DNA from: Polyangium fumosum
Lineage (GTDB): Bacteria; Myxococcota_A; Polyangia; Polyangiales; Polyangiaceae
Assembly: GCF_005144585.1 (NCBI RefSeq)
Contig: NZ_SSMQ01000020.1
Location: forward strand, 62,001 to 126,000
Reading direction: 5' to 3'
DNA length: 64,000 nucleotides
Part shown: piece by piece, positions 1 through 64,000 of the stretch
Layout of the letters: each line of letters begins with the position of its first letter
Numbering within the stretch: the first letter of the stretch is position 1
The notes under the pieces: model-generated
Seen by the model: the letters and a program-made list of their open reading frames with translations, nothing else
Databases searched by the model: none
Told to the model about the DNA's origin: nothing
Position numbers and translations under genes: made by a program

Positions 1-866
1 CCCGAGTGCGTCGGGATGCCGTTCACATAGGAGCGCACCGACTCTTCGGGCGACTCGGTCCAGAGCAGCGCGGCTTCGAGCCGGATGTCGCCGTCCTTCG
101 CGACGTGAAACATCGACGCGTGCACCGCGGGCTTGCCCCGCTGCGTGACGAGCTTCGGCAGGTAGTCGACGATCCCGTTCGGGTGCACGAGCTCGACGGT
201 CTCGCCCGTCGCCTGATCCTTGAAGACGATGAGCAAGCCGCCGTGCAGGTAGGCCTTCGCTTCGAGGCGCTCGCGGACGGTGTCCGCGTCGAACGATGCT
301 TTGTCCCCAAAGATTTCGGGGTCGGGGCGGAAGTGCAGGACGGTCCCGTGCTTGCGGGTCGCGGCGCCGCGCTTGAGCTTGCCCGTCGGGATGCCTCGGC
401 TGAAGGCCTGCATGTGCTCGAAGCCGTCGCGGAGGACCTTCACGTTGAGCTCGACGGAGAGCGCGTTCACCACGCTCGAACCCACGCCGTGCAGGCCGCC
501 GGAGACCTTGTAGTTCGAGCTCGCGAACTTGCCGCCGGCGTGCAGCGTGCAGAGGATGAGCTCGAGCGCAGGGCGGTTGTACTTCGGGTGGACGTCGATC
601 GGGAAGCCGCGGCCGTCATCGCCGATCGTCGCGCCGCGCCGATCGGCGTCGAGCGTCACCTCGATGCGCTTGGCGTGGCCGTTGATCGCCTCGTCGACCG
701 CGTTGTCGACGATCTCCCAGAGCAGGTGGTGGTAGCCGCGCGTGTCGGTCCCGCCGATGTACATCGCGGGGCGCTTGCGCACCGGTTCGAGGCCTTCGAG
801 GACCTCGATGTCCTTCGCGGTGTAGCGCGATCCGGAGGCGGGCTGCGGGGGAGCGGTCGTTGCCAT
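1..866 (-). CDS. parE: DNA topoisomerase IV subunit B (ParE), partial
   Basis: ATPase subunit of type IIA topoisomerase IV, which together with ParC unlinks daughter chromosomes using ATP. About 288 codons are visible and the gene runs off the left edge. The N-terminal GHKL ATPase fold is clear: RKRPAMYIGG near residue 30, the EIVDNAVDEA helix with the Mg-binding Asn, the DDGRGFPIDVH loop, and GGLHGVGSSVVNALS. The ATG start lies only 3 nt after the parC stop, so the two subunits are co-transcribed and probably translationally coupled. It could in principle be GyrB, but pairing with a ParC-type A subunit in the order parC-parE favours topoisomerase IV. Confidence 0.9.
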   Translation of the reverse strand, partial: MATTAPPQPASGSRYTAKDIEVLEGLEPVRKRPAMYIGGTDTRGYHHLLWEIVDNAVDEAINGHAKRIEVTLDADRRGATIGDDGRGFPIDVHPKYNRPALELILCTLHAGGKFASSNYKVSGGLHGVGSSVVNALSVELNVKVLRDGFEHMQAFSRGIPTGKLKRGAATRKHGTVLHFRPDPEIFGDKASFDADTVRERLEAKAYLHGGLLIVFKDQATGETVELVHPNGIVDYLPKLVTQRGKPAVHASMFHVAKDGDIRLEAALLWTESPEESVRSYVNGIPTHS

Positions 867-869
867 GGA

Positions 870-3296
870 TCAGCTCTCCTCCTCGGGTTTGCCGAGGACG
901 GGCGTCGCGACGGGGGGCGGGACGAGCCGGACGATGCGGTCCTTCTTTGCAGGGAAGCACTGGCGGCCGAACTCGCCGCGCGCTCCGCGCATCTTCTCCG
1001 CGTTCTCACGGAGGAGCTTGCCTTTCTCGTTCTCGACCTCGATGAGATCGTCGAGCGACGCGCCGACCAAGCGTTCGCCCTCGTCGAGCTTCATCACGGT
1101 CGAGCCCTTGCCCGCGCCGGAGAGGACGCCGATCTCCTCGACGGGCACGCCGAGCGCGAAGCCGTTCGCCGCGATGAGCGCGACGAGGCCTTGGGAGGGG
1201 GGCAGCAGGACCGCGAGCACCTCGTCGTTCTCGCCGAGCTTCGCGAACTTGCGGCCGGCGCGCGTGCTCGGCTCACGGTGCTGCCGGAGCGAGAAGCGGA
1301 AGCCGAGGCCGCCGCGGGTGAGCGCGAGCGCGAAGGGCGGCTCGGGTTCGACGGCCCCTTCCGTCGGGGCGCGGAGCTCCTCGCCGAGGGCGCGCGGATC
1401 GAGCGACATCATCGCCACCATTCGCTCGCCGTCCGCCATCTTGAAGAGCTTCTGGACCGGATCGCCGTAGCCCGTCGAGGGCGGGATGTCGTGGATGCGG
1501 CAGACGTAGCAGACGCCGAGGGTCGAGAAGAACGCGACGGCCGAGCGCGTCGAGCCTGCGACCGCGGCGAGCACGGAGTCTCCCTCGCGGAGCCGCGTCT
1601 GCGCAGGATCCTTGAGCTCGCGCTGCCGTTTGACCCAGCCCTGCGCGGAGAGGATCACGTTCGCATCTTCCGCGACGATGAAGTCCTCGGCCTGGAACTC
1701 CGGCTCGTCGACCGCGCCCATGATCTTCGTGCGGCGGCGATCGCCGTACTTCTCCTTCATCTGCGCGAGCTCGTCGCGCACGAGGTCCCAGCGCCGCGTG
1801 TCGCTCTTGAGCAGCGCGTCGAGGCGCTTTGCCTCGGCGCGTTTGTCCGCGAGCTCCTTGCGCACGACCTGGATTTCCAGCCGCGCGAGCCGGTAGAGGC
1901 GGAGCTCCAGGATCGCGTCCGTCTGCTCCTCCGAGAGGTTGAAGCGCTTGATCAGCTTGCCCGCGGCGTCCGCCTTGCCGTCGCTCTTGCGGATGATCGC
2001 GATCACCTCGTCGAGCGCGTCGAAGACGATCTCGAGGCCTTCGAGGACGTGGATGCGCGCCTTGAGCTCGCCGAGGTCGAACTCCAGCCGCCGCGTCACC
2101 GTCGAGTACCGGAACGTCAGGAACTGGTTCAGGATCTCGTCGAGCCCGAGGCGCTTCGGCGCGGCGACCTCGGGGTTGTCCGTGGGCACGAGGCAGGTGA
2201 GGTTCACCGGCACGTGCACCGCGAGCGGCGTGTTCTTGTAGAGGTACGCCATCACGAGCTGCGGATCCGTCCCGCGCTTCGTCTCCAGCACGATGCGCAC
2301 GAGGTCTGTCGACTCGTCGCGCACGTCGAGCAGCGGCGGCAGCTTCTTCGAGAGGATCACTTCGGCGATCTTCTCGACGATCGCCTTGCGCTCGACGCCG
2401 TACGGGATCGACGTGACCACGAGGAACGAGGGACCCCGCTTCGTGTCGTCCTCTTCGATCTTCCACTCGCCGCGCAGCTTCAGCGAGCCCTGGCCCGTCG
2501 TGTAGACCGCCTCGAGCTCCTCCTTCGTCGCGTGGAGCTGTCCGCCCGTCGGGAAGTCCGGGCCCTTGATCTTCTTCAAGAGCCGGCTCACCGGCAGATC
2601 CCGCTGGTTCGACAGCTCGATGCAGGCGTCGAGCACCTCCATCAGGTTGTGCGGCGGGATGCTCGTCGCCATGCCGACGGCGATGCCCTGCGAGCCGTTC
2701 ACGAGCAGGTTCGGGAAGCGCGCCGGCAGGATGATCGGCTCGCTCTTCGTGCCGTCGTAGTTCGGCCGCCACTCCACGGTGCGCTTGCCGAGCTCGCCGA
2801 GCAGCTCGATCGCGAGCGGCCGCAGCTTCGCTTCGGTGTAGCGCATCGCGGCGGGTGCATCGCCGTCGATCGAGCCGAAGTTGCCGTGGCCCGCGACGAG
2901 CGGCGCGCGCATCACGAAGTCCTGCGCGAGCCGGACCATCGCGTCGTAGATCGCGGTGTCGCCGTGCGGGTGGTACTTACCCATCACGTCACCGACCACG
3001 GCCGCGCTCTTGCGGAAGCGCCCGTCGGGGGAGAGGTGCAGGTCGTGCAGCATCGCGTAGAGGATGCGGCGCTGCACCGGCTTCAGGCCGTCGCGCACGT
3101 CGGGGAGCGCGCGCGACGTGATGACGCTCAGCGCGTAGTTCAGGTACTTGCGCTGCGCCTCTTCCGCGAGTGACGTGTCGGGCACCGGGGGCGGCGGCGG
3201 CGGCTCGCTCCCGCCCGGTGTCTTGGGGGCGCGCCGAGGCCTCTTCGGACCACCCTCGCCATCGAGGGGAAACGGGACCTGCTGAGCAGGGGGCAC
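870..3296 (-). CDS. parC: DNA topoisomerase IV subunit A (ParC)
   Basis: Breakage-reunion subunit of topoisomerase IV, 808 aa. It has a proline-rich N-terminal extension of about 40 residues, then the winged-helix domain with the quinolone-resistance region ([17 protein letters not shown]). The catalytic tyrosine is Tyr153 in [10 protein letters not shown]. The tower and coiled-coil regions follow, then a C-terminal beta-pinwheel region. I see no canonical GyrA box (QRRGGKG) in the C-terminal part, which fits a topoisomerase IV rather than a gyrase role. It is the first gene of a parC-parE pair; a candidate promoter lies about 110 nt upstream. Confidence 0.9.
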
Positions 3297-3646
3297 GGGC
3301 GTTATCTCCAGGGTAGGGAGGCCACGCGCCGCCGCCTCGGCTAGCGCGTGCCCCCCAGGAATCGACGGTGTACCCGCGTTCAGTGGACCGCAGGCAGGGG
3401 GATGCCATTACCCACGGAGCGCCGATCGGTCAAGCCACGGCGGCACGGTCGCGGCGGGCACGCCAGCTCCGAAACGCGTTCGTCCGAAGGGATTCTGCCG
3501 GCGAATCCGCGCCCGTCCCCATCGATCCGGCCCCCTTCCGACGGACGCCCCGCGTCCCGGGCGCCCTGCCGTCCACACATGGACATGGAAAACCAGCGGC
3601 TCCCACCTTGAGACCTCTGGCCCGCTGGGCTACGGGGAGGCGCCCC
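3297..3646. other. Divergent intergenic region between parC and bamA
   Basis: About 350 bp without a supportable gene. It must carry promoters for both flanking genes. I can suggest only the minus-strand parC promoter. No convincing forward promoter for bamA is visible. Long open frames crossing it are unbroken only because stop codons are rare at this GC content. Confidence 0.6.
3405..3433 (-). promoter_or_regulatory. Candidate sigma70-type promoter for parC-parE
   Basis: On the minus strand TTGACC (3433-3428) is followed after 17 nt by TAATGG (3410-3405). This is a near-consensus -35 with an imperfect -10. It would start transcription near 3398, giving a leader of about 100 nt before parC. 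Confidence 0.35.
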
Positions 3647-6331
<2,685 letters not shown>

Positions 6332-6338
6332 CGACGAC

Positions 6339-6359
6339 GGCTCCGCCACGAGCGGAGCC
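6339..6359 (+). terminator. Hairpin after bamA
   Basis: GGCTCCGC-CACGA-GCGGAGCC: a perfect 8-bp stem with a 5-nt loop, 8 nt after the bamA stop. There is no T-tract, so this may be a transcript-stabilising or Rho-assisted 3' end rather than a classical intrinsic terminator. Confidence 0.5.
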
Positions 6360-6440
6360 GAACCGCGGAGGACGGCTCACGGTGCCTTTCCTGCGCCCTC
6401 CGGTTGCCCGTCCGCGTTCCTGTTGGTAGCTCCATGGACG

Positions 6441-7244
6441 ATGCGCCCTAGCCCCGTCCAGTTCGTCCTGCCTCGCCCCGGCAAGGCCATCAGCGGGATG
6501 ATGATCGGCATCACCGTCCTGTGGGTCGGCCTCGCGCTGAGCATCAATTGGGTGGAGGTCGGGGCGGGTATCGCCCAGTTCATGGCCGGCACGACCTCGG
6601 GCGTGCTCCGCGGCCAGGTCTGGCGGCTCTTCACGGCCCCGCTCTTCCACGACACGTCGAGCCCTGGTCACTTCTTGATGACCATCCTCGGCCTGTACTT
6701 CCTCGCCCCCACGCTCGAGTCGCGCTGGGGCGCGCGACGGATGCTCATCTTCCTGTTCGGCGCGGGTGCGTTCGCGTTCGCCACGCAGGTCGCCGTGGGC
6801 GCGCTCGTACCCAAGCTGAACCAGGCCGTGTGGTTCGGCGGGCTCGGCATGATCGAGGCCGTCGCCGTGGCGTGGGCGCTGCAGAACCGCGACGCGCAGG
6901 TCCGCATGTTCTTCGTGCTGCCAGTGTCGGCCGGCGCGATGGTCGCGATCATCTTCGTGCTCTCCGTGCTGAACGTGATCGCGCTCAACCGGCACATGCC
7001 CGAGGGCCTCGTGACCCCGTTCGGCGGCATGCTGGCCGGCTGGCTCTTCGGCGATCGTTCGCCGCTCCGGCGCCTCTACCTCAAGCTACGCCTGCGCCAG
7101 ATCCAGTCGCAGACGGCGGCCCTGCGCGCCGAGGCTGCGGCATCGGCGGCGGCTGCCCGCGCGCGCCGCGCCGCAGGGCCCCCGCTGCGCGTGATCGAGG
7201 GCGGCTCGAAGGCGCCCCCGAAGGACAAGCGCTACCTCAACTAG
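6441..7244 (+). CDS. Rhomboid-family membrane protein, catalytic residues missing
   Basis: A 267-aa multi-pass inner-membrane protein with about six hydrophobic segments. Its architecture follows the rhomboid fold: WRLFTAPLFH resembles the WRxxT loop region, followed by LYFLAPTLESRWGARRM. The usual GxSG nucleophile is GGLG (FGGLGMIEA) and the usual catalytic His motif (AHxxG) is TPFGG, so Ser and His are both absent. A tail rich in Arg and Ala is predicted to be cytoplasmic. The family link is moderately certain. Loss of both catalytic residues suggests a non-proteolytic role, as in derlins and iRhoms, which is inference. The ATG at 6441 is chosen over an in-frame TTG at 6423. Confidence 0.7.
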   Translation: MRPSPVQFVLPRPGKAISGMMIGITVLWVGLALSINWVEVGAGIAQFMAGTTSGVLRGQVWRLFTAPLFHDTSSPGHFLMTILGLYFLAPTLESRWGARRMLIFLFGAGAFAFATQVAVGALVPKLNQAVWFGGLGMIEAVAVAWALQNRDAQVRMFFVLPVSAGAMVAIIFVLSVLNVIALNRHMPEGLVTPFGGMLAGWLFGDRSPLRRLYLKLRLRQIQSQTAALRAEAAASAAAARARRAAGPPLRVIEGGSKAPPKDKRYLN

Positions 7245-7269
7245 GGCGGACGCGGAGCGAACCCGGGGC

Positions 7270-7287
7270 GTGGGGCCGGCGCCCCAC
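7270..7287. terminator. Hairpin between convergent genes
   Basis: GTGGGGC-CGGC-GCCCCAC: a 7-bp stem with a 4-nt loop, in the 48-bp gap between the ends of the rhomboid-like gene (+) and the lipoprotein gene (minus). It could serve as a bidirectional terminator, although neither side has a T-tract. Confidence 0.45.
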
Positions 7288-7292
7288 CGGGA

Positions 7293-7655
7293 CTAGTGGG
7301 CCGGGATCGTCGCGCACGTTCGCACGTCGGCGAGCGTCTTTGCGTGGCTCAGGCAGGAGAACTCGCCGGACGCGCGGGGCTTGCCGACGAGGTCGCGCTT
7401 GCAGTCCGTGACGAACGACTCCTCCAGACGTTGTCCTTCGCTCTTCACGACGGCGACGGCCTTCTCCGCGGACGGGCTCGCTGCCTCGGGGAACTTCGCC
7501 TCGGCGGTCCAGAGCGCGTGCAGGTGCTCGCCTACGACCTTGCAGTCGTCCTCGGTCACGTTGCGCGCGCAGCCCGCCTGCGCGAGCGCGAGCGCCAAAA
7601 AAACGAGGGGCGCTCCCCCCGCGATCCATCGCATCGGAGCACCCCTCGGTTCCAT
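7293..7655 (-). CDS. Small cysteine-containing lipoprotein, unknown function
   Basis: A 120-aa protein with a lipoprotein-type signal: charged start, hydrophobic run LVFLALALAQAG, then Cys29 as the likely lipidation site. The mature part holds four further Cys residues (DDCK, TDCK, FSCL, RTCA) that could form two disulfides in the periplasm. No family recognised. The ATG at 7655 is preceded by GGGGGAACGA. It lies 17 nt downstream of the rpoD stop in the same direction, so it may be read through from rpoD. Confidence 0.65.
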   Translation of the reverse strand: MEPRGAPMRWIAGGAPLVFLALALAQAGCARNVTEDDCKVVGEHLHALWTAEAKFPEAASPSAEKAVAVVKSEGQRLEESFVTDCKRDLVGKPRASGEFSCLSHAKTLADVRTCATIPAH

Positions 7656-7672
7656 TCGTTCCCCCGTGACGA

Positions 7673-9559
<1,887 letters not shown>

Positions 9560-9667
9560 CCCATTCGCTCCACCGGGCCCACGTCGGGCCACGTGCTTCA
9601 AGGAACCACATCGAGAAAAAAACGTTCGTCACGCTCGCGCGGACTCATGCGCGCGCAAAAAAGCACG

Positions 9668-11593
9668 TCAGCCGAGCCCCAACTTGGCCTTCGCCTGACG
9701 CACCGCCTCACGAAGCAGCGCCGCCTCGCGCTCCACATCCCCCAGCGGCGCGACTCGTTGAAGCTCGTCCACTGTCGCGGCTTTCTCGCGTGACAAGCTC
9801 AAGCGTCTCAACTTCCCTGCGTTCTTTAAGAGCTCTTCCCTCGCCACATCGGCCGTCTCGAAGACGGGCGACGCGAGCCGTCCAGCCGCGAATGCTTGGA
9901 TCGACGCCGGGATGTGCGCAAGAAATTCGTCGGGAATAAGTTGCGTTTCCGCCCCAAGAGACTGACGCACCGCGCCAGCGGCCAATGCGAGATCGCCATC
10001 CAGCACGTCGAGGGCCTCCATCACTTCAGGGTCGTCGAGCAGAACGGGATGGTCGAGAAGTGCACCCATGATGTGTTCCCCCATCTCTTGGACCTGGGAA
10101 CGCGAACGCGCTCGGTGACCTGGCACGGTGGTCTCGGCCGCACGTAGCTCCACAGGGTGTTGCCCGTCGTACCTCGTTGCCTGTTCGAGGAGCTGTTCGA
10201 CTTGACGCAGATCGGCCGGCGCCGTGCCGCCCACGATGAGCTTCGACGAGAGCCGATCGGCGTACGTCTTCAGCATGAGGCGCTTCACGGGGTCCTTTTG
10301 TTCCCCGAGGAGGTTTGCCACCGCACGCATGCGCGCGAGTTTGCCGTCGGTCGTGGCGTCGTTGAAGGAGTCGTTCTGGAGCGCGTCCTCGATGAGGTGC
10401 TCGTAGAGCTCCTTCGCGCTTTTGAGGACGCTCTTCAGCGCCTCGGGGCCCTTGGTTCGCACGAGCTCGTCGGGATCGAGCTTCGCGGGGAGCGTCGCCG
10501 CGCGCCCTTCGAGGCCGCCCTCGTGGACCGGGAGGCGCGCGGCCCACGTGGCCTTGCGTCCGGCGGCGTCGCCGTCGAAGAGGATCGTCACGGTGGGCGC
10601 GAAGCGCTTGAGGAGCTTCGCCTGCGTCGTCGTGAACGCGGTGCCGAGCGGGGCGATGACGTTGCAGAGGCCACGCGCGTGCAGGCTGAGCACGTCGAAG
10701 TTGCCTTCGACGAGGGTCGCCTGGCCCTCTTGCCGGATCGCGTGCCGCGCCTGGTGCAGCCCGAACAGGTGTTCGCCCTTCGTGTAGATCGGCGACTCGG
10801 GGCTGTTCATGTACTTCGCCGGCGGCTCGCCCGCCGTCGATGGTTGGAGCCCCAAGCGTCGCATCTCGTCGGGCGTGGGCTCGGGGAGGCTCCGGCCGCT
10901 GAAGGCGATCACGCGGCCCTGCACGTCGGTCACCGCGAACATGAGGCGATGCCGGAACCGATCGTAAAACCCCGTGCCTGAGCTGCGCGCGACGAGCAGG
11001 CCCACCTTCTCGGCGACGATCGGCGAGACCCCTTGCCGCTTGAGGAAGCTCGCGAGCCCGTCCCAGCCCGGCGGCGCGTAGCCCACGCGAAATGCTTGCA
11101 GCGCGTCGGCCACGGGTCCCGTTGCCTCGTGCGTGTCGAGCCCGCGCCGCGCGAGCTCGGCGAGCGCGTAGTGCGCGAGCGGATGCGCGCTCGGGCCGCG
11201 CATGCTCTGCTCGAAAAACGTCGCCGCGAGGTGGCTGACGGCATACAGGTCGTCACGCGCGCGCCGCGCTGCGTTCGCCTCGCGCCGCTCGGCCTCGGTC
11301 GCGGTCTCGATGATCTCCACGCCGCTGCGCTCGGCCAGCGCGCGCACCGCCTCGGCGAAGTTCATGCCCTCGACCTTCATGATGAAGTCGATGGCCGTGC
11401 CGCTCTCCTTGCAGCCGAAGCAGTGGAAGATGCCGCGCTCCGGATTCACGTGGAAGCTCGGCGACTTCTCCTTGTGGAACGGGCAGAGCCCGACGAACGA
11501 TCGACCGCGCCGGGTGAGACGAACGGTCTCGCCGATGAGCGACACGAGATCCGTGCGTTCCTTGACCCGCGCGATCGTGTCAGCGTGAATCAT
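9668..11593 (-). CDS. dnaG: DNA primase DnaG
   Basis: Makes the RNA primers for chromosome replication; 641 aa. Zinc-binding domain in the first 100 residues (CPFHKEKSPSF, then CFGCKESG). The RNA polymerase core follows with the TOPRIM motifs EGNFDVLSLHARG and FDGDAAGRKA, the latter holding the metal-binding Asp residues. The C-terminal helicase-binding domain is divergent, as is common. The ATG start is supported by the standard DnaG opening (MIHADTIARVKERTDLVSLIGE). It heads a dnaG-rpoD transcription unit with a gap of about 108 nt to rpoD. Confidence 0.95.
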   Translation of the reverse strand: MIHADTIARVKERTDLVSLIGETVRLTRRGRSFVGLCPFHKEKSPSFHVNPERGIFHCFGCKESGTAIDFIMKVEGMNFAEAVRALAERSGVEIIETATEAERREANAARRARDDLYAVSHLAATFFEQSMRGPSAHPLAHYALAELARRGLDTHEATGPVADALQAFRVGYAPPGWDGLASFLKRQGVSPIVAEKVGLLVARSSGTGFYDRFRHRLMFAVTDVQGRVIAFSGRSLPEPTPDEMRRLGLQPSTAGEPPAKYMNSPESPIYTKGEHLFGLHQARHAIRQEGQATLVEGNFDVLSLHARGLCNVIAPLGTAFTTTQAKLLKRFAPTVTILFDGDAAGRKATWAARLPVHEGGLEGRAATLPAKLDPDELVRTKGPEALKSVLKSAKELYEHLIEDALQNDSFNDATTDGKLARMRAVANLLGEQKDPVKRLMLKTYADRLSSKLIVGGTAPADLRQVEQLLEQATRYDGQHPVELRAAETTVPGHRARSRSQVQEMGEHIMGALLDHPVLLDDPEVMEALDVLDGDLALAAGAVRQSLGAETQLIPDEFLAHIPASIQAFAAGRLASPVFETADVAREELLKNAGKLRRLSLSREKAATVDELQRVAPLGDVEREAALLREAVRQAKAKLGLG

Positions 11594-11620
11594 CGTCCTG
11601 AGGCATCAAGATAACGACAA

Positions 11621-11666
11621 ACACGCCGATCGTCCCGAGCCCGTGTCTCGAAACGAATCGGCGTGT
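11621..11666. repeat. 10-bp perfect inverted repeat upstream of dnaG
   Basis: ACACGCCGAT at 11621-11630 pairs with ATCGGCGTGT at 11657-11666 across a 26-nt spacer. It lies between the dnaG start and the atpC end. It could be an operator for dnaG or a long-loop hairpin in an RNA leader. Confidence 0.5.
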
Positions 11667-11677
11667 CCGTGGGATTC

Positions 11678-11695
11678 GCCTCCGGGGGAGGAGGC
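11678..11695 (-). terminator. Hairpin after atpC
   Basis: GCCTCC-GGGGGA-GGAGGC, 4 nt beyond the atpC stop. A 6-bp GC stem; a T-rich stretch lies only on the plus-strand side. Plausible 3' end of the atpDC transcript, weak as an intrinsic terminator. Confidence 0.4.
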
Positions 11696-11699
11696 TCTT

Positions 11700-12254
11700 T
11701 CAGGCGTCGGGGAACGCGGAGCCCGGCTTCTTGTGATCCGTGAGGCTCTCGTCGGGCGTCTGGCCGTCGACCATCTCGTTGACGGGTGGCGCTTCGGCGT
11801 TCGCCGCGAGGAAGCGCGTGTCTTCACGCACGAGCGGCAGCGGCGGATCGCCGATCAGCTCGAGCTGCGTGGCGAGCCACTGCTCCTCTTCGATGAGCGA
11901 GCGGCGCTTCGGATCCGTGAGGTCGCCCTGCCAGTGGTCGAGCTCTGCGTCGACCTCCTTCAGGCGCAGGCGAACCCGGACGACGTCGACGTCGTCCTTG
12001 TGGACGTACTTCTCTGTGAGGAGAAGCGCCTTGTCGCCCACGACCTCGACGAACCCGTGCGCGACGGCGAGGCGCTGCTCTTTGCCGGCCTCGTGGTACG
12101 TGACGAGGCCGGTGCGGAGCGCCGCGAGCAGCGGCAGGTGGCCCGGCATCACGCCGAACTCCCCCGCCACGCTCGGCGCGGTCACGTCCGTGACCTCCTT
12201 GCGCAGCGCGACGCCCGTGGGCGTCACGATCTCCAGCAGGATCGTGTCGGCCAT
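11700..12254 (-). CDS. atpC: F1Fo ATP synthase epsilon subunit
   Basis: Central-stalk subunit that couples proton flow to catalysis and can inhibit ATP hydrolysis. The N-terminal beta-sandwich is clear: ILLEIVTPTGVALRKEVTDV, then GEFGVMPGHLPLLAALRTG. At 184 aa it is longer than the usual 130-140. The extra part is a charged helical region and an acidic tail (QTPDESLTDHKKPGSAFPDA), so the C-terminal inhibitory helices look remodelled. It sits 2 nt after atpD and is surely co-transcribed. Confidence 0.9.
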   Translation of the reverse strand: MADTILLEIVTPTGVALRKEVTDVTAPSVAGEFGVMPGHLPLLAALRTGLVTYHEAGKEQRLAVAHGFVEVVGDKALLLTEKYVHKDDVDVVRVRLRLKEVDAELDHWQGDLTDPKRRSLIEEEQWLATQLELIGDPPLPLVREDTRFLAANAEAPPVNEMVDGQTPDESLTDHKKPGSAFPDA

Positions 12255-12256
12255 GA

Positions 12257-14610
<2,354 letters not shown>

Positions 14611-14677
14611 GGCAGGCTCGTGATCTCGAAAGACGTTCGTTGGTGTTCCAACCGATGCACGGAGGGCGACGTACCGA

Positions 14678-16330
14678 TCAGGTCGCCTTCGGGTCCGCGG
14701 CGTCGGGGCGCTTCGTCGTCGTGGCGCGGATCTTCGTGACGCGCACGCCGAGGCGACGGAGCACGGCCTCGCTGCGGCTGACGGCGACACGCGTGCGGAC
14801 GAGCACGGCCTCGGCAGCGACACCGGCGGCCTCCTCCCACGTGGCTCGGCGCGCCCCGTCCGCGACCTCCTCCGAGGGCGAGCCGTCCGCGCGCGTCGGC
14901 GGATCCCAGGGCGGGAGCAGGCCCGGATCGAACTGCGGCATCGACCAGGTGATCGACGCCGAGTGACGCGCGAGGCGACGCAGCGCGTCCATGACGGGTT
15001 TTTCCTGGGCGACCTCGGAGGGCGCGGGCGCGACGACGTGCACGACGCTCGGCTTGGGCTTGCTCTTGACGATCTGCGCGAGGACCTCGGCGAGCATGAA
15101 GCCGGACTCGTGGCGCTCGGCCTCGCCGCGTGGAGGCGACTCGATGCCGTAGGCCGCGAGGTAGCGACGGAGCATGCGCTCGCGCGGGCTCCGGCCCTCG
15201 GGCGAAGGCGGCGCGAAGGGCGCACGGGGGCGAACCGCGTCGGCGCGCGACGCGAGCCTGTCGAGATCGCCGCGGCGCAGATCGGACAAGCCGCGCACGT
15301 CGAGCGGCCTCAGATGTTCGAGGACCCGGACGGCCACGTCGGCCTCGTCGAGATCACTGCGCGAGGCGTCGTGCGTGCCCGTCGCCGTGACGAGCAGGTG
15401 CGCGAGCTTCTGCCCGTGCGCGGGTCCCTGGTCGGGCGGGACGAACGCGCGCACGGTCGACGCGTAGACCGCGAGGCCTACGCGATCGCCGCGCGAGAGG
15501 TACCGCGTGCAGATCGACGCCGCCTCGTCGATCGCGAGATCGAGCGGGGCGCGACCGAGCGGGCCGGCCCAGAGCTCGACCGAGGCGTCGAGCACGACCC
15601 ACACGACGTCGCGCTCTTCGCGCTCGAACTCACGCACGAGCAGGACCCCGCGCCGCGCGCTCGCCTTCCACGCGATGCGCCGGAACGGATCGCCTGGCAT
15701 ATGCTCGCGCAGCTCGCGCAGATCGCTGCCCTCGCCGCGGGCGCGACCAGGCCGGCCGCTCGATGCGAGCAGCTTGCTGCGACCGCCGCGCGGGGAGGGG
15801 AGCCACGCCGCGAAGGGACGCGGCAGGACCTCGACGCCGAAGGGGTTCGCGAAGGTGAGAGGTACCTCGAAGAGGCCGGGCGCGCCGTGCACCTCGAGCG
15901 CGAGACCGTGCACGCCGTGTTGTCCCACGCGCGGCGCGTGCACCGAGACCTTCACCTTGAGCCGCCCGGAGGCCATCACCTCTCCTGCGGAGGGCTCGAT
16001 CGTGATCTGGAGCTGCGACGAGGCGATCGGCCGCAGGCGCACGTACCGCGCGGCGAGCGTGTCGCGGTTGCGCACCTCGGCTTCGATCTCGATCGTGCTG
16101 CCGCGTCCCGTGCGCACGACGCGGCGCGGCCCGCTCCACAGCATCTCGAAGCCGGCGGCGCGGATGCGCGAGACCGAGACGAGCGTGACTGCGCGGGCAA
16201 GCGCCATCGCGAGTAGCATCGCTCCTCCCCAGCCGACGATGGCCGGCTCGCGCGCGACGAGGCCGACGCCCGCGACCGAGATCGCGGCGATGCTGAGGTG
16301 CGCCGCCGTGCGCGTGGGAAAGAGCTGCAT
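14678..16330 (-). CDS. DUF58 domain membrane protein
   Basis: A 550-aa protein of the DUF58 family, usually partnered with MoxR ATPases. Two N-terminal membrane segments (about residues 12-50), a beta-rich periplasmic-type region, then the DUF58 core: PGDPFRRIAWKASARRG, followed by VVWVVLDAS, which begins a von Willebrand A-like fold. The C-terminal 200 residues are less conserved and end in a basic tail. It is the third gene of a DUF4350-MoxR-DUF58 operon, with a 2-nt gap after moxR. The exact substrate of such systems is unknown; a role in envelope protein maturation is inferred. Confidence 0.85.
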   Translation of the reverse strand: MQLFPTRTAAHLSIAAISVAGVGLVAREPAIVGWGGAMLLAMALARAVTLVSVSRIRAAGFEMLWSGPRRVVRTGRGSTIEIEAEVRNRDTLAARYVRLRPIASSQLQITIEPSAGEVMASGRLKVKVSVHAPRVGQHGVHGLALEVHGAPGLFEVPLTFANPFGVEVLPRPFAAWLPSPRGGRSKLLASSGRPGRARGEGSDLRELREHMPGDPFRRIAWKASARRGVLLVREFEREERDVVWVVLDASVELWAGPLGRAPLDLAIDEAASICTRYLSRGDRVGLAVYASTVRAFVPPDQGPAHGQKLAHLLVTATGTHDASRSDLDEADVAVRVLEHLRPLDVRGLSDLRRGDLDRLASRADAVRPRAPFAPPSPEGRSPRERMLRRYLAAYGIESPPRGEAERHESGFMLAEVLAQIVKSKPKPSVVHVVAPAPSEVAQEKPVMDALRRLARHSASITWSMPQFDPGLLPPWDPPTRADGSPSEEVADGARRATWEEAAGVAAEAVLVRTRVAVSRSEAVLRRLGVRVTKIRATTTKRPDAADPKAT

Positions 16331-16332
16331 CG

Positions 16333-17304
16333 CTAGACCGGCCGCACCGCGCGCCGGTAGGCCACGCGCTGCACGGCGTCCTCCACGACCGCATCCCGCG
16401 CGCGCGCGTCGCCTTCGGCCTCGGGCACGAGCACGAGCCTGTGCGAGAGGACCGACGTCGCGACGCCGCGCACGTCGTCCGGCGTGACGAACGGACGACC
16501 TGCGATCACGGCCGCGCTCTTTGCGGCCTGCACGAGCCCGAGCGTCGCGCGCGGCGATGCGCCGAGGAGCACGCGCGCATGCGAGCGGGTGAAAGTCGTC
16601 AGGCCGACGGCGTACTCGTAGAGATCGTCCTCCACGTGGATCCGTCGCGCGATGCTTTGCAGCGAGAGCAACTCCTCCACGCTGAGCACCGAGCGCGCGC
16701 GTGGCGGATCGGCGTTGTGCGCGCGGAGCATCGCCACCTCGTCCTTCGCGTTCGGGTAGCCGATGGCGACTCGCACGAGGAACCGATCGATCTGCGCCTC
16801 GGGCAGCGGGTACGTCCCTTCGAGGTCGATCGGGTTCTGCGTCGCGAGCACCATGAACGGCGCGGGTAGCTCGAACCGGTCGCCCTCGATCGTCACCTGC
16901 CGCTCCTGCATCGCTTCGAGCAGCGCGGACTGCGTCTTCGCGGGCGCACGGTTGATCTCGTCGGCGAGCACGACGTTCGCGAAGATCGGACCCGGCCGCA
17001 GCGAGAACGTGCCTTCCTTCGGCGAGAGCACGTACGTGCCGGTGATGTCGGCGGGCAGGAGATCCGGCGTGAACTGGATGCGCCGCACCGAGGCGCCGAG
17101 CGCCGATGCGTACGCCTTCACGAGCGTCGTCTTGGCGACGCCGGGCACGCCCTCGAGGAGCACGTGGCCCTGCGCGAGCAGCGCGGTGAGCATGAGATCC
17201 ACGGTGCGCGGGGGACCGATGTAGACGCGCGTGATCTCCCGGCGGAGCGCGTCCAGCCGCTCTTTGGCGGCGGCGATCTCCTCGATGGCGACGGCCTGGG
17301 TCAA
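16333..17304 (-). CDS. MoxR-family AAA+ ATPase
   Basis: A 323-aa MoxR-type AAA+ ATPase, a chaperone-like enzyme thought to insert cofactors or mature envelope proteins. Walker A is EGVPGVAKTTL (Ala before the Lys, as is usual in MoxR). Walker B is VVLADEINRAPAKTQSALLEAMQE; sensor 1 is LATQNPIDLEGTYPLPEAQIDRF. The start is TTG, overlapping the stop of the upstream DUF4350 gene as TTGA, with AGGAGAG upstream. The overlap implies translational coupling within the operon. Confidence 0.92.
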   Translation of the reverse strand: MTQAVAIEEIAAAKERLDALRREITRVYIGPPRTVDLMLTALLAQGHVLLEGVPGVAKTTLVKAYASALGASVRRIQFTPDLLPADITGTYVLSPKEGTFSLRPGPIFANVVLADEINRAPAKTQSALLEAMQERQVTIEGDRFELPAPFMVLATQNPIDLEGTYPLPEAQIDRFLVRVAIGYPNAKDEVAMLRAHNADPPRARSVLSVEELLSLQSIARRIHVEDDLYEYAVGLTTFTRSHARVLLGASPRATLGLVQAAKSAAVIAGRPFVTPDDVRGVATSVLSHRLVLVPEAEGDARARDAVVEDAVQRVAYRRAVRPV

Positions 17305-18848
17305 GTGGCGCTCTCCTCTGCGGGTGCGGGCGGGCTCGGGGTTCGTGAGGGGTTGCTCGTCGGGCTCGTTCCCGCCGGGCGATCGGGTGTCTTCTCGTGG
17401 TTCGCGTTGCCGTGGCCGAGCGGCTCGGGGGTGATCGCGCCCGCCTTGGCGAGCACGTCCCTCACGACGGCGGCGGCGTTCCGGAGCGCCGCGCGGGGCA
17501 CGCGCACCGGCCGGCCCGCGACGACGGAGGCTTCGGCTTTTTGCATCACGTCGAGGACATCTTTCAAGGCCGAGCGGCCACGCTCGTCAAGGCCTCCCGC
17601 GCGCTCGGCCGCAGAAATCACCGCGTCCGTCGAAGGATCGAGGGGCGCGCCGAGCTTGTGCGAGAGCGCCTCGACGAGCGCGCTCTTCAGCTCGAGCAGG
17701 AGCAGCCCCGGCGGCGACGATGGCGCCGAGAGCAAGGCGAAACGCCCGGCCACGCCACCCTGCGCCACGAGCGGCACCGGTCGCGCGAAGCGCGGCTGCG
17801 GGCTCTTGTACGGCCGCCCCGCGGCCCGCGCGACCCACGCTGCCACGCCGACCACCGCGAGCAGCGCGAGCAACCAATGCGCCCAGCTCGGCAGCCCGTT
17901 CTGACGTGCCTCCGCGAGGGCGTCGCTGATCGATCGGAGCTGGCTCTCGATATCCTTGCGCAGCGTCGACTTGCCGCCGAACGAGCCCTCCTCGGAGAAG
18001 CGGTTGGCGACGATGAAGAGCCGGCCGCCTTGCCGTTCGCCGCCGTCCTCGTCGACGAGGTAGTGCGCGAGGCCCACGGCGAACGAGCGGTTGCCGGGGT
18101 AGCGCAGCATCTGGTTGATGAGGCCCGAGGGATCGCCCAGCGCGAAGAGCCGGCCCTTGCCGACCTGGCCCGCGACCGCGACGATCGTCGGAGGCTCGCC
18201 GACGGCGCGCACCTCGAGCACGGGCGAGAGGTTCGGGTGGCGGAGCCCCGTCGCGTGGTTCGTGACGAACTGCTGCACGTTCGCGACGACCGGGTGCGGG
18301 CCCGTGAGTTGCCCCTTGTCGCCGGTGAGCACGGGCTCGGCGATCGCGAGCTGCGGGTTGTTGCGCAGCGCTGCCACGGGGCGTGAGGGCAGAACGGTCC
18401 GCTCGATGTGGAAGCGCCGCAGCGTCTCCTCGCCGCGGCCGTAGTCGTCCACGATCGCCAGGCGCCCGCCGGCCTTCATGAAGGCGGCCGTTTCTTCGGG
18501 ATCCATGCTCTGGAGCGGGTGCAGGACGAGCACACCGTCGTTCGGCGTGATCTCGTTCCAGTCGAGCACGGCGACGGCCTTGACGCGTCCGTCGCCGAGC
18601 TCGTTCACCGCGAGCCCGTAGAGCTCCGAGCAGCCCTCCCACGTCGTGTCCGCGACGTCGAACGCGGTGGCGCGTGCGTCCACAGAGGCGAGCCCGATGC
18701 CGAGCGCCACGCAGATCACAAGGGAACGGCGTGCTTGCTTCGCCGCGCCCCGCGTTCGCGCCTGGGGCCTCGGCGACGAGGACGAAGCCCGAGAGGGCTG
18801 CGTTGCACGGCGCTCTTGCTCCGGCGATCTCACGCCATCCTGCGTCAT
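17301..18848 (-). CDS. DUF4350 domain secreted/membrane protein
   Basis: A 515-aa protein with an N-terminal hydrophobic segment (LVICVALGIGLASVDARA), a large extracytoplasmic domain of the DUF4350 type (GVLVLHPLQSMDPEETAAFMKAGGRLAIVDDYGRGEETLRRF) and a central membrane segment (WLLALLAVVGVAAWVA). The long C-terminal cytoplasmic part ends in a Pro/Ser-rich tail. DUF4350 proteins commonly accompany MoxR and DUF58 proteins, as here. The ATG at 18848 is my choice; no strong Shine-Dalgarno is visible, and the open frame continues upstream. Confidence 0.75.
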   Translation of the reverse strand: MTQDGVRSPEQERRATQPSRASSSSPRPQARTRGAAKQARRSLVICVALGIGLASVDARATAFDVADTTWEGCSELYGLAVNELGDGRVKAVAVLDWNEITPNDGVLVLHPLQSMDPEETAAFMKAGGRLAIVDDYGRGEETLRRFHIERTVLPSRPVAALRNNPQLAIAEPVLTGDKGQLTGPHPVVANVQQFVTNHATGLRHPNLSPVLEVRAVGEPPTIVAVAGQVGKGRLFALGDPSGLINQMLRYPGNRSFAVGLAHYLVDEDGGERQGGRLFIVANRFSEEGSFGGKSTLRKDIESQLRSISDALAEARQNGLPSWAHWLLALLAVVGVAAWVARAAGRPYKSPQPRFARPVPLVAQGGVAGRFALLSAPSSPPGLLLLELKSALVEALSHKLGAPLDPSTDAVISAAERAGGLDERGRSALKDVLDVMQKAEASVVAGRPVRVPRAALRNAAAVVRDVLAKAGAITPEPLGHGNANHEKTPDRPAGTSPTSNPSRTPSPPAPAEESAT

Positions 18849-18889
18849 ATGAGGCGGCGAGCATATCACCGTCGTCCCGGGCGATAAGC

Positions 18890-18917
18890 TTGACCCCGTT
18901 ACTCTCATTGCTAGATT
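18890..18917 (+). promoter_or_regulatory. Candidate sigma70 promoter for the 65-aa gene
   Basis: TTGACC at 18890-18895, 16-nt spacer, TAGATT at 18912-18917. It faces the small gene, whose ATG lies 77 nt downstream. Confidence 0.5.
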
Positions 18918-18993
18918 CGACTCGTGAACGGGCCCATTCTTGCTAGGCACGTTCATCCGAGCGACGCCACAGACGCGGTGCGGAGGAGTCCGG

Positions 18994-19191
18994 ATGCTAC
19001 CTCCTTTCATCATCGAACAAATCCGACAACGGGAAGAGAGGGAGCGCCAGCAGCGTGAGGAGAACCGACCGCGCCTGGAGCTTCCGCTCGAGCGGTACCC
19101 GGCTCCGCGTCGTCCTGGAAACGGGCCGAAGGAGCCTCACGAGGATGAAGACGACCCGAATCGTGGCGTGATCATCCTCGAGATCGGCTGA
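18994..19191 (+). CDS. Small charged protein, 65 aa, unknown function
   Basis: A 65-aa soluble protein. It opens MLPPFIIEQIRQREE, continues as a strongly charged helix rich in Arg, Glu and Gln (residues 7-25), then a Pro-rich middle, and ends with an acidic stretch and the hydrophobic end NRGVIILEIG. GGAGGAG sits 6 nt before the ATG, and a good promoter precedes it, so I consider it real. I recall similar MLPPF-starting small proteins in other myxobacteria but cannot check that here. Function unknown; the hydrophobic ends look like short peptide-docking segments. Confidence 0.75.
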   Translation: MLPPFIIEQIRQREERERQQREENRPRLELPLERYPAPRRPGNGPKEPHEDEDDPNRGVIILEIG

Positions 19192-19354
19192 TTTCCCGTC
19201 TGTCCCCTTCGCCGGGCGGGTTCCCGCACGGCGCTTCTTTCTTCATTTCGTCCCATCCCCATGTTTTTCGCGGCCGCGGGGTGCGTCCGGGCCGCAAGCT
19301 CGCGAGCGTTCCAGGCGAGGATCGGGCGGGACAAATTTTGCGTCTTGTTCGGCC

Positions 19355-19383
19355 TTGACCGGTGGGGGGGTTCTGCCTACCCT
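19355..19383 (+). promoter_or_regulatory. Candidate sigma70 promoter of the rpsP-trmD operon
   Basis: TTGACC at 19355-19360, 17-nt spacer, TACCCT at 19378-19383. Transcription would begin near 19390, about 100 nt ahead of rpsP. The roughly 300-bp gap that contains it (19192-19488) holds no other gene that I can support. Confidence 0.5.
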
Positions 19384-19488
19384 TCGCCCCCCGTTCCCCT
19401 GGCGTCGTGCGTCGGGGGATCGCGAATGCGAGCGGGTCATGCCCGCACCCGGCAAGCGCCGGATCTCCAAGAAGACCGAGGTTCACCG

Positions 19489-19743
19489 ATGGCCGTTCAT
19501 ATCCGCCTCGCCCGGGCGGGCACGAAGAAGACCCCGTTCTACCGTATCGTCGTCGCCGACCAGCGCGCTGCCCGCGGAGGCCGGTTCATCGAACGTTTGG
19601 GCACGTACGACCCGCGCCGCAACGAGATCCGCCTGGACACGGCGCGCGTGAAGCACTGGCGCGACGTCGGGGCCCAGCCCTCGCACACGGTCGAGCTTCT
19701 GCTGAAGCGCCCGGACGTCGTCGCGGCGACGGTGGCGAAGTAA
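19489..19743 (+). CDS. rpsP: 30S ribosomal protein S16
   Basis: Small-subunit assembly protein, 84 aa, typical length. The whole sequence matches the family: MAVHIRLARAGTKKTPFYRI, then ADQRAARGGRFIERLGTYDP and the C-terminal WRDVGAQPSHTVELLLKR. First gene of a ribosome/tRNA-maturation operon; khpA follows after 6 nt. Confidence 0.97.
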   Translation: MAVHIRLARAGTKKTPFYRIVVADQRAARGGRFIERLGTYDPRRNEIRLDTARVKHWRDVGAQPSHTVELLLKRPDVVAATVAK

Positions 19744-19749
19744 CGAGGC

Positions 19750-20010
19750 ATGGCGCCGTCTCCTGCGTCCTCCACCATGCTGCTGGATCTCGTCGCGCTC
19801 ATCGCGCGGTCGCTCGTGGATCATCCCGAGAAAGTGACCGTTCGCGAGGTCACGGGAGACAGGTTCCCGCGCATCGAGCTCAGCGTGGCGCGTGAGGACA
19901 TCGGCAAAGTGATCGGCAAGGATGGCCGCACCGCGCAGTCGATCCGCGCGCTCCTCAACGCGGCCGCCAGCAAGGCGGGCCTCCGGGCCCACCTCGACAT
20001 CCTGGATTGA
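19750..20010 (+). CDS. khpA: KH-domain RNA-binding protein KhpA
   Basis: An 86-aa single KH-domain protein. The GxxG loop is visible in KVIGKDGRTAQSIRALLNAA, the classical RNA-contacting segment. Members of this family (KhpA, also called YlqC) sit between rpsP and rimM in many bacteria and are implicated in RNA regulation of growth and division. The start could be ATG 19750 or the in-frame ATG nine codons later (MLLDLVALIARSLVD), which is closer to the usual length of about 77. Confidence 0.88.
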   Translation: MAPSPASSTMLLDLVALIARSLVDHPEKVTVREVTGDRFPRIELSVAREDIGKVIGKDGRTAQSIRALLNAAASKAGLRAHLDILD

Positions 20011-20555
20011 TCCCGCGTAAGCGCGCCACGACCGAGGCCGATGCCCCGCGACGGTTTGTCGCCGTCGCGGAGATCGCGCGCTCGCACGGGATCCAGGGCG
20101 AGGTGCGTCTCAAGGTGTACCACGAGGGCTCGGAGCTCCTCGGGCACCGGCCGACGCTCAAGCTGCGGCTTCCCGACGGCGTGGAGCGCGCGGCCGACAT
20201 CACGTCGATCAGGAGCGCAAACAAGGCCGTGCTCGCGCGGCTCGCGGGCGTCACCGATCGGGATGCCGCCGACGCGCTACGCGGGGCGATCCTGCTCGTC
20301 CCGAGGGACGAGTTCCCGCCGCTCGACGAAGGCGAGTTTTACGCGTGCGACATCGAAGGTGCGCGCGCTGAGCTCGGCTCCGGCGAGGTCGTGGGTCGTG
20401 TCCTCGCGCTGGCCTCGTACCCGACCTGCGAGGTGCTCGTCGTCGAACGCGCGGACGGCACGAAGATCGAGGTCCCGCTGCTCGACGACTTCGTCGCCTC
20501 CGTGGAAGCCGACGCCGGGGTCGTCCGGCTCGTCACGATCGACGGCCTCACCTGA
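20007..20555 (+). CDS. rimM: Ribosome maturation factor RimM
   Basis: Binds S19 and assists 30S head assembly; 182 aa. The N-terminal RimM barrel is seen in VAVAEIARSHGIQGEVRLK, and the C-terminal PRC-barrel in EGEFYACDIEGARAEL with EVPLLDDFVASVEADAGVV. The start is a TTG that overlaps the khpA stop as TTGA. No other usable start codon precedes the conserved region, so TTG is well supported and implies translational coupling. Confidence 0.92.
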   Translation: MIPRKRATTEADAPRRFVAVAEIARSHGIQGEVRLKVYHEGSELLGHRPTLKLRLPDGVERAADITSIRSANKAVLARLAGVTDRDAADALRGAILLVPRDEFPPLDEGEFYACDIEGARAELGSGEVVGRVLALASYPTCEVLVVERADGTKIEVPLLDDFVASVEADAGVVRLVTIDGLT

Positions 20556-20567
20556 CGAGGCGCGCGC

Positions 20568-21311
20568 ATGCGTGTCGACATCGTCACCCTCTTTCCCGAG
20601 ATGTTCGAGCCATTCCTGTCGACGGGGATGGTCGGCCGCGCGGCGCGCGCAGGCGCGCTCGACGTGCGTTGCGCGAACCTGCGCGAGCATGGGCTCGGGC
20701 GCCATCGCAGCGTCGACGACACGCCGTACGGCGGCGGCTCCGGGATGGTGATCCGCGTCGACGTCGTGGTCGGCTGCATCGAGGCCGTCGAGGCGCGAGC
20801 ACGCGAGGGGCGCGAGGGTGCGGAAGCAGAACGCTCGCACCGCGTGTTGCTCTCTCCCCAAGGAAGCGTGCTCGACCAGCGCAAGGTCGAGGCGCTCGCT
20901 TCGCTGCCGTGGATCTCGCTCGTGTGTGGCCGGTACGAGGGCTTCGACGATCGGGTGCACGCGTTCGTCGACGAGGAGATCTCGCTCGGGGACTTCGTGC
21001 TCGCGGGCGGCGAGGTGGCGGCGATGGCGATCGTCGACGCGTGCTCGCGGCTCTTGCCCGGCGTGCTCGGCAGCGCCGACTCGGCGATGCACGAGTCGCA
21101 CAGCCCGGCGATGGACGGGCTGCTCGAATACCCTCACTACACGCGGCCCGAGGAGTTCCGAGGGATGAAGGTGCCCGAGGTGTTGAAAGGCGGTAACCAC
21201 GCGGCGATCTCGGCCTTTCGGCGCGAGCAGGCCGAGGCGCGCACGGCCGCGCGCAGGCCCGATCTCCTGGAGCGGGCGAAGCGCCTTCGCGCCGAGCGAG
21301 GTGCGTCGTGA
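20568..21311 (+). CDS. trmD: tRNA (guanine-37-N1)-methyltransferase TrmD
   Basis: Methylates G37 next to the anticodon to prevent +1 frameshifting; 247 aa. SPOUT knot fold: [17 protein letters not shown] start, [14 protein letters not shown] substrate loop, [12 protein letters not shown], and the SAM-binding knot with [20 protein letters not shown]. The C-terminal domain has [28 protein letters not shown] start 12 nt after rimM. Confidence 0.97.
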
Positions 21312-21874
21312 CGAAGGTCGCGCTCGCGCTGGTTCACCACCCCGTGCTCGATCGCGGCGGGGAGATCGTGACGACCGCGATCACGAACTTGGATCTCCAC
21401 GACATGGCGCGGAGCGCGCGCACGTTCGGCGTGCTCGAGCTTCACATCGTGCATCCGGTCGCGGCGCAGCGGCTGCTCGCCGAGCGCATCCGTGATCACT
21501 GGATCCACGGCTCGGGCAAGAAGCGCATCCCGGATCGCGCGGACGCGCTCGACGTCCTGCGGATCGTGCCGAGCCTGGAGGACGTCTACGCGTCGCTCGC
21601 GCCGGGCGTGGGGCGCGCAGGGATCGAGCTTTGGACGACGGCGGCCTCGGCGAAGCGGAGCCCCGTGACGAACTATCCCGACGCGCGCGCGCGTCTTTCG
21701 CAAACAGACAAACCCGTGCTCATCACGTTCGGGACGGGGTGGGGCCTCGCGGGTGAGCTCGTCGCGTCGGCCGACGTTCGCCTCGCGCCGATCCACGCCG
21801 CGGAGAACACGGGCTACAATCACCTGAGCGTGCGCGCGGCGTGCGCGATCGTCCTCGATCGGCTGTTCGGGTAG
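21308..21874 (+). CDS. Putative SAM-dependent RNA methyltransferase (PF09936-type SPOUT)
   Basis: A 188-aa protein of the SPOUT-like RNA methyltransferase family that is often found beside trmD. Seen: [20 protein letters not shown], then [16 protein letters not shown], and the C-terminal [16 protein letters not shown] and [18 protein letters not shown], which match the SAM-binding knot region. RNA target unknown. The GTG start overlaps the trmD stop as GTGA. In many bacteria this operon continues with rplS (L19); here queG follows instead. Confidence 0.85.
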
Positions 21875-21914
21875 CTCGATCGCAGCGCGGACGGCGCGCG
21901 GGGAGGCAACACGG

Positions 21915-23072
21915 ATGTCCGCGAGCGACGTCGATCAGCGGGTCCGAGAGCGCGCATTCGAGCTCGGCTTCGACGTGGTCGGCGTGGCGCGCGCCGACGA
22001 GCCGCTCGACGTCGAGCACGATCGCTACCGCGCGTTCATCGAGGCCGGGATGCACGGCACGATGCGGTACCTCGAAGAGCACGTCGAGGAGCGGCGGCGG
22101 CTCGACACGGAGGCGATCCTCCCGGGCGCGCGGAGCGTCGTGTGCGTGGGTCGCCGGTATGCCCGCTCGGCCGAGGCCGAGGCGTATGATCCCGAGGTCG
22201 CGCGCGGGATCGCCCGCTACGCGCGCGGGCAGGACTATCACCTCTTCCTCCGCAAGAAGCTGCGCCGGCTCGCCGAGTTCATCCGCGGCCTCGGGCCCGG
22301 CATCGACGCGCGACCGCTCTGCGACATCGAGCCGTTGATGGAGCGCGCGTGGGCGGCGCGCGCCGGTCTCGGGTTCGTGGGGAAAAATGGGCTCTTGATC
22401 GTCCCGGGGCAGGGGAGCTTCGTCATGCTCGGCGAGGTCGTCACGACGCTCGTGCTCACGCCGGGCGTGCCGATGCACGAGCGCTGCGGCGCGTGCACGC
22501 GTTGCCTCGACGCCTGCCCGACGGGCGCGTTCCCGAAGCCGTTCGTGCTCGATGCGCGGAAGTGCATCTCGTACCTCACGATCGAGCAGTACGAAGCGCC
22601 GCCCGAGGAGCTGCGCGCGGCGATCGGCGAGCACCTCTTCGGCTGCGACGTTTGCCAGGAGGTTTGTCCCTACAACCGGACCGCGCCGCCGTCCGAGGCG
22701 CGCACGCAGCAGTTCCATCCGCTACCGCGCTGGTCCGAGATGCGGCTCTCGGATCTCGCGTCGCTCGAGGAAGAAGCGTTTCCCGAGACGACCCAGGGGA
22801 CGCCGCTGCGGCGGGCGCGGCGCGGCGGGCTCGCGCGGAACGCGGCGATCGTCGCGGCGAACCGGCTCGCGCGGGATCCCGCGGGGCCGAGCGCCGAGGA
22901 CGACGTGCGGACGCTGGAACAGGCCGCGGCGCACGACGACGCGGCGGCGCGCGAGGTCGGGGTGTGGGGGCTTCTGCGGATCGGCAAGCCGGTCCTCCGG
23001 GAGCCTGGATCCAGCGGCCCCGACGAGGACATCGTCGATCCCGACGCGCCGCCCTTTGCGCCGCGCCGTTGA
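21915..23072 (+). CDS. queG: Epoxyqueuosine reductase QueG
   Basis: Cobalamin- and iron-sulfur-dependent enzyme for the last step of queuosine synthesis in tRNA; 385 aa. The N-terminal reductase-like domain includes LGFVGKNGLLI. Two [4Fe-4S] clusters are bound by CGACTRCLDACP and CDVCQEVCPYN. A C-terminal HEAT-like helical part includes GLARNAAIVAANRLARDP. The ATG at 21915 follows a 40-nt gap after the methyltransferase, so it probably belongs to the same operon of tRNA and ribosome maturation genes. Confidence 0.94.
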   Translation: MSASDVDQRVRERAFELGFDVVGVARADEPLDVEHDRYRAFIEAGMHGTMRYLEEHVEERRRLDTEAILPGARSVVCVGRRYARSAEAEAYDPEVARGIARYARGQDYHLFLRKKLRRLAEFIRGLGPGIDARPLCDIEPLMERAWAARAGLGFVGKNGLLIVPGQGSFVMLGEVVTTLVLTPGVPMHERCGACTRCLDACPTGAFPKPFVLDARKCISYLTIEQYEAPPEELRAAIGEHLFGCDVCQEVCPYNRTAPPSEARTQQFHPLPRWSEMRLSDLASLEEEAFPETTQGTPLRRARRGGLARNAAIVAANRLARDPAGPSAEDDVRTLEQAAAHDDAAAREVGVWGLLRIGKPVLREPGSSGPDEDIVDPDAPPFAPRR

Positions 23073-23089
23073 GCCGCTAGGGGGGCCCC

Positions 23090-23986
23090 GTGGGGATCGG
23101 AGACGACCTCGGCAAGCTGCTCGACGATCTGCGCCGGCACGACTCGGTGCTCTGGCGACGCGCGCTCGACGCAGGCGTGACACACGGCCCGCGTCCCTTC
23201 GTGCGGTACGCGCCGCCGCTCATCGGCCTCGCCTTCGGGATCGCGCTTGGTCGGCAGCGGCGCGCGGTCCGGAAGAACCTCCGGCGCGCGCTCGGTCCGC
23301 GGAACGTGCTCGTCGAGAACGTCGACGTCGCGCGGGTCTTCGCGAGCTTCGCGAGCTGCTTGACGGAAGCGTTCCTCGTGGGGCGTGATCGGCCCGAGCG
23401 CCTCGTCGGGCTTTGCGCATCGGACGAGAACTACGTGCGCGCGGCGAACGAGGGGCGCGGCGTGATCATCGCGACGGCGCACACGGGCGGCTGGCAAGCC
23501 GCAGGCCCGATCTTGCGCAGCGTGCACACGGCCGACGTCGTCGTGGTGATGGCGCACGAGCGCGACGAGCGAGCCGAGGCATTGACCGACGACGCGCGCG
23601 ACAAAGCCGGTGTGCGGATCGTACACGTGGGGACGAGCCCGCTCGACGCGTTGCCTCTGCTCTCGCATCTCCGGCGCGGCGGCGTCGTGGCGGTCCAGAT
23701 CGACAGGCTCCCGAAGGGCATGCGTGGACGTGAGGTCACGCTCTTCGATGAGCCCTTCGTCGTCCCCGAGGGCCCGCTCTCGCTCGCCGCCTTGAGCGGG
23801 GCGCCGATCGTGCCCGTCTTCACGCGGCGGCTGGGTTACATGCGCTACGAGGTGCGGAGCTGTCCGCCGATCTCGCTGCCGCGCCGGCCCAGCGAGGACG
23901 AGCTCTCCCACGCCGCGCGTCGCATCGCGTCCGCGATGGAAAGCTTTTTGCGCGAGAACCCCACGCAGTGGTTCCACTTCGAGTAA
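23090..23986 (+). CDS. Lipid A acyltransferase-like protein (LpxL/HtrB superfamily)
   Basis: A 298-aa protein of the lysophospholipid/lipid A acyltransferase fold. It has an N-terminal hydrophobic segment (PPLIGLAFGIALG) and RRAVRKNLRRALG, typical of the family. The usual HxxxxE/D catalytic motif appears as HTGGWQ, with Gln where the acid should be. VAVQIDRLPKGMRG and PIVPVFTRR are the substrate-site blocks, and the C-terminus is NPTQWFHFE. The GTG start at 23090 lies 17 nt after queG. A role in outer-membrane lipid acylation is likely from the family; activity is uncertain given the substituted residue. Confidence 0.78.
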   Translation: MGIGDDLGKLLDDLRRHDSVLWRRALDAGVTHGPRPFVRYAPPLIGLAFGIALGRQRRAVRKNLRRALGPRNVLVENVDVARVFASFASCLTEAFLVGRDRPERLVGLCASDENYVRAANEGRGVIIATAHTGGWQAAGPILRSVHTADVVVVMAHERDERAEALTDDARDKAGVRIVHVGTSPLDALPLLSHLRRGGVVAVQIDRLPKGMRGREVTLFDEPFVVPEGPLSLAALSGAPIVPVFTRRLGYMRYEVRSCPPISLPRRPSEDELSHAARRIASAMESFLRENPTQWFHFE

Positions 23987-23998
23987 AGAGACCCCGCC

Positions 23999-24730
23999 AT
24001 GGCAAGACTCCACGTGGGCCTGCACGCCCTTCAGGGCGACATCAAGAAGTACAAGGATCAGCTCGATCTGGTGGAGATCCGCCCGGTCGACATGTCGCTG
24101 CCCGGCGCGCCCGGCCTGCGAAAGTGGCGAAAATCGGTGCCGCCCGCCTTCGTGTTCAGCGTGGTCTTGCCGCGCGTCGTGGCCGAGCTCGCCCCTGGCA
24201 AGGCGCTCGACGACGCGCTCGCCACCTCGCTCGAGGTCGCGACGACGCTCGAAGCGCGATGCATCGTGCTCTCGACGTCGACCGAGATCCGGCCGACCGC
24301 GGCGAACCGCAAGCGCATCGCCGCGCTCTTCGCGCGGATCCCGGGCGAAGGCGCGCTTCGCTTCTGGGAGCCGCGTGGCATGTGGGAGCGTGAAGACGTG
24401 ATCGACACGGCGCGCGCCGCGGGCGTGCTTCCGGTCTTCGACGCCGCGCGCGACGATCTGCCGCGCGGATCCGTGGTCTACACGCGTCTCCGATCGCTCG
24501 GCGCGCAGACGATGCTCTCGGCCGCGGCGCTCGATCGCGTGGCGCGTAGGCTCGGCGAGCGTCGGGACATTTTCTTGGTGGTCGAAGGAACCCGCGGCGC
24601 CGCGATCCGCGCGAAGAGCACGCTCGTCGCCGCGCTCGCGCGCTCGGCCCGCGCGCCGGAGGCGGGCTCGATCATCGCGCCGGTCGCGCCGATCGTGCGC
24701 CCGCTCGTCGCAGAGGACGAGGAGCAGTGA
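23999..24730 (+). CDS. DUF72 family protein
   Basis: A 243-aa DUF72 protein with a TIM-barrel-like fold. VGLHALQGDIKKYKDQLDLVEI corresponds to the conserved N-terminal strand and the tyrosine-rich segment. KWRKSVPPAFVFSVVLPRVV matches the W-(x)n-P-(x)2-F-(x)-FSVK block. Biochemical function of the family is unknown. It is coupled to the next gene by a GTGA overlap, suggesting that the two proteins work together. Confidence 0.8.
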   Translation: MARLHVGLHALQGDIKKYKDQLDLVEIRPVDMSLPGAPGLRKWRKSVPPAFVFSVVLPRVVAELAPGKALDDALATSLEVATTLEARCIVLSTSTEIRPTAANRKRIAALFARIPGEGALRFWEPRGMWEREDVIDTARAAGVLPVFDAARDDLPRGSVVYTRLRSLGAQTMLSAAALDRVARRLGERRDIFLVVEGTRGAAIRAKSTLVAALARSARAPEAGSIIAPVAPIVRPLVAEDEEQ

Positions 24731-25776
24731 TCCGCGGCGCCCTCGCACTCGCGCGCTCGTCGACCACGCAGGGCCCGGCCCAGGCCGCGCTCGACGCCGG
24801 AGGCAGCGCGGCCGACGCGGTCATCGCCGGGTTTTTCGCGCTCGCCGGCCAAGATGCCTCCGTCCTGCTTTCGCCCGTCGTGGCGATCGTCGCGGGCGGA
24901 GGAGCCGGGGCGCGTGTGATCGATGGACGCTCGCTCCAGCCTGGAAAAGGTGCGGCCCGCCCGCGCGGGTGGAAGACCGAAAAAGAGATCCCATCGGGCG
25001 CATACGTCGCTGTGCCGCGATCCCTCGGGCTCATCGCGATCCTGCACGCGGCGCGTGGTCGCTCGGGGCTCGGCGGACTCGCGCGGGCCGGCGTCGCGGC
25101 GGCGGAGGCCGCGGGCGCGACGAAACGCGCGGCGCTGATCAAGCGCGTGGGGTCAGCAGGGCCGCTCGCGCTCGCCTCCGAGGAGGCGGTGAGCGCGCTG
25201 CTCGCGGCGGGAGGGCCCGTGGCGGGCGGTATCCTCACGGCCGAGGATCTGGAGAGCGCGATGCCCGAGGACGTGCCCGCCCGCACGACGTCGCTCGGAG
25301 CCGACGTGTCGGCGCTCAGCGTGCCCTGGGACGCGCCGCTCGGTCGGCTCCCGGTGGCCGACGCGATCCTCGCGTGCGACGGTCGAGGCCTGCTCGCAGC
25401 GCTCGTCGTCGTGCCGACGCGGCGCGAGCAAGGCGTGCTCGTGCCGGAGCTCGAGCTCGTGCTCGGCCGGCATGCGCAGCCGGTGCGGCGCGGAGTCCCG
25501 CGGACATCGCCAGGCGCGCCGCTCGACATGCCGGCGCCGCTCGCGATCGTGGGCAAGTCCGGATTTTACGCGGCCGTGGCGCTGCTCGGGAAGGCAGGCG
25601 TCGACGTCGCGGCGCTGCGCCCGCTCGCCGAGGGGTGGCCGGCCGAAACAGCCGTCGCGGAGCTGCGGGAGAAGTCAGGCGCGCTCACGGCGATGGCCTT
25701 GCTGCGGGATGCGCGGGACGCGCGGTCCTTGGTCTCGACCGGGGACGCGACGGCGCGAGCCAGCGACGAGCCCTGA
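24727..25776 (+). CDS. Gamma-glutamyltranspeptidase-like protein without the catalytic Thr
   Basis: A 349-aa protein whose start (ALARSSTTQGPAQAALDAGGSAADAVIAGFFAL) resembles the large-subunit N-terminus of gamma-glutamyltranspeptidases (A-x(n)-A-L-x-x-GGNAVDAAVA). The segment GGILTAEDLESAMPEDVPA resembles the GGxxxxxDL region. It is about 200 residues shorter than real GGTs. I cannot find the self-cleavage Thr or the small-subunit nucleophile motif (H-x-T-x-x), so it is probably not an active transpeptidase. No signal peptide is evident. The family assignment is moderate and rests on the first 60 residues. Confidence 0.55.
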   Translation: MIRGALALARSSTTQGPAQAALDAGGSAADAVIAGFFALAGQDASVLLSPVVAIVAGGGAGARVIDGRSLQPGKGAARPRGWKTEKEIPSGAYVAVPRSLGLIAILHAARGRSGLGGLARAGVAAAEAAGATKRAALIKRVGSAGPLALASEEAVSALLAAGGPVAGGILTAEDLESAMPEDVPARTTSLGADVSALSVPWDAPLGRLPVADAILACDGRGLLAALVVVPTRREQGVLVPELELVLGRHAQPVRRGVPRTSPGAPLDMPAPLAIVGKSGFYAAVALLGKAGVDVAALRPLAEGWPAETAVAELREKSGALTAMALLRDARDARSLVSTGDATARASDEP

Positions 25777-25801
25777 GGGGGTGTTGTTTCGCAGCGCCTC
25801 G

Positions 25802-25904
25802 CCGGGGTTTCACCCCGGACCCGACCAGGGGCTCTTCGCCCCTGGACCCGAACCAGGGCACGGCCCTGGACCGCTGGTGCATCGACCGCGATGCGGTCGA
25901 TGCA
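25802..25904 (+). repeat. Four-hairpin dispersed repeat element, copy 1
   Basis: Four perfect hairpins in a row. H1 is CCGGGGT-TTC-ACCCCGG (25802-25818). H2 is CCAGGGGC-TCTTC-GCCCCTGG (25825-25845). H3 is CCAGGGC-ACG-GCCCTGG (25853-25869). H4 is TGCATCGACCGC-GAT-GCGGTCGATGCA (25878-25904). The linkers are ACCCGA, ACCCGAA and ACCGCTGG. The same order, spacing and linker starts recur in two copies near 49.2-49.5 kb, with different stem sequences. It fills the gap between the GGT-like gene (+) and the rpmB 3' end (minus); the rest of that gap (25905-25980 and 26013-26085) shows nothing recognisable. Confidence 0.85.
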
Positions 25905-25980
25905 AAGCTCGGAAAGCCTACGAAACACCCTCTGAGCCGACGAGCCGCTCGCTCGCTCACTGCTCGGAGAACACATAGAC

Positions 25981-26012
25981 AAAAAGCAGACGCGCCCCCG
26001 AGTGGAGGCGCG
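25981..26012 (-). terminator. Intrinsic terminator of rpmB
   Basis: On the minus strand CGCGCC pairs with GGCGCG around a 10-nt loop (stem arms 26012-26007 and 25996-25991). Five nt later there is a run of five T (25985-25981). It lies about 74 nt past the rpmB stop. Confidence 0.55.
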
Positions 26013-26085
26013 CTCTTCCGTGCCAGCGTTGCCTTCGTCTACACGCACACGCTCTGCACGGCGCGGCGACGAGCCCAGGCCGAGC

Positions 26086-26310
26086 CTAGAGCGCGACGCC
26101 GTACCGCTTCGCGTACGCGACGACGCCCAGCTTGTCGATGGTGCGGATGTCGCGCGTGGTGAGGCTCAGCGTGACGTAGCGCTTGAGCTCCGGAACCCAG
26201 AGCCTGCGGGTCTGGATGTTCACGTTCTGCCAGCGCTTGGTCTTGATGTTCGAGTGGGAGACGTTCTGCGCCAGAAGCTTCCGTTTCCCAGTGATGTCGC
26301 TCTTCGCCAT
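26086..26310 (-). CDS. rpmB: 50S ribosomal protein L28
   Basis: Large-subunit protein, 74 aa. It matches the family through QNVSHSNIKTKRWQNVNIQ, followed by RRLWVPELKRYVTLSLTTRDIRTID. The N-terminus is shorter and lacks the CxxC zinc pair of some L28 proteins (MAKSDITGKRKLLAQ), so this is the zinc-independent form. The ATG at 26310 has GAGGACG 5 nt upstream; the open frame above it is not coding-like. A TTGACA promoter and an intrinsic terminator frame it as a single-gene unit. Confidence 0.93.
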   Translation of the reverse strand: MAKSDITGKRKLLAQNVSHSNIKTKRWQNVNIQTRRLWVPELKRYVTLSLTTRDIRTIDKLGVVAYAKRYGVAL

Positions 26311-26368
26311 GACGTCCTCAGCAGGCATTTCGCGCGTCGCGCGCGGGACCCGTCGCTCGGGGCTGCGG

Positions 26369-26397
26369 AAAGTGGCGGAAGAGGCCGGGCATGTCAA
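26369..26397 (-). promoter_or_regulatory. Candidate promoter for rpmB
   Basis: Minus-strand TTGACA (26397-26392), a 17-nt spacer, then CACTTT (26374-26369). The -35 is perfect and the -10 poor. It would give a leader of roughly 50 nt before rpmB. Confidence 0.4.
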
Positions 26398-26437
26398 GCA
26401 CGAGTGGAGTCTTTCCATCGCGAACGTGCGCGCAGCC

Positions 26438-29023
<2,586 letters not shown>

Positions 29024-29037
29024 CACGTGGTCCGCGG

Positions 29038-29355
29038 CTACCTCGTACGCTCACGCAGCAGGGCGAGCACGGCCTCGTGATCGTCCGGCGTGAGCGCGAT
29101 CTTCACGAAGCTACCCCGGTCGAGCACGAGGCATCGATCCTTGCCAGGCCGCTCCATGTCGAGGTGGAACCAGTACGGCGCCGGGCCCATGCCCCAGAGC
29201 CGCAGCTTGCCCGTGAGCCAGCCCATCGGCGTGTCGTCCACGCGACGGATCTCGCTGTACGGGATCCGCTTGCTGCCGACGGGAAAGTAATATCGCTTGA
29301 TGGTGAGCGCATCGTCGTCACACACGACGTGCGCATCTTCGTACAGGACGGTCAT
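29038..29355 (-). CDS. Small PH-like domain protein, unknown function
   Basis: A 105-aa soluble protein with alternating beta-strands (LTIKRYYFPVGSKRIPYSEIRRVD) and a C-terminal helix (DDHEAVLALLRERTR), the outline of a bacterial pleckstrin-homology-like domain. The assignment is from pattern only. The ATG at 29355 is the last Met before the conserved-looking part. It is immediately upstream of hrpB in the same direction. Confidence 0.65.
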   Translation of the reverse strand: MTVLYEDAHVVCDDDALTIKRYYFPVGSKRIPYSEIRRVDDTPMGWLTGKLRLWGMGPAPYWFHLDMERPGKDRCLVLDRGSFVKIALTPDDHEAVLALLRERTR

Positions 29356-29511
29356 GGGCGTGACGTTGGGGGCAGGTGACCCTGGAGACAATACCCCCGA
29401 CCTGCGCTCGGGGGCGATGGAGCGGCGATCGGAGCGGCTCGATCTGGCCCGCACCCGGGTCTCGATGTAGAAGGGACGAACGGGCCCTTCGGGGCCGGAG
29501 CGAGTGAAATC

Positions 29512-29883
29512 ATGCGAGTGCTCGTCTGCGAAGATCAGGACGCCATCCGCCGGATGATCGAGACGCTGGTCGGTTCGAGCGGTCACGAGGTGGTGGGCGT
29601 CGCCACGGGCGCGCAAGCCGTGGAGCGCGCCTCGACCGAGCGGTTCGACATCCTGCTGCTCGACCTCATGCTCCCGGGCACGCTCGACGGCTTCGAGGTC
29701 TGTACGCGCCTGCGCCGTGACCCGTCGACGAAGGATCTGCCGATCTTCGTGATCAGCGCGATGGACGATCCCGAGTCACGCGCGCGCGTGAAGGAAGCCG
29801 GCGCGACCGCGTTCTACGCCAAGCCCTTCCGGCCGCTCGAGCTCCTGAAGGACATCCAGGCCATCGCGGCCACCATCAAGTGA
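29512..29883 (+). CDS. Stand-alone response regulator receiver (CheY-like)
   Basis: A 123-aa single receiver domain. Acidic pocket Glu7-Asp8, phosphoacceptor Asp51 in ILLLDLMLPG, the conserved Ser in VISAMDDPES, and the invariant Lys in FYAKPFRP. There is no output domain, so it signals by protein contact. No histidine kinase lies next to it, hence an orphan. The region upstream (29356-29511) contains a 7-bp hairpin (CCCCCGA at 29394-29400 with TCGGGGG at 29408-29414). Confidence 0.93.
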   Translation: MRVLVCEDQDAIRRMIETLVGSSGHEVVGVATGAQAVERASTERFDILLLDLMLPGTLDGFEVCTRLRRDPSTKDLPIFVISAMDDPESRARVKEAGATAFYAKPFRPLELLKDIQAIAATIK

Positions 29884-29900
29884 CACGGTAGAGCCCCTGA

Positions 29901-30365
29901 TCAAGCGGCCTTTTCGTACGTGCCCACGAGGTGCGCCTCTTCGAGCACGTGCCCTTCCATGGCGCGCTCGAGTTCGGCCTTCGTCGGCGTCCCGAGATCC
30001 GGCAGGATCATGTCGAGCGCATAGAGCTTGTGGAAATACCGGTGCCGCCCGATCGGCGGACACGGGCCGCCGTACACGTCGCGGCCCCAGTCGTTTTTCC
30101 CCGCGAGCGCGCCCGGAGGAAGCTCGGCGCCCGCGGAGAGGGCCGTCGTCGCGGGCGGGAGGTTGTAGACGACCCAGTGCACCCACGTCCGCTTCGGCGC
30201 GCGTGGATCCGGCGCGTCCGGATCGTCCACGATGAGCGCCAAGCTCTGCGTGCCCGGCGGGACCGACGCAAAGGCGAGCGGCGGGGATCGATCGTCGCCC
30301 TCGCAGGTGTGATCCTTCGGGATCGGGCCGTTCGGCGCGAACGCGGTGGACGTGATCGTCAGCAT
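29901..30365 (-). CDS. YbhB/YbcL family Raf kinase inhibitor-like (PEBP) protein
   Basis: A 154-aa phosphatidylethanolamine-binding-like protein. Conserved ligand-site motifs: VDDPDAPDPRAP, then TWVHWVVYNLP, and GPCPPIGRHRYFHKLYALD (the GxHRY block). The ATG at 30365 has GGAGGAGGGAG just upstream. No signal peptide, so cytoplasmic. The physiological role of bacterial members is not settled. Confidence 0.92.
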   Translation of the reverse strand: MLTITSTAFAPNGPIPKDHTCEGDDRSPPLAFASVPPGTQSLALIVDDPDAPDPRAPKRTWVHWVVYNLPPATTALSAGAELPPGALAGKNDWGRDVYGGPCPPIGRHRYFHKLYALDMILPDLGTPTKAELERAMEGHVLEEAHLVGTYEKAA

Positions 30366-30518
30366 GCTCCCTCCTCCGGCGCCCGTGGTTCGTTGCAGGC
30401 GTGGCGCTCGGGATCTCTGCGGCTCGTGGCGCCCTGTTCCCATACCCCGCGGCACGTCGCGCGTGGTTCGGCCCGGTCGGACCTGACACCCTCGCGAAAA
30501 CGAGATACATCGTGCGCC

Positions 30519-31625
30519 ATGGCTCTACGCGCGAACGTGGCCCGAGGCGCGAGCATGATCGCGCTCGGGCTCGTGATCTCCACGATCGGATGTCAGGAAG
30601 AGAAGAAGCCCGCGGCGCCCATCGCCGACGCGGGCGCGGACGCCCAGACCGGGCCGGTCGTCGGCGGCAAGCTCGGCGAAGCCCTCGCCGCTGCGGCCCA
30701 GGCACCGCCGCCTGCACAGTCCGCCGGCCCGAAGGACGCCGCGGGGGGGCCGCCCGAGTCTGGCATCTTCGAGCCCGCCGCGGCCGACGCCGCCTTCTCG
30801 CCCACCGCGACGCCGAAGCTCGAGCTCTTCGGGGACGGCAGTGATCCAAAGGTGCCGCTCTCGTACGCGTTCGCGGGCGGAGACGAGCGCAAGACGACGC
30901 TCCTCCTGCAGGTGCGCGCGGCGCAACAAGGCCTGCCGCCGCTCATCGTCGAGCTCGTCTTCAAGGCCGACAAGGCGAAGGACGACAAGAAAAAGACCGA
31001 CAAAGCGGCCGAGCCGGCCCCGGCGGGGCAACCCGTGGTCGTGAAGATCGCGGCGGTGAAGGCGATCCGCGGCGACGTGCCGGCCGAGCTGAAGAACCTG
31101 AAAGACAGCGTGATCCGGTATCGGCTTCAGCCCTCCGGGATCGCCACGGATCTGGCGATCGAGTACCCGAAGGACTCGACGCCGGGGATCGAGCTCGTGA
31201 CGGGCTCGCTGGTCGACGCGGTGCTCGCCTCGACGGTGCCTCTGCCCGACAAGCCGGTCGGCGTCGGCGCGTACTGGATGGTGACGGATCGGGCGCGCTC
31301 GTCGGGCGTGGATGTGCTGCGGTACCGCGTGGCGAAGGTGGAGAAGCTCGACGGCAAACGGGCGACGCTCTCGCTCGAGGTCCGGCAATACGCCGCGAAC
31401 GCGACGCTCGGCCTGCCGGGCTTGCCGAAGGACGTGCCCGTGTCGCTCGAGCGCTACGAGTCGCGTGGCAAGGGCGAGATCGAGGTCGGCGACACGCGCT
31501 TCATGCCCGAGCGGGGGCAGATCGCGCTCGTGATGCAGTCGCTGTTGAAATCACCGAATCAGCCGGCGGGGCAGCAGCTCGTGATCCAAACGGAGACGAA
31601 AGCCGCGCTCGGGGCCGCACCCTGA
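30519..31625 (+). CDS. Predicted lipoprotein, unknown function
   Basis: A 368-aa protein with a lipoprotein signal (MIALGLVISTIGC, lipidated Cys25), then a disordered Ala/Pro-rich stretch, a Lys-rich insert (KADKAKDDKKKTDKAA) and a beta-rich C-terminal domain (LRYRVAKVEKLDGKRATLSLEVRQYA). I do not recognise the family. Upstream, CTGACA (30483-30488) and TACATC (30506-30511) are 17 nt apart and would start transcription almost at the ATG. Confidence 0.75.
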   Translation: MALRANVARGASMIALGLVISTIGCQEEKKPAAPIADAGADAQTGPVVGGKLGEALAAAAQAPPPAQSAGPKDAAGGPPESGIFEPAAADAAFSPTATPKLELFGDGSDPKVPLSYAFAGGDERKTTLLLQVRAAQQGLPPLIVELVFKADKAKDDKKKTDKAAEPAPAGQPVVVKIAAVKAIRGDVPAELKNLKDSVIRYRLQPSGIATDLAIEYPKDSTPGIELVTGSLVDAVLASTVPLPDKPVGVGAYWMVTDRARSSGVDVLRYRVAKVEKLDGKRATLSLEVRQYAANATLGLPGLPKDVPVSLERYESRGKGEIEVGDTRFMPERGQIALVMQSLLKSPNQPAGQQLVIQTETKAALGAAP

Positions 31626-31791
31626 CGCGCAGGACGGGCGCACGAACACCGAGCGATCCCGTCCGCTCCGCGATGATTCCGTGCGGCACGTTCCTTCTTC
31701 GCGAGGAAGGGCGTTGGCGACACTCGTGCATAAAACCCCTGTGGGGAGGCGCGGCGAGCCCGTCCGACGGCGGGGTCCTCGCGGTATCAAC

Positions 31792-32265
31792 ATGGGGGAC
31801 GCCAAGAACAAGGAGACCGCGCAATCGGAGATCCCGGCGAGCCTGTCGAATTTCCTCGCCGATGCCTCGCTGACGGACGGCCAGAGGCGCCGGATCGCCC
31901 TGTTCCGCAGCGTGGAGAGCGCCGTCTGCTCGCGCATCGAGCAGATCTGCGTGACGAGCGGGCTCGACGTCGTGGACGTGGCCGTGCTCGTCGTGGACGT
32001 CTCCGCGCACGAGCTGTTCTTCCAGGACGAAGAGCCCATCGGCACGTGCGTGCTCATCGGGCACCGCGACAAGGTCCACGCCTTCCTGCGCTCGGCGCTC
32101 CCGCCCGCGGAGGACGCTCCGTTCGACCCGTACGAAGACCTCCGCACGGCCGCGCCCGCCCGGTGCGTGCGCGTGATGATCGTCGACCAGGAGTCGCTGA
32201 CCGTGATGAGCTACGGGACGTTCGTCACGGTGCGGCTCGACGCCGCCGACATGCCCGAGGCGTGA
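31792..32265 (+). CDS. Hypothetical cytoplasmic protein
   Basis: A 157-aa soluble protein with no signal peptide or membrane segment. It has a helical first third (SLSNFLADASLTDGQRRRIA) and an alternating hydrophobic core (VVDVAVLVVDVSAHELFFQDE) suggesting an alpha/beta fold. No family recognised. The ATG at 31792 is chosen over upstream in-frame codons because the preceding Arg-rich stretch looks non-coding. It ends 3 nt before the convergent diacylglycerol-kinase-like gene. Confidence 0.6.
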   Translation: MGDAKNKETAQSEIPASLSNFLADASLTDGQRRRIALFRSVESAVCSRIEQICVTSGLDVVDVAVLVVDVSAHELFFQDEEPIGTCVLIGHRDKVHAFLRSALPPAEDAPFDPYEDLRTAAPARCVRVMIVDQESLTVMSYGTFVTVRLDAADMPEA

Positions 32266-32268
32266 GCC

Positions 32269-33282
32269 TCAAGAGTTGCCCGGCTGAATCCAGGGCGGGG
32301 GGAACATGAACGTGCTCCCGCCCGGCGGCCGGATGCCCGCTTTGTGCTCCACGACGATCTGCACGCGAGGCCCCACGCGCATCTCGAGCGGCCCGCGATG
32401 CTCGTGGAGATCCCCGTCGAGCACGTACCTCACCACGCCCGAGCGAGCCTCCAGGATCGCGTGCTCGGCGAGGTGGTCGTACGTGTGCTCCTCGCCCATC
32501 GGGCGCGCCTGCCAGATGTCCGGGAGCTTTTTGACGAACCCGAGCGCGCTCGTGTGGATGCCGAGGATGTGGAAGCGGCCCGGGACGTGCCCCGAGCGAT
32601 AGAAAGGCCGGAATCCGAGGCCAATCTGATCAACCGTGCCCGCCGCGATGCAGAGGTAGTCCCGCATGGGCAAACGCACGCCGCCGGAGAGCTCCACGGA
32701 GCCTTCCCAGCGCTCGGCCACCGGCGTCCGGTGCCCGAGCATGACGTTCTTGCTGGCCTCGTAAAGCGTCGACGCGGCGTGGACGGGGTTCGGCTCGGGG
32801 TGCCGGTAGTACTCGGCCATGTATCCGTGGATCGCGCCCGTGCCGAAAATGAACCCGTAATGGTCGTCGATTCGCATCGTGTTCCGCTCGACCACCCGGA
32901 GCGAGGCCTTTCCAAGCTCGTTGTAGCGGGCGATCAGCGCCGTGAGCAGGCCGTCGGGCTTGCCGCGCGGCACGCCGACGGCGTTCGCGACCGTGTTCAT
33001 CGTCCCGCCGCGCAGGAACGCGATCGGCGGCAGCGGCTCGTCGCTGTAGACCTCGAGGAACCCGGTCAGCGTGACGTGATTCGTGCCGTCTCCGCCGGAG
33101 ATGCCGAGCACGTCGATCTTGAGTTTTCGGAAATCCTCGGCGATTCGCGCGAGGTCCTCCCTCGTCTGCGCGGTGCGGACGACGCCTCGATCGCCGAGGG
33201 TCCGCGCCAGCCGCGAGGCCGCGGCCGGGTCGCGGCGGTTCTGTCGGGAGCGCGGATTCAGAACGACGCCAATGCCACCCAT
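32269..33282 (-). CDS. Diacylglycerol/sphingosine kinase-like lipid kinase
   Basis: A 337-aa protein of the DAGK catalytic family (YegS/DgkB type). The opening GGIGVVLNPRSRQNRRDP matches the N-PxSG-like start. The ATP-binding motif is LGISGGDGTNHVTL, and the conserved PPIAFLRGGTMNTVANAVG follows. The C-terminal VRYVLDGDLHEHRGPLEMRVGP is the conserved DGE-like block with Asp then Leu. Likely phosphorylates a membrane lipid; substrate unknown. ATG 33282 preferred over a TTG at 33345. Confidence 0.88.
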   Translation of the reverse strand: MGGIGVVLNPRSRQNRRDPAAASRLARTLGDRGVVRTAQTREDLARIAEDFRKLKIDVLGISGGDGTNHVTLTGFLEVYSDEPLPPIAFLRGGTMNTVANAVGVPRGKPDGLLTALIARYNELGKASLRVVERNTMRIDDHYGFIFGTGAIHGYMAEYYRHPEPNPVHAASTLYEASKNVMLGHRTPVAERWEGSVELSGGVRLPMRDYLCIAAGTVDQIGLGFRPFYRSGHVPGRFHILGIHTSALGFVKKLPDIWQARPMGEEHTYDHLAEHAILEARSGVVRYVLDGDLHEHRGPLEMRVGPRVQIVVEHKAGIRPPGGSTFMFPPPWIQPGNS

Positions 33283-33410
33283 GTCTTCATCCGTTACGGG
33301 ATTGCGTCGAAACGTCAAGAACTTCGCGACAGCGAAATGCTTCAAAACGCCTGCGAAATGGCCTTCGCGGAGGTGGCGATTCGATTACGCGTGTCGCTCG
33401 AAGCGTTCGA

Positions 33411-34484
33411 TCACGACTTCCCGCGTGGCGTTTTCCAGCGGGCTTCGAGATGGACACGCACGATATCGGCCATGAGTCCGATGTGCGCGCAGTGATCGGG
33501 CTTGTCGTCGCCGGTGTAACCACGGACGTGGAAATCACCCTTGTCGTAACGGCGGATGAGGTCGAGCCCGAGCACGTCCGCGCGCTTGGCCTTCTTCGGC
33601 TTGCCCTTGAGTTCACCGATGACGTAACTCGCGACCTCCGTCGTCGACGCGTAGCCGGGCGGGATGATCGACGAGTGGCTCAGGAACATGAACGCCTGCT
33701 TCTTCGCGGCGCGCTTGGCGTAGTCCACGAAGACGTCGATCTGCCCCGTCTTCAGCGCCTTCGAGCGCTCGTCGATGTACCCCGTGTGCAAGGAGTCGAG
33801 CAGGATGACCGCGTCGATACGCTTGCCCGACGGCTGGCGGAGGATCTGCTCGATCGCGCCATACCCCGCGCTCCACGACGAGAGCGCGAGCTTGCGGACG
33901 TGCGCCTTGGGGTTGCCCGTCTTCTTCGCCATCGCCGCCTCGACGCTCGCGAGGAGCTGCGTGAACGTGTTCGGCGCCGCGAACCCTTGCGCGTACGCGC
34001 CCGAACCGATGCCGAGGTCGATCCCCACGAGGACCGCGCCCTTGGCGGTCTTGACGAACTCCTTGCGGATCGGCTCGTGGCCGTGGAAGTGGACGACGAG
34101 GTCGAAGCCGCCGCTCTTCGTGATGCCGCCCTTCTTCGGGGCGATCATCTGGCCGATCGTGGGCTCGTTCGACCAGCGGTCGTAGATCCCGAAGCCCGGG
34201 TCGGGGGTCATGCAGGGGTGGATGCCGCCCCGGCGCTTCTTCGCAGGCGCGCTCGCCTGCTTGCCTTCACCCTTGGGCGCCGCCGCCGCGGTCGCCTCGG
34301 CCTTGGGCGCGACGAGGACCGCGGGCTTGTTGTCCGCCTCTTTTGCAGCTTCCTGGGCCTCGGGCTTGGGCGCGGCGTCCTCGGCCGATGCGGGCAGGGA
34401 CGCGAGGAGAGAGGTCGCTCCGAGGAGCGAGACGAGCGCGCCGATGCGGGAGAGGCTCTTCGAGGAAAGGGAAAAGAAGCGCAT
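33411..34484 (-). CDS. Secreted alpha/beta-hydrolase-like protein
   Basis: A 357-aa exported protein. Signal peptide of about 35 residues (LGATSLLASLPASAEDA), then an Ala/Lys/Glu-rich low-complexity linker to about residue 85. The globular domain has FDLVVHFHGHEP (oxyanion-type HG), SSWSAGYGAIEQIL (a GxSxG-like nucleophile elbow with Ser-Trp-Ser-Ala-Gly), VILLDSLHTGY with a possible acid Asp, and DDKPDHCAHIGLM with a candidate His. An esterase-like function is inferred from these motifs. Confidence 0.65.
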   Translation of the reverse strand: MRFFSLSSKSLSRIGALVSLLGATSLLASLPASAEDAAPKPEAQEAAKEADNKPAVLVAPKAEATAAAAPKGEGKQASAPAKKRRGGIHPCMTPDPGFGIYDRWSNEPTIGQMIAPKKGGITKSGGFDLVVHFHGHEPIRKEFVKTAKGAVLVGIDLGIGSGAYAQGFAAPNTFTQLLASVEAAMAKKTGNPKAHVRKLALSSWSAGYGAIEQILRQPSGKRIDAVILLDSLHTGYIDERSKALKTGQIDVFVDYAKRAAKKQAFMFLSHSSIIPPGYASTTEVASYVIGELKGKPKKAKRADVLGLDLIRRYDKGDFHVRGYTGDDKPDHCAHIGLMADIVRVHLEARWKTPRGKS

Positions 34485-34571
34485 CCGGGTCTTGGCCTCC
34501 TCGCATGAATACGACGGAGAGGCGAGTTTATTGCCGCGGACGGCCGAGCTCGTGAAGAAAGTTGGGCGCTT

Positions 34572-35876
34572 TCAGCGGCCGGGGTAACCGCCGCCCGGGG
34601 GATAACCGCCGCCGGGGGGATACCCCTGGCCCATGGCCTGCTGCGGGTAGGGCTGGGCCGCGCCGGCGTCGGCGGCGGCGAGGATCTGCTCCTCGGCCTG
34701 GGAGGCGAGCTGCGCGACCGTGGCGGCCTGCTCCTGCGCGGAGAGCTTGCTGAAGAAGGCCCAGAACTCGGGCTCGCGGCCGAGGTGCACCGTGGAGAGG
34801 ACGAGCACGATCGGGACCGCGGGCTTCTCGATGTCCGCGAGCTCGGTGGCGCGCCTGCGCCAGTTCGAGAGGCCCTCGAACATGCGCACGGTCCACTGGA
34901 AGCCGAGGCCGAGCAGGAGGCCGACCATGACGCCCGCGACGAAGATGTCGGCGTCGAGCGGGAACACGAACGCCGCGACGAGGCCCCCCACGCCGGCGCC
35001 GATGACGAGCCCCGGCTCGCCGCCGTTGTGCTGCGAAGCGAGCGTGAGCAGCGCCGCGGCTTGCATGCCGGAGTTGCCCGTCTTCGCGGCCTCGCGCAGC
35101 GGCAGGAGCGTCTGGAGGCGCCGCGAGGCCGCCGCGCGCACGCTGAGGAAACTCGCGAGGAGGGTGAGCACGCCGATGAGCACGCCGAGGCCGACCGCGA
35201 GCTCGCGCGAGAGCAGGCCCTTCGGCAGAGCCTCGCGCACCTGCGCGGTCTTCGCCTTCTCCTGCTCGGCGTCGGCGGCCTTCTTGAGCGTCGCCTCGGT
35301 CTCCTTCGTCGTTTCGAGCACCTTGTCGACCGGCGCTTCGCCGAGCGCCGCGAGCAGCTTGCGCGCCGCCTCGACCTGCGACTTGTAGTCCTCGCCGGGG
35401 GCCACGGCGGCCGCGCTCGTGACGGCCTCCCAGCCCCGCGCCGCCTCGGGCTTGGCGCCGGTCACGCCCTCGACGAGCGGCCGACACGGCGCGAGCAGCT
35501 TGACCTGCTTGTAGGACGGGAGCGCCGAGGGCCAGGCGAGATCGACGTCGGGCTCTTTCTCCTTCGGCGGCGGCTTCTTGCCTTTCACCGGCGGCGGCGT
35601 GGCGCTCGGCGTGGCCGTCGCGGCGAGGCGCGCGGCCTTCGCGGAGGCCTTGAACACGGGGATCTCCGTGTTCAGCCGATCGGCGGCGGTCTGGCAGGCC
35701 TTCGCCTGCTGCGCCTTCGTCTCCGCGGCCTTCGCGGCGGCGATCGCCGCGGGGTCGGGGATCAGCCGTCCTTCCGCCGTGACGAGCCGCACGACCGCGC
35801 CTCCGAACGAGAGCACGAGCGCGGTCAGCGCGATGATCGTCCAGCGCATCTCCTCGCGTCGGGTGTAGACGTTCAC
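34572..35876 (-). CDS. Membrane protein with coiled-coil and PGGGYP repeats, unknown function
   Basis: A 434-aa protein. First membrane segment near residues 11-30 (IIALTALVLSFGGAVVRLV), then a long periplasmic helical region rich in Ala, Lys and Glu. Membrane segments follow at about 230-250 (LGVLIGVLTLLASFLSV) and in a pair near 290-335 (GVGGLVAAFVFPLDADIFVAGVMVGLLLGLGF). The cytoplasmic tail ends in GYPPGGGYPPGGGYPGR. Start GTG at 35876 with GGGGGAAGC upstream; an ATG at 35849 also exists. No family recognised. Divergent from the AmpG-like gene. Confidence 0.65.
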   Translation of the reverse strand: MNVYTRREEMRWTIIALTALVLSFGGAVVRLVTAEGRLIPDPAAIAAAKAAETKAQQAKACQTAADRLNTEIPVFKASAKAARLAATATPSATPPPVKGKKPPPKEKEPDVDLAWPSALPSYKQVKLLAPCRPLVEGVTGAKPEAARGWEAVTSAAAVAPGEDYKSQVEAARKLLAALGEAPVDKVLETTKETEATLKKAADAEQEKAKTAQVREALPKGLLSRELAVGLGVLIGVLTLLASFLSVRAAASRRLQTLLPLREAAKTGNSGMQAAALLTLASQHNGGEPGLVIGAGVGGLVAAFVFPLDADIFVAGVMVGLLLGLGFQWTVRMFEGLSNWRRRATELADIEKPAVPIVLVLSTVHLGREPEFWAFFSKLSAQEQAATVAQLASQAEEQILAAADAGAAQPYPQQAMGQGYPPGGGYPPGGGYPGR

Positions 35877-36062
35877 CGCGCTTCCCCCATCCCGGAAACC
35901 GTGGCCCCAGAGCGGCGCCGGCAGAGCCTCGACATGTCGTCTCCACGTCTAAACGAGATGACCGAAAACCGCTACCGTCTGGACGTGCCCCCCGGCATTT
36001 CCGCGGTGCGTCGGCCAGAAGGTGGGCCCGCCGGGGCGTTCTGGTGTAGGGGACTCGGCAAC

Positions 36063-37418
36063 GTGTCCGTCGTCGAACGAGCGCCCGCCCGCGCGGAGGT
36101 GGCCTCTCCGGGGCCTTCTCTCGAAGAGGTCTACGCGCCTGCAAAGGAAGCGGCGCCGGCGGAGCCGCGGCGCGAGGCCGAGGACAAGGCCGCGGAGAGC
36201 CCGTTGCGGGCGGCGCCCTGGGTCGCAACGACGTACTTCGGCGAGGGGCTGCCGTACTCGATCGTGCATCAGGTCAGCGCGGAGCTCTTCACGGCGTTCG
36301 GCGCGAGCCTGCAAGCGATCGGGTACACGGCGCTCTACGGCTTCGCGTGGAACGCGAAGTTCCTCTGGAGCCCGCTCGTCGACATGTACGGCAAGAAGCG
36401 GGGCTGGGTCGTCGCGACCCAGATCGCGCTCGGGCTCGCGGTGCTCGCGCTCGCGATGCCCGCCGATCGCGGGGATCTGCCCGTGGTGGCGTGGGGGCTC
36501 ATCGCCGTGTCGGTGCTCGCCGCGACGCAGGACATCGCGGTGGACGGCTTCTATCTCGACGCGCTGCCGGAGAAACGGCAAGCGGGGTTCTCGGGGCTGC
36601 GCGTGGCCGCGTTCCGGGTCGCGATGCTGGTCGCGAAGGGCGGGCTCGTGGTGCTCGCGGGGATCGCAGGCGGGTGGCGCTACGCGTTCTTCGCGGCGGC
36701 CGCGATGATGCTCCTCCTCGGCGTGGGGCATGCGCTCTTCTTGCCGCGTCCCGCGGCGCCCGCGCAGGCCGCGGTCGAGGCGCGTGGGGTCCGGAAGGCC
36801 GACGCTTCGTACCTGCAAGCGTTCGTCACGTTCCTGCGTCAACCGAACGTCGGTCTCGTGCTCGCGTTCATCCTGACGTTCCGCGCGGGCGACGCGCTCA
36901 TGTTCGCGATGCACACGCCCTTCTTGAAGGATCTCGGCCTGAGCCTCGCGGAGCGCGGGTTCGTGAGCGGCACGTGGGGCACGGTCTCCTCGATCGCGGG
37001 CTCGATCCTCGGAGGGATGGTGGTCTCGCGGCTCGGGCTCGAGCGGACGCTCAAGCCGATCTCGATCCTCCAGAGCGCGGCGATCCCGCTCTACGCGTGG
37101 CTCGCCTGGGCGCGACCGGGGATCGCGGCGATCACGGCCGTGGTGCTCGTCGAGCAGTTCGTGGCGTACGCGGGATCGGCCGCGTTCATGGTCTTCATCA
37201 TGCGGCGCTGCCAGGGCGCCTACCGCGCGTCGCACTTCGCGATCGGCAGCGCGCTCATGTCGCTGGCCACGACGCTCGCAGGCTCGATGAGCGGGCACCT
37301 CGCGAAGAGCGTCGGGTTCACGACGTTCTTCCTGCTCGCGTTCGCGGCCTCGATCCCGGGCGTGATCCTGTCGATGTTCGTCCCCACGAACCGCGCGGAC
37401 GAGGCGCCTGCGGGTTAG
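36063..37418 (+). CDS. AmpG-like MFS transporter (muropeptide permease family)
   Basis: A 451-aa protein with about 12 membrane segments after an acidic 50-residue N-terminal extension. AmpG-family signatures: TTYFGEGLPYSIV, then KFLWSPLVDMYGKKRGW, and AATQDIAVDGFYLDALPE. The family imports anhydromuropeptides from peptidoglycan turnover. Other members of this fold carry acetyl-CoA or lipids, so the substrate is inferred. The start is uncertain: GTG 36063 (AGGGGA upstream) or ATG 35958 in the same frame. The stop overlaps the convergent phosphoesterase stop, sharing TTAG. Confidence 0.82.
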   Translation: MSVVERAPARAEVASPGPSLEEVYAPAKEAAPAEPRREAEDKAAESPLRAAPWVATTYFGEGLPYSIVHQVSAELFTAFGASLQAIGYTALYGFAWNAKFLWSPLVDMYGKKRGWVVATQIALGLAVLALAMPADRGDLPVVAWGLIAVSVLAATQDIAVDGFYLDALPEKRQAGFSGLRVAAFRVAMLVAKGGLVVLAGIAGGWRYAFFAAAAMMLLLGVGHALFLPRPAAPAQAAVEARGVRKADASYLQAFVTFLRQPNVGLVLAFILTFRAGDALMFAMHTPFLKDLGLSLAERGFVSGTWGTVSSIAGSILGGMVVSRLGLERTLKPISILQSAAIPLYAWLAWARPGIAAITAVVLVEQFVAYAGSAAFMVFIMRRCQGAYRASHFAIGSALMSLATTLAGSMSGHLAKSVGFTTFFLLAFAASIPGVILSMFVPTNRADEAPAG

Positions 37419-38890
37419 ACGGCGCGGGCGTCGTCGCTCCGGATCTCGGGCGTCTCGCAGTACAGGACGACCTCGCTGCGCGGCGGCGCTTCGGCCTGCG
37501 GAGCACGGACGACGCGGGGGACGATCGCCCCGCGCTTCCAGGCGTAGAGCCCGCCCGTGAGCGCGCCGTGGTCGTCGCTCGTGAGCCAGACGAAGGGGTG
37601 TTCACCGATGCACGGGGTGCCGTCGGGGCCCGAGGTGGCGGCGGACCACGAGCCGCTGTTGCCGATGAACACGTCGCCCTCCCACGAGCCTTCGGGGGTG
37701 TGCGTGTGGCCGAAGACGACCGCGCGCGCGTCGTGGATCTGCGCGACGCTCCGCATCACGCGGCCGACGCGGAGCCACGTCTCGGCGAGCGGAGGCTTGG
37801 GGGCGAGGCGATCGTAGAGCACGAAGAGCAGGAACGGCACGATCACGCCGAGGAGCCCGAGCGGCAGGCCGACGACGCCGATGAACAGGGCGCCGAGCGC
37901 CGCGCCGACGAGGATCACGAACACGTGATCCACCCAGAGCTCGCGCACCACGCGGAGGAGGCGCGACTCGGCGGGAGGCTCGAAGAGGCGGGCGTGACGC
38001 ATGACGGCCGCGACACGTTCGCCCGTCTCGCGGGCGCAGGCGATCACGTTGCCGCGGTACCGCGCGCGGCAGAAGGGCCGGCGCGCGCGCCAGAGGCGAC
38101 CGAGGATCCGCGCGGCGCCGAGCGCCCAGATCAGCGCGAGCCAGCGGCGCGAGAAGAGGTAGTAGCGCGTCCAGTGCAGGAAATAGCCGAGCTTCGTCAT
38201 CATGACGGAGCTGTCGTCGTGCGGGTTGAAGTAGCCGAGGCGCGAGACGAGCAGCCGCGTCCCCATCGAGCCCATCGTCGCCACGATCTCGCGCCCGCCG
38301 TCGTCGAACGGGGCCATCGGGTAGCGGTAGCTGCAGTAGGGATCGTAGAGGTGGCCGTGCTCGACGAGCACACGATCGGGCGTGACGTGCATCCACGCGC
38401 GGAAGTGGATCCGCCGAGCGATCGCGGCGCGCGCGCTCGGGCTGCGATCCCGCGCCACGAGGGCGCACGCGGCGTCGCAGAGGCGGGCCGTGAGGTGCGC
38501 GCGGACCTCGGGCAGCGTGAGCAGGACGTCGTGGTTGCCCGACACGATCACGATCTCGTGCCCCTCGTCGAGCACGCGTCCGAGCGCTTCGAGGACGATC
38601 GGGTGATCATCCAGGATCGCCGCGATCGCCGGCACGCCATGGTCGGCGTCGCGCGGGAGATCGTGGCAAGCGCTGCGTCCGTCGATCACGCGCGGGGCGT
38701 CGAAGTCGAAGACGTCGCCGTTCAGCGTGAGCGTCATCCGCTGCCCGCGGACAGCGTCGAGGAGCGCGCCCAACATGCCCGCGAGCTCGCCGTCCGGCAG
38801 GAAGGCGCGCTGCCGATGACGCATCCACGGGCCCGTCCCCGGCTCCACTTCGCAGAGGTGGATGTCGGAAATTACGACCGTGTGATGCAT
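37415..38890 (-). CDS. Membrane-anchored metallophosphoesterase
   Basis: A 491-aa calcineurin-like phosphoesterase. Metal-binding motifs in order: VISDIHL (D-x-H), LNGDVFDF (GDxxD), VSGNHDVLL (GNHD), HVTPDRVLVEHGHLYD (GH), and VVFGHTHTPEG (GHTH). Between the last two, about residues 330-370 form two membrane segments (VILVGAALGALFIGVVGLPLGLLGVIV), an unusual insertion within the catalytic domain. UDP-2,3-diacylglucosamine hydrolase-like or general phosphoesterase activity is possible; the substrate cannot be told from the sequence. Confidence 0.85.
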   Translation of the reverse strand: MHHTVVISDIHLCEVEPGTGPWMRHRQRAFLPDGELAGMLGALLDAVRGQRMTLTLNGDVFDFDAPRVIDGRSACHDLPRDADHGVPAIAAILDDHPIVLEALGRVLDEGHEIVIVSGNHDVLLTLPEVRAHLTARLCDAACALVARDRSPSARAAIARRIHFRAWMHVTPDRVLVEHGHLYDPYCSYRYPMAPFDDGGREIVATMGSMGTRLLVSRLGYFNPHDDSSVMMTKLGYFLHWTRYYLFSRRWLALIWALGAARILGRLWRARRPFCRARYRGNVIACARETGERVAAVMRHARLFEPPAESRLLRVVRELWVDHVFVILVGAALGALFIGVVGLPLGLLGVIVPFLLFVLYDRLAPKPPLAETWLRVGRVMRSVAQIHDARAVVFGHTHTPEGSWEGDVFIGNSGSWSAATSGPDGTPCIGEHPFVWLTSDDHGALTGGLYAWKRGAIVPRVVRAPQAEAPPRSEVVLYCETPEIRSDDARAV

Positions 38891-39065
38891 TACGTTAAGG
38901 ATGGCACGACGGCGAGGCGCACGCCTGCCAGGGGATCTCCTAACGGCTCGAAATTATTGGGAACGGATGGGGCGCGTCGGTGGCGTCCCGACGGGATTTT
39001 GGAGCCGCAAGCTCTTGCCGAGGGGTGGCGCGGACGCCCAGGTTCTACCGAGGCGGAGGGGAGCG

Positions 39066-39857
39066 ATGCGGGCAACCGAGGCGTTGGGGCGGGCGATGGG
39101 CGGGCTTTTGTCCCCGATCGCGGGGGAGGGGAGCTTGCTCCGGCGAGCGCGGCTCTTCCATCCGGACGGCGTCTTGTTCCGGGCAGACGTGCGTGCGCTC
39201 GCGCGTGAGGGCGCCGTGGGGGAGCTCGCGCAGAGGCTCGCGGGGCCCGCGCTCGTGCGGCTGTCCTCCGCGTGGTGGCGTCACGAGAAGGAGCTGCCGG
39301 ACGCGCTCGGGATCGCGGTGCGCTTCTGCGGGCGCGCGCCGACGGCGACGTCGGTGGAGGCCTCCGCGCGGGATCAGGACCTGCTCTTCGCGACGTTTCA
39401 GCACGTCTGGTCGCTGCCGTTCGCGCCGCTCACCACGAACGTGCACGATTTCCTGGCGAACGAGTACCACGCGATCCTGCCGTTCTACGTGCTCGGTCTC
39501 GGGCGCGTAAAATTCAGGCTCGTGCCGGGGCGACAGCGGGAGACCCGAGGGAGCCGGCGCGAGCGGATCGAGCGAGCCGTGGCCGCGAAGAACGCGGTGC
39601 TGCGGCTCGAGGTCACGCAAGCGGGGGCGCTCGGCGCGCGGCTGCGTTCGCCGGAGCAGATCCTGCGCATGTCGCGATGGGAAGCGGTGGCGCTGATCGA
39701 TCTGGAGGAGCGATCGCTCGTGGATCAGGAGGCGCTGTCGTTCACGCCGTTCCACGCAGGTCGCGGGATCATGCCCGTCGGGCTGTTCCAGATGATGCGC
39801 GCCGCCACGTACGCCGCGAGCCGCGCGGGGAGGAAGGTCGCGGCGATCGAGGGCTAG
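39066..39857 (+). CDS. Catalase-fold protein, probably heme-binding
   Basis: A 263-aa protein with features of the small catalase-related family. LFHPDGVLFRADVRAL stands where catalases begin the barrel, RLAGPALVRLSSAWWRHEKELPDALGIAVRFCG matches the barrel strands, and DQDLLFATFQHVWSLPFAP follows. The distal catalase His and proximal R-x-x-x-Y motif are not obvious. The ATG at 39066 is set by GGAGGGG 6 nt upstream; the open frame extends to 38901 but looks non-coding there. Peroxidase or lipid-hydroperoxide activity is a guess. Confidence 0.6.
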   Translation: MRATEALGRAMGGLLSPIAGEGSLLRRARLFHPDGVLFRADVRALAREGAVGELAQRLAGPALVRLSSAWWRHEKELPDALGIAVRFCGRAPTATSVEASARDQDLLFATFQHVWSLPFAPLTTNVHDFLANEYHAILPFYVLGLGRVKFRLVPGRQRETRGSRRERIERAVAAKNAVLRLEVTQAGALGARLRSPEQILRMSRWEAVALIDLEERSLVDQEALSFTPFHAGRGIMPVGLFQMMRAATYAASRAGRKVAAIEG

Positions 39858-39904
39858 ATACGATGCCGCGCGGGGGTCGACACGCGGCGACCCCTTCGGT
39901 CGAC

Positions 39905-40143
39905 GAGGACCGGCGTGTGTCGACGACGAGGCGCCCCCCTCGGTCGACGAGGACCGGCGTGTGTCGACGACGAGGCGACCCGCACGCGTCACGAGGACCG
40001 GCGTGTGTCGACGCGCGACGCCCCCCTCGGTCGACGAGGACCGGCGTGTGTCGACGACGAGGTGACCCGCACGCGTCACGAGGACCGGCGTGTGTCGACG
40101 ACGAGGCGACCCACACGCGTCACGAGGACCGGCGTGTGTCGAC
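39905..40143. repeat. Minisatellite, six units of 43-44 bp
   Basis: The 20-bp core GAGGACCGGCGTGTGTCGAC occurs exactly six times, starting at 39905, 39949, 39993, 40036, 40080 and 40124. The 23-24 bp between cores come in two types. One ends CTCGGTCGAC (after cores 1 and 3). The other reads CCCGCACGCGTCAC or CCCACACGCGTCAC (after cores 2, 4 and 5). Partial units flank the array. It fills the gap between the catalase-fold gene (+) and the patatin gene (minus). The period is not a multiple of three, so it is not coding. Confidence 0.9.
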
Positions 40144-40164
40144 GCGAGGCGACCCCCTCGGGAC

Positions 40165-41435
40165 TCAGTCCACCGGCGGCGGGATCGTCCAGCTCGTGTT
40201 TTCGGCGTGGCGCGGCTCGTCGTCCTCGTCCGCGCTGCCGAAGAAGTCGGCGATGTCGTGCCTGCGCGCCTCGGCGTCGGCGCGGCCGAGATCGATGAGC
40301 CTGCGCGCGAAGGCGCCGTCGAAGAGCAGGTAACTCGCGAGGTCCGCTTCGGTCGCTTCGCCGACGTCGACGAGCGTGAGCATGCGCCGCGCGAACGCCG
40401 GGCCGCCGTGGATGTTGCCGCGGCGCACGTACTCGGCCGCGAGCTTGCCGATGTCCTCGCTCGGGCGGACCACGAGCGAGTTGATGCGGTTGTACGGCAT
40501 GGCTCCGCGTCGCTCGGCGCTCGTGTTGACCGTCTGCAGGAAGTCGCCGCCGAAGGTCTTCTCCGCGTCCTCGATGATGTGGTTCAGGCGCGTCATCACC
40601 TCGAGGTCCGTCTGGATGTGGTCGAGGAGGAACGCGTTCAGGATCTTGCCGAGCAGGAAGGCCGCGCCCGGCGGCTTCTCGTCTTCGGGCATGGTGCTCG
40701 GGCCCGTGAGCTCGCGCGAGAGGCCGATCGCGAAGACGTGCGTCGCGCCGAGCCGGAGCGCGGGCGCGATCGGCGTGTTCTGCCGGACGCCGCCATCCAT
40801 GAAGAGCTCACGGCCGATGCGGACGGGCGGGAACAAGATGGGGATCGACGCAGAGGCGAGCGCGTGCAGCGGGCCGATGTGCGCGCCGCGGATGAGCGTG
40901 CGCGGCGGCGCCGTCGTGGGCAGCGCGCCGTCGGGGCCGGTCTGCATGAAGATGACCGTGCGGCCCGACGCGACCTCGGTGGCCGAGACGCTGAGCGCGC
41001 CGAGGTGGCCGCGGCGGAGCGTGCGCGCGATGGCCCGCCACGGGATCTCGCGCTCGACGAGCTTGGCCATCGGCGTGACGTCGAAGACGCCGGCCGCCGC
41101 CTTGCCGCCGCCGAACAGGACACGCGGCAGGCTCACGGCCTGGCGGAGGCTGAAGCCGAGCACGTCCGGCAGATCGAGCTCGGTCCAGAGGTTCGCGAGG
41201 CGGCGGATGCCGGTCGTCGCATCGCTGAGGTGCGCGGCGAGGAAACACGCGTTGATGGCGCCGACCGAGGTGCCGCAGAGGATGTCGATGCGCGGGACCG
41301 CGCCACGCACGCGCGCGAAGTTGTCGAGCACGTACGACAGGACGCCGACCTCGTACGCGCCACGCGCGCCGCCGCCCGACAAGATCAACGCGACCTTTCG
41401 ACGGCCCGCGCCCGCTCGCTTCGTGGTCTTCAAAC

Positions 41436-41439
<4 letters not shown>
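40165..41439 (-). CDS. Patatin-like phospholipase
   Basis: A 424-aa patatin/RssA-type lipid hydrolase. Oxyanion hole SGGGARGAYEVGVL, nucleophile elbow CGTSVGAINACF with the catalytic Ser, and the catalytic Asp in FMDGGVRQNTPI. The N-terminus is basic and lacks a signal peptide; the tail is acidic. The start ATG overlaps the stop of the upstream kinase gene as ATGA, so it is translationally coupled to that kinase and may act in the same pathway. Patatin proteins can be self-standing lipases or membrane-attacking effectors; nothing here decides which. Confidence 0.9.
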
Positions 41440-45866
<4,427 letters not shown>

Positions 45867-45947
45867 CGTCGCGCGCGCGCCGGGAGGGAGGGAGACGGGC
45901 GCCTCGGCTGCATGGTAGCGTCGCAGCCCACTCCCGTGACATCGAGC

Positions 45948-47123
45948 ATGCTACGCCCCACGCCTTTCTCCTGCAGCAAGCGGAAGCTCGCTGTTCACCT
46001 CTCCGCCTTCACCCTCGCGCTCGTCGCCGTGCCCGCGCTCGCCTTCGGGCAGGCGCCGCCGAAGACCGGGACCGACATGGAGCTCGATCCCGATTCGAAG
46101 CCCCCGCCGCCGGCCGAGCCTCCGCCGCTCCCGCCCGCGCAGGAGGGCGACTGGGGCGTCGGCGGAGCGGACGAAGAAGGCAAGTTCGCGCCTTCGGGCA
46201 AGACGGGCGCGAAGAAGCGGGAAGAGGACGAGAAGGCCGAAGAGGCGAAGGTCGAGGACTACCGCGCGCTCCCGCCGCGCGAGGTCGGCGTGGACCTGGT
46301 GATCGGCTTCGGCGAGATCCGTGATGTCCTCAGCGACACGGATCCCACCGACGTCACGGTCGCGTCGTTCGTTCCCTACTTCTTCTGGCGCCTGAACGAG
46401 ACGTGGGCGATCGGCGCGCGTGTGCCCTTCGCGACGGGCAGCATCGACGGCCCAATCGAGAACCCGGTGGACTCGTTCGCGCTCGGCAACATCGAGGCGA
46501 GCGTGCACGCGCGCTTCAAGTTGAAGCGACGCATGACGCTCCCCGTGAGCCTCGCGATCACCGTGCCGACCGCGCAGGGCGACATGTTCCCCGAGCAGGA
46601 CGCCGCGGGCGCGAGGCCGCAGGCGCTCTTGAACCAGGCCGTCGCAGGCGCGCGTGGCTGGGAGGAGCAAGCGCCCTACACGCCGAACCGCCTCGGCGCG
46701 TCGCCGAGCGTCGGCTTCGCGTACGACACGCGCCTCCTGCACGTCGCGGCGAGCACGAAGTTCGAGCTCTTGATCAAGACGGGCGGCGGCACGCCCGAGA
46801 GCGAGGCCACCGGCACGCTGCACGCGCCCGCGTACAACTGGGTGACCGGCGCGTCGTTCTTCTACGACTTCCTCGACGGCATGATCTCGCCAGGCTTGCG
46901 CGCGTGGCTCGCCGTCTCGCAGCAGCCCGTCACCAAGGGCACGAGCGATTACTCCGGCGCGCAGTTCGTGATCGAGCCCGACGTGAACAGCACGATCCCC
47001 GTCGGCAAGTCGCTCGCCGTGCGCGCGGGGCTCGGTTTCATCGTCCCGCTCGGCGGCCCCATCGGCGGCTCGAACAGCGCGACCATCACTGGATTCCGTC
47101 TTCGCGCGGGGCTCGCGTTCTGA
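45948..47123 (+). CDS. Predicted outer membrane beta-barrel protein
   Basis: A 391-aa exported protein. Signal peptide ending near PALAFGQ (residue 31), a disordered acidic and Pro-rich linker with a Lys/Glu cluster, then a beta-rich domain of alternating residues (VGVDLVIGFGEIRDV, WAIGARVPFATGSIDG, GLRAWLAVSQQPV). It ends with RLRAGLAF, a typical C-terminal barrel signature ending in Phe. Substrate unknown. The ATG at 45948 is preferred because it gives the compact signal peptide; another in-frame start lies at 45912. Confidence 0.75.
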   Translation: MLRPTPFSCSKRKLAVHLSAFTLALVAVPALAFGQAPPKTGTDMELDPDSKPPPPAEPPPLPPAQEGDWGVGGADEEGKFAPSGKTGAKKREEDEKAEEAKVEDYRALPPREVGVDLVIGFGEIRDVLSDTDPTDVTVASFVPYFFWRLNETWAIGARVPFATGSIDGPIENPVDSFALGNIEASVHARFKLKRRMTLPVSLAITVPTAQGDMFPEQDAAGARPQALLNQAVAGARGWEEQAPYTPNRLGASPSVGFAYDTRLLHVAASTKFELLIKTGGGTPESEATGTLHAPAYNWVTGASFFYDFLDGMISPGLRAWLAVSQQPVTKGTSDYSGAQFVIEPDVNSTIPVGKSLAVRAGLGFIVPLGGPIGGSNSATITGFRLRAGLAF

Positions 47124-47329
47124 CTTTCGAGCAAACCCGGAGAGCTCCCGGAGCGGGTCGCTCGCCGAGTCTGTAAATCACGGAAATCAGAAAAGAAAAC
47201 AGCATCGTCCACGCTGGCGGACAACCTCCTCGCAGCTATCGTGCTTCGCCCTGGCTGCAAACCATCGGCCGCTGCGACCGTTTTGGTCGACTGCGCGCCG
47301 GATGTGCCGGGCGGACGAGGTGCGACGCG
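47124..47329 (+). promoter_or_regulatory. ftsH upstream region with A-rich patch
   Basis: A notable A-rich stretch at 47171-47202 (including AAATCAGAAAAGAAAAC) in otherwise GC-rich DNA, followed at 47237-47242 by TATCGT as a possible -10. The -35 at the right distance is poor. The A-rich part could be an UP element or a regulator site for ftsH. Confidence 0.35.
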
Positions 47330-49138
47330 ATGGGATGGCTCTCGAGATTCGAAAAGCGGCTGGGGCGTGTGGTCGGTCCGGTGGTCGTTCTGATCATCGC
47401 GGTGACGATCGGTGCCCTCGTCTACTCGCTGCGAGGACCGCGCGAGGGGACGATCTCTTACACCGAGCTCACGCAGATCACGGGATCGCAGGCGATCACC
47501 GAGGTGCAGGTGGAAGGTGAACGCTTCTCGATCCGGGGCGCAGACGGCTCGCTTCGCGTGGGCATCGTCGGCGACGAGGAGGCGCGGCACGCGCTCGTCG
47601 ACAAGTTCGCAGCCGCAGGCATCACCGTCGAGTACGGCTCGCGCGAGGGCTCGACGGGCGCGCGCGCGGCGACGGCACTCGCGCCGATCGCAGTGATGCT
47701 CGCGCTCGGCGCCGTCGGCCTCGGGATGCACCGCCGCAAGAGCCGCGCGCACTTCTCGGAGGGCCAAGCGTCCGGCGTCGGCAAGGTCCGCTTCACGGAC
47801 GTCGCGGGCATGGACGAGGTCAAGGAGGCGCTCGCCGAGACGGTGGAGTTCCTCAAGAACCCCGAGCGCTTCGGGCGTCTCGGCGGACGCGCGCCGCGCG
47901 GCGTGCTGCTCACGGGGGAGCCCGGCACGGGCAAGACGCTGCTCGCGCGGGCCGTCGCGACCGAAGCCGGCGTGCCTTTCCTCACCGCGTCGGGATCAAG
48001 CTTTCAGGAGATGTTCGTCGGCGTGGGCGCGTCCCGCGTGCGCAACCTCTTCGCCGAGGCGCGCCGCGTCTCGCCGTGCATCGTGTTCATCGACGAGATC
48101 GACGCCGTAGGCCGCTCGCGGGGTCGCGGGGGCGACTCGGCCTCCGCCGATCACGATCAGACCTTGAACCAGCTCCTCGTCGAGATGGACGGCTTCGATC
48201 ACACGACGGGCATCGTCGTGATGGCCTCGACGAACCGCGTCGACGTGCTCGATCCCGCGCTCCTGCGCCCCGGCCGCTTCGACCGTCAGGTCGTGGTGCC
48301 GCTGCCGGATCTGCGCGGCCGCCGGGAGATCCTCGAGGTGCACGCGCGGCCGATCGCGCTGAAGGAGGACATCGACCTCGCGCACGTGGCGAAGGTGACG
48401 CCGGGCTTCTCCGGCGCGGAGCTCGCGAACCTCTTGAACGAGGCGGCGATCCTCGCGGCGCGGAGCGGCGCGGACAAGGTCGACCTCGAGCACATCGACA
48501 AGGCGCGTGATCGCGTGCTCATGGGCGAGGAGCGCAAGAGCCTCGTGATGGACGCAGAGGAGCGGCGCGCGACGGCGGTGCACGAGGCCGGCCACGTGAC
48601 GGTGGCGCTCGCGGCGAAGAACGCCGATCCGGTGCACAAGGTCTCGATCCTCCCGCGCGGCCGAGCGCTCGGCGTGACGCAGGCGCTGCCCGAGCGGGAT
48701 CGGCTGCTCTACACGAAGGAGTACCTCGAGGATCAGATCTGCATGCTCATGGGCGGGCGCGCGGCGGAGATGGTCGTGCTCGGGACGATGACCGCGGGGG
48801 CGGCGGACGACATCCAGCGCGCAGCGTCGCTCGCGCGGAAGATGGTCGCCGAGCTCGGCATGAGTGAGCTCGGGCCGATCAGCGTGACGGATCATCCAGG
48901 CCACGTGACGCACAGCGAGCACCTGCACGCGCGGGTCGACGAGGTGGCGCGCAAGCTCGTCGAGCACCAGCTCGAGCGCGCCTGCCGCATCGTGCGCGAG
49001 ACGCGCGACGGCGTCCTCCTCCTCTCCGAGCGTCTTCTCGAAGAGGACACGCTCGTCGGCGCCGCGATCCTCGCGTGCTTCGAGAAGCGCGCCGATCACG
49101 AGGAGTCCGCGCCCGCGGAGTTCGTGGCTTCCGCCTGA
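47330..49138 (+). CDS. ftsH: ATP-dependent zinc metalloprotease FtsH
   Basis: Membrane-anchored AAA+ protease that degrades unneeded membrane and regulatory proteins; 602 aa. Two N-terminal membrane segments (about residues 15-35 and 112-130) flank a short periplasmic domain. Walker A is GEPGTGKT, Walker B is [12 protein letters not shown], and the SRH block includes [19 protein letters not shown]. The zinc site is HEAGH with His418 and His422, and a third-ligand region is GAADDIQRA. The C-terminal tail is short. It may be one of several FtsH copies in the genome. Confidence 0.95.
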
Positions 49139-49211
49139 GAGGGGGGCACGCCGCCTCGGTCCAGGCCGTGCCTTGAGCATGGGGGGGTCTCATCGCAAAG
49201 CCGCCACGCCG

Positions 49212-49318
49212 CCGGGGCGCTGCCCCGGACCCCGCGGGGGGCTGTCCGCCCCCTCGACCCCGGACCAGGCACGGCCTGGACCGGTGATTGAAAAACTGCG
49301 CTCCGCGCAGTTTTTCAA
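49212..49318 (+). repeat. Four-hairpin dispersed repeat element, copy 2
   Basis: H1 CCGGGGC-GCT-GCCCCGG (49212-49228). H2 GGGGGC-TGTCC-GCCCCC (49237-49253). H3 CCAGGC-ACG-GCCTGG (49265-49279). H4 TTGAAAAACTGCGC-TCC-GCGCAGTTTTTCAA (49288-49318). Linkers contain ACCCC, ACCCCGGA and ACCGGTGA. A further partial H3 in inverted orientation (GGTCCAGGCCGTGCCTT) lies at 49158-49174. Confidence 0.85.
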
Positions 49319-49408
49319 ACGGGCCGACGAAGAAGCCGGGGTGCCAGCAGAACCCGCAGCGCGGCTGTCTTGGTTGGCAACGCCGCGGCTGGTCTTGACC
49401 GGGCCTGT

Positions 49409-49516
49409 TCGATGAACTGCGCATCGCGCAGTTCATCGAGCTTGGGTCCAGCGCCTCGCTGGTCCGGGGTGCAGGGGGCGGACAGCCCCCTGCTGGGGTG
49501 CGGGGCAACGCCCCGC
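49409..49516 (-). repeat. Four-hairpin dispersed repeat element, copy 3 (inverted)
   Basis: Read on the minus strand: H1 GCGGGGC-GTT-GCCCCGC (49516-49500), H2 GCAGGGGGC-TGTCC-GCCCCCTGC (49493-49471), H3 CCAGCG-AGG-CGCTGG (49462-49448), H4 TCGATGAACTGCGC-GAT-GCGCAGTTCATCGA (49439-49409). The linkers start ACCCCA, ACCCCGGA and ACCCAAGC. It faces copy 2 tail to tail across a 90-bp centre and abuts the 3' end of the downstream kinase gene. The whole 49139-49517 gap is made of these elements plus that centre. Confidence 0.85.
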
Positions 49517-49517
49517 G

Positions 49518-52500
49518 CTAGCGACTGGGCTTCACGGAAGCCGGCGCGGCGGCGCTTGGCTCCGCGGGCGGCGGCGTCGAGAGCGGGCTTCGCGTGGAGA
49601 GCGCGCGCGTCCATGCCGCGATCGTCTCGCTCGCGGGCGCGGGCCAGCCCATGCGGCTGAACCTGCGCAGGAGCTCGGGTGTGTGATCCCCGGTGCGCCT
49701 CGGATCCTGGAACGTCTTCCGCGCGAGATCGAGCTCGTTCGCGGCGTCCTGGAACCGGCCCTCGTGGTACGCGAGCCACGCGCGGGTGAGCGCGAGGTGC
49801 TGCTTCGGCTCGGCCTCGGCGAGCCCCGTGGCTTCGCACTCGGCGAGCGCCGCGCGCGCGACCTCCGCCTGCCCACGCTCGAGCGCGATCTGCGCGACGA
49901 TGATCTTGATCTCGACCCGTCCCCACGGATCGGAGAGCCGGTCGAAGAGCGCCGTCGCGGCGCGCGCGTGCGCGTCCGCCATGTCGAGCTGGCCTGCGTC
50001 GAACGCGGTCATCGCGAGCAGACGCTCGCACGCGCCCTCGCCGCGCGGGTTGCCGAGATCGCGGAAGCTCCGGCGCGACAGGAGCGCCACGCGCCGCGCT
50101 TCTTCGAGCCGACCTTCGCGGTGATCCGAGTGCGCGAGCGTCACGTCGCACTGGGCCATGCCGAGGCGATAGCCGATCGCGTCGAACTCGGCGCGCGCCG
50201 TGCGGAGGAGCGCGCGAGCCTTCTCGGGTGAGCCGCCGGCTTGCTCGACGAAGCTGTGCAGCACGAGGCATTGCGCGTGGCCGAGGCGATCGCCGACGGC
50301 CTGGAACTTTGGCCCTGCGCTCTCGAGGATGCGGGCCGCGTCGAGGTGCGCGCCGAGCAGGAAGTCGATCTCTCCGAGGATCACCTCGCAGAGCGCTTGC
50401 CCGTGCGTGTCGCCGAGCGACTGGAACATCTCGAGCGCGCTCGCCACGAGCTTGCGACCTTCGGCGGGCGCGGCGAGATCACTCGCGGCGTGACCGAGGA
50501 GCCGGAGGCACGCGGCCTCGCTCTCGGGATCGCCCGCCACGTGAAAGAGCCTGCGCGCTTCTTCGGCTTCGCGCCGGCAGTCTTCGAGCCTGCCCGCGTG
50601 CCGCAGCGCTTCGGCGCGCCACCTGCGATGCCGCGCGAGCAAGAGCCCTTCGAGGCGACCGTCGAGCAGCGATAGATCGCGCAGCGTCGCCTGCACGTCG
50701 CGCGTGCGCCCCCACGAGTCGGCGATCGAGTGGTGCAGGAGCTCCGCGGCCACGTTCACGTCGCCGGCGCGGACGAGGTTCGTCACGCGGTGGCGCACGA
50801 TGCGGCGGCTGCTCGCGTCGGGGTGATGGCCGAGCGCGTTCGCGGCGGCGCGCAGGACCGCGGCTGCATCCGGCTGCACGAAGAGCTGCCCGAGCAGGTG
50901 CTCTTGCAGGAGCGCATGGGGCCACCGCAGGCGCTCTTCACCGGACGCGAGCAGGATCTGCGCGCGCTTCATCGCAGCCACCGCGCGCTCCGCGTCCACG
51001 CCGAGCGCCCCGAGCTCGAGCCGCAGCACGTCCTCGCGGATGTCTCCACCAAGCGCCGCCGCTGCGCGTGCGCCGCGCCGGAGATCCTCGGGGATCGCGC
51101 GCAGACGATCCTCCCAGAGCTCGGCCGTCGTGCCCGCGCGCATCGCGAGCTTCGCCTCGGGGACCACGTAGCGCCCGTCGCGCAGCTCGATGTGCCCGCC
51201 CGTCGCCCATGCGTGGACGATCTGCAGCGCGAAGAGCGGGTTGCCTTTGCTGCGTTGCGCGGCCTCGACCACGGCGGCCTCGTCGAGCGGCAACGTCTCG
51301 CGCAGGAGCGCGTGCGTCTGCGTCGGGTCGAGCGGCTCGAGCGTCAGGCGATCGCCGCCGAGCTCGCGCAGGAGCCACTCGACCCACTCGCGCGCGACGG
51401 GATCCGTCATGATCGCCTCGTCGCGCACCGTGCCTACGATGAGCAGCCGCAGGCCCGGCGTCTCGCGGTGCAGCCGCGCCATGCCCTCGAACGTCGTCGG
51501 CGAGCCGTGATGCAGATCGTCGAGCATCAAGAGGAGCGGACGGCTCTTCGCGATCTTCTGCAGCGCGTACTGCATCACGCGCCAGCGCGTCTCCGACGAG
51601 AGCGCGAAGCGCTTGCCCGTCGGGCCGATCGCGTCGCCCTGCGCCGAGGGCCGGATCCACTCGGCCGTCGCGGCGACCCACATCTTGCCTTCGTCGTCCT
51701 CGGGCGCGACCTCCCACTGGTTCAGGAGGACCTTCTCGACGACGTCGCGCCCTTCACGCTCCAGCCGGTAGTGCTGCACGATCGCGCCGACCACGCCGTC
51801 GAGCGGCGCGGCGATCTTCCGGTACCGCGCGCGCAGCGGCACCACGAGGCCTCGCTCGTGCACCTCCTCGCAGAGCCACTCCGCGAGGCGCGACTTGCCC
51901 ACGCCGGCTTCGCCCGAGAGCAACAAGAAGCGGTGCTCCGGGGTCTCCGACGTGGCGATCTGCGTCGCGATGTCGAGCAGCCGCGAGCGCTCGGCCGCGC
52001 GCGCGACGAAAGGGCTCGGCCGGAGTCCGAGCAGGCCCGTCGTCGTCACCTGCGAGTCGAGGTAGGTGCTCTCGACGACGAGCGGCGAGTCGCGCAGCGG
52101 CATGGACATCGGCGGCGCGGCCGAGGGCCTCGGCGTCGCCGTCGGGTCTCCGCTGCGCGGCCGCATCCGCCAGAGGAGCGCGCGCGCGTCGGCCGCGAAT
52201 TCGAAGCGCTGCCACGGACGCTTGTTCATCAGGCGCCGCACGAGCGGCACGATGTCCGACGGGAGCCCGGGGCGGAGCGGCACCTCCGGCAGCGGCGCGC
52301 TCTTGTGCTTCGCGAGCAGCTCCTCGTCCGTGCCCTCGTAGGGCTCGCGGTTCGCGATCATCGTGAAGAGGACACAGCCGAGCGAGTAGAGGTCCGTCGA
52401 CGGACCCACGTGCGGCGCGGCGTACCGGATCTGCTCCGGCGCCATCCACCCCGGCGTGCCCGCGCCCCAGCGGATCGTCGGCTTCGAGACGGGCGAGTTG

Positions 52501-53051
52501 TCGAGCCTGTGATCGACGCGATCCTGCATGAGCCACGCGAGCCCGAGATCGAGCACGTGCACCGTCGGCGGCTCGGTGTCGTCGTGCGGGATGTCGACGA
52601 GGATGTTCGAGGGCTTGAGATCTCCGTGGATGACGCCGCGCGCGTGCGCGTGCGCGAGCGCCGCGAGCACGTCGTCGGTGATCTTCCAGATGAGCGGCCA
52701 CGGCAGGCCGCCTTCCTCTTGCGCGAGGTAGAGCCACTCGTGCAACGAGCGCCCTGGCACGGCATCCATCACGAGGAAAGGCGTCCCGTCGGCGAGCGCG
52801 CCGAAGTCGCGCGCGCGCACGATGCACGGGTGCGAGAGCGCCGCGAGCGCGCGGGCCTCCTCGTGGAACCACCACGCTTCCTCGGCGCGTGGCCGCGCGC
52901 CCGGTCGGCTTAGGACCTTCACGGCCACGCGGTCGTCGGCCACGAGATCACGGCAGAGGTAGACGACCCCCATGCCGCCTCGCCCGAGCTCCCTCCTCAC
53001 CTGGTACCGTCCGGCCAAAATCTTGCCGATCGTGCCGGTTTGCTCGCTCAT
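49518..53051 (-). CDS. Giant Ser/Thr kinase with AAA ATPase and TPR regions
   Basis: A 1177-aa regulator of the same type as the kinase at 41.4-45.9 kb but without a cyclase-like region. Kinase at about 20-290: glycine loop LGRGGMGVVYLCRD, VAVKVL Lys, catalytic loop VIHGDLKPSNIL (HGD in place of HRD), LDLGLAW in place of DFG, and GWMAPEQIRY. ATPase at about 365-640: LLLSGEAGVGKSRLAEW and RPLLLMLDDLHHGSPTTFEGM. TPR-like repeats occupy residues 780-1140, and a Ser/Pro/Ala tail ends the protein. The ATG at 53051 is chosen. Divergent from moaD, with about 107 nt between. Confidence 0.9.
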   Translation of the reverse strand: MSEQTGTIGKILAGRYQVRRELGRGGMGVVYLCRDLVADDRVAVKVLSRPGARPRAEEAWWFHEEARALAALSHPCIVRARDFGALADGTPFLVMDAVPGRSLHEWLYLAQEEGGLPWPLIWKITDDVLAALAHAHARGVIHGDLKPSNILVDIPHDDTEPPTVHVLDLGLAWLMQDRVDHRLDNSPVSKPTIRWGAGTPGWMAPEQIRYAAPHVGPSTDLYSLGCVLFTMIANREPYEGTDEELLAKHKSAPLPEVPLRPGLPSDIVPLVRRLMNKRPWQRFEFAADARALLWRMRPRSGDPTATPRPSAAPPMSMPLRDSPLVVESTYLDSQVTTTGLLGLRPSPFVARAAERSRLLDIATQIATSETPEHRFLLLSGEAGVGKSRLAEWLCEEVHERGLVVPLRARYRKIAAPLDGVVGAIVQHYRLEREGRDVVEKVLLNQWEVAPEDDEGKMWVAATAEWIRPSAQGDAIGPTGKRFALSSETRWRVMQYALQKIAKSRPLLLMLDDLHHGSPTTFEGMARLHRETPGLRLLIVGTVRDEAIMTDPVAREWVEWLLRELGGDRLTLEPLDPTQTHALLRETLPLDEAAVVEAAQRSKGNPLFALQIVHAWATGGHIELRDGRYVVPEAKLAMRAGTTAELWEDRLRAIPEDLRRGARAAAALGGDIREDVLRLELGALGVDAERAVAAMKRAQILLASGEERLRWPHALLQEHLLGQLFVQPDAAAVLRAAANALGHHPDASSRRIVRHRVTNLVRAGDVNVAAELLHHSIADSWGRTRDVQATLRDLSLLDGRLEGLLLARHRRWRAEALRHAGRLEDCRREAEEARRLFHVAGDPESEAACLRLLGHAASDLAAPAEGRKLVASALEMFQSLGDTHGQALCEVILGEIDFLLGAHLDAARILESAGPKFQAVGDRLGHAQCLVLHSFVEQAGGSPEKARALLRTARAEFDAIGYRLGMAQCDVTLAHSDHREGRLEEARRVALLSRRSFRDLGNPRGEGACERLLAMTAFDAGQLDMADAHARAATALFDRLSDPWGRVEIKIIVAQIALERGQAEVARAALAECEATGLAEAEPKQHLALTRAWLAYHEGRFQDAANELDLARKTFQDPRRTGDHTPELLRRFSRMGWPAPASETIAAWTRALSTRSPLSTPPPAEPSAAAPASVKPSR

Positions 53052-53158
53052 CGGACGGGCGAATATATCGCGGCCCTGGCCGCCCGGCACGACGGCGCGC
53101 CGGCCAGATTTCGCGCCCGAACTGTCAACGACAATCCAACAATGCTACGTTACGGAAC

Positions 53159-53410
53159 ATGTCGAACACGGTGAGGCTGCTCGCGTTCGCAGGCGCGCGG
53201 GACGTGCTCGGAGCCTCGGAGCTCGTCTTTCCGCTCGACGCGCCGTGCACCACGGAGGAGCTTCTTCACCACGTTTGCAGTCGATTTCCCGCGCTCGTGC
53301 CGTACCGGCGATCGATCCGCGTCGCGGTCAACGGCGCGTATGCGCGGCCCGACGAGCAGGTCCGATCGGGCGACGAGGTTGCGTTGATCCCGCCCGTCGC
53401 GGGAGGGTGA
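53159..53410 (+). CDS. moaD: Molybdopterin synthase sulfur carrier subunit MoaD
   Basis: Ubiquitin-like small subunit, 83 aa, whose C-terminal Gly-Gly carries the thiocarboxylate used to make molybdopterin. Seen: VRLLAFAGARDVLGASE, then VNGAYARPDEQVRSGDEVALIPPVAGG. First gene of the moaD-moaA-moaC-moaE run; moaA follows after 4 nt. TACGTT shortly before the start could be a -10. Confidence 0.92.
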   Translation: MSNTVRLLAFAGARDVLGASELVFPLDAPCTTEELLHHVCSRFPALVPYRRSIRVAVNGAYARPDEQVRSGDEVALIPPVAGG

Positions 53411-53414
53411 GGCG

Positions 53415-54464
53415 ATGGCGGCGATGAACGATCCGGCAGTCGAGAAGCGGCGCTCCTTGCCGATGCTCGGCGCGCGCGCGCTCGTGCCGAAGCGCGCCTC
53501 GGCCGGACCGCCGCCGCGCAGCGTGCGTGTCTCGGTGACCGATCGGTGCGACTTCGCCTGCACGTACTGCCGGCCCTCGCGAAACGATGGCTACGCCGAC
53601 GGGCGCCTGATGACGCCGGCGTGGAAGACGATGTTCGAGGCGCTGCGCCGCGCGGGTGTACGTCGCGTGCGGCTCACGGGCGGCGAGCCGCTCGTGCATC
53701 CCGAGATCGTCGCGATCGTCGCACACCTGTCTTCGCTCGGCTTCGAGGATCTGGCGCTCACGACGAACGCCTCGCAGCTCGCGCGCCTCGCGCGGCCGCT
53801 GCGCGACGCGGGCCTGCATCGCGTGAACGTCTCGATCGATACACTCGACCCCGTGCGCTTCCGCGAGGTCACGCGCGGCGGGGACCTCGACGCCGTCCTC
53901 GCGGGCATCGACGCCGCGATCGAGGCAGGCTTCTCCCCGATCAAGCTGAACACCGTCGTCCTGCGCGGCGTGAACGACGACGAGCTCGAGCGCATCCTGT
54001 TATGGGCGTGGGAAAGGCGCCTCTTGCCACGCTTCCTCGAGGTCATGCCCATCGCCGAGGGGGCCAAGCTCGTCGCGGAGCACCTCGTCACCGCGGCCGA
54101 GATGCGCCGCGCGCTCGCCGCGCATCTCCTCGCCGAGGAGGCCGTCACCGAACCGGGCCTCGGCCCGGCGAAGTACGTGCGCGCCCGCCACGATCCGGGG
54201 CTCCGCGTCGGGTTCATCACGGGCACGAGCGACACGTTTTGCGAGACCTGTGATCGCCTGCGCGTCTCGTCGACGGGCGTCTTGCGGCCTTGCCTTGCGA
54301 CGGACGACGGCGTGGACGCAGCGGCGCCTGCGCGCGCGGGGGACGCGGAGACGATCGTCGAGCACATCGGGCTCGCCTGGTCGATGAAGCCCGACGGGAC
54401 GGTCTGGAAGGGCTGCACCGAGGAGACCGCCGCGGGCGTGTCCATGCGCGCGATCGGCGGGTAG
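53415..54464 (+). CDS. moaA: GTP 3',8-cyclase MoaA
   Basis: Radical SAM enzyme that starts molybdenum cofactor synthesis from GTP; 349 aa. The N-terminal cluster is bound by CDFACTYC, with VRLTGGEPLVHPE as the SAM-site motif. The C-terminal second cluster is in FCETCDRLRVSSTGVLRPCL. It ends in Gly-Gly, as required for activity in known MoaA. The region before residue 40 is longer than usual; later starts are possible. Works with the MoaC domain of the next gene. Confidence 0.95.
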   Translation: MAAMNDPAVEKRRSLPMLGARALVPKRASAGPPPRSVRVSVTDRCDFACTYCRPSRNDGYADGRLMTPAWKTMFEALRRAGVRRVRLTGGEPLVHPEIVAIVAHLSSLGFEDLALTTNASQLARLARPLRDAGLHRVNVSIDTLDPVRFREVTRGGDLDAVLAGIDAAIEAGFSPIKLNTVVLRGVNDDELERILLWAWERRLLPRFLEVMPIAEGAKLVAEHLVTAAEMRRALAAHLLAEEAVTEPGLGPAKYVRARHDPGLRVGFITGTSDTFCETCDRLRVSSTGVLRPCLATDDGVDAAAPARAGDAETIVEHIGLAWSMKPDGTVWKGCTEETAAGVSMRAIGG

Positions 54465-54476
54465 GATCCGGCCGCC

Positions 54477-55415
54477 GTGAACGAAGTTTTTTTATTCGAA
54501 ACCGAAGAGATCGGGCCCGCGCTGGATCTCGTCCCTTTGGCCGCGCGACGCGCGCTCGATCACGCGGGGCTCCGGCTGCCGCTCGAAGGATGGCGCTCCC
54601 TCGCGTTCGAGGACCGAAGGCGGATCACGCGCGCCGGCGCGGAGGCCGTCGTCGACGTCGCGACGGTCCACGCGATCGTGCAGCGAGCCCACCCGCCCGC
54701 GCTCCCGATGCCGCTCGCCGCCGACCCGAGCCCGGATCATCTGCCCGAAGGCTTGCGTGAAGCTTTGCCGAAAGGTCGAGCGATCGACGCGCGCACGTGG
54801 GCCTCGCTCTCGGGCCTCGCGCGGTTCTCCCTCGTGCACTGCGTCCGCCGCGCGGCGAAGCGCGGCGACCCGGCGATCCTCGCGGCTGCGCTCGACGTCC
54901 TCGTCCCTCGCGCGGCTGCGCAGGACGCCGACGCGACGAGCCTCTCCTCGCACCTCGGCCCGCGCGGCGATGTTCGGATGGTCGACGTCGCCGAGAAGCC
55001 GCCCACCCAGCGACGCGGGGTCGCGGTCGCGCGTGTGCGCATGCGGCCCGAGACGGCGTCGCGCCTCGCGCGTGGCGACACGCCGAAGGGCGAGGTGCTC
55101 GCGACGGCGCGGATCGCCGGCATCATGGCCGCCAAACGCACGCCGGAACTCATCCCGATGTGCCACGCGATCGCCCTGACGCACGTGGCGATCGCGCTCG
55201 ACGTCGACGAGGCCGCTGCGCGCGTGACGATCACCGCGAGCGCCGAGGCCACGGACCGGACCGGCGTGGAGATGGAAGCGATGGTCGCCGCGTCGGTGGC
55301 CGCGTTGACGTTGTACGACATGCTCAAGGGCATCGACCGTGAGATGGTCGTCGAGGACGTGATGCTGGTGGAGAAGAGCGGCGGCCGATCGGGCCATTTC
55401 CGGAGGTCTCCGTGA
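54477..55415 (+). CDS. moaC: Fusion: nitrate-reductase-associated-like domain + MoaC
   Basis: 312 aa, about twice normal MoaC. The C-terminal half (about 160-312) is MoaC, which forms cyclic pyranopterin from the MoaA product: MVDVAEKPPTQRRGVAVARV, then MAAKRTPELIPMCHAIALTHV, and TGVEMEAMVAASVAALTLYDMLKGID. The N-terminal 150 residues (FLFETEEIGPALDLVPLAARRALDHAG..., W near 39, and WASLSGLARFSLV) resemble the small nitrate-reductase-associated family (PF09655-like). The fusion links cofactor synthesis with a molybdoenzyme-related domain. GTG start; the stop overlaps the moaE start as GTGA. Confidence 0.85.
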   Translation: MNEVFLFETEEIGPALDLVPLAARRALDHAGLRLPLEGWRSLAFEDRRRITRAGAEAVVDVATVHAIVQRAHPPALPMPLAADPSPDHLPEGLREALPKGRAIDARTWASLSGLARFSLVHCVRRAAKRGDPAILAAALDVLVPRAAAQDADATSLSSHLGPRGDVRMVDVAEKPPTQRRGVAVARVRMRPETASRLARGDTPKGEVLATARIAGIMAAKRTPELIPMCHAIALTHVAIALDVDEAAARVTITASAEATDRTGVEMEAMVAASVAALTLYDMLKGIDREMVVEDVMLVEKSGGRSGHFRRSP

Positions 55416-55906
55416 GCGCGACGCGTATCCGCCGCGAGGCCCTTTCGCTCGATGAGGTCATCCAGATCGTGGCGCGCCCCGAGGCTGGCGCGATCGCCAC
55501 GTTCCTCGGCGTCGTCCGCAACATGAACGACGGCCGCAGCGTGAGCCTGCTCGAATACGAGGCCTACGGCACCATGGCCGAGGCCGAGCTCGAGCGGATC
55601 CTCGAAGAGATCGAGCGCGAGATCCCCGGCGTTCGTGTCGCGGCCACGCACCGCATCGGGGCGCTCCACATCGGCGACGCCGCCGTCGTTTGCGCTGCGA
55701 GCGCCCCGCACCGTGGCGAGGCGTTCCGTGCTTGCCGCGAGCTCATCGATCGCATCAAGGCGAGGCTCCCGATCTGGAAACGCGAGCACGGCCCTGACGG
55801 ACCTTATTGGGTCGGCTGGGAAGACGCGCGGTGCGCACCCGATCACGGCGAGCATGCGCATCACGGGCATGCGCATCACGGGCACGCGCACGACGAGAAG
55901 CGCTGA
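55412..55906 (+). CDS. moaE: Molybdopterin synthase catalytic subunit MoaE, His-rich tail
   Basis: 164 aa. Transfers sulfur from MoaD to form molybdopterin. Seen: ATFLGVVRNMNDG, HRIGALHIGDAAVVCAASAPHRGEAF, and PIWKREHGPDGPYWVG with the active-site Lys. The last 20 residues are almost only His, Gly, Ala and acidic residues (HAHHGHAHHGHAHD), encoded by a short tandem repeat (GCGCATCACGGGCAT). Such tails bind metal ions. GTG start coupled to moaC; ends 2 nt before the convergent moeA. Confidence 0.93.
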   Translation: MSATRIRREALSLDEVIQIVARPEAGAIATFLGVVRNMNDGRSVSLLEYEAYGTMAEAELERILEEIEREIPGVRVAATHRIGALHIGDAAVVCAASAPHRGEAFRACRELIDRIKARLPIWKREHGPDGPYWVGWEDARCAPDHGEHAHHGHAHHGHAHDEKR

Positions 55907-55908
55907 CC

Positions 55909-57111
55909 TCAGAACGCGTCGATCCGGATCGCGTCGAGCTCGCTCCCATCCTCGACGCGTCCTTGGCTCGCGGGCACCACCACGAGCACCTCCGCCTCCG
56001 CAAAACTCGTCACCGCGCCCGATGCCTGGTTCGGCAGGATCCGCGCGCGCGTCGGGCCCGCGCCCGGTTCGATCCGAGCGCGGACGAACTCTTCTCGTCC
56101 GGGCGTGCGCTCGTACGCGCCCACCACCACGACGCGCTCGCGCCGTGGGAGCGGCGCCGGATCCCCTTGCAATGCGCGCACGAGCGGCGCGCCGAAGAGC
56201 AACCACGTGAGCGATGCGCTCGCGGGATTGCCGGGCAACCCGAGCACATGCGTGTCCCCCGCGCGACCGACGGCGATCGGTTTGCCGGGCTTGATCGCGA
56301 CGCGCCAGAAATCGAGCGTCACGCCGGCCGCTTCGAACGCGGGCCGCATCACGTCACGATCCCCGACGCTCACGCCGCCGATCGTCACCACGAGATCACT
56401 GCCGCGCAGCGCCTCCACGACCGCCGCGCGTGCGACGTCGAGGTCGTCCGGTACATACGCGCCGACCCGCGCGATCGCGCCGATCTGCCGCGCCGCCGCC
56501 GCGACGAACACGCCGTTCGACTCCGCGATCGATCCGGGGTTGCCCGGCTCGCCCGGCGATCGCAGCTCGTCGCCCGAGCACAGGATCGTCACCACGGGCC
56601 GCTGCGCGACGAGCACGAAGGGACGATCGAGCGCCGCCGCGAGCGCGGCGTGACCCGGCGTCATCCGCGTGCCCCGCGTGATTGCCGCCGCGCCTTCGGC
56701 GAGATCCGAGCCACGCAGGCGGATCCACGCGCCCGCGCGCGGCGCTTCCCGCATCACGATCACGTCGCCGCGCCGCTCGACGTTCTCCTGCATGATCACG
56801 GCGTCCGCACCTTCGGGCAGCCGCGCGCCCGTGAAGATCCGGCACGCCGTCTTCGGCGCGAGCGCGGGCCTCTCGCCGCCTGCCGAGCTCTCTCCGACGA
56901 CGGGCACCTCGAACGGCCCGGCACCCTCGAAGTCCGCGGCGCGCACCGCGTAGCCATCCATCGAGCTGTGATCGAACGCCGGCATCGGCGCGCGCGCGAC
57001 GAGGTCCTCGGCGAGCACGCGCCCGGCGGACTGATCGACGCTCACGCGCTCCTTGCCCACGGGCCGCGCCGCGGCGAGCAGGCGCGCGAGAGCGTCGTGA
57101 TAGGGAAGCAT
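55909..57111 (-). CDS. moeA: Molybdopterin molybdenumtransferase MoeA
   Basis: Inserts molybdate into adenylated molybdopterin; 400 aa. PAFDHSSMDGYAVRAAD, then RIFTGARLPEGADAVIMQE, the substrate motif VTIGGVSVGDRD, and IKPGKPIAVGRAGDTHVLGLPGNPASASLT. C-terminal domain IV is present. The ATG shares one nucleotide with the mogA stop (TGATG), so mogA and moeA are translationally coupled; together they perform the adenylation and metal-insertion steps. Confidence 0.95.
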   Translation of the reverse strand: MLPYHDALARLLAAARPVGKERVSVDQSAGRVLAEDLVARAPMPAFDHSSMDGYAVRAADFEGAGPFEVPVVGESSAGGERPALAPKTACRIFTGARLPEGADAVIMQENVERRGDVIVMREAPRAGAWIRLRGSDLAEGAAAITRGTRMTPGHAALAAALDRPFVLVAQRPVVTILCSGDELRSPGEPGNPGSIAESNGVFVAAAARQIGAIARVGAYVPDDLDVARAAVVEALRGSDLVVTIGGVSVGDRDVMRPAFEAAGVTLDFWRVAIKPGKPIAVGRAGDTHVLGLPGNPASASLTWLLFGAPLVRALQGDPAPLPRRERVVVVGAYERTPGREEFVRARIEPGAGPTRARILPNQASGAVTSFAEAEVLVVVPASQGRVEDGSELDAIRIDAF

Positions 57112-57656
57112 CAGTGCTTCCTCCCGTGCTTGCCGTGGGGACCGTGCGCGGCGTGCTTGCCGCCCCGCCCCGAGGCCAGCGCGATCGCGTGCGACAACGT
57201 CGGCGCGAGCAGCGCGTCCACCGCGAGCTCGACGGCGCTCGGGCTTCCTGGCAGCGCCGCGATCACCTTGCCTCGCACCACGCCGGCGATCGCGCGCGAT
57301 AGGATCGCGCGGGGCCCGATCTGATCCCACGAGAGCCTGCGAAACGCCTCGCCGAAGCCGTCGATCGTCTTGTCGAGCAGGGGCTCGATCACCTCGATCG
57401 TGCGGTCGCGCGGCGCGATCCCCGTCCCCCCGGTCAGCACGATCGCGTCCGCGGCATCTGCGTCGCACACGTACGTGATCGCCTCGCGGATCTCGTCCGG
57501 CTCCTCGCGCAGGATCACGTGCGACACGACGGAGAAGCCCGCTGCGCGCAAGCGATCGACGAGCAGGCGGCCGCCCACGTCGTCGTTCGGCGTACGCGTG
57601 TCGCTGAGCGTGAACGTGGCGACCCTGAAGGCTTCGGATTTTTCGTTGGTGCTCAT
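57111..57656 (-). CDS. mog: Molybdopterin adenylyltransferase (MoaB/Mog family), His-rich tail
   Basis: 181 aa. Activates molybdopterin by adenylation for MoeA. Family motifs: ATFTLSDTRTPNDDVGGRLL, VLTGGTGIAPRDRTIE, and ALPGSPSAVELAVD. The tail GGKHAAHGPHGKHGRKH holds five His, like the tail of MoaE. No clear Shine-Dalgarno; the start is preceded by an AT-rich stretch and lies 4 nt after the patatin gene, so translation may be coupled to it. Confidence 0.9.
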   Translation of the reverse strand: MSTNEKSEAFRVATFTLSDTRTPNDDVGGRLLVDRLRAAGFSVVSHVILREEPDEIREAITYVCDADAADAIVLTGGTGIAPRDRTIEVIEPLLDKTIDGFGEAFRRLSWDQIGPRAILSRAIAGVVRGKVIAALPGSPSAVELAVDALLAPTLSHAIALASGRGGKHAAHGPHGKHGRKH

Positions 57657-57660
57657 ATTT

Positions 57661-58413
57661 TCAATGGCTCCTCGGCTCGATGACGACCGAGCGGTGCGGC
57701 ATCGTGAGCGCCTCTTCCATGGGTCCCGGATCGAAGTCGAAGTGACGCTGCCTGAGCGGACGCTCGGGGAAGAGCAGGCGCAGGCGCATGTGCGGCGGCG
57801 CCGTCGGAGGCGCCTCGGGCGAGAAGAGCGTGCGCGCGATCTTTCCGCCGGGGAACGGCGAGATCACTGTGATGTCGGTCGCGCCGCGCGCGGCGAGCGC
57901 GTCGATCAGTGTGTTGTCCGCGGCGCCTCCGTCGAGGTGCACGTCTCCGTCGAGCCGCGGCACGCGGGCGTACACGACAGGGATGAAGCAGGAGGCCACG
58001 ATCACGTCGTGCATGTCGCGCCGCGCGTGGTTCGAGTGCACCACGAGCGCGTCCTTCTTTCCCGCGAAGAAGCGCCGCGCGTGGGTCGTCGCCACGAGCA
58101 GCTCGGTCTCCGTCCCGTGCAGCTTTTCTTCCGGCAAAAACCGTTCGAGCGCGTCGCGCAGCACTGCGCTCATCCCGAACGGGCTCCGCTCGCTTCGCAG
58201 GTACCGCCGCGACACGACGGGCGTCTTCGCCATCGATCGCCAGAGGTCCGGCCCCACGGCCGCGAGGCCCGCGACGAGCGCCGCGCCGGAGATGGATCCC
58301 GACGAGGCCCCCGCCACGAGATCGAACCGCTCGCCTGCGGCGACGAGGCGCGAGAGCACGCCGAACTGGAACGCCGCCCGGCAGGCGCAGCCGGGCAAGG
58401 ACAGCGCTCGCAC
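57661..58413 (-). CDS. Small patatin-like phospholipase, divergent oxyanion loop
   Basis: A 250-aa patatin-family protein. Nucleophile Ser in AGASSGSISGAAL, catalytic Asp in VHLDGGAADNTLID. The usual oxyanion loop GGGxRG reads LPGCACRAAFQFGVL, missing two Gly. No signal peptide. GTG start. It directly precedes mogA and moeA on the same strand, an unusual neighbour for cofactor genes. Either an active lipase with a variant loop or a divergent member; I cannot decide. Confidence 0.82.
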   Translation of the reverse strand: MRALSLPGCACRAAFQFGVLSRLVAAGERFDLVAGASSGSISGAALVAGLAAVGPDLWRSMAKTPVVSRRYLRSERSPFGMSAVLRDALERFLPEEKLHGTETELLVATTHARRFFAGKKDALVVHSNHARRDMHDVIVASCFIPVVYARVPRLDGDVHLDGGAADNTLIDALAARGATDITVISPFPGGKIARTLFSPEAPPTAPPHMRLRLLFPERPLRQRHFDFDPGPMEEALTMPHRSVVIEPRSH

Positions 58414-58541
58414 GCCGAGGTCTTATCAGAGCCCGTGTTCGACGTCACCCTTCGCCGGGGCAGGGGCCTTTGGCGCGGAAGCGTCCGGCGCACTGCGCGC
58501 GTCCATGGCGTCGGCGCGCGCGCTGCGCTACGCACGTCCAC

Positions 58542-59513
58542 GTGGCAGAGCCGCTGATCCCCTACATCTCGCTCCCCGAGATCCCGCTCGGTTTCCTGCT
58601 CGACGTCCCCGTCCTGGGCAAGCTCTTCGACGCGACGAGGCCGCCGTCGATCAAGCCGTTCGGCACGCTCGTCGCGCTCGGCGTCTACATCGGCTCGGTC
58701 ATCACGATGCACCGCGCGAAAGAGCGCAACCTCGACACGAAGAAGATGAACGAGTTCATCTTCTGGGTCGTCGCCTCGGGGTTCGTCGGCGGGCACGTCC
58801 TCGACGCGATCTTCTACCACCCGCAGCGCGTCGCGAAGGATCCGCTCTACCTGCTGATGCTCTGGGACGGCCTGTCGAGCTACGGCGGGTTCATCGGCGC
58901 GATCCTCGGCTGCTTCGCCTACAAGTTCATCAAGCGCGAGAAAGTCCTCGCGTACGCGGACGTCGTCGTCGCGACCTTCCCGATCGCCTGGATCTTCGGC
59001 CGCGCGGGTTGCTCCGTCGTGCACGATCATCCGGGCCGCCTCTCCGACGCGTGGTTCGCGGTTCGTTACCCGATGGGCAGCGGCTGGGTCGGCCGCTACG
59101 ACCTCGGCCTCTACGAGTTCGTCCTGACGATCCCGCTCGCGCTCTTCGTCACGTTGCTCTGGCGTCGGGGCCCGCGGCCGCCGGGTTACTTCACCGGCAT
59201 CATCTGCATGGCGTATGCGCCCGTGCGCTTCGTGCTCGATTTCTTCCGCGAGGAAGAGGGAGCGAGCATGCTCGGCGGCGATCCTCGGTACGGCGGTTTG
59301 ACGCCGGCGCAGTGGGCGTGCTTCGGCCTCTTCGCCATCGGCGCGTACTTCACGTTCGTGCTCGCCAAGAATCAGGCGGCGCCGAGCGACGGCGCGCCGC
59401 CCGCGGCTGGCAAGAAGAAGCGGAAGAAGAAGGCTCGCCCCGTGGAGAACACGGCTGCGGAGGAGAGCGGCGAGGGTGGCGAGAGCAGCGGCGCGGCGGG
59501 GCAGGAGAGCTAG
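58542..59513 (+). CDS. lgt: Prolipoprotein diacylglyceryl transferase Lgt
   Basis: Inner-membrane enzyme that adds diacylglycerol to the lipobox Cys of prolipoproteins; 323 aa, about seven membrane segments. FWVVASGFVGGHVLDAIFYHP and LLMLWDGLSSYGGFIGAILGC match the conserved Lgt loops, as does WIFGRAGCSVVHDHPGR (the GRxGNFxNxE region in divergent form). A Lys-rich tail with KKKRKKKARP follows. GTG 58542 is chosen as start; the frame is open to 58470. Its presence fits the many lipoprotein genes in this window. Confidence 0.88.
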   Translation: MAEPLIPYISLPEIPLGFLLDVPVLGKLFDATRPPSIKPFGTLVALGVYIGSVITMHRAKERNLDTKKMNEFIFWVVASGFVGGHVLDAIFYHPQRVAKDPLYLLMLWDGLSSYGGFIGAILGCFAYKFIKREKVLAYADVVVATFPIAWIFGRAGCSVVHDHPGRLSDAWFAVRYPMGSGWVGRYDLGLYEFVLTIPLALFVTLLWRRGPRPPGYFTGIICMAYAPVRFVLDFFREEEGASMLGGDPRYGGLTPAQWACFGLFAIGAYFTFVLAKNQAAPSDGAPPAAGKKKRKKKARPVENTAAEESGEGGESSGAAGQES

Positions 59514-59583
59514 AGGGCCGCACGGTCGTCACGCGACGCGTTCCACGTTGCTCGTGGCTCGCGTCGCGTGGACTTGTCGAACG

Positions 59584-60468
59584 TCACTCCGCGTCGAAGA
59601 GCGCGGGCTCGGCTTCGACCTTCGACTGGCTCGTGGCGCGGAAGTTCCGCGGGAACCAGGCGTCGGGCGCTTGCCGGATGTCGTGGCGCTCGGCGAACTT
59701 CGTGAACATGTCGAACCACTCGAGCCCGGGCAGCTCGCGGATTTTCTGCTCGATGCGCGCGATCGACTTGCTGCCGACGCCGTCGAGCAGGAAGCGGATC
59801 GCGTGGACGACCTCTTCCTTGGGGCACATCCCATCACCGACGGGCGTCCAGGCGAGCTTGATCGCCGTCGAGACGACCTTGCGGGTCATCGCGTCGCGCT
59901 GCAGACGGCGCTTCGCGTGCTCGCGGTAAAACGCATAGTGCCGCAGCTCCTGCTTCATGATCCGCTGGCAGATCTTGTTGAGGATCGGGTGATCGATCCG
60001 CTCGATGAGCGCCTGGTAGGCGCTGTACGTCGTGAACTCCTGGATCGTGCCCCAGGTCATGTGCACGGCAGGCCAGTGGTCCGGGAAGATCTTCCCGAGC
60101 ATGTTCTGGCCGAACTCGTCGAGCCGCTCGCCGGGGCTACGCGACAGGAACATGTCGCGCCGGTACGTCGGGGAGAGGGGCTCGCCCAGCGCTTCCATGA
60201 AGCTGCGGAACGCACGTCCGTGGAACTCCTCCTCGTACATCCAGACGCAGAGGAAAGGCGCGATCTCCGGCTCCTCGTACACGGCGTCCGTGGACATGAG
60301 GGCCTTGACATAAAAAAACGTCGAGTTCTCCGTCAGCAGGAAATACCGCAGGCAACGGATCGCCTCGGGGGTCATCGGGTGCTTCGGGACCTCGGACCAG
60401 TCAATGTCCGAAAGGTCGACCCTGCCGGACATATCCATCAAGCGCTCGATGTTGAAGTGCTCCGCCAT
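59584..60468 (-). CDS. Ferritin-like diiron protein, acyl-ACP desaturase-like
   Basis: A 294-aa helical protein with the two carboxylate-His pairs of diiron enzymes: MYEEEFHGRAF near residue 80 and KQELRHYAFYREHAKRRL near residue 175 (E-x-x-H each). Spacing and surrounding helices resemble soluble acyl-ACP desaturases and related mycobacterial DesA proteins. A role in making unsaturated fatty acids is likely but inferred. Stands alone; convergent with lgt and divergent from the RRM gene. Confidence 0.72.
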   Translation of the reverse strand: MAEHFNIERLMDMSGRVDLSDIDWSEVPKHPMTPEAIRCLRYFLLTENSTFFYVKALMSTDAVYEEPEIAPFLCVWMYEEEFHGRAFRSFMEALGEPLSPTYRRDMFLSRSPGERLDEFGQNMLGKIFPDHWPAVHMTWGTIQEFTTYSAYQALIERIDHPILNKICQRIMKQELRHYAFYREHAKRRLQRDAMTRKVVSTAIKLAWTPVGDGMCPKEEVVHAIRFLLDGVGSKSIARIEQKIRELPGLEWFDMFTKFAERHDIRQAPDAWFPRNFRATSQSKVEAEPALFDAE

Positions 60469-60893
60469 CGCGTTTTGAACCTCGGGAAACGGGTCGTAAC
60501 ACGATTTACGTCTGGCGACGCAAGCGGATCCTCCGTCCCGGTCGCCCGGGCGTCGAAGCGCACCTTCGCCTGTTTTTTTCGCTGCGTAGAGCGCTTCGCG
60601 ACGCGGATTTCAGCGAGCGAACGACGAGGCGGGGAGGGGGTGATGCAGCGGGTCGGGCAGGGGCTCGAGGGGCCCGTCGCGGAGGGATCGACGTGCTCGG
60701 CGACGAACGGGTCTTCAGGGGCTCCCTTGACGCGGGAAGTGGGCCATATATCGTGGGCTGTAGCTCGTCCCAGAAGGTTCGGTCCTCGCCACCATGATGC
60801 GAGGCGCGCCTCCCGGGGAGAGCGTTCGAGGCGAGCAAGAAGGCGCGAGCCTCGGAGGCGAGGCGCTAGGATCGATGGTGCGCAGGTTTTTCG
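60469..60893. other. Intergenic region between diiron protein and RRM gene
   Basis: About 425 bp with no gene that I can support. TTGACG (60727-60732) and CATATATC (60745-60752) lie upstream of the RRM gene, but the spacing is only about 14 nt, short for a sigma70 promoter. A run of seven T at about 60571-60577 is not preceded by a clear stem. Confidence 0.5.
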
Positions 60894-61823
60894 ATGGCTG
60901 AAGATTCTCGTAAGTTGTTCGTAGCAGGGCTGCCCGACTCCATTACCGAAGATGTTCTCCGCGGGCTCTTCGAAGCGACAGGCGGCAACGTCGTCGAGGT
61001 GAGCCTGCCGAAGGATCGCGCGACGGGTCGGCCGCGCGGTTTCGGGTTCGTGACGCTCGCGACGAGCGAAGAGGCGAGCGCCGCTCGCGAGTCGCTGGAC
61101 GGATCGTTCCAGGGTGGCAAGTCGATCTCCGTGCGGCCCTTCCAGGCCGAGCCTCCGCGCCGTGAAGGCGGCGTTGGTGGCCCGCGGCCGATGGGCGGCG
61201 GCATGGGTGGTGGAGGTGGTGGCATGGGCGGCGGTGGGCCTGCTGCGGCAGCGCCGGACCGCACTCTTTACGTCGGCAACCTCCCGTACGACGCAAGCAT
61301 CGAGGAGGTCGAGTCGATGATCACCTCGGCTGGCGGAGGCCCCGTCGTTCGTGTGCACTTGCCGATGGACGCAGACGGACGCAAGCGCGGCTTCGGCTTT
61401 GTCACGATGGCAAGCGCCGAGGCGGCGAAGGGCGCGATCGAAGCGCTGCGCGGCGTGGACGTGCGTGGCCGTCGTCTCGTCGTCAACCTCGCGCACCCCA
61501 AGGGCGAACGTCCGGCTGGCGCGGAGCGTCCCGGCGGCGGCGGTTACGCCGGCGGCGGCGGCGGTTATGGCGGCGGCGGTGGCGGTTATGGTGGCGGCGG
61601 TGGCGGCGGCGGTTATGGCGGCGGTGGTGGTGGGTCGAGCGGCTATGCCCCCGCGCCTCCTCCGCCTCCGCAGCGCAAGACGTTCGACGATCGTCGCCGC
61701 CGTGGCGGCGGCGGCGGTGGCCACGACGGGGACGGCCCTGGGGGTGGCGGCGGTGGACGTCGCAACAACAAGAACTGGGGCCGCGACGACGACTGGAGGG
61801 ACGGCGGAAAAGACGACGAGTGA
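60894..61823 (+). CDS. Glycine-rich RNA-binding protein with two RRM domains
   Basis: A 309-aa protein with two RRM folds. RRM1 (residues 7-84): RNP2 KLFVAGLP and RNP1 RGFGFVTL. RRM2 (about 122-200): RNP2 TLYVGNLP and RNP1 KRGFGFVTM. They are joined by a Gly/Met-rich linker (GGGMGGGGGGMGGGG), and the C-terminus is a long GGYGGGGG-repeat tail with an RRR basic cluster and an acidic end. The layout is like eukaryotic hnRNP/GRP proteins. Such tails promote RNA-driven condensates; that is inference. RRM proteins are common in myxobacteria and cyanobacteria, where some respond to cold. Confidence 0.9.
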   Translation: MAEDSRKLFVAGLPDSITEDVLRGLFEATGGNVVEVSLPKDRATGRPRGFGFVTLATSEEASAARESLDGSFQGGKSISVRPFQAEPPRREGGVGGPRPMGGGMGGGGGGMGGGGPAAAAPDRTLYVGNLPYDASIEEVESMITSAGGGPVVRVHLPMDADGRKRGFGFVTMASAEAAKGAIEALRGVDVRGRRLVVNLAHPKGERPAGAERPGGGGYAGGGGGYGGGGGGYGGGGGGGGYGGGGGGSSGYAPAPPPPPQRKTFDDRRRRGGGGGGHDGDGPGGGGGGRRNNKNWGRDDDWRDGGKDDE

Positions 61824-61838
61824 TCGGGCTCGGTGAAC

Positions 61839-61858
61839 GCCCGAGCGTCAGCTCGGGC
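61839..61858 (+). terminator. Hairpin after RRM gene
   Basis: GCCCGAG-CGTCAG-CTCGGGC, 7-bp stem, 15 nt after the stop. There is no T-tract. An alternative overlapping stem (CGGGC with GCCCG just upstream) is also possible. Confidence 0.4.
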
Positions 61859-61911
61859 TCGCCCGTCACGACTCGTTATGCGATCTTTGCCCAAGGTCGT
61901 GCTCGCCGACG

Positions 61912-61939
61912 TTGACAGCGGCGGGAAATTCCGTAGGTT
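61912..61939 (+). promoter_or_regulatory. Candidate sigma70 promoter for rpmG
   Basis: Consensus TTGACA at 61912-61917, 16-nt spacer, TAGGTT at 61934-61939. Start expected near 61946, inside the left arm of the hairpin described next. Confidence 0.5.
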
Positions 61940-61940
61940 A

Positions 61941-61992
61941 CCGCCCTCCTTCGGGCCCCCCCGTCGCGGCGGGGTTGTGGAGGGCGGGTTTT
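61941..61992 (+). terminator. GC-rich hairpin with T-run in the rpmG leader
   Basis: CCGCCCTCC (61941-61949) pairs with GGAGGGCGG (61979-61987), with an inner CCCCG/CGGGG stem, followed by GTTTT. This looks like an intrinsic terminator or attenuator. It ends 67 nt before the rpmG start and overlaps the predicted transcript start. Confidence 0.5.
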
Positions 61993-62059
61993 GTGGCGCC
62001 TCACGCGAGCGTGCCCGTGACCGTGCCGGCGCGAAACCGGTGAGTTTCAGGAGAGAGCC

Positions 62060-62221
62060 ATGCGCGACATCATCAAGCTGACGTGCGGCAACTGCAGCCG
62101 GGCGAACTACCACACGACGAAGAACAAGCGGACGATGTCCGACAAGTTCGTCATCAAGAAGTTCTGTCCGGTGTGCCGCAAGCACTACGAGCACAAGGAA
62201 GGCAAGATCTCGAAGGGCTGA
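62060..62221 (+). CDS. rpmG: 50S ribosomal protein L33
   Basis: A 53-aa ribosomal protein of the zinc-binding L33 type. [24 protein letters not shown], then [19 protein letters not shown], so both CxxC pairs are present. AGGAGAG lies 5 nt before the ATG. Paired with the zinc-free form of L28 encoded at 26.1 kb. The usual neighbours secE/nusG and a Trp tRNA are not here; mreB follows 220 bp later. Confidence 0.94.
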
Positions 62222-62262
62222 TCGCCTTCTCGGATCTGCCTGTACATGTGCGAACGTGATTG

Positions 62263-62299
62263 ACGGGTGGATCCATGGCATGGCCATGGGTTCACCCGT
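62263..62299. repeat. Interrupted palindrome between rpmG and mreB
   Basis: ACGGGTG-GAT-CCATGGC-ATG-GCCATGG-GTT-CACCCGT: two perfect 7-bp stems separated by a 3-nt internal loop and closed by a 3-nt loop. No T-run follows. May be an rpmG 3' hairpin or a protein-binding operator ahead of mreB. Confidence 0.6.
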
Positions 62300-62369
62300 G
62301 CTTGTTGCTGAACGGGTGTGCCCGACCTGAGCAGGTGCTCTCGTTGCGACCACCCACCATGGATGATAG

Positions 62370-63476
<1,107 letters not shown>

Positions 63477-63588
63477 CCGGAGCGCGTGTGCAGGTAGCGT
63501 CCGCGCGTCTCTCGTGGCATCGAGGGAAGAGCGGGGACCTCCCTCGCGTGACCCGAGCCGCTTTCCCGGCGGCCGCGCCGCTCGACGC

Positions 63589-64000
63589 ATGAATTTCAAG
63601 CGATACCGCGACCTGGCCATCGTCCTGCTCGCCCTGGCGGTGCCGTTCTGGTTCCTCCGGGCGAGCATGCGTGATCCCGGGAAGGTCACGGGCGCCGACA
63701 AGGTGATCGTCCGGATCGCCACGCCCCTCCAGTACGCCGCGGCGACGCTCGCGCGCGGGCTCTCGAACATCTGGGGCGACTACATCTACCTGGTCGACGT
63801 CAAGGAGGACAACGCGCGCATCGCCTCGCAGAACGCGCGCCTCCGCGAGCGCGTGCGCAAGCTCGAGTCGCTCGAAGAGGAGAACCGGAAGCTCCGGCGC
63901 CTGCTCGATCTGCGCACGAGCGTCCGCACCGACGTCGTGAGCGCGGTGGTCACGGGCAAGAACACGAACGAGTTCTTCCGCGTCGCGCGCGTCACGCTCG
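63589..64000 (+). CDS. mreC: Rod-shape determining protein MreC, partial
   Basis: First 137 codons of MreC; the gene continues past the window. A short cytoplasmic start (MNFKRYRD), one membrane segment (LAIVLLALAVPFWFL), then a periplasmic coiled coil (residues about 70-105, ARLRERVRKLESLEEENRKL) and the beginning of the beta domain (DVVSAVVTGKNTNEFFR). Works with MreB and MreD in the elongasome. Confidence 0.92.
   Translation, partial: MNFKRYRDLAIVLLALAVPFWFLRASMRDPGKVTGADKVIVRIATPLQYAAATLARGLSNIWGDYIYLVDVKEDNARIASQNARLRERVRKLESLEEENRKLRRLLDLRTSVRTDVVSAVVTGKNTNEFFRVARVTL

Follow-up and report, generated by a model that had tools for sequence, protein, structure and literature searches.

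The four-hairpin repeats in a 64,000-nucleotide stretch of Polyangium fumosum DNA (contig NZ_SSMQ01000020.1, positions 62,001 to 126,000; hereafter the window) belong, with a probability that we put at about 0.78, to a family of short, non-autonomous, MITE-like transposable elements of Polyangium that carry one or two four-hairpin arms and come in two chassis with homologous arms. By the features tested, namely terminal inverted repeats (TIRs), target site duplications (TSDs), lack of a transposase and presence/absence polymorphism, the family is of the MITE type. What sets it apart is an interior of separate hairpins and conserved linkers, common to two chassis of differing ends and TSDs. A preliminary description of the window was right in part: it had recognized the hairpins, but missed that they sit in transposable units with inverted ends and target duplications, and that two of its three copies form a single element.

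All three window copies contain four hairpins with the stems, loops and positions originally assigned to them (Table 1). Folded as single-stranded DNA, copies 1, 2 and 3 reached energies of -42.3, -44.0 and -46.9 kcal/mol, respectively, with z-scores of -8.7, -7.4 and -8.6 compared to dinucleotide shuffles; in each case 0 of 200 shuffles was as stable. Pairing, first called perfect, is near-perfect in the stems, but a bulged T makes H2 of copy 2 imperfect over its full length. The three reported copies are all present, but a single element accounts for both copy 2 and copy 3, as its two arms, since L-type and R-type arms face each other at most places seen. As proposed, architecture and pairing are conserved by way of paired changes, the arm alignment has conserved linkers around (G)GACC(C), and neither a single REP nor a terminator is as elaborate as the array.

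Table 1. Positions of the family's features in the window.
Feature	Position	Strand	Basis
Target site duplication TGA, left; also the stop codon of the upstream gene (24727-25776 +)	25774..25776	.	sequence and comparison with related inserts
Left terminal inverted repeat GGGGGTGTTGTTTCG of single-arm element (copy 1)	25777..25791	+	sequence
Copy 1 H1, 7 bp, 3-nt loop	25802..25818	+	fold
Copy 1 H2, 8 bp, 5-nt loop	25825..25845	+	fold
Copy 1 H3, 7 bp, 3-nt loop	25853..25869	+	fold
Copy 1 H4, 12 bp, 3-nt loop	25878..25904	+	fold
Right terminal inverted repeat CGAAACACCCTC of copy 1; element 25777-25932, 156 bp	25921..25932	+	sequence
Target site duplication TGA, right side of copy 1	25933..25935	.	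sequence
Left end of double-arm element, decayed TIR CTGAGCATGGGTCTCATC with four extra G; G004 orthologue: CTGAGCATGGGTCTC	49172..49211	+	
L arm (copy 2): H1 49212-49228, H2 49235-49256, H3 core 49265-49279, H4 49288-49318	49212..49318	+	fold, covariance model
90-nt inter-arm spacer, fold unremarkable (z -1.0)	49319..49408	+	
R arm (copy 3): H4 49409-49439, H3 core 49448-49462, H2 49471-49493, H1 49500-49516	49409..49516	-	fold, covariance model

A covariance model of the arm (R1), built from 45 arms of alignment A1 with the three window copies included, scored the window arms of copies 1-3 at 120, 118 and 82 bits. This genome (G000) has at least 150 matches to the model: all 150 scored candidates, from 16,627 first-look candidates, were positive. 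The element is dispersed, as first described, and the absence of further copies that the preliminary description had named as the finding that would count against it was not what we saw. Extended to relatives, as had also been proposed, the search found the family in 6/6 Polyangium genomes and in 0/24 genomes of other genera of the family or order (30 genomes). In each of five Polyangium genomes 132 of 132 scored candidates matched (at least 132 per genome), and in G001 81 of 132 did so. An exact pattern scan of one genome from each of 84,980 species returned, among the matches listed (82 stretches, 80 loci), only Polyangium; absence outside the genus stands only for the 24 genomes, since the species-wide scan speaks only for the matches listed. 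Within open-licence PMC papers, we found no description of these Polyangium repeats and no MITE study of myxobacteria.

Copy number was estimated in G004, a near-complete genome with a 13.24-Mb contig, where 40 stretches of 20 kb (38 on an even grid, with three element-rich grid positions omitted and two others added) contained 25 arms, or ~31 arms/Mb, which extrapolates to ~400 per genome. Twenty-two of the 25 arms lay between 2.3 and 7.3 Mb; when the grid stretches were taken alone, the figure was 19 of 22 arms, in 15 of 38 stretches. By eye, no dnaA was seen among the long ORFs in the first 20 kb of G004:C1. The 798-kb sample of this genome consists of contigs picked for their matches and overestimates density.

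Most arms occur in facing pairs, in which 90 or ~120 nt of spacer separate an L arm from an R arm on the opposite strand, with H4 being TTGAAAAACTGCGC or TGGAAGAACTGCGC in L arms and mostly TCGATGAACTGCGC in R arms. Window copies 2 and 3 are one such pair, and copy 1 belongs to a single-arm class whose H4 is TGCATCGACCGC. The H1-H3 block of copy 1 shares 85% identity with its counterpart in one double-arm copy, 75% with that in window copy 2 and 73% with that in window copy 3; the arms of the two chassis therefore look homologous. Elements of both types are short (147-168 bp for single-arm elements and, apart from L340 and L341, 336-392 bp for double-arm elements) and lack a transposase gene. 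The possibility that the spacer and H4 code for a conserved peptide was dropped after inspection by eye. A 1,011-bp double-arm version, L341 (G004:C1:2855429-2856439), is flanked by a perfect 9-bp duplication; its interior, judged non-coding by eye only, is made up of CCAAGGCACGGCCTCGTACCT-like tandem repeats. At two intergenic sites (L262 and L250 of G004, C22:133675 and C66:47880 of G000), one species has a double-arm unit and the other a single-arm unit, which suggests repeated use or replacement of sites. A single-arm copy at L081:15956-16104 (G000:C22, ~96 kb) is interrupted by a different hairpin repeat, GGGGCTACGCTCGGCAAGCCGAGCTACGCCCC, and hairpins of that kind form small indels between G000 and G004.

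The inverted ends of the single-arm element are of the GAGGGTGTT type, and its target duplication is 3 bp long (TGA at copy 1); GAGGGTGTTCCAC-type ends are found at both of its termini. G004, the closest relative (94-96% identical around the window loci), has a single-arm insert of the form CGGCC-TGA-[GAGGGTGTTCCAC ... GTGGAACACCCTC]-TGA-AAAGCC at a site that is empty in this genome (CGGCC-TGA-AAAGCC), and copy 1 has the same form (TGA, 25777-25932, TGA). The copy 1 site is occupied by an arm in G005, G002, G003 and G001 as well, with H3 and H4 set apart by extra sequence in the last two, and has none in G004. Since G004 is closest to this genome, yet the arm is present in four others, G004 likely lost the element. 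Identical triplets flank 8 of 9 distinct inserts with such ends (4/5 arm-bearing, 4/4 armless); the exception is the single-arm L271, with TGA and TGG, and L281, a 45-bp insert with TTA and TCA, falls below the size limit and outside the count. Orthologous sites compared among G000, G004 and sp. 15x6 included both empty and filled ones. Another MITE family, armless and 79-121 bp long (GAGGGTGTTCCACAGGCTGCTGCGCGGC...), has the same ends with TGA/TCA triplet duplications (L268, L275, L277, L284, L285, L294), and occurs in G000, G001, G004 and G005. In L282 and L286, near 1503-1520, and as a 37-nt start in L293, GTGCG-starting sequences directly follow TGAGAGGGTGTTCCA or a near match; those of L282 and L286 contain reverse-transcriptase-like ORFs (by eye), and the sequences at all three loci may be group II introns that home into the element end.

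The double-arm element has the 15-mer CTGAGCATKGGTCTC at both of its outer ends, and exact occurrences of this 15-mer number 117 in the six genomes. An arm follows it immediately in 27 of 30 inspected loci (in one of the 27 its H1 is degraded); one element contributes both of its ends to the 30. Facing-end pairs had identical 9-mer flanks in 6 of 15 cases and agreed at 8 of 9 bases in 3 more, with a chance of ~3e-4 per pair. An in-register TSD was absent in 6 of the 15 pairs (L005, L340, L345, L348, L349, L350), with L005 displaying a 10-bp direct repeat shifted by one base and L345, the same element as in L008, a displaced 9-bp repeat. With the ends of many copies decayed, only a minority of copies tell us about ends and TSDs; the window's own double-arm element has no recognizable right TIR, and the convergent gene ends at 49518. 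Double-arm empty sites exist, in diverged surroundings that lack a base-exact junction.

Transposases acting in trans on the element ends would spread such elements, and for the single-arm type the sequences point to a candidate. In L302, an IS5-family transposase (NF033580, E 1.8e-63; DDE_Tnp_1 and DUF4096) lies behind the end GAGGGTGTTCATCAGGA, adjoining TAA, and another IS5-family copy, L299, has the opposite end GAGGGTGTTCGTCAGGA, adjoining TTA. The IS ends read GAGGGTGTTCrTCAGGA, the first ten bases of which are those of the single-arm ends, and both adjoin T-N-A triplets. Like the single-arm element, the insertion sequences of L302 and L299 have GAGGGTGTTC.. ends next to TNA-type triplets, but they have their own transposase and no four-hairpin arm, and their left and right ends, taken from different copies, have ~10 nt plus scattered matches in common with the single-arm ends. 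Since ends and T-N-A context are similar, we infer that an IS5-family transposase acting in trans is a candidate mobilizer of the single-arm type. No intact IS5-family copy with both ends was seen, and among 15 IS5-type DUF4096 loci examined, GAGGGTGTT-like ends occur only in L299, L302 and the decayed L309. The left end of L279 (G002), GAGGGTGTTCCACAAGGAG, has a continuation that resembles that of L302 by eye. We found no transposase for the double-arm element. The 3.5-kb L340 was considered as its autonomous form (TIR, arm, IS1-like transposase, arm, TIR) and rejected, as the IS1-like insertion sequence is nested and has its own ends, GGTAGTGGGG, inside an arm and between two copies of GGACTCGG (register by eye). 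It spans ~364-3522 (~3.15 kb) in the R arm, with GGACTCGG as an in-register 8-bp repeat; its transposase matches PF03400, with NF033558 below its cut-off, and a 69% homologue is present at L065:16284-17378 of this genome. L340 does not represent an IS1-family transposon with arms as its own ends.

We measured stem pairing within arms. Of the stem cells in 43 distinct arms of this genome, 98.5% are paired; 118 changes there are two-sided and a single one is one-sided. For 141 distinct arms of other Polyangium the paired share is 99.7% and the two-sided changes number 369, and pairing among them falls to 36-47% when the partner is slid by one to three bases. Stems varying without compensation, the other finding that the preliminary description had named against itself, are not the rule: the majority of stem changes are paired. 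These counts refer to sequences, not events, and since much covariation lies between arm classes (L versus R, H4 types), few events may underlie many cells. One-sided changes in alignment A3 (150 of 165 matches, from 76 of 80 scan loci) fall in one edge pair of H2 in 53 of 56 instances, which we read as the bulged T of L arms, the same bulge as in the fold of copy 2, and not as a G-U pair. Across 337 H4 stems (6 of 343 arms were dropped), 4,621 cells are Watson-Crick, 12 G-T, 18 A-C and 67 others; the last lie chiefly at the outermost two positions, as the single-arm H4 is no longer than 12 bp. One H4 position has TA in 165 arms, AT in 141, CG in 21 and GC in 7, with 3 non-pairs; the single-arm H4 class also gives part of the rarer pair types, so that not all are point changes. 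H4 loops occur in both orientations (GAT 161 / ATC 15, TCC 78 / GGA 3, TTC 13 / GAA 11).

We likewise compared orthologous stems. In eight comparisons, six between this genome and G004 plus copy 1 versus G002 and G005, 426 of 447 stem pairs were unchanged, 13 were changed on both sides and still paired, 7 were changed on one side and 1 had a gap, in a count that uses stems perfect in this genome and hence leans towards finding stems kept there. Outside the stems, 82 of 936 aligned bases differ, and independent change at that rate would give ~70 one-sided and 3 to 4 two-sided pairs. The sum omits C22:52935 (inverted centre), C22:181937 (not alignable) and C22:107509 (different element types). 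The seven one-sided changes comprise two G-T, three A-C and two other mismatches, one of the seven lying in a chance spacer stem that the stem list includes. At C66:57275, the R-arm H4 of G004 is now of the L-arm type, which accounts for 4 of the 13 paired changes; because these four belong to one H4, they probably reflect one conversion event. The outer pairs of H2 at the copy 1 site vary by species (CC/GG, GC/GC, CG/CG). Relative to G004, the central segment of G000:C22:52935-53238 (both H4 and the spacer) is inverted, as expected from recombination between facing arms.

Mapped against gene ends, another step first suggested in the preliminary description, the units are mostly intergenic and near gene 3' ends, often between convergent genes. 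In ~1.4 Mb surveyed with a simple codon-usage gene caller, after setting aside 2 of 62 units that were not flanked on both sides by called genes, 59 of 60 units were intergenic. Convergent genes flanked 33 (one of which overlapped a called ORF), co-directional genes 22 and divergent genes 5, compared to 95, 383 and 171 background gaps (n=649); Fisher p values of ~1e-11 for convergent and 0.0015 for divergent positions are somewhat too small because orthologous units were counted in both genomes. The distance to the gene 3' end was <50 bp in 63 of 86 cases, with a median of 26, and both window units lie between convergent genes. Purging of insertions elsewhere would let elements persist at gene ends; together with targeting of T-N-A triplets, stop codons among them, by the single-arm type, it would explain this location without a host function. 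In G004, the orthologues of C66:44189 and C22:147277 are without the element and have another hairpin, CCCCTCTCCC-N-GGGAGAGGGG or similar; since element-free sites carry another hairpin, gene ends seem to collect several repeat families.

The preliminary description had allowed that the structure might act as RNA. A structured ncRNA or 3' UTR element, with its four-stem fold selected as RNA, would agree with the very stable folds, the conserved linkers and loops and a gene-end position that would allow transcription, but the pair types make it very improbable. H4 stems hold 12 G-T versus 18 A-C in 4,718 cells, and outside the H2 edge pair alignments A1, A2 and A3 hold 1, 1 and 4 G-T versus 7, 4 and 7 A-C. 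As a control, 15 distinct tRNAs in the same DNA had 46 G-U (13%) and 0 A-C in 352 pairs. Since G-T is not preferred over A-C, unlike in tRNA, the palindromes are kept at the DNA level or on both strands, and RNA function of one strand is unsupported. Also counting against it, arms are mostly in inverted pairs, so that there is no single sense strand, and the window has no Rfam match at gathering scores, weak matches being far below them. Pairing needed on both RNA strands would exclude G-U as well, and this is what a host-useful bidirectional terminator or 3'-end insulator between convergent genes, selected on both strands, would require. The convergent excess (33/60 units versus 95/649 gaps) and the median of 26 bp from gene 3' ends are in keeping with such a role, which we nonetheless regard as unlikely: an insertion or purging bias would account for the position, the element is missing at some orthologous sites, and no T tract characteristic of an intrinsic terminator follows H1-H4, the double-arm unit having one chance-level site, in its spacer. 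At copy 1, a weak 5-pair terminator-like site (25770-25782) overlaps the gene end and the left TIR, not H1-H4, and the convergent gene beside it has its own terminator at 26013-25990.

Movement offers a different alternative, in which the repeats are of the REPIN/BIME type and are moved by a RAYT (Y1 HUH transposase) via single-stranded DNA hairpins. We consider this scarcely credible, even with inverted pairs of hairpin modules in hundreds of intergenic copies and Y1_Tnp matches in G000, G001 and G005: G002, G003 and G004, each with at least 132 family matches, have no Y1_Tnp (PF01797) match, and RAYTs seem dispensable for the family. To our knowledge, TIRs and TSDs are not expected from IS200/IS605-type transposition, and REPINs and BIMEs are defined without a target duplication; TIRs and 3- or 9-bp TSDs are what the Polyangium family has, in units of 147-392 bp. 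REPINs and BIMEs (Bertels and Rainey 2011, PMC3116915) resemble the family in being extragenic and numerous, in joining palindromic modules as inverted pairs and in their reported compensatory changes, but the Polyangium unit is far larger, has TIRs and TSDs, and lacks a RAYT in three rich genomes. Paired changes had been said to imply selection on structure; alone they are insufficient for this, because template switching or gene conversion between copies gives paired changes too. One possibility, on the unlikely side but the strongest of the alternatives, is that recombination (gene conversion, inversion) among differing dispersed copies is the sole source of the paired changes, with no templated mutation and no hairpin selection. 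The H4 at C66:57275 that switched to the L type, the inverted centre at C22:52935, element types that differ at one site between species, and covariation of which much lies between arm classes, so that few events may underlie it, all point this way; the origin of the different paired states is left unexplained, however, and loops in both orientations (GAT/ATC, TTC/GAA) fit hairpin templating. Template switching, as described in PMC8794818, is a DNA replication error that gives multi-base compensatory changes and repairs imperfect stems. Such hairpin-templated correction would keep stems intact at the DNA level, as would conversion between arms and copies, and selection for a DNA hairpin might be an added factor. 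Template switching predicts the observed patterns, and conversion between copies is an equally live contributor. The hairpin evolution treated by Monttinen and Loytynoja 2022 (PMC8794818) concerns RNA genes, in contrast to what would be hundreds of dispersed mobile DNA copies here. A more ambitious proposal, which we hold to be doubtful, makes the four-hairpin arm a functional DNA module that a host or transposition factor recognizes in the form of extruded or single-stranded hairpins, and that was captured by two unrelated chassis and is kept perfect by hairpin-templated correction; if true, Polyangium genomes would hold hundreds of natural records of template-switch repair.

The MITE-like elements favoured here can be set beside known bacterial MITEs. 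As described in PMC3733652, RUP, NEMIS, Bcr1, ERIC, YPAL, Nezha and EFAR are likewise short, with TIRs, target duplications and no transposase gene, and have many intergenic copies and strong secondary structure; QMITE2 of Coxiella (PMC10969869) has the same likenesses. In contrast to MITEs, the Polyangium elements have an interior of separate hairpins joined by conserved linkers, four in the single-arm type and four plus four in the double-arm type, and their homologous arms are found in two chassis whose ends and TSD lengths differ. MITEs are typically AT-rich, according to PMC3733652, whereas the Polyangium family is GC-rich (~72%).

The family accounts for much interspersed DNA at Polyangium gene ends, and since some copies are located at contig ends in the draft genome, it may help explain contig breaks. 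Its hundreds of dispersed hairpin arrays, together with their orthologues (shared DNA ~86-96% identical), provide a natural test of how near-perfect inverted repeats are kept up. Compensatory change without intermediates has been debated for RNA genes, and that question is now open to mobile DNA.
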